From Xanthomonas sp. F10 (lineage in GTDB: Bacteria > Pseudomonadota > Gammaproteobacteria > Xanthomonadales > Xanthomonadaceae): 64,000 bases of DNA. The stretch is taken from contig NZ_JACHNP010000001.1 in the NCBI RefSeq assembly GCF_014206815.1, positions 648,456 through 712,455 of the forward strand, read 5' to 3'. Below the pieces are notes generated by a model, which searched no databases, was not told the origin of the DNA, and saw only the letters and a list, made by a program, of their open reading frames with translations. The position numbers were made by a program, and so were the translations under genes. Shown one piece after another: positions 1 through 64,000 of this stretch (positions within the stretch are counted from its first letter, which is position 1; every line of letters starts with the position of its first letter).

Positions 1-1
1 G

Positions 2-634
2 ATCGTGTCGGCGGCGACGCTGTTCGTGGCCTTCGCCCTGGACGCGCCGGGCACGCTCGGCGCCGGGCTGTACTACCTGGCGCACAGCAGCTTCGTCGCC
101 GCGGCGCTGTTCATGATCGCCGACCTGATCCGGCGCCGCCGCGGCGGCGCCAGCGACCGCAAGGAGATCATCGCGCCGCTGCCGGGCAAGACCGTGCCCG
201 GCGTGCTGTTCCTGATCGCGGCGATCTCGGTGGCCGGGCTGCCGCCGCTGTCAGGCTTCCTGGCCAAGGTGGCGATCCTCAGCGCGACCCCGGGCGGGCT
301 GACCGCGCCGGTGTGGGCCGCGGTGCTGCTCAGCAGCCTGATGGTGATCATGGGCCTGACCCGCGGCGGCGTGCGCCTGTTCTGGCGCGTGCCCGGCGAT
401 CAGGACACCGCCGAGGACGGCACCGTGGAAGTGCCGCGCCCGGCGCCGCGCAAGGCGCCGGCGCGGCCGCTGGAAACCGCCGCCACCGTGCTGCTGCTCG
501 GCTACGGCGTGGCGATGACCGTGGCCGCCGGGCCGCTGCTGCGCTACAGCGAAGCCGCCGCCGCGCAACTGCTGCGCCCGGCCGACTACACCACCCAGCT
601 GCGCGCCACCGCGCCGATCCTGCGGGAGCCCTGA
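2..634 (+). CDS. phaD: Monovalent cation/H+ antiporter subunit D (3' part)
   Basis: This is the C-terminal part of a proton-conducting membrane subunit related to NuoM/NuoN, truncated by the window start; the frame is already open at base 2. The visible ~210 residues hold several hydrophobic helices and the family segment AGLPPLSGFLAK, typical of the C-terminal half of MnhD/MrpD/PhaD. In the Mrp/Pha complex of the inner membrane this subunit takes part in exchanging cytoplasmic Na+ or K+ for external protons. It is the first of four tightly packed genes (D, E, F, G) on the plus strand, with one base between its stop and the next start. The cation specificity (Na+ or K+) cannot be told from this piece. 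Confidence 0.88.
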   Translation: MVSAATLFVAFALDAPGTLGAGLYYLAHSSFVAAALFMIADLIRRRRGGASDRKEIIAPLPGKTVPGVLFLIAAISVAGLPPLSGFLAKVAILSATPGGLTAPVWAAVLLSSLMVIMGLTRGGVRLFWRVPGDQDTAEDGTVEVPRPAPRKAPARPLETAATVLLLGYGVAMTVAAGPLLRYSEAAAAQLLRPADYTTQLRATAPILREP

Positions 635-635
635 C

Positions 636-1139
636 ATGTCCGCCCGTCCTTGGTCGCGCCGCCTGTTCCCGTCCTGGCCGCTGAGCCTGACCGTCATCGC
701 GTTCTGGCTGCTGATGAGCGACAGCTTCAGTCTCGGCCAACTGCTGCTGGGCGCCGGGCTGGGCGTGGCGGTACCGTTGTTCGCCGCGCGCCTGGACCGC
801 GAGTTCGCCCGCATCGGCTCGCTGCGCTCGGTGCCGAAAATGCTGTGCGTGGCGGCGTGGGACATCGTGCGCTCCAACGTGGTGGTGGCGCTGCAGGTGC
901 TCGGCCCGGAGAAGCGCATCCACCCCGGCTTCATCTGGGTGCCGCTGGACATCGCCAACATCCACGGCATCGCCGCGCTGACCAGCATGATCACCCTGAC
1001 CCCGGGCACGGTGTCGGCGGCGCTGTCGGACGACCGCAAATACCTGCTGGTGCACGTGCTGCACCTGGACGATGCCGAGACCGTGATCCGGCAGATCAAG
1101 ACGCGCTACGAGGCACCATTGATGGAGATCTTCCCATGA
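636..1139 (+). CDS. phaE: Monovalent cation/H+ antiporter subunit E
   Basis: A 167-residue protein with two N-terminal membrane helices followed by a soluble C-terminal domain, the usual length and layout of MrpE/MnhE/PhaE. The segment ITLTPGTVS followed by a short acidic C-terminal domain (VHVLHLDD) is characteristic of the family. It is an accessory subunit of the multisubunit cation/proton antiporter in the inner membrane. The ATG lies one base after the subunit D stop, and the stop overlaps the subunit F start (ATGA), so the genes are translationally coupled. Confidence 0.93.
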   Translation: MSARPWSRRLFPSWPLSLTVIAFWLLMSDSFSLGQLLLGAGLGVAVPLFAARLDREFARIGSLRSVPKMLCVAAWDIVRSNVVVALQVLGPEKRIHPGFIWVPLDIANIHGIAALTSMITLTPGTVSAALSDDRKYLLVHVLHLDDAETVIRQIKTRYEAPLMEIFP

Positions 1140-1420
1140 ACAGCCACATGTTCATCGAGACCACGATCGTGGTGTGCATGCACGTGGTGGCGCTGGCGAT
1201 GCTGCTGGCGCTGTGGCGGCTGCTGCGCGGGCCGACCGTGCCCGACCGCATCCTGGCGCTGGACACGTTGTCAGTGACCGCCATCGCCGAACTGATGCTG
1301 TTCGGCATGTACCTGGATTCGCCGGTGTACTTCGAGGCCGCGCTGATCATCGCCATGCTCGGCTTCGGCAGCACCGTGGTGCTGAGCAAGTACGTGCTGC
1401 GCCGGGACATCGTCGAATGA
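1136..1420 (+). CDS. phaF: Monovalent cation/H+ antiporter subunit F
   Basis: A 94-residue protein with three membrane helices, matching MrpF/MnhF/PhaF in length. The motif RGPTVPDRILALD after the first helix is the family signature. It is a small subunit of the multisubunit cation/proton antiporter. Its ATG overlaps the end of subunit E by four bases and its stop overlaps the start of subunit G, as expected for stoichiometric co-translation of a membrane complex. Confidence 0.93.
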   Translation: MNSHMFIETTIVVCMHVVALAMLLALWRLLRGPTVPDRILALDTLSVTAIAELMLFGMYLDSPVYFEAALIIAMLGFGSTVVLSKYVLRRDIVE

Positions 1421-1788
1421 TCGGCGTGCTACAGGTGGGGCTGTCGCTGCTGCTGATCGTCGGCTGCTTCTTCATCCTGGTCGGCGCGCTGGGGCTGGTG
1501 AAGCTGTCGGACTTCTTCAAGCGCCTGCACGCGCCGACCAAGGCCAGCACGTTGGGCGTGGGCTGCGTGCTGCTGGCCTCGGTCGGCTACCACCTGTTCC
1601 TGGGCCAGGACCCGCAGCCGCGCGAGCTGCTGATCACCGCGTTCCTGTTCATCACCGCGCCGATCAGCGCGCACATGATGGCCAAGGCGGCACTGTCGCT
1701 GATGCTGGAACAGCGCCCGCAGGTGCCGGGCAGCGACCATGCCGAGCAGGAAGGCCTGCCGCCGCCGGAGCAGCCAGACGGGCCGTAG
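1417..1788 (+). CDS. phaG: Monovalent cation/H+ antiporter subunit G
   Basis: A 123-residue protein with three membrane helices. The block LGLVKLSDFFKRLHAPTKAS is the conserved MrpG/MnhG/PhaG signature, and ITAPISAHMMAKAA is the conserved third helix. The C-terminal ~25 residues are polar and rich in Pro, Glu and Gln, and look like an unstructured cytoplasmic tail. It is the last gene of the antiporter operon; a REP-like palindrome follows within 20 bases of the stop. Confidence 0.93.
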   Translation: MIGVLQVGLSLLLIVGCFFILVGALGLVKLSDFFKRLHAPTKASTLGVGCVLLASVGYHLFLGQDPQPRELLITAFLFITAPISAHMMAKAALSLMLEQRPQVPGSDHAEQEGLPPPEQPDGP

Positions 1789-1803
1789 CACATCGGGTAC
1801 CTC

Positions 1804-1859
1804 GTAGGAGCGGCTTCAGCCGCGACCGGGCGTTCCCGCGACAGCTCCGTCGCGGCTGA
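1804..1859. repeat. REP-like dispersed palindromic repeat
   Basis: The core GTAGGAGCGGCTTCAGCCGC at 1804 is followed by a degenerate inverted partner (GTCGCGGCTGA, 1849-1859). The same core occurs at 17982-18004 and, in inverted orientation, at 17884-17906; a closely related pair is at 44193-44258. All copies lie between genes. Elements of this kind are common between Xanthomonas genes; here it follows the antiporter operon and could stabilise or end its mRNA. Confidence 0.7.
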
Positions 1860-1970
1860 TCCCACACAAGGGGACAAGAGCCGCTCCTGCGGCAGACGCC
1901 AGCCACTTTTTTCGAATCCCCGCTTTCAGCAGCCGCAGGCTGGTCACCACGCATCCCCACTCCCAGCTAC

Positions 1971-2921
1971 TCACACTACCAACGCCAGCTCCAGCCCCAC
2001 CCACGCCAGGAACGCCACCAGCAGCACCGCGCCTTCGCCGCGGCTCAGCCGCATGTCGCCGCGCAGCATCGGGTACAGCACCACCGCCAGCGCGATCGCC
2101 GCCGGCAATTCTAGCCGCACGAACGAGGCCGGCAACGGCACTGGCCGCAGCGCCGCCATGCCGCCGATCACCACCAGCAGATTGAACAGGCTCGAGCCCA
2201 GCACGTGGCCGACCACCATGTCGCCCTGGCCACGGCGCGCGGCGGCCACCGCGGCGGCCGCTTCCGGCAGCGCGGTGCCGATCGCCACCGGCAGCAGGCC
2301 GACCAGCAACGGCGACAGGCCCCAGGCCGCGCCCAGCCGCGGCGCGTGCTCTACCACCAGATTGGCGCCGGCGTTCAACAGCACCAGGGCGATCAGCAGG
2401 CGCAGCAGGTTCAGCACCAGCCCGGTGCGGGTCACCGCGTAGCCGGACACGCCGAGCTGGCGCGCGGCCGGCTCGTGGCGCGCGCGCAGCAGCAGGAAGG
2501 CGACCACGCCGACGAAGGCCAGCAGCAGCGCCACACCTTCGGCGCGCGAGATCGCGCCATCCAGGCCGAAGCCGATCAGCGCCAGCGTCGCCAGGGTCAG
2601 CAGCACCAGCAGCGGCGGCAGCAGGCGCGTGCGCAGCAGCAGCGGCGCCGCCAGCGCGGCCAGGCCCAGGGTCAGGCCGAGATTGGCCAGGTTGCTGCCG
2701 ACCGCGTTGCCCAGCGCCAGGTCCTGCGCGCCGGCAGCGTAGGCGCTCGCATTGACCGCCAGTTCCGGCAACGAGGTGCCGAAGGCCACCAGCAGCAACC
2801 CGGCCACGAACGGCGAGGCGCCGCAGCGCTGCGCCAGGCCGGAGGCGGCCTTCACGATCGAATCCCCGCCCAGCGCGAGGAACGCCAGCCCCACCAGCAC
2901 CCACCCGATCGCACCGGCCAT
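1971..2921 (-). CDS. Calcium/sodium antiporter family protein (CaCA superfamily)
   Basis: A 316-residue integral membrane protein with about ten helices. Two inverted alpha repeats are visible: the first has GTSLPELAVNASA and GNAVGSNLANLG, the second has AIGTALPEAAAAV and GHVLGSSLFNLL. These are the ion-binding motifs of Na+/Ca2+ exchangers such as E. coli YrbG. The protein should exchange Ca2+ or another cation against Na+ or H+ at the inner membrane. The ATG at 2921 was chosen because it begins directly before the first hydrophobic helix; an upstream in-frame extension to 3056 would add an unrelated basic stretch. The second repeat has His where the first has Asn (GHVLGSS against GNAVGSN), which may alter ion selectivity. 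It is unpaired with its neighbours. Confidence 0.9.
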   Translation of the reverse strand: MAGAIGWVLVGLAFLALGGDSIVKAASGLAQRCGASPFVAGLLLVAFGTSLPELAVNASAYAAGAQDLALGNAVGSNLANLGLTLGLAALAAPLLLRTRLLPPLLVLLTLATLALIGFGLDGAISRAEGVALLLAFVGVVAFLLLRARHEPAARQLGVSGYAVTRTGLVLNLLRLLIALVLLNAGANLVVEHAPRLGAAWGLSPLLVGLLPVAIGTALPEAAAAVAAARRGQGDMVVGHVLGSSLFNLLVVIGGMAALRPVPLPASFVRLELPAAIALAVVLYPMLRGDMRLSRGEGAVLLVAFLAWVGLELALVV

Positions 2922-3132
2922 CGCCGACTCCCTGCCCGCAAGATGCGGCGATTCTATGCGCAGGGTCGATGATGCCGCCGTGGTCGTGCCGCCGCCGCTC
3001 ATGGCACGCTGCGGCCGCCGGCCGCGCGCGGCCCGCCACGACTGCACCGCGTTCATGCCCGACCGTGTCTGCTAGCGCCTGTCGCGCGCCCGACCGCGTC
3101 CCTCCCTTCGCCTTCGCCACAGGAGCCGCCCC

Positions 3133-4230
3133 ATGTCCCGTCCCGATCCCACGCCGCCGCGCCGGCGGCCCTGGCCGGCGCTGGCCGCCATCGCCGCGAT
3201 CGCCGCCGTGCTCGCCGCCGCCTTCGCCTGGAGCGCCGGCTGGCTGGGCGGCCCGCAGCGGCTGACCGCGCAGCGCATGACCGACGCCATCGAAGCCGGC
3301 GGCCCGCCGCATCCGGGCTTCCGCCGCGCGCATAGCAAGGGCGTGTGCGTCAGCGGCTATTTCGAGGGCAACGGCCAGGGCAGCGCGCTGTCCTCGGCGC
3401 GGGTGTTCGCACAGGCCTCGGTGCCGGTGCTGGGCCGCCTGTCGATCGGCGGTGGCGACCCGCATGGCGCCGACGGCGCCGCCCGCGTGCGCAGCATGGC
3501 GCTGCAGTTGCGCAGCGACGACGGCCAGGAGTGGCGCACGGCGATGAACAGCTTCCCGTTCTTCGTGGTCGCCAGCCCCGAGGGCTTCATGGCGCAGACC
3601 CTGGCCGCGCGCCCGGACCCGGCCACCGGCAAGCCGGACCCGGCGAAGATGGCGGCGTTCCTGCAGCGCTACCCGGAAGCAAAGAAGTTCCAGGAATGGG
3701 CCAAGACCGCGCCATGGTCGAATAGCTGGGCCAACACCCAGTACAACGGCGTCAACGCGTTCCGCTTCACCGCCGCCGACGGCAGCACGCACGCGGTGCG
3801 CTGGTCGATGCGCCCGCAGACCCCGTTCGCACCGCTGTCGGCCGAGCAACGCGCCAAGGCCGATGCCGACTTCCTCAGCGAAGACCTGCAGGCGCGGCTG
3901 GCGCGCGGCCCGCTGCGCTGGGACCTGGTGCTGACCGTGGCCGCACCCGGCGATCCGGTCGACGACCCCTCGCAGCCCTGGCCGCAGGACCGCCCACAGG
4001 TGGTCGCCGGCACCCTGGTGCTGGACCATGCCGAGCCGCAGGCCACCGGGCCATGCCGCGACCTCAACTACGATCCACTGATCCTGCCGCGCGGCATCGC
4101 CGGCTCCGGCGACCCGATCCTGGCCGCGCGCTCGGCGGTGTATTCGCAGTCCTTCAACCGCCGCGAGCGCGAGATCGCCCGCGGCCAGGCGCCCGACGCC
4201 ACCGGCCGTCCGCACGGAGGTGCGCAATGA
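3133..4230 (+). CDS. Catalase-like heme peroxidase, SrpA type, membrane anchored
   Basis: A 365-residue member of the small catalase-related peroxidase family. A single N-terminal hydrophobic segment (about residues 14-36) would anchor the domain on the periplasmic side. The distal heme His is H67 (in RRAHSKG) and the proximal ligand is Tyr337 in R333-SAV-Y, the catalase RxxxY pattern. It is shorter than true catalases (about 480 or more residues) and lacks their C-terminal domains, so peroxidase activity is more likely than high-rate dismutation. Its TGA overlaps the ATG of the cytochrome b561 gene (ATGA), implying a functional pair in which the b-type cytochrome feeds electrons to this domain. 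That electron route is inference. Confidence 0.87.
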   Translation: MSRPDPTPPRRRPWPALAAIAAIAAVLAAAFAWSAGWLGGPQRLTAQRMTDAIEAGGPPHPGFRRAHSKGVCVSGYFEGNGQGSALSSARVFAQASVPVLGRLSIGGGDPHGADGAARVRSMALQLRSDDGQEWRTAMNSFPFFVVASPEGFMAQTLAARPDPATGKPDPAKMAAFLQRYPEAKKFQEWAKTAPWSNSWANTQYNGVNAFRFTAADGSTHAVRWSMRPQTPFAPLSAEQRAKADADFLSEDLQARLARGPLRWDLVLTVAAPGDPVDDPSQPWPQDRPQVVAGTLVLDHAEPQATGPCRDLNYDPLILPRGIAGSGDPILAARSAVYSQSFNRREREIARGQAPDATGRPHGGAQ

Positions 4231-4793
4231 ACCGCCACGACCGCTCCGCGCACTTCAACCTGCTCGCGCGCGTGCTGCACTGGCTGATGGCGGCGATGAT
4301 CCTGACCATGCTGTTCGTCGGCGTGGGCATGGTCGCCTCGGTGTCGCAGCGGCCCTGGCTGCTGGACCTGCATCGCCCGCTGGGTATCGCCATCCTGCTG
4401 CTGGTGCTGGTGCGCCTGGGCAATCGCCTGCGGCACCGCCCGCCGCCGCTGCCGGCCGACCTGCCGCGCTGGCAGAAAGCGGCCGCGCATGCCTCGCATT
4501 GGTTGCTGTACGCACTGATGCTGGCGATGCCGCTGCTCGGCTGGTCGATGCTCTCGGCCGGCGGCTACCCGATCGTGCTGTGGCCGGGCGTGCAGTTGCC
4601 GCCGATCGCCCCGCACAGCCCGGCGCTGTACGCCTGGCTGCGCAGCGCGCACGGCTGGCTGGCCTATCTGCTGTTCGCCACGGTGCTGGCGCACCTGTGC
4701 GCAGCGCTGTTCCATGCCTGGGTGCGCCGCGACGGCGTGTTCTCGAGCATGGCGCGCGGCCCGGCGGCGGACGCGCGGCGCGAGCAGGGGTAG
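4227..4793 (+). CDS. Cytochrome b561 family protein
   Basis: A 188-residue four-helix membrane protein of the bacterial cytochrome b561 family. Histidines suited to bind two b hemes lie in the helices: H18 (VLHW), the LDLHRPLG segment, AHASHWLLY and AHGWLAY. Family members move electrons from quinol to periplasmic or membrane acceptors. The ATG overlaps the stop of the SrpA-type peroxidase gene and has a good ribosome site (CGGAGG) seven bases upstream. The gene pair suggests that quinol reduces the catalase-like protein. A 10-bp-stem hairpin follows 14 bases after the stop. Confidence 0.88.
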   Translation: MNRHDRSAHFNLLARVLHWLMAAMILTMLFVGVGMVASVSQRPWLLDLHRPLGIAILLLVLVRLGNRLRHRPPPLPADLPRWQKAAAHASHWLLYALMLAMPLLGWSMLSAGGYPIVLWPGVQLPPIAPHSPALYAWLRSAHGWLAYLLFATVLAHLCAALFHAWVRRDGVFSSMARGPAADARREQG

Positions 4794-4806
4794 TCCACGC
4801 ACGACG

Positions 4807-4829
4807 CGCCCGCGCAGCATGCGCGGGCG
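4807..4829 (+). terminator. Hairpin after srpA-cytochrome b561 pair
   Basis: A perfect 10-bp stem (CGCCCGCGCA / TGCGCGGGCG) with a 3-base loop begins 14 bases after the cytochrome b561 stop. No T-tract follows, so it may be a weak terminator or an mRNA 3' end stabiliser rather than a classical rho-independent terminator. Confidence 0.5.
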
Positions 4830-5187
4830 CCATGCGCCGCCTGCACTGGCCACGCCACGCGTACGCTGGCCCGCCACGCTCACAGCGGCGGCTCGGGTTC
4901 GCCCTTCATCCGACCCACGCGCAGCGTTTATGTCGGCGCCGACATGGTCCCAGCCTCTGACCGCCGGTACACTTGTCGGCGGACGGGCGCGCTCGTCCGC
5001 CCCTGTTCTTCCCGCGCACCGGGTGCCCCCTGGGGACCCGGCGCCGCGGCCGCGCCAGCCAGCGCCGTTGTCCCGCAGCCCGCCACCTCGGCGTGCGGGC
5101 CCACACGCCAAGCCAGCTCACCCTCGATCGTCGCCCGGCGCCGCATCCGCGCCAGCGACGGCCCTGCCTGCTGCCTTGGAGTCCGCG
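4830..5187. other. Intergenic leader before siderophore receptor gene
   Basis: About 360 bases without a convincing gene. It holds short palindromes such as GTCGGCGCCGAC near 4932-4943. It should contain the promoter and iron-responsive control of the receptor gene downstream, but no convincing Fur box (an AT-rich 19-bp inverted repeat) was seen. Confidence 0.4.
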
Positions 5188-7395
5188 ATGTCCCGTGTTG
5201 CCCCCACCTGTCGTTTTCCGCGCCGTTCGGCCCTGGCCGTGGCCTGCCTGCTGGCCGCCGTGCCGGCGTTCGCCGCGACCCCGGCCGCGTCCGCCGCCGA
5301 CGGTGCGGACGACGCCGAGCGCGATGTCACCACCCTGGACAAGATCAGCGTCAAGGGCGAGCGCGCCGAGGGCTACAGCGTGCGCAAGACCAGTGCCGGC
5401 ACCCGCTTCACGCTGGCGCCGCGGGAGATCCCGCAGTCGGTGAGCATCATCAGCCACCAGCGCATCGAGGATCAGGGCCTGGACGACATCATCGACGTGC
5501 TGGAGAACACCACCGGCGTGTCCAGCACGCGCTCGGACAGCGAGCGCTTCGAGTTCTACGCGCGCGGTTTCTATATCGACAACTACCAGTTCGATGGCAT
5601 CCCGACCACGATGGTGCAGAACTGGAGCTACGGCGATTCGGCGCTGGACCTGGCCCTGTACGACCGCGTGGAGGTGGTGCGCGGCGCCACCGGCCTGCTC
5701 ACCGGCGCCGGCAACCCCTCGGCCTCGGTCAACCTGATCCGCAAGCACGCCGACAGCGCCGAACTCACCGGCAGCGTCACCGTCAGCGCCGGCAGCTGGG
5801 GCCGCACCCGCTCCACGGTCGACGTCACCACCCCGCTCAACGCCAGCGGCACGGTGCGCGCACGAGTGATCGGCAGCTACCTGGACACCGATTCGTACGT
5901 GCAGCGCTACAGCCAGCGCAAGTCGCTGGGCTATGCGGTGATCGATGCCGACCTGACCCCGGACACGCAGCTGAGCGTGGGCTACGACTACCAGAACAAG
6001 CACTCCGACGGGGTCACCTGGGGCGGCTTCCCGCTGTGGTATGCCGACGGCAGCCGCACCGACTACCCGCGCTGGTTCAACCCGGCCGCCGACTGGACGT
6101 TCTGGGACACCACCAGCAAGCGCGCCTTCGCCACCCTGCAACACGCCTTCGGCAACGGCTGGCAGCTCAAGCTCAACGCCACCCACGACCAGACCGACGT
6201 CACCGACAAGCTGTTCTACCCGTACTACACCATCTACGGCTTCGACCGGCAGACCGGCGCCGGCGTGGTGCCGTATTCGGGCTACTACATCATCGGGCGC
6301 AAGGTCGACGGCCTGGACGCCTACGCCGAAGGCCCGTTCCAGCTGGGCGGGCGCGAGCACGAGCTGATGGCCGGGGTCAGCTACAACCGCCGCCGCTACG
6401 TGAACACCGGCGCGTCCGATTTCCCGGTCAAGTCTTACGACCCAGCCACTGGGTTTCCTTCCGAATACGCGACGCTACCTACCTATCTAGGCTGGAACGG
6501 GAACTATCAAGAACCGGCTTGGTCGCCGATCAGCGAGTTCAGCCGCGGCACCGTCACCCAGAAGGCCGGCTATGCGGCGGCGCGGCTGTCGCTGGCCGAT
6601 CCGCTGAAGCTGATCGTGGGCGCGCGCTACACCGACTGGAAGGTCGACGGCAGCGAGGGCGGGGTGGGCTACGTCCTGCACCAGGAGAAGACCACGCCCT
6701 ATGCCGGCCTGGTGTACACGCTCGACGACGTCTGGTCGGTCTATGCCAGCTACACCGACATCTTCCAGCCGCAGACCGCGCGCACCGCCAGCGGCGCCTA
6801 CCTGGACCCGGTGATCGGCAAGAGCTACGAGGCCGGAGTCAAGGGCGCCTGGTTCGACGACCGCCTCAACGCCGCGCTGTCGGTGTTCCGCATCGAGCAG
6901 GACAACGTCGCCCAGGCCACCAGCGGATTCGTGCAGGGCACCACCGAGACCGCCTACATCGCCGCGCAGGGCACGGTCAGCCGCGGCGTGGAGTTCGAAT
7001 TGAACGGCGAACTGGCGCCGGGCTGGAACGCCACCTTCGGCGCCTCGCGCTATGTCGCCAAGGATGCCGCCGGCGCCGACATCAACAGCCAGCTGCCGCA
7101 GACCACGCTCAAGCTCTACAGCAGCTACACCCCGCGCAGCCTGAGCGAACTGACCTTCGGCGGTGGCGTCAACTGGCAGAACCGCATCTACTACGTCGAC
7201 GCCACCTACGGCCGCTTCGAGCAGAGCGGCTACGCGCTGGTCAGCGCCTTCGCGCGCTACCGCCTGTCGCCGGCGTTCTCGGTGCAGCTCAACCTCAACA
7301 ACCTGCTGGACAAGCGCTACTACGCGCAGATCTACGGCTACGGCGCCTGGGGCGAGCCGCGCAGCGGGACGCTGAGCTTCAGCTGGTCGTTCTGA
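5188..7395 (+). CDS. TonB-dependent siderophore receptor (FhuE/FpvA type)
   Basis: A 735-residue outer-membrane receptor. The ATG at 5188 gives a clear signal peptide (Arg-rich start, hydrophobic core, cleavage near PAFAA); a longer in-frame extension upstream lacks secretion features. A TonB-box-like stretch (TTLDKISV) follows, then the plug domain (PREIPQSVSIISHQRI, RVEVVRGATGLLTGAGNPSA), which are the signatures of ferric-siderophore receptors. The rest is a 22-strand barrel ending in Phe (LSFSWSF). It imports an iron chelate into the periplasm using TonB energy. No siderophore synthesis or inner-membrane importer genes are adjacent, so it probably takes up a xenosiderophore. One loop (about 6425-6530) has unusual codon usage for this gene. 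Confidence 0.92.
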   Translation: MSRVAPTCRFPRRSALAVACLLAAVPAFAATPAASAADGADDAERDVTTLDKISVKGERAEGYSVRKTSAGTRFTLAPREIPQSVSIISHQRIEDQGLDDIIDVLENTTGVSSTRSDSERFEFYARGFYIDNYQFDGIPTTMVQNWSYGDSALDLALYDRVEVVRGATGLLTGAGNPSASVNLIRKHADSAELTGSVTVSAGSWGRTRSTVDVTTPLNASGTVRARVIGSYLDTDSYVQRYSQRKSLGYAVIDADLTPDTQLSVGYDYQNKHSDGVTWGGFPLWYADGSRTDYPRWFNPAADWTFWDTTSKRAFATLQHAFGNGWQLKLNATHDQTDVTDKLFYPYYTIYGFDRQTGAGVVPYSGYYIIGRKVDGLDAYAEGPFQLGGREHELMAGVSYNRRRYVNTGASDFPVKSYDPATGFPSEYATLPTYLGWNGNYQEPAWSPISEFSRGTVTQKAGYAAARLSLADPLKLIVGARYTDWKVDGSEGGVGYVLHQEKTTPYAGLVYTLDDVWSVYASYTDIFQPQTARTASGAYLDPVIGKSYEAGVKGAWFDDRLNAALSVFRIEQDNVAQATSGFVQGTTETAYIAAQGTVSRGVEFELNGELAPGWNATFGASRYVAKDAAGADINSQLPQTTLKLYSSYTPRSLSELTFGGGVNWQNRIYYVDATYGRFEQSGYALVSAFARYRLSPAFSVQLNLNNLLDKRYYAQIYGYGAWGEPRSGTLSFSWSF

Positions 7396-7412
7396 GTCGA
7401 TCGCCGACCCGT

Positions 7413-7433
7413 GCATGCCGCGACGCGGCATGC
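7413..7433. terminator. Hairpin between convergent genes
   Basis: A near-perfect inverted repeat (GCATGCCGCG, one base, CGCGGCATGC) between the 3' ends of the siderophore receptor and the GGDEF gene. Its place between convergent genes suggests a bidirectional terminator, although there is no T-tract on either side. Confidence 0.5.
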
Positions 7434-7452
7434 GTGGCGATGGAGGAGGCGC

Positions 7453-9141
7453 TTAGGCCTCGACGACGCGCAGCGGCACGTCGCCGGCGGCGGCGACGCG
7501 ATTGCGGCCGCTGCGCTTGCCGCGGTACAGCGCCGCGTCCGCGCAGCGCAGCAGTTCCTCGGTGCTGCCGCCGTGGTCCGGGTAGGCGGCCACGCCGATC
7601 GACACGGTCACCGGTGGCAGCACCTGGCCCTGGTGCTGCACCTGCAGGTCCGCCACCGCGGCGCGGATCTGCTCGGCGCGGCGCTGCGCCACGTCGGCGG
7701 CGGCGCCGGGCAGGATCACCGTGAACTCTTCGCCACCATAACGGCAGGCGATGTCCTCCGGCCGCACCAGCCCGGCCAGCAACTGGCCGAACGCGGCCAG
7801 CAAGGCATCGCCGCCGGCATGGCCGAGGCGGTCGTTGAGGGCCTTGAAGTGGTCCAGGTCCAGCATCATCAGCGCCAGCGGCTGCTCGCGGCGCTCGCAG
7901 CGGGCCAGCTCGCGCAGCAGCGATTCTTCCAGGTAACGGCGGTTGTACAGCCCGGTCAGCGGATCGCGGATCGACTGCATGCGCAGACGCTGGCGCAACT
8001 GCAGGTTGTGCAGCGCCATCGCCAGCTGTTCGGCCACCACCTCGACCAGCGGCAGGCGCTCAAGCACGGTCGGATCGCGGCTGGACAGATGGATCAGGCC
8101 CAGCGCCTCGCCCTGCACCACCATCGGCACGCAGGTGCCATGCCGCGCCGCGCCAGCGTGGGCGCAGGCCGGCGCGGCACCGGGCCGCTGGATCTGGGTG
8201 GCGCGGCTGCGCAGGCCTTCGCAGCCGCCGAGCGACAGCGTCGGCGCACACACCGCGTCCTCGCCCCAATGTGCGACGCAGACCGCCTGCTCGCCCGCCG
8301 CGTCGGTGCAGTACACGCTGCAGCCGGCATCGCCGAGCAGGCGTTCCAGCGCCTGCCGCGCGACCTCCACCGCCTCGTCCGCCTGCATGCAGCTCTGCAG
8401 TCCGCGGCTGCAGCGGTTGAGCGTGCGCAGATCCTGTTCGGTGCGCTGCATCTGCTGCACGGTGCCCACCAGCAGCGCGTTGGTCTGGTGACCACGCTGC
8501 TCGGCCTGGCTGCGGCGGCCGATCTCGCGGCGCAAAAGCAGGTACAGCACCAGGGTCAGCGCACACACCGCCGGGATGCCGACCACCGCCAGCCGGCGCA
8601 GCAGGTCGGCGTTGGCGGCGGTGGAGCGGGCACTGTCGGCCAGCGCCGCGCGCTCGCTGCGCACCATGATGTCGGTGTTGCGGCGGATCGCCTGCGACAG
8701 CGCGCGGCCGTGGCGCGCGCGCTCGGGGTCGGGCTTGACCATGCCCGCGCCCTTGCCCTGGAAGCGGGCCACGGCGCGTGCGCTGTCGCGCATGCGCGTC
8801 TCGATCTGGACTCGGACCTCCTGTAGCCGCTGCTGCTGGGCCGGGTTGTCCTGCAGCAGCGTGGCCAGTTGCTGCAGCCGCGGCGGCAGCGCGCGCTGGC
8901 ACTGCTGGAAATCGACCAGGTGTTCGTGGGTTTCCAGCAGCAGGAAACCGCGCAGGGAGGCATCGCAGTCGGCGAGGTTGAGCTGCAGGCCGTCGATCTC
9001 GGCGATCACCCGGTGGCTGCGTTGCACCGCCGCGGTATCGGCCAGGAAGCGCTGGCTGCCCACCAGCACGCCGCCGCTGATGCCCAACAGCAGCAGCAAG
9101 GCCAGCGGCACGCCATAGCGGTTGATCGTGGTGGAGGGCAT
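7453..9141 (-). CDS. Diguanylate cyclase with CHASE3-like sensor, GAF and GGDEF domains
   Basis: A 562-residue inner-membrane signalling protein. An N-terminal helix (about residues 9-30), a periplasmic helical domain of CHASE3 character, and a second helix (about 185-205) are followed by a GAF-like domain (about 240-385) and a C-terminal GGDEF domain. The active site reads RYGGEEF, consistent with c-di-GMP synthesis from GTP. An inhibitory I-site (RPED) lies five residues before GGEEF, so product feedback is expected. No EAL domain is present. The ATG at 9141 was preferred over an upstream start (9219) because the latter adds an unrelated Arg-rich stretch before the first helix. Confidence 0.9.
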   Translation of the reverse strand: MPSTTINRYGVPLALLLLLGISGGVLVGSQRFLADTAAVQRSHRVIAEIDGLQLNLADCDASLRGFLLLETHEHLVDFQQCQRALPPRLQQLATLLQDNPAQQQRLQEVRVQIETRMRDSARAVARFQGKGAGMVKPDPERARHGRALSQAIRRNTDIMVRSERAALADSARSTAANADLLRRLAVVGIPAVCALTLVLYLLLRREIGRRSQAEQRGHQTNALLVGTVQQMQRTEQDLRTLNRCSRGLQSCMQADEAVEVARQALERLLGDAGCSVYCTDAAGEQAVCVAHWGEDAVCAPTLSLGGCEGLRSRATQIQRPGAAPACAHAGAARHGTCVPMVVQGEALGLIHLSSRDPTVLERLPLVEVVAEQLAMALHNLQLRQRLRMQSIRDPLTGLYNRRYLEESLLRELARCERREQPLALMMLDLDHFKALNDRLGHAGGDALLAAFGQLLAGLVRPEDIACRYGGEEFTVILPGAAADVAQRRAEQIRAAVADLQVQHQGQVLPPVTVSIGVAAYPDHGGSTEELLRCADAALYRGKRSGRNRVAAAGDVPLRVVEA

Positions 9142-9244
9142 GGCATCGGCCAATGGGTGGGTGGGAGGCCGCGCGCGCCCTGCACTGCGCTGCGCAGTCA
9201 AGCGCAGGGAGCCATGCAAGTTGCAGGCCGAACGGCATGCCGCG

Positions 9245-9847
9245 TCACAGCCAGCCCTTCTGCCGCGCCAGCCGCGCCGCCTCGATGCGGTTGCCGGCGC
9301 CGAGCTTGCCGATCGCCTCGGACAGGTAGTTGCGCACCGTGCCCGACGACAGCCCCAGCTGCGTGGCGATGTCGCCGGCCGAGGCGCCCTCGCCGGCCAA
9401 GCGCAGCACCTGGCGCTCGCGGTCGTTGAGCGGGTCGGCCTCCGACCAGGCTTCCAGCGCCAGTTCCGGATCGATCGCGCGGCCGCCGCGGTGGACCTGG
9501 CGGATCGCCTCGATCAGCCGCTGCGGCGGCGCGTCCTTGAGCAGGTAGCCGCCGACTCCGGCGTCCAGCGCGCGCCGCAAGAAGCCGGGGCGGGCGAAGG
9601 TGGTGACGATGACGACGCGTACCGGCAGCTGCTGGCGCTGGATGCGCTGGGCCAGTTCCAGGCCGCTGAGGCCGGGCATCTCGATATCGGTGACCAGCAG
9701 ATCCGGGGAGTGCGCCTGCAGTGCGCGCCAGGCGGCCTCGCCGTCGGCCGCGCTGGCGACCACGTCCAGATCCGCTTCCAGGCCCAGCAGTGCGCCCAGC
9801 GCACCACGCACCATCGCCTGGTCCTCCGCCAGCACTAAACGAATCAC
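9245..9847 (-). CDS. Response regulator, NarL/DesR type
   Basis: A 200-residue regulator with an N-terminal receiver domain (LVLAEDQ acidic pair; phospho-acceptor Asp in LLVTDIEMPG; VVIVTTF; switch Lys in YLLKDAPP) and a C-terminal LuxR-type helix-turn-helix (LNDRERQVLRL to RNYLSEAIGKL). The GTG at 9847 (VIRLVLAEDQ) gives the usual DesR start; an ATG at 9874 would add nine residues. It lies just downstream of its DesK-type kinase gene in an operon with an ABC exporter. It probably binds the TGACA-TC-TGTCA palindrome at 12971-12982 in front of the operon. Confidence 0.9.
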   Translation of the reverse strand: MIRLVLAEDQAMVRGALGALLGLEADLDVVASAADGEAAWRALQAHSPDLLVTDIEMPGLSGLELAQRIQRQQLPVRVVIVTTFARPGFLRRALDAGVGGYLLKDAPPQRLIEAIRQVHRGGRAIDPELALEAWSEADPLNDRERQVLRLAGEGASAGDIATQLGLSSGTVRNYLSEAIGKLGAGNRIEAARLARQKGWL

Positions 9848-9899
9848 GGCACCCCCCGGTCCTTGTCGGCCCATTGTAGTGCCCGGGCCGGGCCGGCGC

Positions 9900-11123
9900 T
9901 CAGCCGAGCGCGGCGTCCTGGTCCGCCGGGGCGGGCCTCCGCGCCGCCGTTGCGGCCTCCGGCACGACGGCCGCCTCGACCCGCGGCAACGGCGCCGCGG
10001 CGACCAGGCAGGTGCCCAGGCCGCGCTCGGAGGCGATGCGCAGGCTGCCGCCCACCGCCTCCAGCCGTTCGCGCATGCTGCTCAGCCCGGTGCCCGGCTG
10101 CAGCGCGCCGCCGCGGCCGTCGTCGCGCAGTTCCAGCAGGGCCTGGCCGCGCTCGCACCACAGCCGCAACTGCGCGTGATTGGCACGGGCATGGCGCTGG
10201 ATGTTGGTGGCGGCCTCGCGCAGCACCAGCGCGAACACCGTCTCCAGCTGCGGGCATGGCGGCAAGGCCTCGACCTGGTAGCGGAACGTCACCCCCGACG
10301 ATTCCAGCAGCAGCTTGGCCGCGGCGATCTCCGCCGCCAGTTGCGCGGCGCGGATGCCGCTGACCGCGCGCCGCACCTGGCCCAGCGCCTCGCGTGCGAC
10401 CTGGCCCACCTCCTCCATCTCGCGCTGCGCCGCAGCGGCATCATGGGCGAGCAGGCGCGTGGCCAGGTCCGACTTCAGCGCGACCAGCGACAGGGTGTGG
10501 CCGAGCAGGTCGTGCAGGTCGCGGCCGATGCGCTCGCGCTCGGCCACCGCCGCCAGGCGCCGCACTTCCTCGTGGCTCAGGCGCAGTTGCGCCTCACCGC
10601 GCGCACGGCGCTCGAAACTGATGTTCATCAGCCCCACCGACAGGCCGACCACCACCGCGCTGACCATGTACAGCGGCGACCAGCCGCGCAGCATCCAGGC
10701 CAGCGCGAACAAGGCCAGCACCAGCAGCATCGCCGCCACCGCCCGCACCGGCTCCAGACAGAACGCCAGAAAGGCACACGCATAGATGATGTAGCACTGC
10801 GCACCGGGGTTGTACGGCAGCAGCACGAACGCCAGCGCCGCCATGCCCGCCACGCACCAGGGCAAGTAGCGCCGGTGGAGGTAATAGGCCACGTAGTACA
10901 GGGCGAGGAACACCGCATAGCTGGCCAGCGTCGGCGGGAACCAGTTGCGGAAGTAGTGCGGCTCGTACAGCGGGGTGACGAACAGCCAGATCGACCACAC
11001 CAGCGACAGCCACACGAACCAGTGGGTGCTGGACTTGGCCGAGCTCCAACCGATGCGGCGGGCAATCAGCGAGTCGGGCGAGGCGTGCAGCAAGGCGATC
11101 ACGTCGGGCTCCCAGGGCGGCAT
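9900..11123 (-). CDS. Sensor histidine kinase, DesK/NarX type (HisKA_3)
   Basis: A 407-residue kinase with several hydrophobic helices in the first ~175 residues (WLFVTPLYEP, FLALYYVAYYLH and others), a dimerisation/phospho-acceptor block ERIGRDLHDLLGHTLSLV (His in RDLHD), and an ATPase domain with LREAATNIQRHA (N box) and DDGRGG plus GTGLSSMRERL (G boxes). This is the DesK subfamily, which senses membrane state or envelope stress through its helices. It sits between the ABC-2 exporter and the response regulator. The C-terminal ~30 residues are Ala/Pro-rich and probably unstructured. Confidence 0.9.
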   Translation of the reverse strand: MPPWEPDVIALLHASPDSLIARRIGWSSAKSSTHWFVWLSLVWSIWLFVTPLYEPHYFRNWFPPTLASYAVFLALYYVAYYLHRRYLPWCVAGMAALAFVLLPYNPGAQCYIIYACAFLAFCLEPVRAVAAMLLVLALFALAWMLRGWSPLYMVSAVVVGLSVGLMNISFERRARGEAQLRLSHEEVRRLAAVAERERIGRDLHDLLGHTLSLVALKSDLATRLLAHDAAAAQREMEEVGQVAREALGQVRRAVSGIRAAQLAAEIAAAKLLLESSGVTFRYQVEALPPCPQLETVFALVLREAATNIQRHARANHAQLRLWCERGQALLELRDDGRGGALQPGTGLSSMRERLEAVGGSLRIASERGLGTCLVAAAPLPRVEAAVVPEAATAARRPAPADQDAALG

Positions 11124-11202
11124 GGCCGCCGCGGCGCATAGCTTAGCGAAGGCGCCGGCGCGCGGAACCGCGCGGCGACGCCGGGATGGACGCGGCGTGC
11201 CA

Positions 11203-11988
11203 TCAGCCGCGGCGCAGGCGCCGCTGCGCCAGTGCGTAGAACACCACCGTCACCGCCAGCAGTGCGGCGACGTGGCCAGCACTGCCATGGCCGTCGCTCT
11301 GCCCGACCACGCGCAGCGCCAGTTGGCCCAGGTGGTAGGACGGCCACAGCGGCGCCAGCGTGGTCAGCCACGCCGGCAGCAACTGCAGCGGGATCCACAG
11401 CCCCGACAGGAACGCCATCGGCAGATAGATCAGGTTGACGAGCGCCGGCGCGCCGCTGCCGCCGGCGTAGGTCCCCAGCGCCAGCCCGATCGCGCAGAAC
11501 GGCAGCGTGCCCAGCACATCGATCAGCAGCAGCCAGAGCCGCTGCCCCGGGGGCAGCATGACCCCGCCGAGCAACCCGGCCAGCACCTGCAGCAACACCC
11601 CGATCGCCAGCGCGAATGCCATTGCCAGCGCGGTCCGCGCCAGCAGCAGCGCCATCGGCGGCACCGGCATCGCCCGCTTCAGCGCCAGCAGGCCGCGCTC
11701 GCGGTCCAGGGCCAGGCCGACGCCGAAGCCGAACAGCGCCGGCGCCATCACCCCGAACACGCTGTAGCTGGCCATCAGGTACACCGCCGCGTCGTGGCGC
11801 CCATGATTGAGCAGCACGCCGAACAGCAGGTAGAACAGCGGCGGGAACAGCAACGTCGGCAAGGCGAACGACGGCGTGCGCAGCCAGCGCAGCACCTCGT
11901 AACGGATCTCGCGCAGCAGCAGCGCGAGCTGGTCGCGCAGCGACCAGGCGGCCGGCGGCGAAGCAACAGGAAAATCGCTCGGGTTCAT
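11203..11988 (-). CDS. ABC-2 type exporter permease
   Basis: A 261-residue membrane protein with six helices, typical of ABC-2 permeases of the DrrB/NodJ kind (REIRYEVLRWLRTPSFALPT; LSGLWIPLQLLPAWL near the fifth helix). It forms the membrane part of an exporter with the ATPase encoded just upstream. The ATG at 11988 overlaps the ATPase stop by four bases. Exporters paired with DesK/DesR kinases often handle lipids or membrane-active drugs; the substrate here is unknown. Confidence 0.88.
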   Translation of the reverse strand: MNPSDFPVASPPAAWSLRDQLALLLREIRYEVLRWLRTPSFALPTLLFPPLFYLLFGVLLNHGRHDAAVYLMASYSVFGVMAPALFGFGVGLALDRERGLLALKRAMPVPPMALLLARTALAMAFALAIGVLLQVLAGLLGGVMLPPGQRLWLLLIDVLGTLPFCAIGLALGTYAGGSGAPALVNLIYLPMAFLSGLWIPLQLLPAWLTTLAPLWPSYHLGQLALRVVGQSDGHGSAGHVAALLAVTVVFYALAQRRLRRG

Positions 11989-12887
11989 GCGGCCTCCGCA
12001 CGGGTGAGGGCGAGAAAGGCGTCGGCGAGGCCGGCGCGGCGCACTTCCAGCGCCGTCAGCGCCGGATCGCTGGCGAGCAGCCGCGCCACCACCGGCTCGG
12101 CCGGCTCGGCGACCACCTCGAGCACCCCGTCGCGGGTGTCGGCGCGGCGCACCTGCGGCCACTGCGCCACCTGCGCCGCCGGCAACGCGCTGCGGCAGCG
12201 GATGGTGCATTGCTCGAAGCGCGCACGCAGGTCGGCGACACTGCCCTCGGCAATCAACGTGCCGCGCTGCAGCACCGCCACCCGATCGGCCAGCGCCTCG
12301 GCTTCTTCCAGATAGTGCGTGGTCAGCAGCACCGCACAGCCGTCGGCGACCAGTTCGCGGATCGCCCGCCACAGGCCCTGCCGCGCCTCGATGTCCAGAC
12401 CGGTGCTGGGCTCATCCAGGAACAGCACCTGCGGCCGCCCGCAGATCGCCATCGCGAACTGCACGCGCCGCTGCTGGCCGCCGGACAGCTGGCCGTAGCG
12501 GCACGCCATCAGTCCTTCCAACCCGGCCAGCGCCACGCAATCGGCGACGCTGCGCGGGCGCGGGTAGTAACCGCGCGCCTGCAGCAGCAGTTCGCCCACG
12601 CGCAGCGTCTCCGGCAGCCCGGCGGTCTGCAGCATCGCCCCGGCCTGGCGGCGCGCCGCCAGCGAGCGCGGCTCCCGCCCGCACAGGCGCACACTACCGC
12701 CATCGGGCGTCTGCAGCCCGAGCAGCAGGCCCACCGCGGTGCTCTTGCCGGCGCCGTTGGCGCCCAGCAGCGCCAGCAACTGGCCGCGGTGCAACTGCAG
12801 GTCGACGCCATCGAGCGCGACCAGCGCGCCGTAGCGCTTGTGGACGCCGCTGAGCTGCGCCAGCGGCAACGCATCGTGGTCGGGCAT
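11985..12887 (-). CDS. ABC exporter ATP-binding protein
   Basis: A 300-residue ATPase. Walker A is GANGAGKST, the Q-loop lies near AMLQTAGLP, the signature is LSGGQQRRV, Walker B is VLFLDEPSTGLD, and the switch His is in LLTTHYLEEAEALAD. The fold is of the DrrA/CcmA exporter kind, with a ~80-residue C-terminal extension. It is the first gene of the exporter-kinase-regulator operon on the minus strand. The divergent upstream region carries the candidate regulator site at 12971-12982. Confidence 0.92.
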   Translation of the reverse strand: MPDHDALPLAQLSGVHKRYGALVALDGVDLQLHRGQLLALLGANGAGKSTAVGLLLGLQTPDGGSVRLCGREPRSLAARRQAGAMLQTAGLPETLRVGELLLQARGYYPRPRSVADCVALAGLEGLMACRYGQLSGGQQRRVQFAMAICGRPQVLFLDEPSTGLDIEARQGLWRAIRELVADGCAVLLTTHYLEEAEALADRVAVLQRGTLIAEGSVADLRARFEQCTIRCRSALPAAQVAQWPQVRRADTRDGVLEVVAEPAEPVVARLLASDPALTALEVRRAGLADAFLALTRAEAA

Positions 12888-12970
12888 GGGACACTCCGGT
12901 GGTGGCAGGGAGTGCCTAGGCTGCGCCGCGGCGGGGACGCGGCCCAGTGCGGCGCGTCAACTGCATCGAA

Positions 12971-12982
12971 TGACATCTGTCA
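12971..12982. promoter_or_regulatory. Candidate DesR-type operator (TGACA-TC-TGTCA)
   Basis: A perfect 5-bp inverted repeat with a 2-bp spacer, 83 bases upstream of the ABC ATPase start. On the minus strand it lies about 10 bases before TTGACG (12955-12960), a possible -35 box, which is where a NarL-type activator usually binds. It lies in the 250 bp between the divergent ABC-kinase operon and the periplasmic adaptor gene and could control both. Confidence 0.45.
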
Positions 12983-13137
12983 CTGGCAGCCCCGGCACGA
13001 TTGCCGCATGCTGCGGGCCACGCCGAGGGGCGGCGTTCTCCCGCTACAGCGCACCGCAGAAAGTGACTTCCGGCCATGCCCACGGCGGCCCGGGACTCGC
13101 ACACTGCAGCGCGCCGACCGTTTCGTTCAAGGACACG

Positions 13138-14382
13138 ATGAGTACTTCCTCCGACCTGCTCAAGGAACTCCGTATCGACCGCAAGGCGCCGCCGAGCGAG
13201 CCGCCGTCGCGGCGCGGGCTGTGGATCGCCGTGCTGCTGGTGGTGCTGCTCGCCCTCGGCGCCGGCGCCTGGCTGCTGTTCGGCCGCAGCAAGCCGCTGG
13301 AGGTGCGCACCGCCGCGGTGGTGGCGATCGCCCCCGGCAGCAGCAGTGCCTCGGTGCTGGACGCCAGCGGCTACGTGGTGGCGCGGCGCATGGCCACGGT
13401 CTCGGCCAAGATCACCGGCAAGGTCCGCGAGGTGCGCATCGAGGAAGGCATGCGCGTGGAGGAAGGCCAGGTGATGGCGACACTGGACCCGATCGACGCC
13501 AACGCGCAGCGGGTGCTGTCGGCCTCGCAACTGGACGCGGCGCGCAGCCTGGTGGCCAACATGCAGGCGCAGGTACGCCAGGCCGACGCCGACGCGCAGC
13601 GGCTGCAGACCCTGGCAGGCCAGCAACTGGTCTCGCGTTCGCAGTACGAGCAGGCGGTGGCGCAGCGCGATGCCCTGCGTGCGCAGTTGCAGAATGCGCA
13701 GCGCAACGTGGCGGTGGCCGGCAACCAGTTGTCGATCTCCGATCTCAACGTCGACAACACCATCGTGCGCGCGCCGTTCTCCGGCGTGGTCACCGCCAAG
13801 GCGGCGCAGCCGGGCGAGATCGTCTCGCCGCTGTCGGCCGGCGGCGGCTTCACCCGCACCGGCATCGGCACCATCGTCGACATGGATTCGCTGGAAATCG
13901 AGGTCGAGGTGGGCGAGTCCTACATCGGCCGGGTCAAGCCAGGCATGCCGGTGGAAGCGGTGCTCAACGCGTATCCGGACTGGAAGATCCCGGCCGAGGT
14001 GATCGCGATCATCCCCTCCGCTGACCGCGGCAAGGCCACGGTGAAGGTGCGGGTGGCGCTGAAGCAGAAGGACGCGCGGATCGTGCCGGAGATGGGCGTA
14101 CGGGTCAGTTTCCTGGAGGCGCCGCAGCCGCAGGCGCAACACACGCCGCAGGGCGTGCGGGTGCCGGGCGCGGCGATCGTCAAGCGCGCAGGCCAGGACG
14201 TGGCGTTCGCGGTGAAGGAGGACAACACGGTCGAGCAGCGCGCGCTGAAGACCGGCATCGCCCTGGGCGACGACCGCCAGGTACTGTCCGGCCTGGCCGC
14301 CGGCGACACGGTGGTGCTGGATCCGCCAGAGGCCTTGCATGCCGGCATGAAGGTGAAGACGGCGGAGGCCGCGGCGCAGTAA
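13138..14382 (+). CDS. Periplasmic adaptor (membrane fusion) protein, MacA/HlyD type
   Basis: A 414-residue adaptor. It has one N-terminal helix (about residues 26-48), a split lipoyl/barrel-sandwich domain (SGYVVARRMATVSAKITGKV; NTIVRAPFSGVVTAKAA), a helical hairpin in between (about 120-190), and a beta-barrel and membrane-proximal domain to the C terminus. Such proteins bridge an inner-membrane ABC or RND transporter to an outer-membrane channel. The ATG at 13138 has AAGGA upstream. Related adaptors are normally followed at once by an ABC ATPase and permease; here only a 22-codon open frame and a large repeat follow, so it looks orphaned. It could serve the divergent ABC-2 exporter instead. 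Confidence 0.88.
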   Translation: MSTSSDLLKELRIDRKAPPSEPPSRRGLWIAVLLVVLLALGAGAWLLFGRSKPLEVRTAAVVAIAPGSSSASVLDASGYVVARRMATVSAKITGKVREVRIEEGMRVEEGQVMATLDPIDANAQRVLSASQLDAARSLVANMQAQVRQADADAQRLQTLAGQQLVSRSQYEQAVAQRDALRAQLQNAQRNVAVAGNQLSISDLNVDNTIVRAPFSGVVTAKAAQPGEIVSPLSAGGGFTRTGIGTIVDMDSLEIEVEVGESYIGRVKPGMPVEAVLNAYPDWKIPAEVIAIIPSADRGKATVKVRVALKQKDARIVPEMGVRVSFLEAPQPQAQHTPQGVRVPGAAIVKRAGQDVAFAVKEDNTVEQRALKTGIALGDDRQVLSGLAAGDTVVLDPPEALHAGMKVKTAEAAAQ

Positions 14383-14687
14383 TGCGACGTCGTCTCACCG
14401 AAGGTTTCCCGATGTTCCAACCGCGTCCATACCGCAACCGCAATACATAGCGTTCGCTGTCGCTGTTTTGCTTTTGCTTTTGCTGTTGCGCCGTTGCTTT
14501 TGCTTCTGCTTTACCCGGGCCCCCTCGGCGCGGCAGCCACGGCGGGGAAAAACCCGAAGGGCGGCGTACATGGATGTACGCCGTTCGCGGCAGGGGCAGG
14601 ATGCCCCTTCCGCGAATCCCCGTCGTGGCTGCGAACCCGGAGCGCGAAGCGCGGAGGGCGCGCTGCGGGGTGTGCTTTCTTTTGGTT

Positions 14688-14715
14688 ACTTTTCTTTGCA
14701 CAAGCAAAGAAAAGT
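14688..14715. terminator. Hairpin inside the left repeat arm
   Basis: A perfect 12-bp stem (ACTTTTCTTTGC / GCAAAGAAAAGT) with an ACAA loop. It is the inner hairpin of the left copy of the intergenic repeat; a near-identical partner lies at 14822-14856. It could end transcription coming from the adaptor gene, but it lacks a following T-run. Confidence 0.4.
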
Positions 14716-14821
14716 GACCCGCGTTAGCGGAAGCTGTTGCTCTTGCTTCAAGCGTTTAAAGCTTTAGAGCTTTAACAGCAAAAGCATCAGCAACGGCAAA
14801 GGCTTTCGCCCTTGCGGGCGA

Positions 14822-14856
14822 GTTACTTTTCTTTGCTCGCGCAAAGAAAAGGTAAC
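14822..14856. terminator. Hairpin inside the right repeat arm
   Basis: A stem of GTTACTTTTCTTTGC against GCAAAGAAAAGGTAAC with a 4-base loop and one bulged G. It mirrors the hairpin at 14688-14715 in the other copy of the repeat. Confidence 0.4.
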
Positions 14857-15153
14857 CAAAAGAAAGCGCGCCCTGCCTCGCGCCCTCCGCGCTAACGCGC
14901 TCCGGGTCCGCGTCCGTGCCGGGGATTCGCGGAAGGGGCATCCTGCCCCTGCCGCGAACGGCGCACGTCCATGTGCGCCGCCCCTTCGGGGTTTTTCCCC
15001 GGCACGGCCGCCGCTTCGGAAGGGAACCCGGTAAGGCAACAGCAACAGCAACAGCAAGAGCAACAGCAACAGCAAGAGCAACAGCAAGATGCACGGCGAC
15101 AGCACAGCAGTACTTGCCGCTGCGGCGGCTTGGGTAACAACCTTGGAGTGGAC

Positions 15154-16518
15154 ATGGACCCGATCGACACGCGCGCCCTGCAGGACCTGGATGCCGCGCA
15201 CCACCTGCACCCGTTCAACGACAACGGCGCCCTGGCGCAGAAAGGCACCCGCATCCTCACCCGCGGCGACGGCGCCTACGTCTGGGACGCCGAAGGCAAC
15301 CAACTGCTCGACGCCTTCGCCGGCCTGTGGTGCGTCAACGTCGGTTACGGGCGCAAGGAACTTGGCCAGGCCGCCGCGCGGCAGATGGAGCAACTGGCGT
15401 ACTACAACAGCTTCTTCCAGTGCACCACCGAACCCACCATCCGCCTGGCAGCCAAGCTCGCCGAACTGGCGCCCGGCGACCTCGACCATGCCTTCTTCAC
15501 CAACTCCGGCTCCGAGGCCAACGACACCATCCTGCGCCTGGTGCGGCACTTCTGGGCTGTGCAGGACCAGCCGCAGAAGAGCATCTTCATCGGCCGCCAC
15601 GACGGCTACCACGGCACCACCATGGCCGGTGCCAGCCTCGGCGGGATGAAGGGCATGCACCGCCAGGGCGGATTGCCGATCCCCGACATCCACCACATCG
15701 ATCCGCCGTACTGGTTCGGCGACGGCGGCGACCTGGACCCCGAGGAGTACGGGCTGCTGGCCGCGCGCAGGCTGGAGGACAAGATCCTGGAACTGGGGCC
15801 GGAGCGGGTGGCCGCGTTCATCGGCGAACCGATCATGGGCGCGATCGGCGTGTACATTCCGCCGCGCAGCTACTGGCCGGAGATCGAGCGCATCTGCCGC
15901 CGCTACGACGTGTTGCTGGTCGCCGACGAGGTGATCTGCGGCTTCGGCCGCACCGGCGAATGGTTCGGGGCGCAACACTTCGGCTTCCAGCCGGACGTGA
16001 TGACCATCGCCAAGGGCATCACCTCCGGCTACATCCCGCTCGGGGCGGCGATGTTCGGCACGCGCGTGGCCACGGTGCTGAAGGAGCAGGGCGGCGAACT
16101 GGCGCACGGCTGCACCTATTCCGGCCATCCGGTGTGCGCGGCGGTGGCGCTGGAGAATCTGCGCCTGCTGCGGGACGAGGGCATCGTCGAACGCGCGCGC
16201 AGCGAGATCGCGCCGTACCTGGCGCAGCGCTGGGCCGAGCTGGGCGAGCATCGGCTGGTCGGCGAGGCGCGCATCGTCGGCATGATCGGCGCGCTCGAAC
16301 TGGTGCCGGACAAGCCGCGTCGGCACTCCTTCCCCGAGCGTGGCAAGGTCGGCGCGCTGTGCCGCGACAACGCGCTGCGCCGCGGCCTGATCCTGCGCGC
16401 CACCAACGACGCGATGCTGCTGTCGCCGCCGCTGATCCTCAGCCGCGCCCAGGTCGACGAACTGTTCGACAAGGCCTGGCTGGCGCTGGAGGACACGGCG
16501 CAGGCCCTGGGCAAATAG
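15154..16518 (+). CDS. spuC: Putrescine-pyruvate aminotransferase, SpuC type
   Basis: A 454-residue class III PLP-dependent aminotransferase. The PLP lysine is in TIAKGITSGYIPLGA, the cofactor-binding Asp in LLVADEVICGFGRTG, and the phosphate-binding segment is FFTNSGSEANDT. The sequence is close to the polyamine:pyruvate aminotransferases (SpuC), which convert putrescine to 4-aminobutyraldehyde in polyamine catabolism. The polyamine-binding protein gene follows after 92 bases, and a succinate-semialdehyde dehydrogenase gene lies at 25840, giving a coherent putrescine-to-succinate route. The ATG at 15154 has TTGGAG upstream; the frame continues upstream into the repeat, but that part is not coding. 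Confidence 0.9.
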   Translation: MDPIDTRALQDLDAAHHLHPFNDNGALAQKGTRILTRGDGAYVWDAEGNQLLDAFAGLWCVNVGYGRKELGQAAARQMEQLAYYNSFFQCTTEPTIRLAAKLAELAPGDLDHAFFTNSGSEANDTILRLVRHFWAVQDQPQKSIFIGRHDGYHGTTMAGASLGGMKGMHRQGGLPIPDIHHIDPPYWFGDGGDLDPEEYGLLAARRLEDKILELGPERVAAFIGEPIMGAIGVYIPPRSYWPEIERICRRYDVLLVADEVICGFGRTGEWFGAQHFGFQPDVMTIAKGITSGYIPLGAAMFGTRVATVLKEQGGELAHGCTYSGHPVCAAVALENLRLLRDEGIVERARSEIAPYLAQRWAELGEHRLVGEARIVGMIGALELVPDKPRRHSFPERGKVGALCRDNALRRGLILRATNDAMLLSPPLILSRAQVDELFDKAWLALEDTAQALGK

Positions 16519-16610
16519 CCCGGCGCTGGGTAGTCTGGAGCGTCTACCCCGGATCCGGCACGCGGCGCGGATCCTTCCCACTCTTGCCCATGGACCTGCG
16601 GAGACCTGCC

Positions 16611-17732
16611 ATGACCTTGCGACTGCTCACTCTATCCCTGGCCACGGCGCTGCTCGCCGGCTGCGGCGGTTCCGGCAGCGACGCGGACAAGGCGGGGCAG
16701 GGCGAGGCGAAGGTGCTCAACGTGTACAACTACTCGGACTACATCGCCGAGAACACGATTCCCGAGTTCGAGAAGCAGACCGGGATCAAGGTCACCTACG
16801 ATGTCTTCGACAGCGACGAGATGGTGGAGACCAAGCTGCTGGCCGGCGGCAGCGGCTACGACGTGGTGGTGCCGACGCTGAACTTCTTCGGCCGGCAGAT
16901 CCAGGCGGGCGTGTTCCTGCCGCTGGACAAGAGCAAGATCCCGAACCTGGCCAATCTCGATCCGCAGATCATGCAGCGCATCGCGCAGCAGGATCCGGGC
17001 AACAAGTACGGCGTGCCGTACATGGTCGGCACCACCGGCATCGGCTACAACGTGGACAAGGTCAAGGCCGCGTTCGGCAGCACCGACATCGCCAACAGCT
17101 GGGATCTGGTGTTCAAGCCGGAGAACCTGGCCAAGCTCAAGGACTGCGGCGTGACCCTGCTGGACACGCCCTCGGACCTGATCCCGATCGCGCTGCATTA
17201 CCTGGGCGAGGATCCGCACAGCACCGACCAGGCCAAGATCGAGCAGGCCGCGGCGCTGATCAAGCGCATCCGCCCGTACGTGCAGAACTTCCACTCCTCG
17301 CAGTACGTGACCTCGCTGGCCAACGGCAGCACCTGCCTGGCGGTGGGCTGGTCCGGCGACATCATCCAGGCGCGCGACCGCGCCGAGGAAGCCAAGAACG
17401 GCGTGCACGTGGCCTATTCGATTCCCAAGGAAGGCGCGCCGCAGTGGTTCGACATGCTGGCCATCCCCAAGGACGCCAAGCACCCGGACAACGCCTACGC
17501 GTTCATCAACTATCTGCTGACGCCGAAGGTGGCTGCGGCCAATACCGACTTCATCCACTACGCCAACCCGGTGCCGCAGGCGACCCCGCTGGTGGACGCG
17601 GCGATCCGCAACGACCCGACCATCTATCCGCCGCCGGAAGTGGCCGCGAAGATGTTCACCTACTCGATCAACCCACCCGAGGTGGACAAGCTGTATACCC
17701 GCCTGTGGACCGAGATCAAGACCGGTCGTTGA
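16611..17732 (+). CDS. potF: Putrescine/spermidine-binding lipoprotein, PotF type
   Basis: A 373-residue periplasmic binding protein. It starts with a lipoprotein signal ending in LLAGC (Cys18), so it is probably tethered to a membrane. The mature part has the PotF/PotD hallmarks LNVYNYSDYIAENTIPEFEK, YDVVVPT and YGVPYMVGTTGIGYN. It delivers polyamines to the PotGHI importer. The ATG at 16611 has GCGGAGA upstream; an ATG at 16590 is in frame but lacks a ribosome site. The gene is separated from potGHI (22767-25716) by an efflux cassette, which is unusual since potF and potG normally adjoin. Confidence 0.92.
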   Translation: MTLRLLTLSLATALLAGCGGSGSDADKAGQGEAKVLNVYNYSDYIAENTIPEFEKQTGIKVTYDVFDSDEMVETKLLAGGSGYDVVVPTLNFFGRQIQAGVFLPLDKSKIPNLANLDPQIMQRIAQQDPGNKYGVPYMVGTTGIGYNVDKVKAAFGSTDIANSWDLVFKPENLAKLKDCGVTLLDTPSDLIPIALHYLGEDPHSTDQAKIEQAAALIKRIRPYVQNFHSSQYVTSLANGSTCLAVGWSGDIIQARDRAEEAKNGVHVAYSIPKEGAPQWFDMLAIPKDAKHPDNAYAFINYLLTPKVAAANTDFIHYANPVPQATPLVDAAIRNDPTIYPPPEVAAKMFTYSINPPEVDKLYTRLWTEIKTGR

Positions 17733-17775
17733 GCCGCAGGCCTCAGGGGGCCGGGTAACGTCTCGGTGTTGACGT

Positions 17776-17796
17776 GGGCAAGCAGCGCGCTTGCCC
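17776..17796 (+). terminator. Hairpin after potF
   Basis: An 8-bp stem (GGGCAAGC / GCTTGCCC) with a 5-base loop, 44 bases after the potF stop. There is no T-tract, so its role as terminator is tentative. Confidence 0.4.
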
Positions 17797-17883
17797 AAAC
17801 CGGCCATGCCAAGCACCAGCACCGTTGTGGGAGGGGTTTCAGTCCCGACGCGATGCTGACTGGGACGCATCGCGTCGTCGCCC

Positions 17884-18004
17884 GTCGCGGCTGAAGCCGC
17901 TCCTACAGCTGTTGTTGGTGCACGCAGATACCACGCCGGCAAGCGCGCCCGGCCGGTATCGGCCAGGGCAAGTCCGCTCCCGTAGGAGCGGCTTCAGCCG
18001 CGAC
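17884..18004. repeat. Pair of inverted REP-like repeats
   Basis: Two copies of the 23-bp core of the repeat also seen at 1804 face each other: GTCGCGGCTGAAGCCGCTCC at 17884 and GTAGGAGCGGCTTCAGCCGC at 17982. The copies are separated by ~75 bases. They flank the left side of the efflux cassette. Confidence 0.7.
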
Positions 18005-18284
18005 CGGCCTTCCCGATAGCGCCTCGTCGCGCGGTTGAAGGCCGCCCCGCACATGGGTTCCAGCGGGATGACAGGCCCGGAAACCATTGGCGCGAAGCAA
18101 GCGGCCGGGTGGCGCGCTGCACACCGTCCGCAATCGCGCAGACGCCCAGAGCCCGCCTGCCACCCGATGCTCACACACCCTGTACCCACCGGTACAAATA
18201 ATGCGCCGATGCGGCGTACGCTACCGTCTGGTGGCCCGCCGTCCCGACCCGGCGACGTTCTTCCTCTCCCCAGGAATCAGCGAC

Positions 18285-19553
18285 TTGAGCAACCACGACC
18301 CAGACTCCTCGCAGGCGCCGCGGCAGGCCGCCGCGCACGACGCCCATGACGACCAGGGCCAGGCCGGCAAGCGCCGGGATGACGCGCGCCGGGACGGCGC
18401 GGGCGGCGACGACACCGGCAAGTCCGATACCCCATCGCCGCTGAAGAACCCCAAGGTCAAATGGACCCTGCTGCTGATCGGCTTGGTGGTGGTGATCGGC
18501 CTGCTGGTGTGGCTGATCTACTACCTCACCACCGGCCGCTACCTGCAGGAGACCAACAACGCCTATCTGCAGGCCGACACCGTGGCGGTGGCGCCGCGGG
18601 TCAACGGCTACGTGACCGCGGTGTACGTGCGCGACAACCAGACCGTCGCCGCCGGGCAGCCGCTGCTGGAGATCGACCCGCGCACCTACCGCGCCACCCT
18701 GGAACAGGCGCAGGCCGCCATCGCGGTGCGCCAGGCCGACATCGCCGCCGCCGAGGCCGGGTTGCAGGCGCAGCGCGCCAGCCTGCTGCAGGCGCGCACC
18801 CAGGTGACCGCGGCCGCCGCCAGCCTGCGCTTCGCCCAGGGCGAGGCCAAGCGCTTCGGGCCGCTGGCCGCGTCCGGCGCCGATACCCACGAACACTACG
18901 AAAGCATCCTCCACGACCGCGACCGCGCGCAGGCGCAGTTCGACGCGGCCAAGGCCCAGGTGGTCGCCGCCGAGAGCCAGGTGCAGGGCACCAGCGCCCA
19001 GCTCGACCAGGCGCGGGCCGCGTTGGTGCAGGCGCAGGCCGATGCCGCGCAGGCGGAAGTGGCGGTGGAGGACACCCGCCTGACCGCGCGCATCGCCGGC
19101 CGCATCGGCGACAAGACCGTGCAGGTCGGCCAGTTCGTCGCGGCCGGCACCAGGCTGATGAGCGTGGTGCCGGTGGAGGCGCTGTACCTGAGCGCCAACT
19201 TCAAGGAAACCCAGGTCGGGCTGATGCGGCCGGGGCAGCCGGCGCGGATCGAGGTCGATGCGCTGTCCGGCGTGGAACTGGACGGCGTGGTCGAAAGCAT
19301 CGCGCCCGGCACCGGTTCGCAGTTCGCGCTGCTGCCGCCGGAGAACGCCACCGGCAACTTCACCAAGGTGGTGCAGCGGGTGCCGGTGCGGATCCGCATC
19401 AAGGCCGGCGCCGAGGCGCGCAAGGTGCTGGTGCCGGGCATGTCGGTCACGGTGACGGTGGATACGCGCAGTGCCAAGGACGCCAAGGAGCGCGTGGAGG
19501 AGGAGGACGCGCAGGGCCAGGATGCGGTCGCCCCGCGCGGGCGCAACCCGTGA
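18285..19553 (+). CDS. emrA: Multidrug efflux adaptor, EmrA type
   Basis: A 422-residue membrane fusion protein. After a polar Asp/Arg/Gly-rich N-terminal stretch (~60 residues) there is one membrane helix (LLLIGLVVVIGLLVWLIYYL), then the EmrA hallmarks: ETNNAYLQADTVAVAPRVNG, a long Ala/Gln-rich coiled-coil hairpin, and DTRLTARIAGRIGDKTVQVG. It links the EmrB pump to the outer-membrane channel. No ATG fits; the TTG at 18285 has AGGA about nine bases upstream and is preferred. The next gene overlaps its stop (GTGA). It forms a tripartite efflux set with emrB and the OMF gene. Confidence 0.88.
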   Translation: MSNHDPDSSQAPRQAAAHDAHDDQGQAGKRRDDARRDGAGGDDTGKSDTPSPLKNPKVKWTLLLIGLVVVIGLLVWLIYYLTTGRYLQETNNAYLQADTVAVAPRVNGYVTAVYVRDNQTVAAGQPLLEIDPRTYRATLEQAQAAIAVRQADIAAAEAGLQAQRASLLQARTQVTAAAASLRFAQGEAKRFGPLAASGADTHEHYESILHDRDRAQAQFDAAKAQVVAAESQVQGTSAQLDQARAALVQAQADAAQAEVAVEDTRLTARIAGRIGDKTVQVGQFVAAGTRLMSVVPVEALYLSANFKETQVGLMRPGQPARIEVDALSGVELDGVVESIAPGTGSQFALLPPENATGNFTKVVQRVPVRIRIKAGAEARKVLVPGMSVTVTVDTRSAKDAKERVEEEDAQGQDAVAPRGRNP

Positions 19554-21127
19554 GCGAAGCGGCCGCGGCGGCCGGCGCGCAGGCGCCGCAGAAGGCCGAC
19601 ATCGGCGCCTGGCTGGCCGTGGCCGCCGGCACCATCGGCTCGTTCATGGCGACGCTGGACATCTCCATCGTCAACGCCGCGCTGCCGACCATCCAGGGCG
19701 AGGTCGGCGCCAGCGGCACCGAGGGCACCTGGATCTCGACCTCCTACCTGGTCGCCGAGATCGTGATGATCCCGCTGACCGGCTGGTTCGTGCGCACCCT
19801 CGGGCTGCGCAACTTCCTGCTGATCTGCGCGCTGCTGTTCACCTTCTTCTCGGTGGTGTGCGGGCTGTCCAACAGCCTGACCATCATGATCCTGGGCCGC
19901 GTCGGCCAGGGCTTTGCCGGCGGCGCGCTGATCCCCACGGCGCTGACCATCGTCGCAACGCGCCTGCCGCCGGCGCAGCAGACCCTGGGCACGGCGCTGT
20001 TCGGCATGACCGTGATCCTGGGCCCGGTGATCGGGCCGCTGCTGGGCGGCTGGCTCACCGAGAACGTGAGCTGGCATTACGCCTTCTTCCTCAACGTGCC
20101 GGTCTGCGCCGGCCTGGTGGCGCTGCTGCTGCTCGGGCTGCCGCACGAGCGCATGTACCTGCGCGGCCTGCTCGACGCGGACTGGCTCGGCATCTTCGGC
20201 CTGACCGCCGGGCTGGGCGCCTTGACCGTGGTGCTGGAGGAAGGCCAGCGCGAGCGCTGGTTCGAGTCCACCGAGATCGTGCTGCTGAGCGTGGTCTCGT
20301 TGGTCGGCTTCATCGCCCTGGTGGCCTCGCAATTCCTCAGCCGGCAGCCGGTGATCCGCCTGTCGATCCTGCTGCAGCGCAGTTTCGGCGCGGTGTTCGT
20401 GATGGTGATGGCGGTGGGCATGATCCTGTTCGGGGTCATGTACATGATCCCGCAGTTCCTGGCGGTGATCTCCGGCTACAACACCGAACAGTCCGGCTAC
20501 GTGGTGCTGCTGTCGGGCATTCCCACGGTGCTGCTGATGCCGATGATGCCCAAGCTGCTGACCACGGTGGACGTGCGTGTGCTGGTGCTGGGCGGGTTGA
20601 GCTGCTTCGCCGCGGCCTGCTTCGTCAACATGCATTTGACCGCCGAGTCGGTGGGCATGCATTTCGTCGCCGGGCAGCTGCTGCAGGGCTGCGGGCTGGC
20701 GCTGGCGATGATGTCGCTCAACCAGGCGGCGATCTCCTCGGTACCGGCGGACCTGGCCGGCGATGCGTCCGGCCTGTTCAACGCCGCGCGCAACATGGGC
20801 GGCTCGATCGGGCTGGCGCTGATCTCCACCTTCCAGGAGCGGCGCATGGTGTTCCACACGCAGATGCTCGGCAGCGGCACCACCGCCAATTCGCCGTTGG
20901 CGCAGGACTACCTGCACGGCATCGCCGCGCAGCTGCAGTCGGCCTCCGGCGCCGGCGCGGCGATGCAGTCGCTGGCGCAACTGGCGCGGCTGGTGCAGCA
21001 GCAGGCGCTGGTGATGACCTACAACGACCTGTTCTGGATCTTCGGGGTGATCGTGGTCTGCACGATCCCGCTGGCGTTCCTGCTCAAGCCGCTGCCCAAG
21101 GGCGGCGCTCCGCTCGCGATGCATTGA
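19550..21127 (+). CDS. emrB: Multidrug efflux MFS transporter, EmrB/QacA (DHA2) type
   Basis: A 525-residue proton-driven antiporter with about 14 helices. The DHA2 motifs are visible: motif D1 FMATLDISIVNAALPTI and motif C VILGPVIGPLLGGWLTENVSW. With EmrA and the outer-membrane factor it should expel hydrophobic drugs or fatty-acid-like compounds across both membranes. The GTG start at 19550 overlaps the emrA stop, so the two are co-translated. No MarR or TetR regulator gene is adjacent, unlike many emrAB operons. Confidence 0.92.
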   Translation: MSEAAAAAGAQAPQKADIGAWLAVAAGTIGSFMATLDISIVNAALPTIQGEVGASGTEGTWISTSYLVAEIVMIPLTGWFVRTLGLRNFLLICALLFTFFSVVCGLSNSLTIMILGRVGQGFAGGALIPTALTIVATRLPPAQQTLGTALFGMTVILGPVIGPLLGGWLTENVSWHYAFFLNVPVCAGLVALLLLGLPHERMYLRGLLDADWLGIFGLTAGLGALTVVLEEGQRERWFESTEIVLLSVVSLVGFIALVASQFLSRQPVIRLSILLQRSFGAVFVMVMAVGMILFGVMYMIPQFLAVISGYNTEQSGYVVLLSGIPTVLLMPMMPKLLTTVDVRVLVLGGLSCFAAACFVNMHLTAESVGMHFVAGQLLQGCGLALAMMSLNQAAISSVPADLAGDASGLFNAARNMGGSIGLALISTFQERRMVFHTQMLGSGTTANSPLAQDYLHGIAAQLQSASGAGAAMQSLAQLARLVQQQALVMTYNDLFWIFGVIVVCTIPLAFLLKPLPKGGAPLAMH

Positions 21128-21134
21128 GGATTCC

Positions 21135-22631
21135 ATGGCCCAGCGTTTCTCCCGCGTTCTCGTCGCCGCCGCGCTGCCGTCGCTGCTGTCGGCCTGCATG
21201 CTCGGCCCGGACTACGTGAAACCGCCACCGGTGGCCGAGGCGGCGCTGGCGCAGCCGCGGCTGCATCGCGCCGATGCCACGGCCGCCGCCGCCGGCGTCG
21301 TGCCGGCGCCGCCGCCGCAGCGCTGGTGGGAGACCCTGCACGACCCGCAGCTGAGCATGCTGGTCGAGCAGGCGCTGCAGCACAGCCCCAACCTGCGGGT
21401 GGCGCAGGCGCGCCTGCGTGCCTCGCGCGCGCTGGTCGACCAGCGCCACGCCGAGCAGTTGCCCAGCGTCGGTGCCAACGCGGCCTACCTCAACGCGCGC
21501 GCGCCGGATGCGCTGACCGACCGCCTGGGCAGCATCGCTGCCGGCACCGGCCAGCCGGTGGAGATCGATCCGCGCATGCAGCTCTACAGCGTCGGCATCG
21601 ATGCCAGCTGGGAACTGGATTTCTTCGGCCGCCGCCGCCGCGCCAGCGAAGGCGCGCTGGCCGACGCCCAGGCCGACGAGGCCGACCTTGCCGATACCCA
21701 GGTACAGATCGCCGCCGAAGTGGGGCAGGCCTACCTGGGCTACCGCAGCACCCGTGCGCGCATGGTCGTGGCCCAGCGCAACCTGGAGGCCGCCCGGCAG
21801 ACCCTGCAACTGACCCGCCAGCGCCGCGAGCGCGGCGCCGACGCCGACCTTCAGGTGGAACGCGCGCAGGCGCAGTTGCAGCAGCAGGAAGCGGTGCTGC
21901 CGGATCTGCAGGCGCAGGCGCAGGTGGCGCTGGACCAACTGGCGTTGATGATCGGCCGCGAGCCGGGCGCGCTCGATGCCGAACTGGCCGCGGACCGGCC
22001 GTTGCCGACGCTGCCGGCGACGGTGCCGGTGGACGATGCCGGCGCGCTGATCCGCCGGCGCCCGGACGTGCGCCGCGCCGAGCGCCAGCTGGCCGCCTCG
22101 TCGGCGCAGATCGGCGAAGCGCTGAGCGCGTATTTCCCGCAAGTGCGGCTGCTCGGCAACATCGGCATGGCCGCCACCTCGCCGGGCGATCTCGGCCGCG
22201 ATGCGGTCAACAGCGTGGTGGCGCCGTTCCTGCAATGGTCGATTTTCGACTTCGGCGCCACCCGCGCCAAGGTCGAGCAGGCCCGCGCCGGCAACGATGC
22301 GCGCCTGGCCGCCTACGAGGGCACGGTGCTGGCCGCACTGCAGGACGCCAACGGCGCGCTGGCGCGGTTCGGCGCCGCGCGCCAGCAGGCGCTGGCGGCG
22401 GACAAGGCCGCGGCGTCGGCGGATCGTTCCGCCGCGTTGCTGCAGCAGCGCTATGCCGCCGGCGCGTCGTCGCTGATCGATGCGCTGGACGTGCAGCGCC
22501 AGCAGGCCTCGGCCCAGGACAGCGCGCTGCAGGCGCATACCCAGGTGCTGCTGCGCTACGTCGCGTTGCAGAAGAGCCTGGGCCTGGGCTGGGCGGCACC
22601 AGAGGCACCGGCGCCGACCACGACGCAGTAG
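21135..22631 (+). CDS. Outer-membrane efflux lipoprotein, NodT/OprM type
   Basis: A 498-residue outer-membrane factor of the NodT family. It has a lipoprotein signal ending in LLSAC (Cys21) followed by MLGPDYVKPPP, the typical RND/MFS outer-membrane lipoprotein start. Two repeated helical hairpins (QALQHSPNLRVAQARL and the DLQVERAQAQLQQQ segment) form the periplasmic tunnel. It begins eight bases after emrB and completes a three-component pump. A GAATCCC-type intergenic repeat follows the stop. Confidence 0.92.
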   Translation: MAQRFSRVLVAAALPSLLSACMLGPDYVKPPPVAEAALAQPRLHRADATAAAAGVVPAPPPQRWWETLHDPQLSMLVEQALQHSPNLRVAQARLRASRALVDQRHAEQLPSVGANAAYLNARAPDALTDRLGSIAAGTGQPVEIDPRMQLYSVGIDASWELDFFGRRRRASEGALADAQADEADLADTQVQIAAEVGQAYLGYRSTRARMVVAQRNLEAARQTLQLTRQRRERGADADLQVERAQAQLQQQEAVLPDLQAQAQVALDQLALMIGREPGALDAELAADRPLPTLPATVPVDDAGALIRRRPDVRRAERQLAASSAQIGEALSAYFPQVRLLGNIGMAATSPGDLGRDAVNSVVAPFLQWSIFDFGATRAKVEQARAGNDARLAAYEGTVLAALQDANGALARFGAARQQALAADKAAASADRSAALLQQRYAAGASSLIDALDVQRQQASAQDSALQAHTQVLLRYVALQKSLGLGWAAPEAPAPTTTQ

Positions 22632-22648
22632 GCGCGCACCGCTTTTGC

Positions 22649-22679
22649 GAATCCCCAATCCCGACTCCCGAATCCCACG
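22649..22679. repeat. GGGATTCGGGATT-type intergenic repeat
   Basis: A short run of degenerate CGAATCCC/CAATCCC units (seen here as the complementary strand). The same unit recurs at 27208-27241, 27311-27345, 44773-44812 and 49346-49384, always between genes. It marks the right border of the efflux cassette, just before potG. Confidence 0.65.
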
Positions 22680-22766
22680 CCGTCACAGCTACACTGAAGA
22701 TCACCGCGCCGCGGTCGCCGCTGCATCGGCGCTCCGCACGACGGCGTGCTTCACGGGGAATCACCG

Positions 22767-23909
22767 ATGGCGTTGAGCGAAGCGAGAACCGACCATCTGC
22801 CGGCGCAGCCGCCGGCCAAGGGGGCCGGCTATGTGTCCATCGCCGGGCTACGCAAGGAGTTCGACGGGTTCGTCGCGCTGGACGACATCGACCTGGACAT
22901 CGGCCAGGGCGAGATCTTCGCGCTGCTCGGTGGCTCCGGCAGCGGCAAGTCGACGCTGCTGCGCTGCCTGGGCGGGTTCGAGCAGCCCAGTCGCGGTCGC
23001 ATCGTGCTCGACGGCGAGCCGCTGGATGGGCTGCCGCCGTACCGGCGCCCGCTCAACATGATGTTCCAGTCCTATGCGCTGTTCCCGCACATGAGCGTGG
23101 AGCAGAACATCGCCTTCGGCCTCAAGCAGGACGGGCTGTCGCGCAGCGCCATCGCCAGCCGCGTCGGCGAGATGCTGGAGCTGGTGCGGCTGGGCACGCT
23201 CGGCAAGCGCAAGCCGCATCAACTCTCCGGCGGCCAGCAGCAACGCGTGGCGCTGGCGCGCTCGCTGGCCAAGCGGCCCAAGCTGCTGCTGCTGGACGAG
23301 CCGATGGGCGCACTGGACAAGAAGCTGCGCTCGCAGATGCAGCTGGAACTGGTGTCCATCATCGAGACCTCGGGGGTGACCTGCGTGATGGTCACCCACG
23401 ACCAGGAGGAGGCGATGACCATGGCCACGCGCATCGCGCTGATGGAGCAGGGCCGCATCCGCCAGGTCGGCACGCCGGGCGACATCTACGAGTCGCCGAA
23501 CAGCCGCTTCGCCGCCGAGTTCATCGGCTCGGTGAACATGTTCGAGGGCCGGATCGACCAGGACCACCCCGACCACGTGACCGTGCTGTGCCCGCAGTTC
23601 CCGGTGCCGATCTACATCAGTCACGGCATCACCGGCGTGGAAGGGCAGGAGGTGGCGTTCGCGGTGCGCCCGGAAAAGGTCTGGATCACCAAGGGCGAAC
23701 CCGAGCAGACCTACAACAAGGCGCGTGGCACCATCGAGGACATCGCCTATTTCGGCAGCCACTCGATCTTCCATGTGCGCCTGCCCAGCGGCATCCGCGT
23801 GCAATCCAACTTCGCCAACCAGAAGCGCTGGGACAGCGAAGGCATGACCTGGGGCGACGCGGTGTGGGTGTCGTGGGACGACAACGACGGCGTGGTGCTG
23901 ACCGCATGA
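22767..23909 (+). CDS. potG: Polyamine ABC importer ATP-binding protein, PotG/PotA type
   Basis: A 380-residue ATPase. Walker A is GGSGSGKST, the Q-loop is MMFQSYALFPHMSVEQN, the signature is LSGGQQQRVALARSLA, Walker B is LLLLDEPMGALD, and the switch His is in MVTHDQEEAMTMA. A C-terminal TOBE domain (about residues 270-380) is present, as in all PotA/PotG proteins. It energises import of putrescine or spermidine through PotH and PotI. The ATG at 22767 has GGGGAA upstream. Its stop overlaps the potH start. Confidence 0.93.
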   Translation: MALSEARTDHLPAQPPAKGAGYVSIAGLRKEFDGFVALDDIDLDIGQGEIFALLGGSGSGKSTLLRCLGGFEQPSRGRIVLDGEPLDGLPPYRRPLNMMFQSYALFPHMSVEQNIAFGLKQDGLSRSAIASRVGEMLELVRLGTLGKRKPHQLSGGQQQRVALARSLAKRPKLLLLDEPMGALDKKLRSQMQLELVSIIETSGVTCVMVTHDQEEAMTMATRIALMEQGRIRQVGTPGDIYESPNSRFAAEFIGSVNMFEGRIDQDHPDHVTVLCPQFPVPIYISHGITGVEGQEVAFAVRPEKVWITKGEPEQTYNKARGTIEDIAYFGSHSIFHVRLPSGIRVQSNFANQKRWDSEGMTWGDAVWVSWDDNDGVVLTA

Positions 23910-24868
23910 GCGCGCCCGTCGTCCCGGTGCCGCCGGAACCGACGCCGCGGCTGCGCCTGCCGCAACGCGTGCGCCTGGGCTCGCTGCCGGCGCTGCGCTG
24001 GCTGGTGATCGCCGCGCCGTACCTGTGGCTGCTGCTGTTCTTCGCGATCCCGTTCCTGATCGTGCTGCGCATCTCCTTCGCCGAGCAGGCGATCCGCAGC
24101 CCGCCGTACAGCGAGCTGCTGGAGATCCGCGATGGCGCGCTGACGCTGAAGCTGACCCTGCAGAACTACCTGGCGCTGCTGCGCGACCACCAGTACATCG
24201 AGGCCTACTGGGGCTCGATCAAGATCGCCGGCATCTCCACCGCGCTGACCCTGCTGATCGGCTATCCGATGGCCTACGCGATCGCGCGGCTGTCGCCGTC
24301 GGCGCGCAACATCGCGATGATGCTGGTGGTGCTGCCGTCGTGGACCTCGTTCCTGATCCGCGTCTACGCCTGGATCGGCATCCTCGACAGCAACGGCGTG
24401 CTCAACCGGGCGCTGCTGGCGCTGGGCCTGATCGATGCGCCGCTGCACATCCTCTACACCCCGGTCGCCGCCTACATCGGCATCGTCTACTGCTACCTGC
24501 CGTTCATGGTGCTGCCGCTGTACGCGACCCTGGTCAAGCTCGACCAGCGCCTGCTCGAGGCCGCCTACGATCTGGGCGCGCCGCCGTGGAAGGCGTTCCT
24601 GACCGTGACCCTGCCGCTGTCGCGGCCGGGCATCGTCGCCGGCTGCATGCTGGTGATGATCCCGGCGGTGGGAGAGTTCGTGATCCCGGAAATGCTCGGC
24701 GGCCCGGACACGCTGATGATCGGCCGGGTGCTGTGGGGCGAATTCTTCAACAACCGCGACTGGCCGACCGCTTCGGCGGTGGCGATCGCCATGCTGGCGC
24801 TGCTGATGGTGCCGATCCTGATCTTCAACCGCTACCAGCAGCGTCAGCTCGAAGGCGGGCAGGCATGA
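23906..24868 (+). CDS. potH: Polyamine ABC importer permease PotH
   Basis: A 320-residue permease with six helices after a Pro-rich N terminus. The EAA loop that docks on the ATPase is AAYDLGAPPWKAFLTVTLPL. SFLIRVYAWIGIL and PAVGEFVIPEMLGG are strongly conserved PotH/PotB segments. It forms the membrane channel with PotI. Both ends overlap neighbours by four bases (ATGA). Confidence 0.93.
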   Translation: MSAPVVPVPPEPTPRLRLPQRVRLGSLPALRWLVIAAPYLWLLLFFAIPFLIVLRISFAEQAIRSPPYSELLEIRDGALTLKLTLQNYLALLRDHQYIEAYWGSIKIAGISTALTLLIGYPMAYAIARLSPSARNIAMMLVVLPSWTSFLIRVYAWIGILDSNGVLNRALLALGLIDAPLHILYTPVAAYIGIVYCYLPFMVLPLYATLVKLDQRLLEAAYDLGAPPWKAFLTVTLPLSRPGIVAGCMLVMIPAVGEFVIPEMLGGPDTLMIGRVLWGEFFNNRDWPTASAVAIAMLALLMVPILIFNRYQQRQLEGGQA

Positions 24869-25716
24869 GCGGCGTGCGCGGCGGCATGGGCACGGTGCTG
24901 CGCTGGACGGTGCTGGGCGCCGGCTTCGCCTTCCTGTACCTGCCGATCCTGCTGTTGATGGTGTATTCGTTCAACGCCTCCAAGCTGGCGACGGTGTGGG
25001 CCGGCTTCTCCACCAAGTGGTACGGCGAACTGCTGCGCGACCGGCAGATCCTGCAGGCGGCGTGGATCAGCCTGAAGGTGGCGTTCTGGACCGCGACCGC
25101 GTCGATGGTGCTCGGCACGCTGGCGGCGATGGCGATGACCCGCTTCCGCCGCTTTCCCAGCAAGAGCCTGTTCGGCGCGCTGGTGACCGCGCCGCTGGTG
25201 ATGCCGGAGGTGATCATCGGCCTGTCGATCATGATGATGCTGGTGTCGATGGGCGGCGTGCTCGGCATCCCGCCCAAGGGCGTGGTGGCGATCTGGGCGG
25301 CGCATGTCACCTTCACCCTGTCCTTCGTCACCGTGGTGGTGTCCTCGCGCCTGCAGGAACTGGATCGCTCGCTGGAAGAGGCGGCGATGGACCTGGGCGC
25401 CAACCGGCTCAAGGTGTTCTTCCTGATCACCGTGCCGATCATCGCGCCGGCGCTGGTGTCGGGCTGGTTGCTGGCGTTCACCCTGTCGCTGGACGACGTG
25501 GTGATCGCCAACTTCGTCGCCGGCCCGGATTCGACCACGCTGCCGATGACCGTGTTCTCGTCGGTGCGCATGGGCCTGAAGCCCAAGATCAACGCACTGG
25601 CCACGCTGATGGTGCTGGCGGTGTCGATCGCCGCTGTCATCGGCTGGTGGCTGATGGCGCGCAGCGAGAAGCGGCGCCAGCGCGATCTCCAATTGGCGCA
25701 GCAGCAGGTGGGTTAG
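24865..25716 (+). CDS. potI: Polyamine ABC importer permease PotI
   Basis: A 283-residue permease with six helices. The conserved segments VYSFNASK, LVMPEVIIGLS and the EAA loop AAMDLGANRLKVFFLITVPI, together with FTLSLDDVVIANFV, identify PotI/PotC. It is the last gene of potGHI, overlapping potH by four bases. The C-terminal tail is basic and Gln-rich. The aldehyde dehydrogenase gene follows after ~120 bases and may share the transcript. Confidence 0.93.
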   Translation: MSGVRGGMGTVLRWTVLGAGFAFLYLPILLLMVYSFNASKLATVWAGFSTKWYGELLRDRQILQAAWISLKVAFWTATASMVLGTLAAMAMTRFRRFPSKSLFGALVTAPLVMPEVIIGLSIMMMLVSMGGVLGIPPKGVVAIWAAHVTFTLSFVTVVVSSRLQELDRSLEEAAMDLGANRLKVFFLITVPIIAPALVSGWLLAFTLSLDDVVIANFVAGPDSTTLPMTVFSSVRMGLKPKINALATLMVLAVSIAAVIGWWLMARSEKRRQRDLQLAQQQVG

Positions 25717-25839
25717 GGCATTGCCTTGCTCCTACGGACATGGCGGAACACTGTGAGCCATCGCGCTCGACGGCATCGCCACGCTGCCGCAACCTCCACC
25801 GCGCTAGGCTGGCCGGACATTTTTCCAGGAGTCCGCGCG

Positions 25840-27204
25840 ATGCCTTACGACACCGTCAATCCGGCCACCGGCCAGGTCGAATACAGTCTCGAACTGATGG
25901 ATGCCGCTGCCGTGGAACAGCGCCTGGCCGCCGCCGCGCAGGCATTCCCGGGCTGGGCGGCGACGCCGCTGGAGCAGCGTGGCGCGCTGGTGCGCAAGGT
26001 CGGCGCGCAGTTGCGCGAACAGCGCGACGCGATCCAGCGGGTGATGACCGCGGAAATGGGCAAGCTGCGCAAGGAAGCCCTGGCCGAACTCGACAAGTGC
26101 GCCGCGGCCTGCGACTACTACGCCGAGCATGCGGCCGAGTACCTGCGCGAGCAGCCGGTGGCCACCGACGCGCAGCGCAGCTACGTGCGCTACGAACCGC
26201 TGGGCTGCGTGCTGGCGGTGATGCCGTGGAACTTCCCGATCTGGCAGGTATTCCGCTTCCTGGCGCCGGCGCTGATGGCCGGCAACGTCGCCCTGCTCAA
26301 GCACGCCAGCAACGTGCCGCGCTGCGCCGACGCGATTCGCAAGGTGCTGGCCGACGCCGGCCTGCCGGCCGGCGTGTTCGACGTGCTGCACATCGACAAC
26401 GACCAGGCCGCAGAGGTACTGCGCGATGCGCGCGTGGCCGCGGTGACCCTGACCGGCAGCGAGCGTGCCGGCCGTTCCATCGCCGCCAACGCCGGTGGGC
26501 AGTTGAAGAAGTGCGTGATGGAACTGGGCGGCAGCGATGCCTTCGTGGTGCTGGACGACGCCGACCTGGACGCCACCGTGACCGCGGCGGTGAAGTCGCG
26601 CTTCGACAACGCCGGGCAGACTTGCATCGCGGCCAAGCGCTTCGTGGTGGTGGAGGCGATCGCCGATGAGTTCGTGCGCCGCTTCGTTGCCGCCGCCGCC
26701 GAGCGGCGCCTCGGCGATCCGCAAGACGAGGCGACCACGCTGGCACCGATGGCGCGCCAGGACCTGCGCGACGAACTGCACAAGCAGGTGCAGGCCAGCA
26801 TCGCCAAGGGCGCCAAGCCGCTGCTGGGGTGCGAACCCGAGCGTGGCAGCCACGCCGGTTACCCGGCGTCGATCCTCGACCACGTGGCGGCAGGCATGCC
26901 GGCCTACGACGAGGAACTGTTCGGGCCGGTCGCGGCGATCCTGCGCGTGGCCGACGAGGCGGAGGCCGTGCGCGTGGCCAACGACACCACCTTCGGCCTC
27001 GGCGGCAGCGTGTGGACCGCCGACCGCGCCCGCGGCGAACGCGTGGCCTGCCAACTCGAATGCGGCGCCGCCTTCGTCAACGCCATCGTCAAGAGCGACG
27101 TGCGCCTCCCGTTCGGCGGCATCAAGCGCTCCGGCTTCGGACGCGAACTGGCCGAGCACGGCATCCACGAGTTCATGAACATCAAATCGGTGTATGTGGC
27201 TTGA
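25840..27204 (+). CDS. sad: NAD(P)-dependent succinate-semialdehyde dehydrogenase, Sad (YneI) type
   Basis: A 454-residue aldehyde dehydrogenase. The cofactor segment is AVMPWNFPIWQVFR, the general base is in KKCVMELGGSDAF, and the catalytic Cys is in DNAGQTCIAAKRF. Length and conserved blocks match E. coli Sad/YneI rather than the longer GabD. It oxidises succinate semialdehyde to succinate, the last step of putrescine/GABA breakdown, which fits its place beside spuC and potFGHI. The ATG at 25840 has CCAGGAG upstream. Other small aldehydes are possible substrates. Confidence 0.9.
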   Translation: MPYDTVNPATGQVEYSLELMDAAAVEQRLAAAAQAFPGWAATPLEQRGALVRKVGAQLREQRDAIQRVMTAEMGKLRKEALAELDKCAAACDYYAEHAAEYLREQPVATDAQRSYVRYEPLGCVLAVMPWNFPIWQVFRFLAPALMAGNVALLKHASNVPRCADAIRKVLADAGLPAGVFDVLHIDNDQAAEVLRDARVAAVTLTGSERAGRSIAANAGGQLKKCVMELGGSDAFVVLDDADLDATVTAAVKSRFDNAGQTCIAAKRFVVVEAIADEFVRRFVAAAAERRLGDPQDEATTLAPMARQDLRDELHKQVQASIAKGAKPLLGCEPERGSHAGYPASILDHVAAGMPAYDEELFGPVAAILRVADEAEAVRVANDTTFGLGGSVWTADRARGERVACQLECGAAFVNAIVKSDVRLPFGGIKRSGFGRELAEHGIHEFMNIKSVYVA

Positions 27205-27207
27205 GGG

Positions 27208-27345
27208 CGGGGATTCGGGAGTTGGGATTGGGGATTCGCAAATGCGGATCCCCTCCGCTGATGCATCCCTTGCAACCCAGGCGTTAAACCGTCAGGCGCA
27301 GCGCACCGCTTCAACGAATCCCCACTTCCCACTCCCCAATCCTGG
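27208..27345. repeat. Two GGGATTCGGGATT-type repeats in opposite orientation
   Basis: Between the 3' ends of sad and corA lie two copies of the degenerate GGGATT-unit repeat, at 27208-27241 (plus sense) and 27311-27345 (minus sense), about 70 bases apart. Together they could pair into a long hairpin between the convergent genes. Confidence 0.6.
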
Positions 27346-27347
27346 CT

Positions 27348-28343
27348 TCACAGCCATCTTGCCCGCTTGAACGCCACATACAGCGCCACACACACCGCGG
27401 CGACACCGCCGACCATCAGCGGGTAGGCCCACGGCCAGTCCAGTTCCGGCATCTGCTTGAAGTTCATGCCGTACCAACTGGTGATCAGGGTCGGGGCGGC
27501 GAGCAGGGCAGCCCAGGCGCCGAGGCGCTTGACCGTCTCGCCTTGCGCCAGGGTGACCAGCGACAGGTTCACGCTCAGCGCGGTGCCGAGCATCTCGCGC
27601 AGGGTGTCGATGGCGTCGTTGGTGCGCACCGCGTGGTCGAGCACGTCGCGCACGTACAGCCGCACTTCCTCGGCGATCAGCGGGCCGGGGTGGCGCTTGA
27701 GGTGCGCCAGCACGTCCTGCAGCGGCGCCACGCCCAGGCGCATCTGGTTGAGCTCGCGCTTGAGTTCGTACAGCCGGATCGCGGTGTCGCGGCGGTACGC
27801 CTCGGCGAAGATGTCGGCCTCCAGCCGCTCCAGGCTCTGCCGGAAGGCGTCCAGGATCGGCTGGTAGTTGTCCACCACGTAGTCCAGCACCGCGTACAGC
27901 GCGTACGACGGGCCCAGTTGCATCAGCGAGGCCTCGCGTTCCAGCCGCTCGCGCACCGGCGCATAGGGCAGCGAGGCGCCGTGGCGCACGGTCAGCAGGA
28001 AGCGCTCGCCGAGGAAGGCGTGGGTCTCGCCATAGACGATGCGCTCGTCGATCACCTGCGCGGTGTGCACCGCCAGGAACAGCGAATTGCCGAAGGCCTC
28101 GACCTTGGGCCGCTGGTGCGCCTTGCGGGTGTCCTCGATCGCCAGTTCGTGCAGTTGGAATTCTTCCTTGAGCTGCTGCAGCACCGCGTCGCCGGGCTCG
28201 TACATGCCGACCCAGACAAAGCCGTCGTCGTGGCCGGCCAGCACGTCGCTGATCTGCTCCAGGGCGATGTCGTGGCGACGGCCGTGGCCGTCGTAGTGCA
28301 CGCAGTTGATGACGCAGGCGGGATTGGCGGGCGCGGAGGCCAT
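27348..28343 (-). CDS. corA: Magnesium/cobalt transporter CorA
   Basis: A 331-residue divalent cation channel. It has a long cytoplasmic N-terminal domain with a coiled stretch (about residues 150-250), then two C-terminal helices. The selectivity motif GMN follows the first helix (SWYGMNFKQMPEL), and the tail is basic (FKRARWL), as in all CorA proteins. It forms a pentameric Mg2+ uptake channel in the inner membrane. The ATG at 28343 is preferred; the frame stays open far upstream but overlaps the next gene in a different frame. Confidence 0.93.
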   Translation of the reverse strand: MASAPANPACVINCVHYDGHGRRHDIALEQISDVLAGHDDGFVWVGMYEPGDAVLQQLKEEFQLHELAIEDTRKAHQRPKVEAFGNSLFLAVHTAQVIDERIVYGETHAFLGERFLLTVRHGASLPYAPVRERLEREASLMQLGPSYALYAVLDYVVDNYQPILDAFRQSLERLEADIFAEAYRRDTAIRLYELKRELNQMRLGVAPLQDVLAHLKRHPGPLIAEEVRLYVRDVLDHAVRTNDAIDTLREMLGTALSVNLSLVTLAQGETVKRLGAWAALLAAPTLITSWYGMNFKQMPELDWPWAYPLMVGGVAAVCVALYVAFKRARWL

Positions 28344-28393
28344 GGCGGGATCGGGTTCGGCAGAGGCGCGCGGGGCGAGGTGGTTGGACGGTA

Positions 28394-29692
28394 TCAGGGC
28401 CGCGGGCGAGGGCGGGTGAGCGCCCAGGCCAGCGCCGCGTGCACCGGCAGCAACAGCGCGATCCATTGCAGGTTGAATTGCGGCTGCAGCATCGACAGCC
28501 AGTGGATCAGCAGCGCGGCGCCGGCCAGGGCCACCACCAGCCACAGCAGCACGTCGAACCAGCGTCCGGGGCGGCGCCCGCGCAGGATCGCCAGCCCGCC
28601 GACCAGCAGCGGCAGGCACAGCGGATCCAGCAACAGCAGGTTGCGGTTGCCCCAGGCGGCGCGATGCTCGCTGAAGCCCCACAGATACAGCAGGACCGCA
28701 CCGCCCAGCGCGCACAGCAGCCAGAACGGCAGCGCCAGCGCGGCCAGCCAGCGCGGCCGGCGGCCCAGCGCGAGCACGCCCGCCGCCGCGGCCAGCCCGA
28801 CCAGCAGCCAAGGCCACCAGTGCCGCAGCTGTTCCGGCGGTTCCGGCGGCAGCCGCTGCGGCAGCAATTGCTGGCGCGCCTGCACCAGCGGGCGGCCGGC
28901 GCTGTTGCGCACCTCGTTCAGGCTCTCGGCCAGGCGCATCGGCACGAAGGCCTCTTCCCAACGCGACAGCGGCTTGTCGGCGTACGGGCCCAGGCCCAGG
29001 TCGAAGCCCAGCCACATCCACGGCGCCGGCGAGGCCAGGCGCACCGATTCGCTGCGATAGGTGTTGCCGCGCGAACGGCCGGACAGTTGCGCGTGCAGCG
29101 CCCCGCCCATGGCCCGGTCCAGCGCGTCGCGGACCATCGTCGCGCAGTTGGCGGTGTAGTAGTCGTAGCGGTAGCGCGCGTTCTCCGGGCGCGCACGCCA
29201 GGCCAGCGCCTGCTGCAGCGCGCGCGCCTGCGCCGGCGCCAGGTCCAGCCACTGGATATCCACGCCGCGGCCGGCTTCGCGGTACTGCTCCAGGTCCTCC
29301 TGCAGCGGCAGCGCGACCAGGTAGTAGCGCATGTCGCCGGCGGCGAAGCGGCCGACGAAACCGGGTTCGCTGGGGTCGAAGAAGCCGAAGTTGTACGAGG
29401 TGGCCTGGCCCGTGCGCGGGTCGAGCACCACGATGGCGTCATGGCCGAAGCGCTCGAAGAACACTTCGCCTGGCTGCATCGTGGCCACGCCGATGCGCGG
29501 CGCCGGGTCGCTGGCGTCGGCTGCGGCCGTCGCGGCCCCTGGGGGCGGCGTGGGCGTCGGCGCGGCGGCCAGCGGCGGCGGAGCCGCCGGATCCGCGGAC
29601 GGGGTCTGCGCGAAGGCCAACCCGGCCCACAGCGCCAGCAGCATCCCCAGCCAGCACGCCGCGCTGGCGCGCGGCACGGTGCGCGCGCTCAA
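28394..29692 (-). CDS. DUF4105 (Lnb-type) membrane protein, possible lipoprotein N-acyltransferase
   Basis: A 432-residue protein with a signal peptide (residues 1-28, AFA|Q), a Pro/Ala linker, a periplasmic DUF4105 domain (about 65-270), and about five C-terminal membrane helices. The domain has the family's conserved His (H84, FERFGHDAIVV) and Cys (C183, YDYYTANCATMVRD), which look like a thiol catalytic pair. The family includes Lnb, a lipoprotein N-acyltransferase of Bacteroides; transfer of that function to this protein is inference. The TTG start overlaps the corC stop (TTGA). In many gammaproteobacteria lnt follows corC, so the location supports a lipoprotein-related role. A canonical Lnt may still exist elsewhere in the genome. 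Confidence 0.8.
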   Translation of the reverse strand: MSARTVPRASAACWLGMLLALWAGLAFAQTPSADPAAPPPLAAAPTPTPPPGAATAAADASDPAPRIGVATMQPGEVFFERFGHDAIVVLDPRTGQATSYNFGFFDPSEPGFVGRFAAGDMRYYLVALPLQEDLEQYREAGRGVDIQWLDLAPAQARALQQALAWRARPENARYRYDYYTANCATMVRDALDRAMGGALHAQLSGRSRGNTYRSESVRLASPAPWMWLGFDLGLGPYADKPLSRWEEAFVPMRLAESLNEVRNSAGRPLVQARQQLLPQRLPPEPPEQLRHWWPWLLVGLAAAAGVLALGRRPRWLAALALPFWLLCALGGAVLLYLWGFSEHRAAWGNRNLLLLDPLCLPLLVGGLAILRGRRPGRWFDVLLWLVVALAGAALLIHWLSMLQPQFNLQWIALLLPVHAALAWALTRPRPRP

Positions 29693-30570
29693 GCGCCGTC
29701 CTGCGCGGCGGGCGGCAGGATGGTGACGTGGAAGGCCTGCACCCGGCGCGCGTCGGCCCGCGCCACGCGGAATGCGAACCGCCCCAGGGTGAGTTCCTCG
29801 CCGGTCTCGGGCAGGTGGCCGATCGCCTCGGTGACCAGTCCGCCGACGGTGTCGTAGTCGTCGTCCGGGAAGTCGGCGCCGAAGCGCTCGTTGAAATCCT
29901 CGATCGGGGTCAGCGCGTCCACCACGTACTGGCCGTCGGCCTGCGCGGCGATCAGCGAGGCCTCGTCCTCGGCGTCGTCATGCTCGTCGTCGATGTCGCC
30001 GACGATCTGTTCCAGCACGTCCTCGATGGTGACCAGGCCGGCCACGCCCCCGTACTCGTCGACCACGATCGCCATGTGGTTGCGCGAGAGGCGGAACTCC
30101 TTGAGCAGGACGTTGAGCTTCTTCGATTCGGGAATCAGCACCGCCGGGCGCAGCAGTTCGCGCACCGTGCCCGGACCGTGGTCGGCGACCACGCCGCGCA
30201 GCAGGTCCTTGGCCAGCAGGATGCCGAGGATGTCGTCCTTGTTCTCGCCGTGCACCGGGAAGCGCGAATGGCCGGATTCGACCACCTGTTTCATCAGGTC
30301 GAGGAAGCGCGCCTCCACCGACAGCGACACCATCTGTGCGCGCGACACCATCACGTCGCCGACGGTGAGTTCGGAGACCGACAGCGCGCCCTCCATCATG
30401 CGCAGCGTGTCGGCGGCGATCAGGCCATCGTGCTGCGCGTCGCGCAGCACCTCGACCAGATCGTCGCGGGTGTGCGGGTCGCCGGAGAACACCGAGGTCA
30501 GGCGTTCCAGCCAGCCGCGGCGCTTTTCGTGGGATTCCGGGGAGGAGCTACTCGGTCCGTCTTCTGACAT
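29689..30570 (-). CDS. corC: CorC/YbeX-type CBS-domain protein
   Basis: A 293-residue cytoplasmic protein: tandem CBS domains (about residues 65-190; ELTVGDVMVSRAQM, DEYGGVAGLVTIEDVLEQIVGDI) and a C-terminal CorC_HlyC domain (about 205-290). Known family members influence Mg2+/Co2+ efflux or ribosome-linked physiology (YbeX). The ATG at 30570 (MSEDGPSSSS) was chosen over one 42 bases upstream because it gives the usual CorC start. It belongs to the conserved miaB-ybeZ-ybeY-ybeX neighbourhood. The DUF4105 gene overlaps its stop by four bases. Confidence 0.92.
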   Translation of the reverse strand: MSEDGPSSSSPESHEKRRGWLERLTSVFSGDPHTRDDLVEVLRDAQHDGLIAADTLRMMEGALSVSELTVGDVMVSRAQMVSLSVEARFLDLMKQVVESGHSRFPVHGENKDDILGILLAKDLLRGVVADHGPGTVRELLRPAVLIPESKKLNVLLKEFRLSRNHMAIVVDEYGGVAGLVTIEDVLEQIVGDIDDEHDDAEDEASLIAAQADGQYVVDALTPIEDFNERFGADFPDDDYDTVGGLVTEAIGHLPETGEELTLGRFAFRVARADARRVQAFHVTILPPAAQDGA

Positions 30571-30681
30571 GTTCTGTGGGTAGGCGCCCGGTCGAACGGG
30601 CGGTAACGGCAAGTCTAACAGGGCGGTCGCGACAGCATCGCGACGCCGGCCGCAGGCCGTCGACGGCCTGCCGGTCCGGGT

Positions 30682-31299
30682 TCAGCCGCCCTTGGGCGGC
30701 GTGTGCAGCACGTCCGGCGCCGGCGGCGCGCCCGGCTCCTCGGGCAGGTCCAGGCTGTAGCTGCAGCCGGCCAGGGTCTTGCCCGGGTGCGATTTCACCG
30801 TGGACACGCTGAGGATGATCGACTCGATCATCGGCTCGCCGGTCTTGGGGTCGCGCACGTCGCGGCTGAGCACTTCGCGGCCGAACATGGCCTTGTCCGG
30901 GGTGTCCACCGCCGCTTCCAGGTTCAGGCGCTTGGCCAGCGGCCGCGGGTCGGGCAGGTCCAGGATCGCCATCACGCTGGCGCCGGAAAAGGCGATGCGC
31001 TCGCTGCTGTAGCCGAACACCTGGATCGGCCGGGTCAGCGCGTATTCGGTCATGAACAGGTTGGACTGCGGCAGCGGCCGCCAGCCGTGCGCCACCGCCT
31101 TCAGCGGATCGGCCAGCAGCGGCGCCAGCGCGGTGAAGTCGGCCACGTGCTGGCGGCATTCCAGCAGCGCCGGCAGGTCGATGGCCGCAGTGGCGGCAGG
31201 TGCTGCAGCGGGCGGCGCGGGTGGAGCGGGTGGCGTCGCGATGGCCGCCGCCGGAGCGGCGCAGGCCAGCGCGAGCAGGACGAGCGAGGGACGGATCAA
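30682..31299 (-). CDS. Periplasmic protein of unknown function
   Basis: A 205-residue protein not assigned to a family. It has a signal peptide (LVLLALACAAPAAAIA), an Ala/Pro linker, and a compact domain rich in beta-type sequence (YALTRPIQVFGY, SGASVMAILDL, ESIILSVSTVKS) with two Cys (CRQHV and AGCSYSL) that could form a disulfide. It ends in a Pro-rich tail. The only reasonable start is TTG at 31299, with a GAGG ribosome site. It lies between ybeY and corC on the same strand. The codon pattern is typical of real genes here. Confidence 0.72.
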   Translation of the reverse strand: MIRPSLVLLALACAAPAAAIATPPAPPAPPAAAPAATAAIDLPALLECRQHVADFTALAPLLADPLKAVAHGWRPLPQSNLFMTEYALTRPIQVFGYSSERIAFSGASVMAILDLPDPRPLAKRLNLEAAVDTPDKAMFGREVLSRDVRDPKTGEPMIESIILSVSTVKSHPGKTLAGCSYSLDLPEEPGAPPAPDVLHTPPKGG

Positions 31300-31403
31300 C
31301 GCACGGAACCTCGAAGGAAAGCGGACTGCGGCGATCGCCGCGCGGCCACGTTACCGCCCGCGCCTGCGCTTGACCAGCACGGGGAGGTGGGCGGCACACC
31401 GAG

Positions 31404-31426
31404 CCCCTCTCCCCCCGGGAGAGGGG
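31404..31426. repeat. CCCCTCTCCC inverted repeat downstream of ybeY
   Basis: A perfect 10-bp stem (CCCCTCTCCC / GGGAGAGGGG) with a 3-base loop, followed by TTGGGGTGAGGGT. This element is a common intergenic repeat in xanthomonads. It sits about 45 bases after the ybeY stop (minus strand) and may act as an mRNA 3' structure. Confidence 0.55.
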
Positions 31427-31469
31427 TTGGGGTGAGGGTCGGTCGTGGCAGAGGGCGTGGGATCTCGGA

Positions 31470-31955
31470 TCAGCGCTCGCCGGCGTAGGGATCGGAGACG
31501 CCGAGGTCGGCGAGGATCTCGCGTTCCAGTTGCTCCATCGCCTCGGCCTCCTTGTCGTCCTCGTGGTCCCAGCCGAGCAGGTGCAGCACGCCGTGCACGG
31601 TCAGGTGCGCGTAGTGCGCGTTGAGCGGCTTGTCCTGTTCGGCGGCTTCGCGTGCCACGACCGGCGCGCAGATCACCAGGTCGCCGAGCAGCGGCAGCTT
31701 GACGCCTTTCGGCAGCCCCTCGGGCAGTTCCGCCGGGAAGCTGAGCACGTTGGTGGCGTAGTCCTTGCCGCGGTAGTGCAGATTCAGGGCGCGGCCTTCG
31801 CGGTCGTCGACCAGGCGGATCGCCAGGTCGGCCTCGCGGATGCGGCCCTTCAGCGCCGCGGCGACCCATTTGCGGAAACTCGTCGCCGCCGGCAGTCCGG
31901 CACGGGGCAGGGCGTAGCTGACGCCGACATCGAGGCGGACGGGACCTTTGGTCAT
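31470..31955 (-). CDS. ybeY: Endoribonuclease YbeY
   Basis: A 161-residue metalloprotein. The zinc motif is [14 protein letters not shown] (HxxxH...H), and the block TNVLSFPAE is also conserved. YbeY takes part in 16S rRNA 3'-end processing and 70S ribosome quality control. The ATG at 31955 ([10 protein letters not shown]) matches the family's start; a longer upstream frame is not conserved in character. It forms part of the conserved phoH-ybeY-corC neighbourhood. Confidence 0.93.
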
Positions 31956-32117
31956 GGCAGACGGCCGAGTACAGCGGTGGGGGACACAGTATCGCGCGTG
32001 CGGCGGCTCAGGGCGACCTTGCATCGTCGGCGCTGAGGCGGGCTTGCCTCGCACCAGCGTTCCCGCATGCGCGGCGCAACCGAACCGCACAGGTGGTCGG
32101 TGTGCGCGGTGTGCGGC

Positions 32118-32684
32118 TCAGGTCACGCAGGCGACCAGGAACAGCAACGGGGTCTTTTCGTCGTCGACGCGGTAGGCCACGCTGCCCATCGGGCCTCGCT
32201 GGCACTGCGGGTTGTCGCGCCGGATCTCCACCGTGGCGGCGAAGCGTGCCGAGGCCGGGAGCCATACCGCAGCCTGGCCGTGTGCGAGCAGGTCGCCGAC
32301 CAGGTAAAGGCTGTCCGCCGGCACCTGCTTGTAGGCCAGCGCATTGCAGCCGAAGCGGTCGCGCGTCGCGCCGGTGGCGTCGGCCGCATCGAGCAGCGCC
32401 TGCGCCCGGGTGCCGGCGATCCACGCCAGGCGCCGCGCTTCGTCGTCGTGCGGCGCGGTCGGCGCGGCGCGGGCGATGGCTGCCGCGCGTTCGAGGACGT
32501 CGCGCGGCAGGCCGATGACGGCGCTGTCCTGCACGATCGACACGCACGGCGCGGTCAGCGATTGCGCCAGGGCGACGCGGTGTGGCGCCGGATCCTGCGC
32601 TGGCGTCCGCTCGGGCGTGTGGCCGCCGGCACTGCCGGCGACGCCGAGCAGCGTTCCCAGCAGCGCCGGCCATGTGCGGATCAC
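32118..32684 (-). CDS. Secreted protein of unknown function, coupled to phoH
   Basis: A 188-residue protein not assigned to a family. It begins with a short signal-like segment (TWPALLGTLLGVAGSAGG), then a helical domain with two Cys (APCVSIVQ and RFGCNALAY) and near the end a further pair (PQCQRG, VACVT). The GTG start at 32684 overlaps the phoH stop by four bases (GTGA), so it is probably translated after phoH. It lies between phoH and ybeY, which usually adjoin. An envelope role is likely from the signal, but nothing more can be said. Confidence 0.68.
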   Translation of the reverse strand: MIRTWPALLGTLLGVAGSAGGHTPERTPAQDPAPHRVALAQSLTAPCVSIVQDSAVIGLPRDVLERAAAIARAAPTAPHDDEARRLAWIAGTRAQALLDAADATGATRDRFGCNALAYKQVPADSLYLVGDLLAHGQAAVWLPASARFAATVEIRRDNPQCQRGPMGSVAYRVDDEKTPLLFLVACVT

Positions 32685-33667
32685 GCCGACGGGCCGCTGG
32701 CACGGTCGACGACGTCGCGCTTCTCGTAGGCGTTCACGATGCGCGCCACCAGCGGATGCCGGACCACGTCGCGCGCCTCGAAGAAGGTGAAGCTGACCCC
32801 GTCCACCTCGTGCAGCACCTCGATGGCATCGCGCAGGCCGGACTTGACGTGCTTGGGCAGGTCGATCTGGGTCAGGTCGCCGGTGACCACGGCGGTGCTG
32901 CCGAAGCCGAGGCGGGTCAGGAACATCTTCATCTGCTCGATGGTCGTGTTCTGCGCTTCGTCCAGGATCACGTAGGCGTCGTTGAGAGTGCGTCCGCGCA
33001 TGTACGCCAGCGGCGCGATCTCGATGACATTCTTCTCCAGCAGCTTGACCACCTTCTCCACGCCCAGCATCTCGTACAGGGCGTCGTACAGCGGGCGCAG
33101 GTAGGGGTCGACCTTCTGGCTGAGGTCGCCGGGCAGAAAGCCCAGCTTCTCGCCGGCTTCCACCGCCGGGCGCACCAGGATCAGCCGTTGCACCCGCGAT
33201 TCGTTCAGCGCTTCCACCGCGCTGGCCACGGCCAGGAAGGTCTTGCCGGTGCCGGCCGGGCCGATGCCGAAGTTGATGTCGTGGGTGGCGATCTGGTGCA
33301 GGTACTTGGCCTGGTTGGCGCCGCGGCCGCGCACCGTGCCGCGCTTGACCTTGATCGCCACCTCCTGCGGTTGGTAGGCGCGCTGCGCCACCTGGTCGAC
33401 ATTGGACTGGTTGAGCCGCAGGTGGATTTCCTGGTCGTCGAAGACGACGTGGTCGGCCTCGGCGTACAGCGCCTGCAGCAGCCGCTCGGCCGCCGCCACC
33501 GCCTGCTCCGCCCCGGTCACCCGGTACACGTTGCCGCGGTTGGAGATCTCCACGCCCAGGCGCAGTTCGATCTGCCGCAGGTGCGCGTCGAACGGACCGG
33601 CCAGGTTGGCCAGGCGTTCGGTGTCGGCGGGATCCAGGGTGAAGTCGCGTTGCGCAGGGGTGGTCAT
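32681..33667 (-). CDS. phoH: PhoH-family ATPase (YbeZ)
   Basis: A 328-residue protein with an N-terminal KH-like nucleic-acid-binding part and a PhoH ATPase domain. Walker A is GPAGTGKTF, Walker B is YVILDEAQNTT, and sensor motifs follow (VVTGDLTQIDLP; VRPAVEAGEKLGFLPGDL). YbeZ acts together with YbeY in RNA metabolism. The ATG at 33667 (MTTPAQRDF) is the conserved start; a longer frame to 33922 crosses a non-coding stretch. miaB usually precedes it directly; here an arsR/osmC/ACT module intervenes. Confidence 0.92.
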   Translation of the reverse strand: MTTPAQRDFTLDPADTERLANLAGPFDAHLRQIELRLGVEISNRGNVYRVTGAEQAVAAAERLLQALYAEADHVVFDDQEIHLRLNQSNVDQVAQRAYQPQEVAIKVKRGTVRGRGANQAKYLHQIATHDINFGIGPAGTGKTFLAVASAVEALNESRVQRLILVRPAVEAGEKLGFLPGDLSQKVDPYLRPLYDALYEMLGVEKVVKLLEKNVIEIAPLAYMRGRTLNDAYVILDEAQNTTIEQMKMFLTRLGFGSTAVVTGDLTQIDLPKHVKSGLRDAIEVLHEVDGVSFTFFEARDVVRHPLVARIVNAYEKRDVVDRASGPSA

Positions 33668-34012
33668 GGCGGGCGCACGCCGCCAGCGGCAGCGTCGAAA
33701 ACGAGGGGCGCAAAGGGTAGCGCGCAGCGCGTAGCCGGGCCAGTGAAGGGCGCGCGGCGACGGCGTCGGCGTGTGCACGCGGGCGCGATCGAATGCGCCC
33801 TGCGGGCCTGTGAGCACCCCGCCGCGACCCGCACGACGCGGCGATGGCAACGTTGTCCACAACGGATGTGGATCGATTATCCGAAAGCCTGTGGACAACC
33901 GAGCGAACGCCTTGCGACGCAAGGCGCTGCCCTGTGGTGGCGAAAAAAACCGCAGCGATCCGGCCGGCGCATGGCCGAGGCGTGCGGACCTTTTGGAAGG
34001 TTGCGGCGGGCC
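33668..34012. other. Intergenic region upstream of phoH with DnaA-like boxes
   Basis: About 345 bases without a convincing gene. It contains two inverted 9-mers TTGTCCACA (33853-33861) and TGTGGACAA (33890-33898) that resemble the GC-rich type of DnaA box, in a locally AT-richer patch. The phoH promoter should lie here too. Confidence 0.45.
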
Positions 34013-34429
34013 TTATCGCTGCGCACCGTCGCGGCGTGCGGCGCGGGCCTGCATCCACGCGTCCGCGATCGCCCGTGCGCCGGCAGGATCGTCCACCACC
34101 AGCACCAGCTGACCGTGGTGATCGCTGTACTGCACGGCGATGTCGATGCCGGCGGCGCCCAGCAGGCCAGTCAGCAGGCCGAGTTGTCCCGGCGTTTCCT
34201 GGTCCAGGCGCAGCAGCACCACGGGGCGCTCGGCGGCGACGCGGATGCCGTGCGCCTGCAGCGCGTCGCGCACCGGTGCGGCAGCATCGAACAGGAAGTG
34301 CGCGACCGCGTGGCCCTCCACGCGCCATGCGCCGCCGCCTTCGATGCTGATGCCGGCCGCGCCCAGTGCCTGGGCCATCGCCGCCAGTGCGCCGGGGCGA
34401 TCGTCGAGATGGATCTCCACGTCCTTCAT
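34013..34429 (-). CDS. Tandem ACT-domain protein
   Basis: A 138-residue protein made of two ACT-like domains (DVEIHLDDRPGALAAMAQAL, then VVLLRLDQETPGQLGLLTGL). The pattern DxPGxLxxxxxxLxxAGIxI occurs in both halves, consistent with binding a small ligand such as an amino acid. Its ATG overlaps the osmC stop by four bases, so the pair is co-translated. With the divergent arsR gene it forms a three-gene module inserted between phoH and miaB. The ligand is unknown. Confidence 0.82.
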   Translation of the reverse strand: MKDVEIHLDDRPGALAAMAQALGAAGISIEGGGAWRVEGHAVAHFLFDAAAPVRDALQAHGIRVAAERPVVLLRLDQETPGQLGLLTGLLGAAGIDIAVQYSDHHGQLVLVVDDPAGARAIADAWMQARAARRDGAQR

Positions 34430-34923
34430 CGCAGCGCCTCCGCCGGCGCCTCGCCGTGCACGACCGTCGCCTCCCAGCGCACCGCCACCGCGCAGCTGTT
34501 GGCGATGAAGCACTGCGCGTGCGCCTGTGCGTGCAGCGCGTGCGCGCGGGTCGCATCGCTGTCCGCGGCAATGGTCACCCGCGGCGCCAGCGCCACCTCG
34601 CGGAAGCGTCCGCCCCGGCCGGGATGCAGCTCCAGCCAGCCCTGCGCCTGGTCGTCGTAGGCCAGCACCCGGATGCCGGCATGTGCGCACAGCGCCAGGT
34701 AGGTGAGCATGTGGCAGGCGGCGAGGGCACCGACGAACAGGTCTTCCGGATTGTGCAGCGCCGGGTCGCCACGGAACGCGGGATCGGCGCTGCCGGGCAG
34801 TCGCGGCTTGCCGGGAACCTGCAGGGTGTAGTCGCGGCCGTAGCCGGCGTAGTCGGCGGTGCCGCCGCCGCGGTTGCCGGTCCAGTGCAGCTGCGAAGCG
34901 TAGTGGTGGAGCGTGTCGGTCAT
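34426..34923 (-). CDS. OsmC/Ohr-family peroxidase-like protein
   Basis: A 165-residue OsmC-fold protein. The two redox cysteines expected of the family are present in GALAACHMLTYL and IANSCAVAVRW. Such proteins reduce organic hydroperoxides with help of lipoyl or thiol donors. The N-terminal segment (LHWTGNRGGGTADYAGYGRD) resembles the YhfA/SACOL1771-type OsmC branch rather than Ohr. It is divergent from the ArsR gene, and an 8-bp inverted repeat (34925-34951) lies directly before its ATG, where it could cover the ribosome site or bind the regulator. Confidence 0.88.
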   Translation of the reverse strand: MTDTLHHYASQLHWTGNRGGGTADYAGYGRDYTLQVPGKPRLPGSADPAFRGDPALHNPEDLFVGALAACHMLTYLALCAHAGIRVLAYDDQAQGWLELHPGRGGRFREVALAPRVTIAADSDATRAHALHAQAHAQCFIANSCAVAVRWEATVVHGEAPAEALR

Positions 34924-34924
34924 G

Positions 34925-34951
34925 GTGCCTGCCTCGTGTGGGAGCAGGCAC
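34925..34951. promoter_or_regulatory. Inverted repeat in osmC leader
   Basis: A perfect 8-bp inverted repeat (GTGCCTGC / GCAGGCAC) with an 11-base loop, starting two bases upstream of the osmC ATG (minus strand). It may be an mRNA hairpin masking translation start or an operator for the divergent ArsR protein. Confidence 0.4.
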
Positions 34952-34972
34952 GGTAGGCGCCAGCGTAGCGCC

Positions 34973-34996
34973 ATGCTTCGTCTAGAATCGAAGCAT
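34973..34996. promoter_or_regulatory. Candidate ArsR operator overlapping the arsR start codon
   Basis: A perfect 8-bp inverted repeat (ATGCTTCG / CGAAGCAT) with an 8-base centre. The right arm includes the first two bases of the arsR ATG. The centre includes TAGAAT (34983-34988), a good -10 box, which would place the transcription start at or next to the ATG. This fits autorepression and a leaderless arsR mRNA. Confidence 0.5.
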
Positions 34997-35657
34997 GAGC
35001 GAAGCCACGCCGCTGTCCCGTGTCGCCTTCCTGCTGGGCGACGCCGCGCGCAGCCGCATGCTGGCGGCGTTGATGGGCGGACAGGCACGTACCGCCACGG
35101 AACTGGCCCTGGATGGCGGGGTCGCACCGTCCACCGCCAGCCGGCATCTGACGCAGCTGGTCGAGGCCGGCCTGCTCGCGGTGGTGCGCCAAGGCCGGCA
35201 TCGCTATTTCCGCGTGGCCGATGCGCAGGTTGCCGCGGCGGTCGAGGCGATGATGGGACTCGCGCCGCCACAGACCCGGCGGGTCGGCCCGGCGGATCCC
35301 GGCCTGCGCCGGGCGCGGGTGTGCTACGACCATCTTGCCGGCGAGCTGGCGATCCGCTGGCGCCAGCAGATGGAGACGCGCGGGTACCTGCTGTGCAGCG
35401 ACGGCATGGTCCTGAGCGCGTCGGGCGTGGCCTGGTGCGCGGCGATCGGCATCGACGTGGCGGCCTTGCGCGGCTCCCGGCGGCCGCTGTGCCGGCCGTG
35501 CCTGGACTGGAGCGAGCGTCGCGACCACGTCGCCGGCGCGCTGGGCAGTGCCTTGCTCGCGCATCTCCTCGGCACCGGCCTTGCGCGGCGGGTGCCGGAT
35601 TCGCGGGCCGTGCAGATCGGCGCGCGCGGCGAACGGTTCCTCAGCGCGCTCGACTAA
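34995..35657 (+). CDS. ArsR-family regulator with C-terminal Cys-containing extension
   Basis: A 220-residue protein: winged helix-turn-helix (about residues 10-85, [18 protein letters not shown] as recognition region) and a ~130-residue C-terminal domain with a CRPC pair near residue 166 and [16 protein letters not shown]. The metal site of classical ArsR (ELCVCDL) is absent, so it may sense redox state or a small molecule. It is divergent from the osmC-ACT pair and probably controls it and itself via the inverted repeats in the 71-bp gap. Its stop overlaps the convergent miaB stop by three bases. No ribosome site precedes the ATG, in line with a leaderless mRNA. Confidence 0.87.
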
Positions 35658-37093
35658 GCCGTGCCCACTCGGGCCGCGGCGTCGTCCTCGGCCAAGTGCA
35701 GGCGGCCGCGCAGCGAGTTGCTCAGCGCCTCGGTGATCGTCACATCGACGAACTGGCCGATCAGGCGCGGGTGGCCGGGGAAGTTCACCGAGCGCATGTT
35801 CTCGGTTTTGCCGGTCAGCTCGGCCGGGTTCTTCTTCGACGGACCTTCCACCAGCACGGTCTGCACGCTGCCGATCATGCCCTGCGAGATCTGCTGCGCA
35901 TGCGCGTTGATGTGCGCCTGCAGCCGCGCCAGCCGCGCGTGCTTGACCGCCTCGGGGGTGTCGTCTTCCAGGTCGGCGGCGGGCGTGCCCGGGCGCCGCG
36001 AATAGATGAAGGAGAAGCTCTGGTCGAAGCCCACGTCCTCGATCAGCTTCATGGTCTTGTCGAAGTCGGCGTCGCTCTCGCCGGGAAAACCGACGATGAA
36101 GTCCGAACTTATCGAGATGTCCGGACGCACCGCGCGCAGCTTGCGGATCTTCTGCTTGAACTCCAGCGCGGTGTAGCCGCGCTTCATCGCGCTGAGGATG
36201 CGGTCGCTGCCGGCCTGCACCGGCAGGTGCAGGTAGTTGGCCAGCTGCGGCACGTCGCGGTAGGCCTCCACCAGCGAGTCGCTGAACTCCAGCGGATGCG
36301 AGGTGGTGAAGCGGATGCGGCCGATGCCCTCGATCTGCGCGATGCTGCGGATCAGCAGGCCCAGGTCGGCATGTTGCGCTTCCTCGCCGGCCTCGGCGTC
36401 GGCGTAGGGGCCGCGGTAGGCGTTGACGTTCTGGCCGAGCAGGTTGATCTCGCGCACGCCCTGCGCGGCCAGTTGCGCCACTTCCACCAGCACGTCCTCG
36501 AACGGCCGGCTGATCTCCTCGCCGCGGGTGTAGGGCACTACGCAGAACGAGCAGTACTTGGAGCAGCCTTCCATGATCGACACGAAGGCCGACGGGCCTT
36601 CGGCGCGCGGCTCCGGCAGGCGGTCGAACTTCTCGACTTCGGGGAAGCTGATGTCCACCTGCGACTTGCCCGATTCGCGCCGCGCGCGGATCAGCTCCGG
36701 CAGCCGGTGCAGGGTCTGCGGGCCGAACACCAGGTCCACGTAGGGCGCGCGCTTGACGATGGCCTCGCCTTCCTGCGACGCCACGCAGCCGCCAACGCCG
36801 ATGATCACTGGCTTGCCGCCGGCCTTCAGCGCCTTCCAGCGGCCGAGCTGGCTGAACACCTTCTCCTGCGCCTTCTCGCGGATCGAGCAGGTGTTGACCA
36901 GGACCACGTCCGCTTCTTCGGGGTTGTCGGTCAGTTCCAGACCTTCGGACGCGGCGAGCACGTCGGCCATCTTGGCCGAGTCGTACTCGTTCATCTGGCA
37001 ACCGTGGGTCTTGATGTACAGCTTGCCGCGCACCGGCGCGGGTGCGGCGGCGGGGCCGGCGGAGGGCAGGGGATGCAGGACGGTCCCGGGCAT
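35654..37093 (-). CDS. miaB: tRNA (i6A37) methylthiotransferase MiaB
   Basis: A 479-residue radical-SAM enzyme that adds a methylthio group to N6-isopentenyl-adenosine 37 of tRNAs. The N-terminal cluster cysteines are in [21 protein letters not shown] and [11 protein letters not shown]; the radical-SAM triad is [18 protein letters not shown]-terminal TRAM domain follows (about 405-470). It is the head of the conserved miaB-ybeZ-ybeY-corC neighbourhood, here interrupted by the arsR/osmC/ACT module. The 3' end overlaps that of arsR by three bases. Confidence 0.95.
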
Positions 37094-37304
37094 GGCGCTT
37101 AATCCAGGCGGGTGGAAAGGAAGCCGGCTAGTTTACCCGTGCCGGCGCGCGGGCGCAGGTCTAAGCGTGGCCGACAAACTACTGCGCAGCCGCCAGGCGG
37201 GCGCGGACGGTGCCCGGAATCCTCATGTGCCACACGTACACTGCGGTTTCTCCGCGCCGTCCGCACCCACCTGGCAACTGCGCGCGACGTCGTGTCAGCC
37301 ACGC

Positions 37305-37922
37305 TTAACTCGCTGCGGCATCCACCGCCAGCGCGCGCTGTACCGCCGGCCGCTCGGCCATCCGCGCGGCGTAGGCGCGGGTCGGCGCCGGCGAATCGAG
37401 CAGGCCGAACTGCAGCATCCAGCCCAGCGCGCTGCCCCACAGCACGTCGGCCGCGCTGCAGCGCGCGCCGAGCAGGTAGTCGCCGCGCGCCAGTTGCGCG
37501 TCCACCACGGCCAGCACGGTGTCGCAGTCGGCATAGGGCGACATCGCCCGCGGCGGCGGTTCGCGCTTGAGCGCGCGGTCGACCAGCGCCGGTTCGAAGC
37601 AGGCGCCGTAGAACGCCAGCCAGCGCAGATAGGGGCCACGCAGCGGGTCGCCGATCGGTGGCGCCAGTCCGGCTTCGGGATACAGGTCGGCCAGGTAGGG
37701 GTAGATCGCGCCCTGCTCGGTGACCACCGCGCCGGCGTGCACGATCGCCGGCACCTTGCCCATCGGGTTGATTGCCAGGTACGCCGGCGTCAGTTGCGCC
37801 TGCCGCGCGAAGTCGATGCGCTCGATGGCGTAGTCGGCGCCCAATTCCTCGAGCAGGATCAGCACGCCGCGCGAGCGCGACTGCGGATTGTGGAACAACG
37901 TGATGTGGCGGTCGGCGGTCAT
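37305..37922 (-). CDS. Glutathione S-transferase-like protein
   Basis: A 205-residue GST: thioredoxin-fold N-terminal domain (ITLFHNPQSRSRGVLILLEE; cis-Pro in GKVPAIV; VVTEQGAIYPYLADLYP) and an all-helical C-terminal domain. It probably conjugates glutathione to electrophiles. Ser/Asn residues near the N terminus (HNPQSRS) could activate glutathione. The ATG at 37922 is divergent from a WYL-type regulator gene; a perfect 10-bp inverted repeat lies between them, so the regulator probably controls this gene. Confidence 0.88.
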   Translation of the reverse strand: MTADRHITLFHNPQSRSRGVLILLEELGADYAIERIDFARQAQLTPAYLAINPMGKVPAIVHAGAVVTEQGAIYPYLADLYPEAGLAPPIGDPLRGPYLRWLAFYGACFEPALVDRALKREPPPRAMSPYADCDTVLAVVDAQLARGDYLLGARCSAADVLWGSALGWMLQFGLLDSPAPTRAYAARMAERPAVQRALAVDAAAS

Positions 37923-37962
37923 GGGCGGCTCCTGGCTGATCGGTGCGGACAGCCTAGACCCC

Positions 37963-37987
37963 ATTGCGGACAGATCTTGTCCGCAAT
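37963..37987. promoter_or_regulatory. Candidate operator between GST and WYL-regulator genes
   Basis: A perfect 10-bp inverted repeat (ATTGCGGACA / TGTCCGCAAT) with a 5-base centre (GATCT), in the 76-bp gap between the divergent GST and regulator genes. Its right arm ends 11 bases before the regulator ATG. Site size and placement fit a dimeric repressor controlling both genes. Confidence 0.6.
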
Positions 37988-37998
37988 AGCGTGTGCCG

Positions 37999-38997
37999 AT
38001 GTCCTCGCCCGCCGCCCGCCTGTTGCGCCTGATCGCCCTGCTGCAGACGCGCCGGCTGTGGTCCGGCGCCGAGCTGGCCGAGCGGCTGGGCGTGGACCGG
38101 CGCAGCCTGCGCCGCGACGTGGAGCGGCTGCGCGCGCTGGGCTATGCGGTGGAGGCGGCGGCCGGGGTGGGCGGCGGCTACCGGCTGGCCGCCGGCGCGC
38201 AGATGCTGCCGCTGCTGTTCGAGGAGGACGAGGCGGTGGCGGTCGCGGTGGCGCTGCGCGCCGCCTGCGCCAGCATGGCCGGCCTGGAGGACACCGCGGT
38301 GCGGGTACTGGCCAAGCTCGAACCGCTGCTGCCGGCGCGGGTGCGCCAGCGCGCCGAGGCCTTGCAGGGCGCGACCCTGGCGCTGGGCCAGGACCCGCTG
38401 CGGCCGGACACGCGGGTGCTGATCGGCGTCGCCAGCGCCTGCCGCGACCGGCGCCTGCTCGGTTTCGCCTACCGCGACCACGGCGGCCGCATCAGCCAAC
38501 GCCTGGTCGAACCCTTGCGCCTGGTCAACGCCGGGCGCCGCTGGTACCTGCTGGCCTGGGACCGCGATCGCGCCGACTGGCGCACCTTCCGCGCCGAGCG
38601 CATCGCCGCACCCTTGCAACTTGGTGCAGCGGTGGCGTTGCGCCTGCCGCCGCAGGACGCGGCGGCCATGGTCGACGCGGCGATCCGCTACAGCCCGCAG
38701 GCGCTGGGCTACGCCCTGAGCGTGCGGCTGCGCGGCAGCGCCGCCGACCTCGGCGCACGCATTCCGCTGTGGTGCGGCACCCTGCAGGACGAGGCCGAGG
38801 GCCATTGCCGGCTGTCGCTGCTGGCCGACGCGGTGCCGTGGCTGGCCGCGCAGTTGCTGACCATCGGCGTGCCGTTCGCCGACCTGGAGGCCACGCCCGA
38901 GGTGCGGGCGGCGCTGTGCGGGGTGCTGAACGCGTTGCTGGAGCAGGTGCCGGCGCCCGTGCCTGCGGAACAGGTGCCTGGACCTGCCGCCGCCTAG
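37999..38997 (+). CDS. YafY/DeoR-like transcriptional regulator with WYL domain
   Basis: A 332-residue regulator. An N-terminal winged helix (RLLRLIALLQTRRLWSGAEL; LGVDRRSLRRDVERLRALGY) is followed by a linker and a WYL domain (about residues 140-225; the RRWYLLAWDRDRADWRTFR segment contains the WYL motif) and a WCX-like C-terminal extension. WYL domains bind nucleic acids or small ligands. The ATG at 37999 is preferred to a GTG six bases upstream. It is divergent from the GST gene with the palindrome between them. Confidence 0.88.
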   Translation: MSSPAARLLRLIALLQTRRLWSGAELAERLGVDRRSLRRDVERLRALGYAVEAAAGVGGGYRLAAGAQMLPLLFEEDEAVAVAVALRAACASMAGLEDTAVRVLAKLEPLLPARVRQRAEALQGATLALGQDPLRPDTRVLIGVASACRDRRLLGFAYRDHGGRISQRLVEPLRLVNAGRRWYLLAWDRDRADWRTFRAERIAAPLQLGAAVALRLPPQDAAAMVDAAIRYSPQALGYALSVRLRGSAADLGARIPLWCGTLQDEAEGHCRLSLLADAVPWLAAQLLTIGVPFADLEATPEVRAALCGVLNALLEQVPAPVPAEQVPGPAAA

Positions 38998-39063
38998 GTC
39001 GCCATGCCGTCCTGGGGTGGCGCGCACTTGGCAAGCGTCGGGGAAGTTGGGACACTCGCGGCC

Positions 39064-40014
39064 ATGAAGGGGATGCTGTGGCTCCTGGGGCTGGGACTCG
39101 CCACGTTGACGGCTGCGCCGGCCAGCGCCGGCACCCTGTACAAGTGCACCGGCAGCGACGGCGTGCCCAGCTACGGCAGCAAGCGCGTGTCCGGCGCCAA
39201 CTGCAGCGTGATCGGCCGCTACACCCCCGATCGCCGCGCCGCGCGTGCCACACCGGCGCCGGCCAGGGCCGGCACCGAGCGGCCGCCCAGCCGCGGCGTC
39301 ATCGCCACCGCCGGCACCGTGGCGCCGGCGACCTTGATCAGCGCACCGGTGGCCGCGCCGGCCCCGGTCACCGCCAACGCCGTGCCCAACCGGGTCGCAC
39401 CGGTGCCGCCCAGCAACAGCGGGGCGCCACGCCGCCTGGTCAGCGGCCAGCTGTACTCGTACATGAAGGACGGCGTGCGCCACTACACCAGTGCGCGCCC
39501 GACCCAGGTCGCCAATCTCGGCGCGGTGCGCACCATCCGCTACAGCTTCATGGAGACCTGCTACGCCTGCGCCAACCCCGGGGTCAACTTCGGTGCGGTG
39601 CGCCTGAACACCACCGCCTACCAGAGCGAGATCGCCGCGGCCGCACGCGAGTACGGCGTCGACGAGGCCGTGGTGCGCGCCATCATCCATGCCGAATCCG
39701 CCTACAACCCGATGGCGCTCAGCCGCGCCGGCGCGCAGGGGCTGATGCAGCTGATGCCGCCGACCGCGCGCCGCTTCGGCGTCAGCGATTCGTATGATGC
39801 AGCGCAAAACATTCGCGGCGGCGTGCAGTACCTGGCGTGGCTGCTGAAGCGCTTCAACGGCAATCTCAGTCTGGCCGCGGCTGGCTACAACGCCGGCGAA
39901 GGCGCGGTAGACAAACACGGCGGGGTGCCGCCGTACAGCGAGACCCAACGCTACGTGCAACGGGTGGGCGTGCTCGCCGAGCGCTATCGCGGCGTGCTGG
40001 CGACCGCGCATTGA
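39064..40014 (+). CDS. Lytic transglycosylase with DUF4124-like N terminus
   Basis: A 316-residue secreted enzyme. It has a signal peptide (LWLLGLGLATLTAAPASAG), a short DUF4124-type beta domain (GTLYKCTGSDGVPSYGSKRV), an Ala/Pro-rich linker (about 70-125) and a C-terminal SLT domain. The catalytic Glu is in AIIHAESAYNPMALS, followed by GAQGLMQLMPPTARRFGV and AAGYNAGEGAV, all SLT signatures. It cleaves peptidoglycan to 1,6-anhydro-muropeptides. The ATG at 39064 is supported by the signal peptide; another ATG three codons downstream is possible. Confidence 0.9.
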   Translation: MKGMLWLLGLGLATLTAAPASAGTLYKCTGSDGVPSYGSKRVSGANCSVIGRYTPDRRAARATPAPARAGTERPPSRGVIATAGTVAPATLISAPVAAPAPVTANAVPNRVAPVPPSNSGAPRRLVSGQLYSYMKDGVRHYTSARPTQVANLGAVRTIRYSFMETCYACANPGVNFGAVRLNTTAYQSEIAAAAREYGVDEAVVRAIIHAESAYNPMALSRAGAQGLMQLMPPTARRFGVSDSYDAAQNIRGGVQYLAWLLKRFNGNLSLAAAGYNAGEGAVDKHGGVPPYSETQRYVQRVGVLAERYRGVLATAH

Positions 40015-40053
40015 GCCTGTCCGCGGCCTTGGCGTGGGCGTTCCGGACTCCAT

Positions 40054-40083
40054 TGTCGACGCGTTAAGGGTTCCGCTACACTG
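40054..40083 (+). promoter_or_regulatory. Candidate promoter of petABC
   Basis: TTGTCG (40054-40059) and TACACT (40078-40083) are separated by 18 bases, about 75 bases upstream of the petA ATG. This is a reasonable sigma-70 promoter for the cytochrome bc1 operon. Confidence 0.45.
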
Positions 40084-40160
40084 CAGTGGATTCAGTGCGG
40101 CTCGACCCCCACCGAGCTGCTGGCAGCCTCACGCTACCCAATCACAGATCGGAGTGCCGG

Positions 40161-40790
40161 ATGGCCAACGATGGGGTCAACGATTCTGTAAATGCAGGAC
40201 GCCGCCGCTTTCTCACCGCCACCACGTCCGTCGTGGGCGCGGTCGGCGCGGGGTTCGTCGCGGTTCCTTTCATCAAGTCCTGGAATCCGAGCGCAAAGGC
40301 CAAGCTGGCCGGCGCGCCGGTCACCGCCGACATCAGTGCGCTGCAGGAAGGCCAGCGCCTGATCCTGGAGTGGCGCGGCCAGCCGATCTGGATCGTCAAG
40401 CGCTCCAAGGCGATGCTCGACGCGTTGCCGTCGCTGGACAGCCGGCTCAAGGATCCGGAGTCCACCAACAAGGACCAGCAGCCGGACTATGTGCTGAAGA
40501 ACCCGGAGTACCGCTCGATCAAGCCCGACGTCTCGGTGCTGGTCGGGCTGTGCACGCACCTGGGCTGCTCGCCGGAAATGGTCGCCGAGATCCGCCCCGA
40601 ACCCTACGACCCCGACTGGAAGGGCGGCTATTTCTGCCCCTGCCACAAGTCGCGCTTCGACATGTCCGGCCGCGTGTTCCAGGGCGTGCCGGCGCCGATC
40701 AACCTGTTGGTGCCGCCGCACCACTACCAGGACGACAACACGCTGGTGATCGGCGTGGATCCGGGCGCATCCGCGAAGGGAGGGGCGTAA
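40161..40790 (+). CDS. petA: Ubiquinol-cytochrome c reductase Rieske iron-sulfur subunit
   Basis: A 209-residue subunit of the cytochrome bc1 complex. A Tat-type N terminus (GRRRFLTATTSVVGAVGAGF) acts as uncleaved membrane anchor. The 2Fe-2S ligands are C131 and H133 (CTHLGC) and C159 and H162 (CPCH), with C136-C161 forming the disulfide. It takes electrons from quinol at the Qo site and passes them to cytochrome c1. The ATG at 40161 has CGGAG upstream. petB follows after three bases. Confidence 0.96.
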   Translation: MANDGVNDSVNAGRRRFLTATTSVVGAVGAGFVAVPFIKSWNPSAKAKLAGAPVTADISALQEGQRLILEWRGQPIWIVKRSKAMLDALPSLDSRLKDPESTNKDQQPDYVLKNPEYRSIKPDVSVLVGLCTHLGCSPEMVAEIRPEPYDPDWKGGYFCPCHKSRFDMSGRVFQGVPAPINLLVPPHHYQDDNTLVIGVDPGASAKGGA

Positions 40791-40793
40791 GTC

Positions 40794-42056
40794 ATGGCCG
40801 ACAACATCCTCACCCGCACCGCGGGCAACGTGTTCGACTGGGTCAATGAGCGCGCCCCAGGGCTGATGCCGTTCTACCGCAAGCACGTCAGCGAGTACTA
40901 CGCGCCCAAGAACTTCAACCTCTGGTACTACTTCGGTTCGCTGGCGCTGGTGGTGCTGGTCAACCAGATCGTCACCGGCATCTTCCTGACGATGCACTAC
41001 AAGACCAGCGCGGCCGAGGCGTTCAACTCGGTCGAGTACATCATGCGCGACGTCGAGTGGGGCTGGCTGATCCGCTACATGCACTCCACCGGCGCCTCGT
41101 TGTTCTTCATCGTGGTGTACCTGCACATGTTCCGCGGGCTGATGTACGGCAGCTACAAGAAGCCGCGCGAGCTGGTGTGGATCCTGGGCATGCTGATCTA
41201 CCTGGTGCTGATGGCCGAAGCCTTCATGGGCTATGTGCTGCCCTGGGGGCAGATGTCGTTCTGGGGCGCGAAGGTGATCATCTCGCTGTTCGGCGCGATC
41301 CCGGTGATCGGCAACGGCCTGACCGAGTGGATCATGGGCGACTACCTGCCGTCCGACGCCACCCTCAACCGCTTCTTCGCTCTGCACGTGATCGCGCTGC
41401 CGCTGGTGCTGCTGTTGCTGGTGGTGCTGCACCTGGGCGCGCTGCACGAAGTCGGCTCCAACAATCCCGACGGCGTGGAGATCAAGAAGGGGCCCAAGGG
41501 CAATCGCTGGAACGCCAACAAGCCGGCCGACGGCATCCCGTTCCATCCGTACTACACGGTCAAGGACATGGTCGGCGTCGGCTTCCTGCTGATGATCGGC
41601 GCCTTCATCATCTTCTTCGCGCCCGGCTTCGGCGGTCTGTTCCTGGAGCACGACAACTTCACCGAGGCCAACCGCCTGGTGACGCCGGAGCACATCAAGC
41701 CGGTCTGGTACTACACCCCGTACTACGCGATGTTGCGGGTGGTGCCGAACAAGCTCGGCGGTGTGCTGGTGATGTTCTCGGCGATCGCGATCCTGTTCCT
41801 GGTGCCGTGGCTGGACCGTGCCAAGGTCAAGTCGATCCGCTACCGCGGCTGGATCTCGCGGGTGATGCTGGGGGTGCTGGCGGTGTGCTTCGTCTGGCTC
41901 GGCGTGATCGGCTCCGGTCCCGGCACCGAGATCATCGAGACCTACATCGGCCGCGTGCTGACCGTGCTGTATTTCGCCTTCTTCCTGACGATGCCGATAT
42001 GGACCTCGCTGGATCGAACCAAGCCGGTCCCGGAGCGGGTGAGCAGCCATGACTAA
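40794..42056 (+). CDS. petB: Ubiquinol-cytochrome c reductase cytochrome b subunit
   Basis: A 420-residue eight-helix membrane protein carrying hemes bL and bH. Heme His residues lie in RYMHSTGASLFFIVVYLHMF and in the fourth helix (FFALHVIALPLVLLLLVVLHL). The Qo-site PEWY motif appears as KPVWYYTPYYAMLR in this branch, that is, with Val in place of Glu (PVWY). It oxidises ubiquinol and reduces quinone across the inner membrane. The stop overlaps the petC start by eight bases. Confidence 0.96.
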   Translation: MADNILTRTAGNVFDWVNERAPGLMPFYRKHVSEYYAPKNFNLWYYFGSLALVVLVNQIVTGIFLTMHYKTSAAEAFNSVEYIMRDVEWGWLIRYMHSTGASLFFIVVYLHMFRGLMYGSYKKPRELVWILGMLIYLVLMAEAFMGYVLPWGQMSFWGAKVIISLFGAIPVIGNGLTEWIMGDYLPSDATLNRFFALHVIALPLVLLLLVVLHLGALHEVGSNNPDGVEIKKGPKGNRWNANKPADGIPFHPYYTVKDMVGVGFLLMIGAFIIFFAPGFGGLFLEHDNFTEANRLVTPEHIKPVWYYTPYYAMLRVVPNKLGGVLVMFSAIAILFLVPWLDRAKVKSIRYRGWISRVMLGVLAVCFVWLGVIGSGPGTEIIETYIGRVLTVLYFAFFLTMPIWTSLDRTKPVPERVSSHD

Positions 42057-42795
42057 GCGCCTGATCGCTGTGCTCGCCGGCTTCGCCTCGGCGCTGCTGC
42101 TGTCCGCCTCGGCCATGGCGGCCGAGGGCGGCGCCACCCTGCAGGCCGGCAACGACCTGGGCGACCGCGCCTCGCTGCAACGCGGCGCCAAGCTGTTCAT
42201 GAACTACTGTTCCGGCTGCCATTCGCTCAAGTACCTGCGCTACCAGCGCATGGCCGAGGATCTGGGGCTGAGCGAGGACGAGGTGATGCACAACCTCAAC
42301 TTCACCGGCGCCAAGATCGGCGAGCACATCGAGACGGCGATGCCGCACGATGCGGCGGCCAAGTGGTTCGGCAAGGCGCCGCCGGACCTGAGCCTGATCG
42401 CCCGCGTGCGCGGCACCGACTGGGTCTACACCTACCTCAAGTCGTTCTACCTCGACCAATCGCGGCCATTGGGCTGGAACAACAAGCTGTTCGCCAACGC
42501 CTCCATGCCCAATCCGCTGTGGGACCTGCAGGGCCTGCAGCAGCCGGTCTACGGCAAGGCCGAGCAGCCGGGCGTGGACAAGCCGGTGGAGCGGCTGCAG
42601 CTGGCCACGCCGGGCAAGCAGAGCCCGGTCGAGTTCGACCAGACGGTGCGCGACATCAGCAATTTCCTCGAGTACGCCAGCGAGCCGGCGGCGCTCAAGC
42701 GGCAGAGCCTGGGCGTGTGGGTGGTGCTGTTCCTGGCGCTGCTGACCTTCCTGGCCTATCTGCTGAAGAAGGAATACTGGAAGGACGTGCATTGA
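42049..42795 (+). CDS. petC: Ubiquinol-cytochrome c reductase cytochrome c1 subunit
   Basis: A 248-residue membrane-anchored c-type cytochrome. A signal peptide ends near AMA|AEGG (residue 24); the covalent heme site is C54-SG-C57-H58. A C-terminal helix (about 221-240) anchors the domain to the inner membrane from the periplasmic side. It passes electrons from the Rieske centre to soluble cytochrome c. It is the last gene of petABC. Confidence 0.95.
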   Translation: MTKRLIAVLAGFASALLLSASAMAAEGGATLQAGNDLGDRASLQRGAKLFMNYCSGCHSLKYLRYQRMAEDLGLSEDEVMHNLNFTGAKIGEHIETAMPHDAAAKWFGKAPPDLSLIARVRGTDWVYTYLKSFYLDQSRPLGWNNKLFANASMPNPLWDLQGLQQPVYGKAEQPGVDKPVERLQLATPGKQSPVEFDQTVRDISNFLEYASEPAALKRQSLGVWVVLFLALLTFLAYLLKKEYWKDVH

Positions 42796-42965
42796 GCGCC
42801 GGCCGTTTCGGCCGCGCCCCGGCTGCACCGTTGCTGAGCCGATCCCCTGTTCATCCTATTGGCTTTTGTGAGCGAGGGTTGCACACTCAGGGGCCGTGAC
42901 GACCGTCCGCAATGTGCGGGCGGCGTCGATGCGGCCGGCGGATTCCGGCCGTCGGAGAGCCTTGA

Positions 42966-43601
42966 ATGGCGGCGAGTTTGCGCATGCGAAATACCTTGAC
43001 GTTGTTTTCCTCCACGGATGATGTCCTGTGCCACCGCGTCCGCCTGGTGCTCGCGGCCAAGGGCGTGACCTACGATTTCGTGGCGGTGGATCCGCAGAAT
43101 CCGCCGGAAGACCTGATCGACCTGAATCCCTACCACTCGGTGCCTACGCTGGTGGAGCGCGAGCTGGTGCTGTACGCCGCCTCGGTGGTCAGCGAGTACC
43201 TGGACGAGCGCTACCCGCATCCGCCGCTGATGCCGGTCGATCCGCTCTCGCGCGCGCGGCTGCGCCTGGCGATGCTGCGCATCGAGCACGACTGGGTGCC
43301 GCAGGTGCAGGCGATCCAGCTCGGCAACAAGGCCCAAGCCGAAGCCGGGCGCAAGCGCCTGAAAGAACTGCTGACCGCCTCGGTACCGCTGTTCAAGGCC
43401 AGCAAGTTCTTCCTCAATCCGGAGATGAGCCTGGCCGATTGCGCGATGGCGCCGATCATCTGGCGCCTGCAGGCGCTGGACATCCCGCTGCCGAAGGACG
43501 GCAAGGCGATCGAGGATTACGGCAACCGCATCTTCCGCAATCCGGGGTTCATCCGCAGCCTGACCGACCAGGAAAAGAAACTGCGCGACCTGCCGGCATG
43601 A
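42966..43601 (+). CDS. sspA: Stringent starvation protein A
   Basis: A 211-residue GST-fold protein. The N-terminal thioredoxin-like domain starts LTLFSSTDDVLCHRVRLVLA and has DLNPYHSVPTLVERELVLY; the rest is helical. SspA binds RNA polymerase and adjusts transcription in stationary phase and stress; it lacks GST activity in E. coli. The ATG at 42966 has GGAGAG upstream. Its place after petABC and before sspB is the standard arrangement in gammaproteobacteria. Confidence 0.92.
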   Translation: MAASLRMRNTLTLFSSTDDVLCHRVRLVLAAKGVTYDFVAVDPQNPPEDLIDLNPYHSVPTLVERELVLYAASVVSEYLDERYPHPPLMPVDPLSRARLRLAMLRIEHDWVPQVQAIQLGNKAQAEAGRKRLKELLTASVPLFKASKFFLNPEMSLADCAMAPIIWRLQALDIPLPKDGKAIEDYGNRIFRNPGFIRSLTDQEKKLRDLPA

Positions 43602-43674
43602 TGCTGTCCGCCGCGCGGTCCCCGCTGTCTTTGGAACTGTACCGGCGTTGCGCGCCGGCACGTAGAATGGGCGC

Positions 43675-44106
43675 ATGAGCGACGACACTTCCCGCATGAC
43701 CAGCCATCGCCCGTACCTGCTGCGGGCGCTGGTGGAATGGATCAACGACAACGGCATGACCCCGCACATCCTGGTGGATGCGGGCCTGCCCGGCGTGCAG
43801 GTGCCGCCGAGCGCGGTCAAGGACGGGCGGGTGGTGCTGAACATCGCCGAGCGCGCGGTGGTGCGTCTGCAGATCGACAACGACGGGGTCAGCTTCACCG
43901 CCCGCTTCGGCGGCGTCAGCTACCCGGTACAGGTGCCGATGGCCGCGGTGCTGGCGGTCTATGCACGCGAGACCGGGCAAGGCATGGCGCTGCCGGACGA
44001 CATCCACGGCGCCAGCGAGCCGCCGGGCGACGACACCCCGCCACCGCCGCGGCCGGGCGGTTCCGACGACGCCGGTAAGCGTCCGCGCCTGCGCGTGGTC
44101 AAGTAA
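43675..44106 (+). CDS. sspB: ClpXP protease specificity-enhancing factor SspB
   Basis: A 143-residue adaptor. The folded N-terminal domain (RPYLLRALVEWINDNGMTPHILVD; NIAERAVVRLQI; GVSYPVQVPMAAVLAVYARETGQGM) binds ssrA-tagged peptides. A flexible Pro/Gly-rich linker leads to the C-terminal ClpX-binding peptide (KRPRLRVVK), which is conserved. It delivers stalled-ribosome products to ClpXP. A hairpin follows 10 bases after the stop. Confidence 0.94.
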   Translation: MSDDTSRMTSHRPYLLRALVEWINDNGMTPHILVDAGLPGVQVPPSAVKDGRVVLNIAERAVVRLQIDNDGVSFTARFGGVSYPVQVPMAAVLAVYARETGQGMALPDDIHGASEPPGDDTPPPPRPGGSDDAGKRPRLRVVK

Positions 44107-44115
44107 GCAGGCAAT

Positions 44116-44136
44116 GCGCGGCCTCGGTGGCCGCGC
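44116..44136 (+). terminator. Hairpin after sspB
   Basis: An 8-bp perfect stem (GCGCGGCC / GGCCGCGC) with a 5-base loop, 10 bases after the sspB stop. A T-run is lacking, so efficiency is uncertain. Confidence 0.5.
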
Positions 44137-44192
44137 GCGGTACCCGCGTCTTAGTGTTTCCGCTATGCGCGCATCGCGCACGGCGTTCTGGC

Positions 44193-44258
44193 ATAGGAGC
44201 GGCTTCAGCAGCGACAGCCGTGACCGTTCACGCCCGTCGCGGCTGAAGCCGCTGCTAC
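44193..44258. repeat. REP-like repeat pair forming a hairpin
   Basis: Two facing copies of the 23-bp core seen at 1804: a variant reading ATAGGAGCGGCTTCAGCAGC at 44193 and GTCGCGGCTGAAGCCGCTGC at 44236. They are separated by 20 bases and can form a long hairpin, a REP-doublet arrangement. The element lies between sspB and the DUF3301 gene, which converge. Confidence 0.7.
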
Positions 44259-44384
44259 GACAGGCGGATAGATCCCAGCAGTCGCGGTCCATTTCCAGGT
44301 GGCATGGCGAAACGGTTTGCGCGCCGCCTTTGCCGCTGCATGAGAGGCCGCACGTCATCGCTGCGCAGCCGTGGCGCATGGCTC

Positions 44385-44729
44385 TCAGTCGCGCTGCGCG
44401 CGGACGTCCTGCAGGCTGCTCACGCTGGCCACCGACGGCCCGGTGAACGCGATCAGCTGATCGCCGAGCAGCACCAGGCGCCCGCTGTGGCGGTCGGTGC
44501 CGTCGTAGGAATAGTCGAAGCGGAAGCTGCGCTCGAAGCCGAGCCAGCCACTGGGCAGGCGCCGCAGGCGCAAGCCGGTGCCATGCACGCTCTGGTCCAG
44601 CCATTGCACGTCGGCGGCCTTGCAGGCATTGCGGCCGAGGATTTCGGCGCGTTCGGCGGCGGCACGCGAGGCGTTCCAGAACGCGAACACCGCCGCGCCG
44701 GCGATCATCAACAGGATCAGGCTGGGCAT
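44385..44729 (-). CDS. DUF3301 family membrane protein
   Basis: A 114-residue protein with one N-terminal membrane helix (SLILLMIAGAAVFAFW) and a small domain with C36 (RNACKAADVQWLDQSVH) and RRLPSGWLGFERSFRFDYS, which matches DUF3301, a gammaproteobacterial family of unknown function. The domain's location, inside or outside the cell, is not settled from sequence. It stands alone between repeats. Confidence 0.85.
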   Translation of the reverse strand: MPSLILLMIAGAAVFAFWNASRAAAERAEILGRNACKAADVQWLDQSVHGTGLRLRRLPSGWLGFERSFRFDYSYDGTDRHSGRLVLLGDQLIAFTGPSVASVSSLQDVRAQRD

Positions 44730-44772
44730 GGCGCCACTGTAGCGATGCGCCGGTAGGGGGGCAATCTGGTGT

Positions 44773-44812
44773 GGGGCTGGGATTCGGGATTCGGGATTGG
44801 GGATTGGCAGGT
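44773..44812. repeat. GGGATTCGGGATT-type intergenic repeat
   Basis: Four tandem units of GGGATT(C/G)GG in plus sense, upstream of the DUF3301 gene. Related runs occur at 22649, 27208, 27311 and 49346. The rest of the gap to 45018 shows nothing convincing. Confidence 0.65.
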
Positions 44813-45018
44813 GGGTCGGTGGCTGCCGGGGCGATGCACTGCCGGGGCGATGCCGCGTCAGCGCACCTGCAGGGGTTTCGGGGCACCGAGCCGAAGGGTT
44901 TTGGCAACCACCATCCTGCCGAGCAAAGGTTGCACGGCGCGTCGATCGCGCAGGTGCGCATCCGCGCGAATCCTGTTTTGGAGGCGGCGACGTCGTGGTT
45001 GGACGCTGCGTCGCAGTT

Positions 45019-46131
45019 CTAGGATTGTGGCTCGGTCTTGGGCGCGTCTTTGCTGGGCGCGGCGGGTTGTGGTGGAGCAGGCACTGCGGCGGGCGCCAGT
45101 GGCGGGGACGGCACGTTCGGGGCGGTGGGCGGTGCTGCAGGCGTGCCGGGTGCCGCGCTTGCTGGAGTCGCGGTCGCCGGCGTGATCGGCACTGCAGCAG
45201 GAGCGGTGGGCAGGGTCGGCGGCAGCAGCTGCGCCTGCGGTTGCAGCTTCAGCAGGGCCGACCAGTCCTGGCGGTTGAAGTCGCACAGTTCTTCGTGGCC
45301 AGGCGTGCATTCGAGCGCGGCGCCTTCGTCGTTCTGGTCCTGCGCCAGCGGCGCGTCCAGTTGCAGGCGCCCGCTGCGGTCCAGCTTGAGCTTGCGCATG
45401 GTCACCGCGTTGAACACGTTGCCGCCGATCAGGTACAGGGTCTGGTCGCCGCCGACGTTGGCCGCGACCACGATGTCGCAATGCGATTCCCAGGGCAGCG
45501 GGCGGCCGCGTGCCAGCGCCTCGCGCAGGCCGGCGGCGCCGACCGGCTGCCGGCGGCCGCGCAGGAAGCACAGCAGGTCGCCGGGGGCGGGCTTTTCCTG
45601 CTGCGGGTCGGCGAAGCGATAGGGCAGGCCGTCGGCGCCGGCCTGGTAGGCGGCGCGGATGTAGTCGATGTGGCGGATCGAGGTGTGGAAGCCGGCCACG
45701 CCGGCGCGCACCATCACGTAGGAGACGAAGGCCGCCGACCAGGGGTTGTCGACGAGGAAGGCGCGGCAGTCGTTCTCCCGGTAGCGCGACCCGTCCAGCT
45801 GCTGGCAGCTTTCGGCGCCGTCGAACCGTCCCATCGCGCCCAACGTGCCGCTGTCGCGCCAGTACGCGGCCACGCGCTGCCAGGCTTCGATGCCGTCGTC
45901 GGCGAGGTCGGCGCGTTCGGCCTCGGTGACGCGCAGGCCGGCGAGGCGGCCGTCGCGATCGATGAACGGACGCCACCACAGCCGGTGTTCGTTGCAGGCG
46001 GTGCGCACGATCGCCACCGCCGCCGGGGTCAGGCCGAAACGCGGCGGCAGATCGCAGACTTCCGCGGCCGCGGCGCGGCCGGCAGGAAACAGGGCGGCGA
46101 CACACAGCAGCGCGAACCAGGGGCGGAACAT
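45019..46131 (-). CDS. DUF2272 family secreted protein
   Basis: A 370-residue protein with a signal peptide (FALLCVAALFPAGRAAAAE), a DUF2272 domain (about residues 70-240) and a long Ala/Pro-rich C-terminal tail (about 285-370). The domain has Cys/His residues suggesting an NlpC/P60- or CHAP-like fold (NPWSAAFVSYVMVRAGV; PGDLLCFLRGR; PWESHCDIVVAANVGGD), which would make it a cell-wall amidase-like enzyme; this is inference. The family's function is not established. Confidence 0.82.
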   Translation of the reverse strand: MFRPWFALLCVAALFPAGRAAAAEVCDLPPRFGLTPAAVAIVRTACNEHRLWWRPFIDRDGRLAGLRVTEAERADLADDGIEAWQRVAAYWRDSGTLGAMGRFDGAESCQQLDGSRYRENDCRAFLVDNPWSAAFVSYVMVRAGVAGFHTSIRHIDYIRAAYQAGADGLPYRFADPQQEKPAPGDLLCFLRGRRQPVGAAGLREALARGRPLPWESHCDIVVAANVGGDQTLYLIGGNVFNAVTMRKLKLDRSGRLQLDAPLAQDQNDEGAALECTPGHEELCDFNRQDWSALLKLQPQAQLLPPTLPTAPAAVPITPATATPASAAPGTPAAPPTAPNVPSPPLAPAAVPAPPQPAAPSKDAPKTEPQS

Positions 46132-46269
46132 CGGCGAACTCGGCGGGCAGGAGGAGCGCGCAGCGTCGCAGAGCGGCGTTGGCGAGGCCGTGAAGTGTAG
46201 GGCGCGGCGTGCGGGCCGAGGGCAGGTGGTGGTGTCCCACTGGTGGCGGTGGTGGCCGGCGTAAGGGCG
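46132..46269. other. Intergenic region upstream of the DUF2272 gene
   Basis: About 140 GC-rich bases between the possible small frame downstream of nadC and the DUF2272 start. Nothing convincing is seen apart from what may be the DUF2272 promoter. Confidence 0.4.
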
Positions 46270-46392
46270 CTACGCAGCGGCCCCCCGTGTCTTGGCCTGC
46301 ACTGCCCAGCGACGGGCCTCATCCAGCCAGGCTGGAAGCATCGACGTCGGCGCCGTGGGGGCGCCAGGTGGGTCCACCTCCGCCACCGGCAT
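46270..46392 (-). CDS. Possible small protein downstream of nadC
   Basis: A 40-residue open frame in the 300-bp gap after nadC, on the same strand. The codons show strong G/C third-position bias, and the sequence (PMP... then LPAWLDEARRWAVQAKTRG) looks like an amphipathic helix after a Pro-rich start. A GTG four codons upstream (46404) is an alternative start. There is no obvious ribosome site and no recognised family. It could equally be the tail of a decayed gene. Confidence 0.3.
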   Translation of the reverse strand: MPVAEVDPPGAPTAPTSMLPAWLDEARRWAVQAKTRGAAA

Positions 46393-46432
46393 GGGATGGG
46401 CCACGCGGCGCCGCTGCGGCGCGGCGTCGTCG

Positions 46433-47311
46433 CTATTGCGGCGGCGGGCCGAGTTTCAGCGACAGATCCACGGCCTGCACGTGCTTGGTCAGCGCGCCGA
46501 TGGAGATGCAGTCGACGCCGTCCTCCGCGATCGCGCGCACCGCCTCCAGGTCGACGCCGCCGGAGACTTCCAGCGGGATCGCGCGGTGGAACGGGGCTCC
46601 CGCGGCGATCGCCACGGCGGCGCGGCGCTGTTCCGCGGTGAAGTCGTCGATCAGGATGCGGTCGCAGCCGGCCTGCAGTGCCTCGCGCAGTTGCTCCAGG
46701 GTTTCCACCTCGACCACCAGCGGCAGCGCCGACCACTGCGCACGCGCGGCGGCCACTGCCGCAGGCAGCGAGCCGGCAGCGTGGATGTGGTTTTCCTTCA
46801 GCATCACCGTGTCGTACAGGCCGATGCGGTGGTTGCTGCCGCCGCCGCAGCGCACCGCGTACTTCTGCGCCAGGCGCAGGCCGGGCAGGGTCTTGCGCGT
46901 ATCCAGGATGCGCGCGCCGGTGCCGGCGACCGCGGCCACGTAGGTGGCGGTGGCGGTAGCGGTGGCCGACAGGGTCTGCAGGAAGTTCAGCGAGGTGCGC
47001 TCGGCGCTGACCAGGGCGCGGCTGCGCCCGTGCAGCAGGGCCAGCACGGTGCCGGCGGCCACGTGCTGGCCTTCGGCCACCTGCCAGTCGATCCTGACCT
47101 GCGGATCCAGCGCCTGGTGGCAGGCGTCGAACCAAGGGCGGCCGGCGATCACCGCGTCCTGCTTGCACAGCAGGTAGGCGCTGTCGGCGCGGTCGGGCAA
47201 CAGCGCGGCGGTGACGTCGCCGCTGCCGAGGTCCTCGGCCAGCGCGCGCGCGACGTCGGCGGCGATCAGCTCCGCGGCGGGCGCCTGCGGCGGCGCCGTG
47301 TCGCGGCTCAT
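46433..47311 (-). CDS. nadC: Nicotinate-nucleotide pyrophosphorylase (carboxylating)
   Basis: A 292-residue quinolinate phosphoribosyltransferase of de novo NAD synthesis: quinolinate + PRPP to nicotinate mononucleotide + CO2. Conserved active-site segments are visible: ERTSLNFLQTLSA, LDTRKTLPGLR, CGGGSNHRIGLYDTVMLKENH, and EVSGGVDLEAVRAIAEDGVD. The ATG at 47311 overlaps the stop of the upstream Trm112-like gene by four bases. The usual length is about 290 residues, so it is complete. Confidence 0.95.
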   Translation of the reverse strand: MSRDTAPPQAPAAELIAADVARALAEDLGSGDVTAALLPDRADSAYLLCKQDAVIAGRPWFDACHQALDPQVRIDWQVAEGQHVAAGTVLALLHGRSRALVSAERTSLNFLQTLSATATATATYVAAVAGTGARILDTRKTLPGLRLAQKYAVRCGGGSNHRIGLYDTVMLKENHIHAAGSLPAAVAAARAQWSALPLVVEVETLEQLREALQAGCDRILIDDFTAEQRRAAVAIAAGAPFHRAIPLEVSGGVDLEAVRAIAEDGVDCISIGALTKHVQAVDLSLKLGPPPQ

Positions 47312-47577
47312 TTGGCCGGGAAGTCGGCGAGCTGGGCGGTGCCGATGGCTTCTTCGGCCAGCAGCACCGGAATGCCGTCGTCGACGCGGAACACCTGCTT
47401 GCGGTCGCGGGTGATCAGGGCTTCGCGCAGCGGTTGCGCCTGAGCGCTGCCATCGGCGCGCTGCACGCCGCCGGCGGCGATGGCGCGGTTCAGCGCCTCC
47501 AGGCCGCGCGCCTCCAGCAGCGCCAGCGGTTGGCGGGTGTCGGGCGAGCACAGCAGGTCGAGCAGTTTGCGGTCCAT
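47308..47577 (-). CDS. Trm112/YcaR-like small protein without zinc cysteines
   Basis: An 89-residue protein of the Trm112 family: MDRKLLDLLCSP at the start and VDDGIPVLLAEEA near the end are the family signatures. E. coli YcaR is ~60 residues with a CxxC pair; here an insertion of ~30 residues fills the middle and only one Cys (LLCSP) remains, so a structural zinc is unlikely. Trm112 proteins activate methyltransferases in other organisms; the partner here is unknown. It is coupled to nadC by a 4-base overlap. Confidence 0.82.
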   Translation of the reverse strand: MDRKLLDLLCSPDTRQPLALLEARGLEALNRAIAAGGVQRADGSAQAQPLREALITRDRKQVFRVDDGIPVLLAEEAIGTAQLADFPAK

Positions 47578-47635
47578 CCGGTCTTCGTCTTGCGTGGAAG
47601 ACGGCTAGAATACGTCTTTAAGGCAGGGGACGGCC

Positions 47636-48139
47636 ATGACCTCCAAGCAAACCGCGCCGCTCGTCGGCATCGTGATGGGTTCCCGCTCCGACTGGGAGAC
47701 CATGCAGCATGCAGCGCAGAAACTCGATGCGCTGGGCGTGCCCTATGAAGTGAAGGTGGTGTCGGCGCACCGCACCCCCGACGTGTTGTTCTCCTATGCC
47801 GAGCAAGCGGCCGGGCGCGGCCTGCGTGCGATCGTGGCCGGTGCCGGCGGCGCTGCGCACCTGCCGGGCATGCTGGCGGCCAAGACCGCGGTGCCGGTGC
47901 TGGGCGTGCCGGTGCAGTCCAAGGCCCTCAACGGCATGGACTCGTTGCTGTCGATCGTGCAGATGCCGGCCGGCATCCCCGTGGCCACCTTCGCGATCGG
48001 CAACGCCGGCGCGGCCAACGCCGCGCTGTTCGCCGCGGCCATGCTGGCGCACGACCACGCCGAGATCGGCACCGCGCTGGGCGACTTCCGCCAGCGCCAG
48101 ACCGACGACGTGATGGCCAAGGACGATCCGCGCCAATGA
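47636..48139 (+). CDS. purE: 5-(carboxyamino)imidazole ribonucleotide mutase PurE
   Basis: A 167-residue enzyme that converts N5-CAIR to CAIR in purine synthesis. Conserved segments are [40 protein letters not shown] and [20 protein letters not shown], including the active-site His in SAHR. A -10-like TAGAAT lies at 47606-47611, 25 bases upstream of the ATG. The stop overlaps the purK start (ATGA). Confidence 0.96.
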
Positions 48140-49284
48140 CCACCGTCGGCATTCTGGGCGCGGGGCAGTTGGCGCGCATGATGGCGGTGGCCGGTGTGCC
48201 GCTGGGCCTGCGCTTCGCGCTGCTGGATCCGGCGGCCGATGCCTGCGCCGGGCAGGTCGCGCCGCTGCGGGTCGGCGACTATGCCGACCAGGCGGCGCTG
48301 GCCGCGTTCGCCGACGCGGTCGACGTGGCGACCTTCGATTTCGAGAACGTGCCGGCGGACAGCGCCGCCGCCCTGGCCGGGCAGGTGCCGGTGTTCCCGA
48401 GTCCGGATGCGCTGGCCGTGGCGCAGGACCGCCTGGCCGAGAAGACCCTGTTCCGCGAGCTCGGCATCCCGGTGCCGGCGTTCGCTGCGATCGACACCCG
48501 CGCCGATCTGGACGCGGCGCTGGCGCAGGTCGGCACGCCATGCATCCTCAAGACCCGCCGGCTCGGCTACGACGGCAAGGGCCAGTTCCGCATCGCCTCC
48601 GCCGCCGATGCCGATGCGGCCTGGGAGGCGCTGGGCGCGCAGGCGGCCAGCGTGGGCCTGATCGCCGAGGCGTTCGTGCCGTTCCAGCGCGAGGTCAGCG
48701 TGGTGGCGGTGCGTGGCCGCGACGGCGAATTTCGCACCTGGCCGCTGACCGAGAACTGGCACGTGCATGGCGTGCTCTCGGCCAGCCTGGCGCCGGCGCA
48801 GGCCGATGCCGCGCTGGAGCAGGCGGCGGTGGCGCACGCGCGCGCCCTGGCCGAGCGCCTGCAGTACGTGGGCGTGTTCGCGCTGGAACTGTTCTGCCGC
48901 GACGGCGAACTGCTGGCCAACGAGATGGCCCCGCGCGTGCACAACTCCGGCCACTGGACCATCGAAGGCGCGGAGACCTCGCAGTTCGAGAATCACCTGC
49001 GTGCGGTGCTGGGACTGCCGCTCGGGTCCACCCGGATGCGCGGCCATGCCTGCATGCTCAACTGGATCGGTGCGATGCCCGACGCCGCGCCGGTGCTGGC
49101 GCAGCCCGGCGGGCATTGGCACGACTACGGCAAGGAGCCGCGCGAGGGCCGCAAGGTCGGCCACGCCACCCTGCGCGAGGACACGCCCGAGGCGCTGGCC
49201 CAGGCCCTCCAGGCGGTGGGCGCGCAACTGCAGCGCGACGCCCAGGTCGCCCCGGTGATCGCCGCCCTGCGCGGCCAGCGCTGA
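48136..49284 (+). CDS. purK: N5-carboxyaminoimidazole ribonucleotide synthase PurK
   Basis: A 382-residue ATP-grasp enzyme that makes N5-CAIR from AIR, ATP and bicarbonate, feeding PurE. Visible family segments are [17 protein letters not shown], the ATP-grasp loop [31 protein letters not shown] and [16 protein letters not shown]. It overlaps purE by four bases. A hairpin (49298-49317) follows 13 bases after the stop. Confidence 0.95.
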
Positions 49285-49297
49285 ACCAGCAGCAGGA

Positions 49298-49317
49298 GGC
49301 CCAGCTCACGCTGGGCC
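49298..49317 (+). terminator. Hairpin after purEK
   Basis: A perfect 8-bp stem (GGCCCAGC / GCTGGGCC, with a TCAC loop) 13 bases after the purK stop. No T-tract follows. Confidence 0.5.
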
Positions 49318-49345
49318 AGGAACCGGTGGCCACTGTCGCCGCTCC

Positions 49346-49384
49346 TGCCAATCCCCAATCCCGAATCCCGAATCCCGAATCCCG
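49346..49384. repeat. GGGATTCGGGATT-type intergenic repeat
   Basis: Five near-perfect units (CAATCCC, then CGAATCCC repeats) between the convergent purK and sodB-like genes. Same family as the runs at 22649, 27208, 27311 and 44773. Confidence 0.7.
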
Positions 49385-49386
49385 GC

Positions 49387-49965
49387 TCAACGCAGATTGG
49401 ACGCCGCGAACTCCCAGTTCACCAGCTTCCAGAACGCCTGCAGATAGCGCGCGCGGTCGCCGGGATAGTCGGTGTAGTAGGCGTGTTCCCAGACGTCGCA
49501 GGCCAGCAGCGGCGTGTCGTCGCCGGTCAGCGGCGTGCCGGCGTTGGCGGTGCTGACCACGGCCAGGCTGCCATCCGGACGTTGCACCAGCCAGACCCAG
49601 CCCGAGCCGAACACCGCCAGCGCCATGCGTTCGAACTCGGCCTTGAACCGGGCGACGTCGCCGAAGCTCTTGGCCAGGCGCTCGCCGAGCGCGCCGCCGG
49701 GTTCGCCGCCGCCGCGCGGGCGCAGGCAGCGCCAGTAGAACTCGTGGTTCCAGACCTCGGCCGCGTCCTGGAACAGCCGGCCCTGGGCGCGCCGCAGCAG
49801 GTCCGGCAGCGCCAGTTCCGCCAGGTCGCTGCCGGCCAGCCGCGCATTGAGCCGTTCCACCAGGGCGCGCTGATGCTGGCCGTGGTGTTGTTCCACCGCC
49901 GCGGCGGACAGGTGCGGGGCCAGCGAAGCGGCGCCGTAGGGCAGGGGAGCGAGTTCGATGGGCAT
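49387..49965 (-). CDS. sodB: Fe-type superoxide dismutase homologue with altered active-site second sphere
   Basis: A 192-residue protein that aligns end to end with E. coli SodB (193 residues). The four metal ligands are present: His in VEQHHGQH, His in EVWNHEFYW, and Asp and His in CDVWEHAYY. Two second-sphere residues differ from the family norm: the Tyr34 position is Leu (QHQRALV instead of KHHQTYV) and the Gln69 position is Glu (AAEVWNH instead of AAQVWNH). In E. coli these residues tune redox potential and proton delivery. Activity and metal preference may therefore be unusual. No signal peptide, so it acts in the cytoplasm. Confidence 0.88.
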   Translation of the reverse strand: MPIELAPLPYGAASLAPHLSAAAVEQHHGQHQRALVERLNARLAGSDLAELALPDLLRRAQGRLFQDAAEVWNHEFYWRCLRPRGGGEPGGALGERLAKSFGDVARFKAEFERMALAVFGSGWVWLVQRPDGSLAVVSTANAGTPLTGDDTPLLACDVWEHAYYTDYPGDRARYLQAFWKLVNWEFAASNLR

Positions 49966-50090
49966 GGATCCTCGGGCGGTTTCGGGTGCGTGTCGCGGTA
50001 CTGCCGCGCGCAGGGCTTACACTATGCGGCTACGCGAGAGTCTAGCCGACCGCCAAGGTCGTTCTTTCGCCCCAGCAGGAGAGAACCCGC

Positions 50091-50411
50091 ATGCAGGTGA
50101 TGGAGCGCATCCAGGCCGACGTCGAACGCCATCCCATCGTGTTGTTCATGAAGGGCACGCCGCAGTACCCGATGTGCGGCTTTTCCAGCCGCGCGTTGCA
50201 GGCGCTGCTGGCTGCCGGCGCCGACCGCCTGCACACCGTCAACGTGCTCGACGAGCCGGAGATCCGGGCCAACCTGCCGCGCTACTCGAACTGGCCGACG
50301 TTCCCGCAGCTGTTCATCCATGGCGAACTGATCGGCGGCTGCGACATCACCATGGAGCTGTTCGAGTCCGGGGAGCTGCAGCGCATCGTGACCGAGGCCT
50401 ACCAGTCGTGA
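50091..50411 (+). CDS. grxD: Monothiol glutaredoxin Grx4 (GrxD)
   Basis: A 106-residue protein with the CGFS active site (QYPMCGFSSRALQ) typical of Fe-S-cluster-carrying glutaredoxins. The family segments LFMKGTPQ, NWPTFPQLFIHGELIGGCDI are present. It holds a 2Fe-2S cluster between two monomers and glutathione and assists iron homeostasis and Fe-S transfer. The ATG at 50091 has AGGAGA upstream; a TACACT box lies at 50018-50023. It is the first gene of an operon with an SDR and marC. Confidence 0.94.
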   Translation: MQVMERIQADVERHPIVLFMKGTPQYPMCGFSSRALQALLAAGADRLHTVNVLDEPEIRANLPRYSNWPTFPQLFIHGELIGGCDITMELFESGELQRIVTEAYQS

Positions 50412-51148
50412 GCGCGCCTGCGTCGCCGCAGGCCGGCGCGCTGGCGCAGCGGGTGATTCTGGTCAGCGGCGCCGCCGGCGGGCTCGGCAGCGCCGCGGCG
50501 CTGGCCTGCGCGCAGGCCGGGGCCACGGTGGTCCTGCTCGGGCACAAGCCGGCGCGCCTGAACCGGGTCTACGACGCGATCGCCGCGATCGGTGCCGCGC
50601 CGCTGCTGTATCCGTTGGACCTGCTCGGCGCCACCCCGGCGGACTACGCGACCCTGGCCGAGCGCCTGCAGGGCGAGCTCGGCCGCCTGGACGGGCTGCT
50701 GCACTGCGCCGCGGACTTCGCCGGGCTGACCCCGTTCGAGCATGCCGATCCGGCCCAGTTCGCGCGCGCCCTCCACGTCAACCTGACCGCCGCGGCCTGG
50801 CTGACCCAGGCCTGCCTGCCGTTGCTGCGGCAGGCCGAGGATGCTGCGATCGTGTTCGCCGTGGACGATCCGGCGCGGGTCGGCCAGGCCTACTGGGGCG
50901 GCTACGGCGCGGCCCAGCATGGCCGCCGCGGCCTGCTGGCGAGCCTGCACGGCGAACTGGCCGCCTCGCGCGTGCGCGTGGCCGGCCTGCAGCCGGGGCC
51001 GATGCGCACCGCCTTGCGCGCCCGCGCCTATACCCATCAAGAAGACCTCGACGCGGTCGACCCGGCGCGTTACGCCGGCGCCTGCGTCGAACTGTTGTCG
51101 CCCGCCGGCGCCGCGCACCGCGGCGCGATCTGGAATCCCCTGGCATGA
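50408..51148 (+). CDS. SDR-family protein (YciK-like) with altered catalytic residues
   Basis: A 246-residue Rossmann-fold protein. The nucleotide motif is VSGAAGGLGSAAAL (residues 19-32), and LLHCAADF replaces the usual NNAG. Tyr166 is in place (GGYGAAQHG), but the catalytic Lys four residues on is Gln170, and the usual Ser cluster is replaced by VFAVDDPA. Classical oxidoreductase chemistry is therefore doubtful; it may be a binding or regulatory protein. The GTG start overlaps the grxD stop (GTGA), and its own stop overlaps the marC ATG. Confidence 0.85.
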   Translation: MSAPASPQAGALAQRVILVSGAAGGLGSAAALACAQAGATVVLLGHKPARLNRVYDAIAAIGAAPLLYPLDLLGATPADYATLAERLQGELGRLDGLLHCAADFAGLTPFEHADPAQFARALHVNLTAAAWLTQACLPLLRQAEDAAIVFAVDDPARVGQAYWGGYGAAQHGRRGLLASLHGELAASRVRVAGLQPGPMRTALRARAYTHQEDLDAVDPARYAGACVELLSPAGAAHRGAIWNPLA

Positions 51149-51744
51149 CCATCCTTTCGGCAGCGCTGCTGCTGTTCCTGATCCTCGACCCGCTGGGCAA
51201 CATCCCGGTATTCCTCAGCGTGCTCAAGCCGCTGCCGGCGCGGCGCCAGCGCATCGTGCTGGCGCGCGAACTGCTGATCGCGCTGGGCGTGCTGATGGGC
51301 TTCCTTTGGGGCGGCAAGTACGCCCTGGAAGTGATGCACCTGCGCCAGGAGTCGGTGGCGATCGCCGGTGGCATCGTGCTGTTCCTGATCGGCATCCGCA
51401 TGATCTTTCCGCGCCCGGAAGGGCTGATGGGCGAGATCCCCGACGGCGAGCCCTTCATCGTGCCGCTGGCCATCCCGCTGGTGGCCGGCCCCTCCGGCAT
51501 GGCCGCGGTGATGCTGATGGGCAGCAACGAGCCGACCCGGCTGGGCGAATGGAGCCTGGCGCTGATCCTGGCCTGGCTGGCGACCTCGGCGCTGCTGTTC
51601 TCCGGCACCCTGCTGTACAAGCTGCTCGGCATGCGCGTGCTGACCGCGGTCGAGCGGCTGATGGGCATGCTGCTGGTGGCGATCTCGGTGCAGATGTTCC
51701 TGGACGGCCTCAGCGCCTACCTGAAGCTGCCGGTCGCCGGCTGA
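51145..51744 (+). CDS. MarC/NAAT family inner-membrane protein
   Basis: A 199-residue membrane protein with six helices. LLLFLILDPLGNIPVFLSVL is the MarC family signature at the N terminus, and IPLVAGPSGMAAVMLMG lies in the middle. The family's transport role is unsettled; it is not required for multiple antibiotic resistance in E. coli. The ATG overlaps the SDR stop by four bases, so it is the third gene of the grxD operon. Confidence 0.9.
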   Translation: MTILSAALLLFLILDPLGNIPVFLSVLKPLPARRQRIVLARELLIALGVLMGFLWGGKYALEVMHLRQESVAIAGGIVLFLIGIRMIFPRPEGLMGEIPDGEPFIVPLAIPLVAGPSGMAAVMLMGSNEPTRLGEWSLALILAWLATSALLFSGTLLYKLLGMRVLTAVERLMGMLLVAISVQMFLDGLSAYLKLPVAG

Positions 51745-52126
51745 GCCGAGACCTGCTGCGCGGATCCGTGCCGCCGGGGAGGGCGGTATCGAGTGCAGGG
51801 ACGTGGAGTTTGCAGGGGAGGCCCGGCCGCCCGTTGCCTGGGCGGGGCGGCCGCCTGTCGACCCGGTCTCGCGCCGTTCCCGGCTCACGTCACGACGTCG
51901 CCGCGGATGGCTGCCGATGCCCGCCAAAACTGGGATTCGGGTCTTGTGATGTCCGGTGATGCCTGGTTGTCACGGTTTGGCAACAAATGCGCTCTATGGT
52001 GTTAAACTCACGTTAACCCTTGCGGGGAATCGGCAAGGGTGACCAGCCCCCCCATTTCGCGGTCGTGCGTCCGTACCCGCACGGCTTGCCACGCGCATTT
52101 CGTCAAACTCCATCGAGGCTATTGCA
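51745..52126. other. Leader region of the Oar-type receptor gene
   Basis: About 380 bases without a convincing gene. The right half turns AT-richer and holds TTGGCA (51977-51982) and, about 18 bases on, GTTAAA, a weak promoter candidate. An 8-bp inverted repeat (ACCCTTGC / GCAAGGGT, 52016-52040) follows in what should be the untranslated leader, ending ~86 bases before the ATG. The left half shows nothing notable. Confidence 0.45.
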
Positions 52127-55100
52127 ATGATTCAACCCCGTCTGCGGATGTCCAAGCTCACCCTGGGCCTCGTCGCGGCGCTGGCCGCTGCGCCGGTGTT
52201 CGCCCAGAGCACCTCCGCCGGTGTCGGCGGTGTGGTGACCCATGGCGGCCAGCCGGTCGCTGGCGCCGAGGTGACCATCACCCACGTCGAGTCGGGCACG
52301 GTCAGCCGCGCCACCACCGATGCCGCCGGTCGCTACAACGCGCGCGGCCTGCGCGTCGGCGGTCCGTACAGCATCACCATCACCAAGTCGGGCGACGGCA
52401 CCAAGACCGAAGACGGTGTGTACCTGAGCGTCAACCAGAACGCCACCATCAACGCCGACCTGACCGGCGACATGGCTGCGCCGACCACGCTGGAAACGGT
52501 CAACGCCGTCGCCATCGCCACCGGCTCGGAAGTGTTCAGCGCCACCAAGATGGGCTCGGGCACCAACGTCGGCCGCGAGCAGATCGAAGCGCTGCCGTCG
52601 ATGAACGGCAACATCCAGGACTACATGCGTCTGGATCCGCGCGTGGCCTTCGTCGATCGCGCCTCGGGCACGATCAGCGCCGGCGGCCTGAACCCGCGCT
52701 ACAACTCGATCAACATCGACGGCGTCTCGGCCAGCGACACCTTCGGCCTGGAAGGCAACAACATGACCACCCGGCGCCAGCCGGTGTCGATGGAGGCCAT
52801 CGAAGCCATCGACGTCAACCTGTCCAACTACGACGTCAGCATCGCCAGCGCCGCCGGCGCCACCGTCAACGCGGTGACCAAGTCCGGTACCAACGAGTTC
52901 CACGGCTCGGTGTACGGCAGCTATCGCGATGGCGACTGGTTCGGCGACAACCCGGACGGCAGCAAGTTCAACGGCTTCACCAAGGAGAAGACCTACGGCG
53001 CGACCTTCGGCGGCCCGATCGTCAAGGACAAGCTGTTCTTCTTCGCCAACTACGAGAAGTTCCAGCAGGACGCGCCGGGCCTGGACCTGGGCAGCACCGC
53101 GCTGGGCAAGGCCAACGCCAAGTACGGCATGGCCGACGTGACCCGCGCCCAGCAGATCGCCAAGAACTACGGCTTCGACGCCGGCACCCTGGACAGCGAC
53201 GGCAACACCGACCTGAAGGAATACGCGCTCAAGCTCGACTGGAACATCAGCGACAACCACCGCGCCAGCTTCCGCTACAGCAAGCTCGACCAGAGCAAGC
53301 TGCGCATCAACGGCGCCGGCAGCTCCAGCCAGGCTTCGCTGAGCTCGTACTGGTACCAGCATGAGAAGTCGGTCGAGAGCTACGTCGGCCAGCTGTTCAG
53401 CGACTGGTCCGAGAACTTCTCCACCGAGTTCAAGGTGTCCTACCGCGACTACTCCGCGATCCGCGTGGTGCCGACCAACGCGCCGAGCATCGCCGTGTAC
53501 TTCGACGGCACGGTCGCCAACCCGACCGGCGACGTGCTGTACCTGGGCACCGAGACCAACTCGCAGGGCAACATCCTCACCACCAAGACCTGGAACTACT
53601 ACGGTGCGGGCACCCTGACCCTGGACAACCACAACCTGAAGTTCGGCGTCGACTACAGCACCAACGACATCTACAACCTGTACGGCCGCAACACCTGGGG
53701 CGTGTACACCTTCTTCGGCCTGGACAACTTCGCCAGCGGCCGCTGGAGCTCGTACCAGCTCAACCAGGAGCGTAGCCCGGGTTCGATCGCGGCCGACTAC
53801 AAGAACAGCAACCTCGGCCTGTTCGTGCAGGACACCTGGTACGTCAACAACAACCTGACCCTGACCCTGGGCCTGCGCGGCGATCGTGCGAGCGTGAGCC
53901 CGGATCCGACCTACAACGCTGCGGCGCAGGCCTACTTCGGCTACGACAACAGCAAGATCTTCAACGGCGATTTCCTGATCCAGCCGCGCTTCGGCTTCAA
54001 CTACACCTTCGACACCGACCGTCCGACCCAGCTGCGCGGTGGCGTGGGCCTGTTCCAGGGCGATGCGCCGCAGGTGTGGATCGGCAACAGCTATTCCAAC
54101 ACCGGCTTCAACTACAACGCCTACAGCTACACCGCCTACAACCCGGCGCTGCCGTTCAGCCCCAACAAGGACACCCAGCCGGTGCCCAACGCCCCGGGCT
54201 CGGCGACCCAGGGCGTGAGCTTCGTCGGCAACGACTTCAAGCTGCCGTCGCTGTACAAGGCCAACCTGGCGCTGGATCACGAACTGCCGTGGTACGGCAT
54301 CGTGGCCTCGGCCGAGTTGCTGGTGACCAAGGTCAAGGACGGCCTGTACTACAAGAGCCTGAACATCGGTCGCGTCAACGGCCCGGGCCAGGATCCGAGC
54401 CCGGCCTACTACGGTCCGGACGGCCGCGCGCTGTACTGGAGCCCGTCGCAGACCGGTCGTCCGTGGGCCACCGGCAACAACCGCTACAACCGCAACCAGG
54501 CGTATAGCGACGTCTACCTCATCGACAACACCGATAAGGGCAAGACCCAGCAGTTCACCGTGTCGCTGTCCAAGCCGTTCAGCGAAGGCGGCGATTGGTC
54601 CTGGAGCCTGGGCTACACCTACACGCACGCCACCGAAGTCGGTTCGCTGACCAGCTCCACCGCCAGCTCGGGTTGGGGCTACCAGTACGCCTTCAACGCC
54701 AACTCGGACACCGAGAACACCTCGCGCTACGAGATCAAGGACCGCATCTCCGGCTCGCTGGACTGGAAGCACATGTTCTTCGGCGACTACGAGACCCGCG
54801 TGGGCCTGGTCTACGAAGGCCGCAGCGGCCGTCCGTACAGCTACGTGTTCAACGGCGACGCCAACGGCGACGGCCGTTCGACCAACGACCTGTTCTACGT
54901 GCCGAAGGGCCCGGGCGACGTGCTGTTCGGCACGCTGAGCAGCACCGGCGCGTTCACCGCCAACCCGGCGCTGCAGCAGCAGTTCTTCGACTGGCTGGCC
55001 AAGAACCCGCAGCTGGCCAAGTACGCCGGCAGCTACGCCCCGGCCAACGGCTTCCGTTCCGGCTGGATCAACACCTTCGACGTGCGCATCACCCAGCAGC

Positions 55101-55369
55101 TGCCGGGCTTCTTCAAGGGCCACAAGTCCGAGGTCTGGCTGGACATCCAGAACGTCGGCAACCTGCTGAACAAGAAGTGGGGCCGGATCTACGACTACGG
55201 CTTCTACGCCGACGCCCGCGTCGCCAACCTGCAGGGCATCTACCAGGGCAAGTACGTGTACAACACCCTGTACACCGACCAGCCGACGGCCGCCAATGCC
55301 GACGCCGACGGTTTCAACACCGGCGTGTCGCAGTGGTCGCTGCAGTTGGGCTTCCGCTATCAGTTCTGA
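52127..55369 (+). CDS. TonB-dependent receptor, Oar type, with carboxypeptidase-regulatory-like domain
   Basis: A 1080-residue outer-membrane protein. A signal peptide (LTLGLVAALAAAPVFAQ) precedes an N-terminal carboxypeptidase-regulatory-like beta-sandwich (about residues 30-115; PVAGAEVTITHVESGTV, TDAAGRYNARGL), then the plug (NSINIDGVSASDTFGLEG; SIASAAGATVNAVTKSGTNEFHG) and a large barrel ending in Phe (LGFRYQF). This architecture is that of Oar/OmpA-like TonB receptors. The codon use is strongly biased to AAC, CTG, GGC and ACC, suggesting high expression. The substrate is unknown. A strong terminator follows. Confidence 0.92.
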   Translation: MIQPRLRMSKLTLGLVAALAAAPVFAQSTSAGVGGVVTHGGQPVAGAEVTITHVESGTVSRATTDAAGRYNARGLRVGGPYSITITKSGDGTKTEDGVYLSVNQNATINADLTGDMAAPTTLETVNAVAIATGSEVFSATKMGSGTNVGREQIEALPSMNGNIQDYMRLDPRVAFVDRASGTISAGGLNPRYNSINIDGVSASDTFGLEGNNMTTRRQPVSMEAIEAIDVNLSNYDVSIASAAGATVNAVTKSGTNEFHGSVYGSYRDGDWFGDNPDGSKFNGFTKEKTYGATFGGPIVKDKLFFFANYEKFQQDAPGLDLGSTALGKANAKYGMADVTRAQQIAKNYGFDAGTLDSDGNTDLKEYALKLDWNISDNHRASFRYSKLDQSKLRINGAGSSSQASLSSYWYQHEKSVESYVGQLFSDWSENFSTEFKVSYRDYSAIRVVPTNAPSIAVYFDGTVANPTGDVLYLGTETNSQGNILTTKTWNYYGAGTLTLDNHNLKFGVDYSTNDIYNLYGRNTWGVYTFFGLDNFASGRWSSYQLNQERSPGSIAADYKNSNLGLFVQDTWYVNNNLTLTLGLRGDRASVSPDPTYNAAAQAYFGYDNSKIFNGDFLIQPRFGFNYTFDTDRPTQLRGGVGLFQGDAPQVWIGNSYSNTGFNYNAYSYTAYNPALPFSPNKDTQPVPNAPGSATQGVSFVGNDFKLPSLYKANLALDHELPWYGIVASAELLVTKVKDGLYYKSLNIGRVNGPGQDPSPAYYGPDGRALYWSPSQTGRPWATGNNRYNRNQAYSDVYLIDNTDKGKTQQFTVSLSKPFSEGGDWSWSLGYTYTHATEVGSLTSSTASSGWGYQYAFNANSDTENTSRYEIKDRISGSLDWKHMFFGDYETRVGLVYEGRSGRPYSYVFNGDANGDGRSTNDLFYVPKGPGDVLFGTLSSTGAFTANPALQQQFFDWLAKNPQLAKYAGSYAPANGFRSGWINTFDVRITQQLPGFFKGHKSEVWLDIQNVGNLLNKKWGRIYDYGFYADARVANLQGIYQGKYVYNTLYTDQPTAANADADGFNTGVSQWSLQLGFRYQF

Positions 55370-55396
55370 TCGCGGCGCAAGCTAGCTGAAGCGTTG

Positions 55397-55430
55397 GAAA
55401 CGGCCGGGGCGACCCGGCCGTTTTCTTTTT
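55397..55430 (+). terminator. Rho-independent terminator after Oar-type receptor
   Basis: A perfect 10-bp stem (AACGGCCGGG / CCCGGCCGTT) with a GCGA loop, followed by TTCTTTTT. It begins 28 bases after the receptor stop. This is the clearest intrinsic terminator in the window. Confidence 0.88.
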
Positions 55431-55482
55431 GCGGGGGCTGACGTTAAAGTCGCCGGCTGACGACACCGACAAGACATTCGAT

Positions 55483-56871
55483 ATGACGACCAGCAATACG
55501 GCGGCGCGGGCGCTGCCGGTAGTGGATGCGCGGATCTACCCGCGCGGCGGCCTGGACATCCTCTCGCGCGTGGAAGTGGCGCGGCTGCGCGATGCCTCCA
55601 GCGGCGGTCTGCACGAACTGCTGCGGCGTTGCGCGCTGGCGGTGCTGACCAGCGGCAGCGCGTCCGACGACCCGCGCGCTGCGCGCGATCTGTATCCGGA
55701 CTTCGACATCCAGGTGGTGCAGCGCGATCGCGGCGTGCGCATCGACCTGCTCAACGCGCCGGCGATGGCCTTCGTCGACGGCGAGATCATCAACGGCGTG
55801 GCCGAGCTGCTGTTCGCCGTGGTTCGCGACCTGGCCTACATGGCCATCGAACTCGGTCCCGAGTCGACCACCGATCTGCAGTCCAGCGAAGGCATCACCA
55901 ACGCGGTGTTCGGGCAGTTGCGCAACGCGCGCATCCTGCAGCCGACCGATCCCAAGCTGGTGGTGTGCTGGGGCGGCCATTCGATCTCGCGCGACGAGTA
56001 CCTGTACACCAAGCAGGTCGGCTACGAGCTGGGCCTGCGTGGCCTGGACATCTGCACCGGCTGCGGCCCGGGCGCGATGAAGGGGCCGATGAAGGGCGCC
56101 ACCATCGCCCATGCCAAGCAGCGCAAGCACGACAACCGCTACATCGGCGTGACCGAGCCGGGCATCATCGCGGCCGAGTCGCCGAACCCGATCGTCAACC
56201 ACCTGGTGATCATGCCGGACATCGAGAAGCGCCTGGAGGCCTTCGTCCGCATCGGCCACGGCATCATCGTGTTCCCCGGCGGCGTCGGCACCGCCGAAGA
56301 GATCCTGTACCTGCTCGGCATCCTGCTGCGCGAGGAGAACCGCGACCTGCCGTTCCCGCTGATCCTCACCGGCCCGACCATCGCCGCGCCGTACTTCGAG
56401 CAGATCGACCGCTTCCTGCGCCTGACCCTGGGCGAAGCGGCGACCTCGCGCTACGAGATCGTGGTCGGCGATCCGGTGGCGGTGGCGCGCAAGATGGCCG
56501 CCGGCATCCAGCAGGTGCGCACGCACCGCAAGGAGCAGAAGGACGCGTTCTACTTCAACTGGTCGGTGGATATTCCGCTGGAGTACCAGCGTCCGTTCGA
56601 GCCGACCCACGAGGCGATGGCCGCGCTGGATCTGCACCATGGGCGGCCGCCGCATGCGCTGGCCGCGGACCTGCGCCGTGCCTTCTCCGGCATCGTCGCC
56701 GGCAACGTCAAGGAAGACGGCATGCGCCGCATCGAGCAGCAAGGCCCGTTCGAGATCCATGGCGATGCGGACATGATGCAGGCCCTGGACGAACTGCTGC
56801 GCGCCTTCGTCGAGCAGCGCCGCATGAAGATCTCCGGCGAGTACCGGCCCTGCTACCGGGTCATGGCCTGA
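55483..56871 (+). CDS. ppnN: Nucleotide 5'-monophosphate nucleosidase PpnN (YgdH/LOG type)
   Basis: A 462-residue protein of the PpnN family. The LOG domain motif PGGVGTAEEILYLLG and the upstream block CTGCGPGAMKGPMKGATIAHA are visible; the N- and C-terminal extensions (DUF4478 and DUF3412 type) give the full length of E. coli PpnN (~454). It splits purine and pyrimidine monophosphates into base and ribose 5-phosphate and is a (p)ppGpp target in E. coli. The ATG at 55483 is preferred over an upstream frame start at 55429, which lies at the terminator. Its 3' end overlaps the convergent kinase gene by 11 bases. Confidence 0.93.
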   Translation: MTTSNTAARALPVVDARIYPRGGLDILSRVEVARLRDASSGGLHELLRRCALAVLTSGSASDDPRAARDLYPDFDIQVVQRDRGVRIDLLNAPAMAFVDGEIINGVAELLFAVVRDLAYMAIELGPESTTDLQSSEGITNAVFGQLRNARILQPTDPKLVVCWGGHSISRDEYLYTKQVGYELGLRGLDICTGCGPGAMKGPMKGATIAHAKQRKHDNRYIGVTEPGIIAAESPNPIVNHLVIMPDIEKRLEAFVRIGHGIIVFPGGVGTAEEILYLLGILLREENRDLPFPLILTGPTIAAPYFEQIDRFLRLTLGEAATSRYEIVVGDPVAVARKMAAGIQQVRTHRKEQKDAFYFNWSVDIPLEYQRPFEPTHEAMAALDLHHGRPPHALAADLRRAFSGIVAGNVKEDGMRRIEQQGPFEIHGDADMMQALDELLRAFVEQRRMKISGEYRPCYRVMA

Positions 56872-57898
56872 GCTCGATCCGGATCGTCGCGACGAACCAG
56901 GCGCCGTCGCTGCCGGTGTGCAGCGAGGCGCCTTCCAGGCTGTCCAGGCGCGTGCGCAGGGCCGACAGGCCCACACGGTGGCCGCGGCCGATGTGCGGCG
57001 CCAGGCCGCCCACCGGCACCGCGTTGCGCACGCGGATCTCCATGGCGCCGTGGCGTGCGTCGACGGCGACGCCGATCTCGCCGCCCTCGGCGCTGCATTC
57101 GATGCCGTGGTGCACGGCGTTCTCCAGCAGCGGTTGCAGCGACAGCCGCGGTATCCGGACCGGGACCGGTGTCTCGGGCACGTCCCAGTGCACGCGCAGG
57201 CGCGGGCCGAAGCGGATCGCCTCGATGTCCAGGTAACGCCTGGCCAGGTCGATCTCGTCCTGCAGGTCGACCAGGTCGGGCGCGGCCAGTGCGGCGCGGA
57301 ACAGATCCGACAGGTCCATCAGCAACTGCTCGACCTGCTGCGGCTGCCGGTGCACCAGCATCACCGCGGTGTTGAGCGTGTTGAACAGGAAGTGCGGCTG
57401 CACGCGCGCGGTCAGCGCGTCGATCTCGGCCTGCTTGGCGCGCTCGACCAGTTGCTTGATGCGCACATGGTTGTGCAGCGCGGCCATGCCGAGCAGGCCG
57501 ATCAGCAGGGCGATCCCGGACAACTGCAGCGACAGTGCCAGCCATGCGCCGCTGGAGAGCTGCCAGTAGTCGCCGAAGGCATACAGGATCACCCCGCTGA
57601 TCAGCCAGGTCAGCGCCTGCATCAGGCCCAAGGTGGCCACGGTGATGGACAGGAAGCCGCATCCGGCCAGCGCCCGGCGCAACAGCAGCAGGCTGGCCAG
57701 GGTCAGCAGCGCGACCCACTGGATGCCCAGCGACGCCAGCCCGAAGTAGACCCAGCGGCTCCCGGCCATGCCCACGCCCGGGACCGGGGTCAGGGCCAGG
57801 ATGGCGGCGATGCATTCGCCGGCCATCACGATCCAGATCAGGGTCGAGGGTTGCTTGAGGACCTGCAACTGGTCGTTGGAGTAGGCGGAGGCGGGCAT
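56861..57898 (-). CDS. Sensor histidine kinase, LytS/AlgZ (FimS) type
   Basis: A 345-residue kinase. Four hydrophobic helices fill about residues 18-145, followed by a His_kinase domain: phospho-acceptor region VQPHFLFNTLNTAV and an ATPase part with LQPLLENAVHHGIE and HRVGLSALRTRLDSL. This is the LytS/YehU/AlgZ family, whose partners are LytTR-type response regulators. No such regulator gene is in the window: the gene converges with ppnN and diverges from the minor-pilin operon. In Pseudomonas the related FimS/AlgZ-AlgR pair controls fimU-pilVWXY1, so a similar role is plausible here. Confidence 0.87.
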   Translation of the reverse strand: MPASAYSNDQLQVLKQPSTLIWIVMAGECIAAILALTPVPGVGMAGSRWVYFGLASLGIQWVALLTLASLLLLRRALAGCGFLSITVATLGLMQALTWLISGVILYAFGDYWQLSSGAWLALSLQLSGIALLIGLLGMAALHNHVRIKQLVERAKQAEIDALTARVQPHFLFNTLNTAVMLVHRQPQQVEQLLMDLSDLFRAALAAPDLVDLQDEIDLARRYLDIEAIRFGPRLRVHWDVPETPVPVRIPRLSLQPLLENAVHHGIECSAEGGEIGVAVDARHGAMEIRVRNAVPVGGLAPHIGRGHRVGLSALRTRLDSLEGASLHTGSDGAWFVATIRIELRP

Positions 57899-58066
57899 CG
57901 GGGACGGAAGGCGGTGGGGCAGGGCCGAGGTGCATCATGCCGGCTGGCGCGGTGCCGCGCACGGCCCGTCCACTCCCCCATATCCGCCATCCGTCGGCAA
58001 CGGCTGGCGCGGCGGCGCTCCGGCCGCTAGCGTGGCCGGCGGGAGAATCTGGGGAAGGAGATGGCG
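57899..58066. promoter_or_regulatory. Divergent promoter region of kinase and minor-pilin operon
   Basis: A 168-base gap that must carry the promoters of the kinase (minus) and the fimT-pilVWXY1 operon (plus). No convincing sigma-70 or sigma-54 boxes were made out. The ribosome site GGGGAAGGAG (58051-58060) decides the fimT start. Confidence 0.45.
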
Positions 58067-58621
58067 GTGCCTTGCGAGCGTGGTCTTGCCGAGCGGACGC
58101 AGCGTGGCTTCACGCTGGTGGAGTTGATGGTCACCGTGGCGGTGCTGGCCATCATCATGGCGCTGGCGGTGCCCAGCTTCACCGGCCTGATCCGCAGCAA
58201 CCGGCTGACCGGCGCTGCCAACGAACTGATTGCCGCAGTGCAGTTGACGCGCTCGGAGGCGGTACGCCTGAACGGCGGCGTCAGCCTGTGCCGCAGCGAC
58301 GACGGCGCCACCTGCGCCAGTGGCGGCAACTGGACCCGCTACCTGACCGTCGCCCGCGACGGCACCGTGCTGCGCAGCACGACCCTGCGCACCGGTCTGG
58401 TCGTCACCAGCGCCACCCTGGACGCGCTGGGCGACAAGCTGACCTTCGGCGCGGACGGCATCGCGCGCAACAGCAGCGGCACGCCGCTTTTGGGGGGCAT
58501 CGTGGTCTGCATGGCGGTCACCAACCCCTCCAACAACGTCCGGACCGTCAAACTGATGGGCGGCAGCCGCGCCCAGGTCACCTCGACATCCGACGGCGGC
58601 AGATGCACCACCACCGGTTAA
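58067..58621 (+). CDS. fimT: Type IV minor pilin, FimT/FimU (GspH) type
   Basis: A 184-residue pseudopilin. The prepilin peptidase site is G|FTLVELMVTV, followed by the hydrophobic helix; the C-terminal domain is of GspH/FimT type with two Cys pairs (SLCRSDDGATCAS; VVCMAV...GGRCTTTG). It is part of the minor-pilin tip complex that primes pilus assembly. The GTG at 58067 sits six bases after AAGGAG; an ATG at 58061 directly abuts that site and is a less likely start. It heads the operon fimT-pilV-pilW-pilX-pilY1. Confidence 0.9.
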   Translation: MPCERGLAERTQRGFTLVELMVTVAVLAIIMALAVPSFTGLIRSNRLTGAANELIAAVQLTRSEAVRLNGGVSLCRSDDGATCASGGNWTRYLTVARDGTVLRSTTLRTGLVVTSATLDALGDKLTFGADGIARNSSGTPLLGGIVVCMAVTNPSNNVRTVKLMGGSRAQVTSTSDGGRCTTTG

Positions 58622-58646
58622 CTCGGTTCCGGCAAGCGGAGACACC

Positions 58647-59123
58647 ATGAAGCGGTTCCAGAGCGGCAGACACATGGCCGGCGTCACCCTCATCGAGGTG
58701 ATGATCTCGGTGTTGATCCTGGGAGTGGGGATGCTGGGCGTGGCGGCGATGCAGACCACGGCGCTGCGCAACAACCAGAGCGCGCTGCAGCGCAGCCAGA
58801 TCGTCATGCAGACCTACACGATCCTCGATGCGATGCGGGCCAACCGCAGCGCGGCGATGCTGGGGGCCTACAACACCGGCAGCATGCTGTGCACGGCGCC
58901 GGCGGCAGGCGATCTGGTGGCGAGCGACAAGGCTGTCTGGCTCAGTGGGTTGAAGACGGCGATCGGTGGCGACCCAGCCACGACATGTGGCTCCATCGCC
59001 TGCAACGACGGCAATTGCACGATCACCGTGCAATGGGACGACAGCCGCGGAGTGAACTCCAGTGGTAACGGCAACACGAGCGGCAGCGCGACCCAGACCC
59101 TGATCACGACGGCCCAACTGTGA
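58647..59123 (+). CDS. pilV: Type IV minor pilin PilV
   Basis: A 158-residue minor pilin with prepilin site G|VTLIEVMISVLILGVGMLG. The C-terminal domain has Cys residues in LCTAPAAGD, TTCGSIACND and NCTITVQW, as in PilV/GspI proteins. It takes part in the pilus-tip priming complex. The stop overlaps the pilW GTG start. Confidence 0.92.
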   Translation: MKRFQSGRHMAGVTLIEVMISVLILGVGMLGVAAMQTTALRNNQSALQRSQIVMQTYTILDAMRANRSAAMLGAYNTGSMLCTAPAAGDLVASDKAVWLSGLKTAIGGDPATTCGSIACNDGNCTITVQWDDSRGVNSSGNGNTSGSATQTLITTAQL

Positions 59124-60088
59124 AACTACGTATCGCGCTTACGCCATCACGGCGCCAATCCGGCTTCAACCTGATCGAACTGATGATCTCGATGCTGCTC
59201 GGCCTGCTGGTGGTGGGTGCTGCGATCGGCATCTTTCTCTCCAACCGCCAGACCTATGCGGCCACCGAGGGCTTGAGCCGGATCCAGGAGTCGGCCCGGA
59301 CCGGATTCGAGATGATGGCGCAGGACATCCGCGAGGCCGGCGGCAATCCCTGCGATTCCGGATTGCCTGTCGCGAACGTGCTGAACAATCCCACGGCGAG
59401 CTGGTGGATGAACTGGGCGCTGCCGCTGACCGGTTACGAGAACAGCAACCCGTCCGGCCTCACCGTCACGACAGGCACCGACGCGATCCAGATCCTCTCC
59501 GCGGGTACCGGCGGCGCCACCGTGACCGCGCACAACCCCGCCAACCAGACGCTGACGCTCAATGCGGCGGCACCGGACCTGCACAGCAACGCGGTCATGC
59601 TGCTGTGCGACCGCCAGCAACTGGCGGTGCTGCAGGTGAACAGCGTATCCGGCACCACCGCCAGTTACGCGAGCGGCGGCCTCAATACCTGCACGCGGCT
59701 CGGACGCCTGCCGGGCGTGTGCGTTGCCGGCTCGAACAATTACACCTACGAGATCAACTCCATCCTGACCGAAGTGCGCGCGGTGCGGTGGTATGTCGCG
59801 GCCAGCAGCGGAGGAACAGGGGGTACGTCCCTGTATCAGGAAGTGGTCTTGCCGGGCGGCACGAGTCAGAAGAACGAAATCGCCGACGGCGTCACTGGCC
59901 TGCAGTTCAAGTATCTGTCCACCGGCGGCACCGCCTATGCCGATGCCAGCGCCGTGGGCAACTGGGCCAACGTGATCGCGGTGCAGATCAACATGACCGT
60001 CAGCGCCAACACGGCCGCCGGTGCAAACGCGCAGCCGGTGACGCGGACTTTCAGCACGATCGTGAGCATCAGGAACCGGAACCCGTGA
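59120..60088 (+). CDS. pilW: Type IV minor pilin PilW
   Basis: A 322-residue minor pilin with prepilin site G|FNLIELMISMLLGLLVVGA. MAQDIREAGGNPCDSG and the later AVRWYVAAS and ADGVTGLQFKY segments are typical of PilW. The larger C-terminal domain belongs to the pilus tip. The GTG start overlaps the pilV stop by four bases, and its stop overlaps the pilX start. Confidence 0.92.
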   Translation: MKLRIALTPSRRQSGFNLIELMISMLLGLLVVGAAIGIFLSNRQTYAATEGLSRIQESARTGFEMMAQDIREAGGNPCDSGLPVANVLNNPTASWWMNWALPLTGYENSNPSGLTVTTGTDAIQILSAGTGGATVTAHNPANQTLTLNAAAPDLHSNAVMLLCDRQQLAVLQVNSVSGTTASYASGGLNTCTRLGRLPGVCVAGSNNYTYEINSILTEVRAVRWYVAASSGGTGGTSLYQEVVLPGGTSQKNEIADGVTGLQFKYLSTGGTAYADASAVGNWANVIAVQINMTVSANTAAGANAQPVTRTFSTIVSIRNRNP

Positions 60089-60663
60089 ACACGTCGCCAT
60101 CGCCCCGCCGGCAGGCCGGCATTTCGCTCATCGTCGTCCTGCTGCTGTTGCTGGTGATGACCCTACTGGGGCTTGCCGTCTTGCGCGGCACGCTGCTGCA
60201 GGAGCGCATGTCCTCCAACATGTACGACCGGAGCCTGGGGTTCCAGGCCGCCGAAGGTGCCCTGCGCGATGCGGAGAAGGCCATCCAGAACGCCGCCAAG
60301 TCCGGCAACACCATCGGTTTCAATTGTTCGTCGGGAACGACCGTGTGCCCGGCCGTCCCCACCAACACGTATACCGGCAATGCTTCCAGTGGCTGCGCGC
60401 TGGGCACCCAGGAGTGCTGGGTGGACGGCACGGTGACGCCGACGGGCCAGGCCGTGCCGGCCCAGTACTACATCCAGTATCTGGGCCAGCGCACCAGCGA
60501 GGATCAGCTGGGTCTGGGGTCGAGCATCAATCAGAACCAGTACGGCGGCACCGGCGGCACCTCGCTGGAGCACTACTACCGCGTCATCGCGCGCAGCGGC
60601 AACCCGGCCGCGTCCAACGGTCGGGCCATCGTCGTGCTGCAGACCAACGTCACCGTCAAGTAA
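60085..60663 (+). CDS. pilX: Type IV minor pilin PilX
   Basis: A 192-residue minor pilin-like protein. The N terminus reads [22 protein letters not shown], with Gly before the helix but no Glu at position 5 of the mature part (ISLIV), a known feature of PilX/GspK-type pseudopilins. [22 protein letters not shown] is a PilX hallmark. GTG start, four-base overlap with pilW. It stands directly before pilY1. Confidence 0.9.
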
Positions 60664-60673
60664 GGATCCCTCT

Positions 60674-63600
60674 ATGACCAGTCGAGCGAAGAAGACGACG
60701 TACCGGGATTGGCTCCTTGCCGTGGTGGCCGGTGTGTTCATCGGTACCGTTGGCGGAGCCGGCGCCGACGTGGACGTTTCGCAGTCGCCGCTGTATGTGG
60801 GCAGCGACGTGCCGGGCAACCTGACCTTCGTGCCGTCGGTGGAATTCCCCACGGTGATCAGCAAGGCAAACCTGTCCGATACCTATTCGGCGACGAGCAG
60901 GTTCGTCGGCTATTTCGATTCCGAGAAGTGCTACAGATACCACTACAGTGACACGGAGAGCGATCGTTATTTCTATCCGGTCAGCATGCTGGGCAACAAT
61001 CCGGGCAGCTATGCCTGCACCGGCGCGGGCGTGTGGGCGGGCAACTTCCTCAACTGGGCCGCAACCCAGACCATCGATCCGTTCCGCTCGGCGCTGACCG
61101 GCGGCTATCGTTCGCGCGACACGACGAGCGAGACGTTGCTGGAAAAAGCGGTTGCCGACCGCGTGGCGACCAGCAATTTCCCGCGTCGTTCGATCAGCAA
61201 CAACGCGACGTTGATCGCGGGAGGGACCGGTGCGCAGTGGCAGAATTTCAACATGCGCATCGACGGGCTGGGCAACCAGATGTTCTTTGCCAACGGCAAT
61301 CTGGTCGATCCTTCCTCGAATCAGCAGATTGCCTACGATCCAAGCAAGCATTCCTTGAATGGCAGCTTTCTCAGGCCGGACGGTTCCCCTTGCACCACGA
61401 TTTTGAACCTGGGCTGTGTCCGCGATACGACGTTGACCTTCCAGGTCTCGGTGCGAGTCAAGGTCTGCGATGCCAGCCTCGGAACCGCCTACCTGGAAGA
61501 TAACTGCGTCGCTTATCCCAGCGGGTACTACAAGCCGGAAGGCCTGATCCAGCAGTACTCCAAGCGAATCCGCTACAGCATTTTTGGCTACAAGAACGTC
61601 GACATCCAGCAGGGTGCCGGTGCCGACAGCGGCATTCTGCGCGCCAAGCAGAAGTTCGTCGGCCCGTTTACCTACAATCCCGACGAGGGGCGCCTGGCCA
61701 ATGCGGCGAGCGAATGGGATCCGCAGACCGGCGTCATCTATCAGAATCCGGATACAGCCGATGCCGCCGCGACGTCGGCGATGATCGGAACCGATCCGAA
61801 TTATCAGATCGTCAACAGCGGCGTCATCAATTACCTCAACAAGTTCGGCCAGCTCAAGACCGGCAAGAACGTCAAGTCGTACGACGACGTCAGCGAGCTG
61901 TACTACGCCGCGATCCGCTACTTCAAGCACCAGGGCAATATCGCCGCCTACTCGGCGCTGAGCGGAAGTGCGCAAACCAGGTACCAGCAGGCCGACGGTT
62001 TCCCGGTCATCACCAATTGGAACGATCCGATCTCCTATCGGTGCCAGGTCAACGTGATCCTCGGGATCGGCGATACCAACACGCATTACGACAAGAATCT
62101 GCCGGGCAACGGCAGCAATCTCGGTGGCGAGCCGAGCAAGCCGCAGGAAGTGACGAACGATACCTCGGTCGACGTACTTGCGCGCATGCGCCAGATCTGG
62201 CGCAAGGAAGGCTTCAACGCGACCGATGCGGCGAATCGGGCGACCGCCAGTTCGTTCAACGGTAACGGCAATTCCGCATACATCGCGGCGCTCGCCTACG
62301 ACGCGCATACCAAGGATCTGCGCCCCGACAATGCCAGCGACGGCTTGCCTGGTAAGCAGACGTTGTCCACGCATTGGGTCGACGTGGTGGAGTATGGCGA
62401 TTACAAGTCGCCGAACACCAATCAGTACTGGTTGACCACGAAGTACGGCGGTTTCCGGGTGCCGGAAGGCTACGACCCGGAGACCAACATCAACGCCCTG
62501 GCGGACTCCACTTGGTGGGACGGCAGTTCCTACGTCAACGGCAATACCGGCTACAAGAAGCCGGACAATTACTACCTTGCCGCCGACGCGGAAAAGATGG
62601 TGGCCAGCCTGCGCCAGGCGTTCGAGCGCATTCTGGAGGAGATGAAGGGCTCTGCAGCGTCTCTGGCGAGCAACACCACCAAGCTCGAGGCCGGGGCGCG
62701 GACGTACCAGTCGGTGTTCTATAGCGGTACCTGGCGTGGCGATGTGGTGGCGTACGACGTCAATCAGACCACCGGCGCACTGACGCAGGCGTGGAGCGCC
62801 AGCGCACAGTTCCCGGCCTGGGATACCCGGACGATCAAGTTCGTCAACTCGAATGGGAATCTGGACAATTTTGCCTACGGCAGGCTCTCCGGAACGCCGT
62901 TGTCGTCCGCGACGCAGAACCAGATCAATTACCTGCGCGGCGATCGCTCGCAGGAGAAGGCCAACGGTGGCGTCCTGCGTACCCGTACCGGCATCCTGGG
63001 CGACATCGTCAACTCGCAGCCGGTCTATGTGGGAGCACCCAACCCGCGGCTGTACACGACGGCGACGTTCAACGGCGCCAGCACTTATGCCTCCTTCGCC
63101 GCAGCCAAGTCCACGCGTACGCCGATGATCTATGTCGGCGCCAATGACGGCATGCTGCATGGGTTCGATGCCGGCACCGGTGCGGAGAAGTTCGCCTTCG
63201 TGCCGAGAGCAGCGATGACCGGACTGCTCAACTACACCGATCCGAATTACGAGCACCGCTATTACGTGGACGGCGAACTCACCGTGTCGGACGTCTACTC
63301 CGGGGGCAGCTGGCGCTCGGTACTGATCGGCACCATGGGGCGGGGCGGCAAGGGCATGTTCGCGCTGGATGTCACCGACCCCAACAACATCACGTTGCTG
63401 TGGGACAAGACCTCCACGACCACCGACCTGGTCGGACTGGGCAACAATCTCGGCAAGCCGATCATCGGGCAACTCGCCAACGGCCAGTGGTACGTCATGC
63501 TCGGCAACGGCCCCAACAGCAGCGGCGATTCGGCCGATCTCATCCTGGTGAACGCCATCACCGGTGCGTCCAGCCGTATCCAGACGGGGTCTAGCGGCAA

Positions 63601-64000
63601 CAATGGCCTGTCCGGTGTGCTGGCCTGGTCGTCCAACAACGATTTCATCGTCGATCGCCTGTATGCCGGCGATCTCAACGGGAATGTCTGGCGATTCAAC
63701 ATGACCGGCGCGAGCGGTACCGCGAGCAGGCTGTTCTCCGCCAGCTATGGAGCCAAGGCGCAGCCGATCACCGCCGCGCCCACGGCGGCGAAGGACCCGG
63801 CGACGGGCCTGACCTGGGTGTTCTTCGGGACCGGCAAGTACCTGTCCAGCGGCGATCTGGGCAACAAGGACGTGCAGAGCTGGTACGGGCTGATCGACCG
63901 CGGCAGCACCATTCCTTCCAGTCGCGCCACTCTGAACAAGGTCAACATCCTGCAGGAAGGCACCGTCAACGGCTTTGCCGTGCGGGTGATCGAGGACAAG
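60674..64000 (+). CDS. pilY1: Type IV pilus tip adhesin PilY1 (5' part)
   Basis: An open frame of 1109 codons that runs off the window end with no stop. A signal peptide ([18 protein letters not shown]) is followed by a variable N-terminal region (about 30-760) with an acidic, Cys-containing vWA-like stretch ([17 protein letters not shown]), then the conserved PilC/PilY1 beta-propeller ([50 protein letters not shown]). The acidic loop GDLNGN resembles the start of a calcium-binding motif. PilY1 caps the pilus and acts in adhesion, surface sensing and control of retraction. Base composition is visibly less GC-rich than in neighbouring genes. Confidence 0.93.

Follow-up and report, generated by a model that had tools for sequence, protein, structure and literature searches.

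Lnt combines an LNT_N domain with a nitrilase domain and works through the nitrilase catalytic triad, and a CYE motif is important in this enzyme. A second lipoprotein N-acyltransferase activity, that of Lnb, which attaches a third acyl chain to lipoproteins, has been published for Bacteroides (Armbruster et al. 2024, PNAS, through the citing paper PMC12994826). According to the available text of PMC12994826 (2026), the DUF4105 clade is primarily, not exclusively, found in Bacteroides, and in three genomic contexts Lnt has repeatedly taken the place of DUF4105 proteins. The same text places both DUF4105 and TseH among the permuted NlpC/P60 clades, and DUF4105 is one of the newly found papain-like families in the accessible part of PMC10318531. 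For Xanthomonas, the available text of PMC10368991 (2023) states that Lnt could not be identified in X. campestris B100; diacyl anchors were therefore modelled in that structural study.

Here we describe the window, a stretch of 64,000 nucleotides from Xanthomonas sp. F10 (contig NZ_JACHNP010000001.1, positions 648,456 to 712,455). It carries a gene whose product has Lnb_N and 5TMH_Lnb domains in place of the LNT_N and nitrilase domains of Lnt (Table 1). On its sequence and position, this gene very probably encodes the lipoprotein N-acyltransferase of the Xanthomonadales, predicted to be a divergent periplasmic Cys/His enzyme of the Lnb type that replaces Lnt.

Table 1. Features of the lnb-like gene and its surroundings (positions in the window).
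Feature	Positions	Strand	Basis
lnb-like gene, 432 aa, Lnb_N + 5TMH_Lnb	28394..29692	-	ORF list, Pfam, full Lnb model
Signal peptide or signal anchor at the N-terminus (residues 1-28)	29609..29692	-	sequence, hydropathy, model helix 11-27
Lnb_N periplasmic domain, residues 71-198	29099..29482	-	Pfam
Five-helix membrane domain, residues 293-426	28415..28816	-	Pfam, hydropathy, model helices
H84 codon, predicted catalytic His	29441..29443	-	37/37 order members, 3/3 Bacteroidota proteins identical
C183 codon, predicted nucleophile, NC motif	29144..29146	-	37/37 order members, 3/3 Bacteroidota proteins identical
H343 codon, invariant His of membrane domain	28664..28666	-	order and Bacteroidota alignments
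corC/ybeX, overlapping lnb (TTGA)	29689..30570	-	ORF list, overlap bases, Pfam
ybeY	31470..31958	-	ORF list, start inferred; tblastn finds ybeY in other loci
ybeZ/phoH-like	32681..33670	-	ORF list, start inferred; tblastn finds it in other loci
miaB	35654..37093	-	ORF list
corA, directly downstream of lnb	27348..28343	-	Pfam CorA

The first-pass annotation had described a DUF4105 protein with the layout of Lnb, and this description was borne out by Pfam, hydropathy and alignment. The ORF starts with TTG, and residues 9-27 of its product form a hydrophobic, signal-peptide-like stretch followed by AFA-Q, the cleavage site being read by eye. The Lnb_N match, which contains H84 and C183, scored 54.2 bits against a Pfam gathering cut-off of 22.2 (E 1.7e-14), and that of 5TMH_Lnb, at residues 295-363, scored 34.3 bits against 25.2 (E 2.9e-8); hydropathy placed five hydrophobic segments inside residues 292-426. 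With an E value of 3.8e-43 for the full Lnb model NF051878, the domain and model matches of this protein are far beyond chance. Pfam found neither LNT_N nor nitrilase domains in it, and it did not qualify as Lnt under TIGR00546.

Like Bacteroides Lnb, the protein has a signal sequence, an Lnb_N domain, a membrane domain and a His/Cys pair, and the two are of similar length. In BLASTP it was 30% identical to the Lnb of B. finegoldii over 348 aa (E 8e-37), across both domains. H84, C183 and H343 coincided with residues of the Bacteroidota Lnb proteins in the alignment, H84 and C183 being identical in all nine of its rows. Its score with NF051878, the NCBIfam Lnb equivalog model, was 147.8 bits, far under the cut-off of 550, and we therefore regard it, by architecture and homology, as a divergent Lnb and not as the NCBI equivalog. 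B. finegoldii Lnb passed this cut-off (667.4 bits); one protein each of Parabacteroides (398.1) and Hymenobacter (219.9) fell below it, like the window protein. Unlike Bacteroides Lnb, the window gene comes from the Gammaproteobacteria and lies beside corC and corA, whereas the Lnb gene of B. finegoldii and P. distasonis adjoins an alkaline-phosphatase-family gene and secA.

Among close relatives, identity over the best segment of the protein was 94% for Xanthomonas sp. NCPPB 1128, 85% for Xanthomonas sp. AmX2 and 82% for X. albilineans; the remaining Xanthomonas records of the 80 kept lay at 71-77%. H84, C183, H343, N349 and P357 were invariant in all 37 aligned members of the order, the window protein included and the repeats L030 and L053 (of L081 and the window) removed, and in all three Bacteroidota proteins. 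The invariant residues H343, N349 and P357 suggest that the membrane domain may bind substrate or lipid.

We then asked where Lnt stands in this genome (4.78 Mb, rated 100% complete). The statement of the first-pass annotation that no Lnt is encoded next to the gene was correct and extends to the whole genome: no protein exceeded the TIGR00546 cut-off, LNT_N had no match, and a normal lnt elsewhere, which the annotation had named as evidence against its idea, was not found. TIGR00546 gave four weak matches, the best with 32.5 bits. These were an NAD synthase and the amidohydrolase PRK10438, which we take to be YafV (both over the cut-offs of their own families), and a protein that best matches AguB but lies under the AguB cut-off; the fourth is of the nitrilase type and has no close family.

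On the minus strand, miaB is followed in turn by ybeZ, ybeY, a 205-aa ORF, corC, lnb and corA, and further ORFs separate some of these genes; the names miaB, ybeZ/phoH-like and ybeY are presumed. The order miaB-ybeZ-ybeY-corC-lnb implied by the first-pass annotation held, but the cluster is interrupted, the 205-aa ORF between ybeY and corC being one example. That ORF (30682-31299, minus strand) had no Pfam match, and a relative of it was found in 59 of the 80 named loci. CorC_HlyC and CBS matches in Pfam backed the identity of corC, whose extent in Table 1 holds if the inner ATG is taken as its start. As also described earlier, the stop of corC overlaps the TTG with which lnb begins, and the overlap spans four bases (TTGA). 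In 76 of the 80 named loci, corA was also present within the locus, which spans at most about 11 kb.

The position behind corC was kept with great regularity. All 80 named loci had lnb after corC: in 77 of them the first possible lnb start fell in the range from 26 bases upstream to 1 base downstream of the corC end, in three it fell 105-428 bases downstream, and the 4-base overlap recurred in 49 when starts were chosen mechanically. The same arrangement was seen in 37 of 38 loci (from 37 genomes) of the order sample plus our own genome; in the exception, L091, miaB was directly upstream instead. It was also seen in 28 of 30 loci from further genomes of the order, picked for low Lnb scores or for families not yet covered; in the two misses, the locus stops at lnb itself. 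In the outgroup, lnt followed ybeY-corC in 20/20 loci examined, which represent 19 families and derive from the 23 best-scoring Lnt matches, not from a random draw. Since lnt follows ybeY-corC in the outgroup and lnb follows corC in the order, we consider the two genes to share one common slot, as the first-pass annotation had proposed in assigning the DUF4105 protein to the lnt position, and their products would catalyze the same reaction.

Next, we compared the distribution of the two enzymes. Among 60 relatives, Lnb_N was found in 57 and LNT_N in 18, the three strongest LNT_N matches belonging to the three relatives that lack Lnb_N; none of the 19 genus members among them had LNT_N. In the class sample (229 genomes), Lnt exceeded the cut-off in 207, and the Lnb model matched in 19. 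Three of these matches were nearly full length, all in our own family and none with Lnt over cut-off, and the other 16 covered the N-domain only, in open frames of 612-710 aa. A further observation is that 19 of the 229 genomes had neither full-length Lnb nor Lnt over cut-off, several of them being small or incomplete. Of the 299 genomes of the phylum sample, seven, all of our own order, had an Lnb match of nearly full length and 12 had N-domain matches; the remaining 292 gave no full-length match.

Within the order sample (200 genomes), an Lnb match, in some cases a fragment, was found in 191, and in 156 of the 159 near-complete genomes, which are not independent trials because the genomes are related. 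The three near-complete genomes without Lnb (G040, G050 and G052) all carried a typical Lnt (298-305 bits, CYE motif), which follows corC; six further genomes without Lnb were 65-88% complete. Lnt exceeded the cut-off in 24 of the 200 genomes, with three typical and 21 divergent proteins. Lnb and a typical Lnt were not found together in any genome of this sample, an exclusion whose Lnt side, with G052 set aside, consists of one genus (two genomes). The idea that an Lnb-type enzyme acts as, or alongside, Lnt is thus supported computationally in the form "instead of", by the lack of Lnt, the homology, the slot and the exclusion.

Xanthomonas lipoproteins could instead stay diacylated, with Lnt simply absent and the DUF4105 protein serving another role in the envelope. 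A LolF-like state goes with tolerance of diacylated lipoproteins, and our own genome has a single LolF-like transporter. One LolCE-type protein exceeded the cut-off there (G000:C1:1621855-1623084, minus strand), as expected for a LolF-type system; the term "LolF-like" is that of the available text of PMC8739992. The study of X. campestris B100 points in the same direction, but it predates the 2024 report of Lnb and the word "DUF4105" is absent from its available text (PMC10368991). A full-length Lnb homologue, however, occupies the lnt slot, and the near-complete genomes of the order without Lnb are only those with a typical Lnt. We therefore regard diacylated lipoproteins as improbable here.

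The structure model brought up another function. It was of good confidence (pLDDT 86.9, pTM 0.81, from 61 sequences), with H84 in strand 80-90 and C183 as the first residue of helix 183-194. The fold search gave no match at E 0.001 or better: the best solved structure was TseH (6v98; E 8.2e-3, probability 1.00, TM 0.50 by target length) and the second-best match had an E of 0.22. A sequence search of the PDB gave chance-level matches alone (best E 0.27). The soluble domain thus resembles TseH and the Tox-Act1 permuted NlpC/P60 effectors in fold. The TseH chain matched has 183 residues and therefore no five-helix membrane domain, and TseH is not encoded in the slot behind corC.

Our own genome contains two further DUF4105 proteins, and the domain alone therefore does not fix the function. 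The first (G000:C1:136854-137327, minus strand; L045 4681-6306) had an Lnb_N match of 170.6 bits and no 5TMH_Lnb match. It adjoins, by eye, a gene for a lipoprotein-like protein with an alpha/beta-hydrolase motif, and an intact Lnb_N match of comparable strength was present in 16 of 19 genus genomes. The second (G000:C1:1385946-1386464, minus strand; L046 4251-6533) has 760 aa, with DUF7844 ahead of Lnb_N. With neither 5TMH_Lnb nor a match to the full Lnb model, both were rejected as Lnb candidates.

These proteins bear on the possibility that the window protein is a permuted NlpC/P60-class acyltransferase or lipase acting on another lipid, such as a phospholipid, like the relatives of TseH and Tox-Act1. 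The fold match, a weak Pfam match to TseH (15.4 bits, under the cut-off of 27), the lipid-targeting nature of the related clades in the available text of PMC12994826 and the two paralogues without a 5TMH_Lnb match would fit this function. Of the three DUF4105 proteins, however, the window protein alone matches the full Lnb model and sits in the lnt slot, and we rate action on another lipid as slightly less probable still than diacylated lipoproteins.

With Lnb as the N-acyltransferase, the protein would be anchored in the inner membrane by its five C-terminal helices. If the mechanism is analogous to that of Lnb and of the permuted NlpC/P60 acyltransferases, Cys183 would be the nucleophile and His84 the base. 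An acyl-thioester would form on Cys183 from a phospholipid, and the diacylated Cys would then receive the acyl chain on its amino group. We infer each of these points, namely the enzyme activity, the acyl donor, the thioester step and the triacylation of lipoproteins in Xanthomonas sp. F10.

The 21 divergent proteins of the order sample (L106-L126; 147-224 bits) are Lnt-like membrane nitrilases, 15 of them in open frames of 820-1079 aa; the one that was scanned, L107, has LNT_N and nitrilase domains. All 21 genomes also have an Lnb match, that of G311 being weak and partial only. In place of CYE they read CLD, CYD, CFD, CWE or a near variant. In the Lnt tree, six of the 21 were included, and they stood apart from typical Lnt, although on long branches; three of the 20 outgroup loci (L235, L237 and L242) had been dropped from this tree by a motif filter. 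Without a corC neighbour or CYE, and separate in the tree, these proteins were rejected as true Lnt. That such a nitrilase performs the N-acylation, with Lnb as an accessory, is very improbable: it exceeds the lnt cut-off in 21/200 genomes of the order, but it was not found in our own genome, corC was present in 0/21 fetched loci (two of them short), and 0/21 read the CYE of the three typical Lnt proteins by a simple pattern (the frame choice for L123 being unsure).

Finally, we analyzed the lineages of the order that carry typical Lnt. GyrB was used because 16S genes were recovered from just 5 of 22 genomes; 28 of the 30 genomes searched entered the tree, G045 (whose sole match scored lower and is probably ParE) and G702 (whose match was split) being left out. 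Family f6 (G040 and G050) fell inside the order (96/96), in a tree that resolves this node and not its base. In a CorC tree (single gene, 281 columns, 39 rows; the order is represented by families f1, f3, f4, f6, f7 and f12 plus G052), f6 nested inside the CorC clade of the order (97/96) and grouped with families 1, 3 and 12, and the lnb-carrying families f4 and f7 lay outside this group (97/84). The neighbour, therefore, was swapped and not corC. The CorC tree is modest evidence that lnb was present first and that f6 later returned to lnt at the same spot.

G052, labelled as family f8, was rejected as a natural swap from Lnb to Lnt: in the GyrB tree it falls outside the order with a long branch, and its CorC, with only 29% identity, has a branch length of 4. 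As both proteins fall far outside the order, this genome is probably misplaced in it; it was kept in the raw tallies and dropped in interpretation only. Its Lnt also falls far outside the order (loci L037, L049 and L276). We lean towards a model in which a non-homologous Lnb of the Bacteroidota type took over from Lnt on the spot directly behind corC and became the sole N-acyltransferase of the order, with a later reversal in f6.

The general kind of exchange is already known. The main text of PMC12994826, as available, has no word beginning with "xanthomon", and its figure 4B and tables may include the case. Our literature search, of partial coverage, found no paper naming this gene as the N-acyltransferase of Xanthomonas and no experimental N-acylation data for the order. 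What is new, to our knowledge, is that Lnt would be replaced throughout the order and that Xanthomonas lipoproteins are predicted to be triacylated.

The gene is a candidate answer to an open point, namely that Xanthomonas has the Lol machinery, yet no Lnt has been found. If Lnb acts here, Xanthomonas, Stenotrophomonas and Lysobacter would triacylate their lipoproteins with an enzyme that has no relation to Lnt; this would bear on models of lipoprotein sorting and on inhibitors aimed at Lnt. The in-place swap would be a natural test of the functional equivalence of two unrelated enzymes; if both the swap and its reversal in f6 are true, the two would be freely exchangeable in one envelope pathway.
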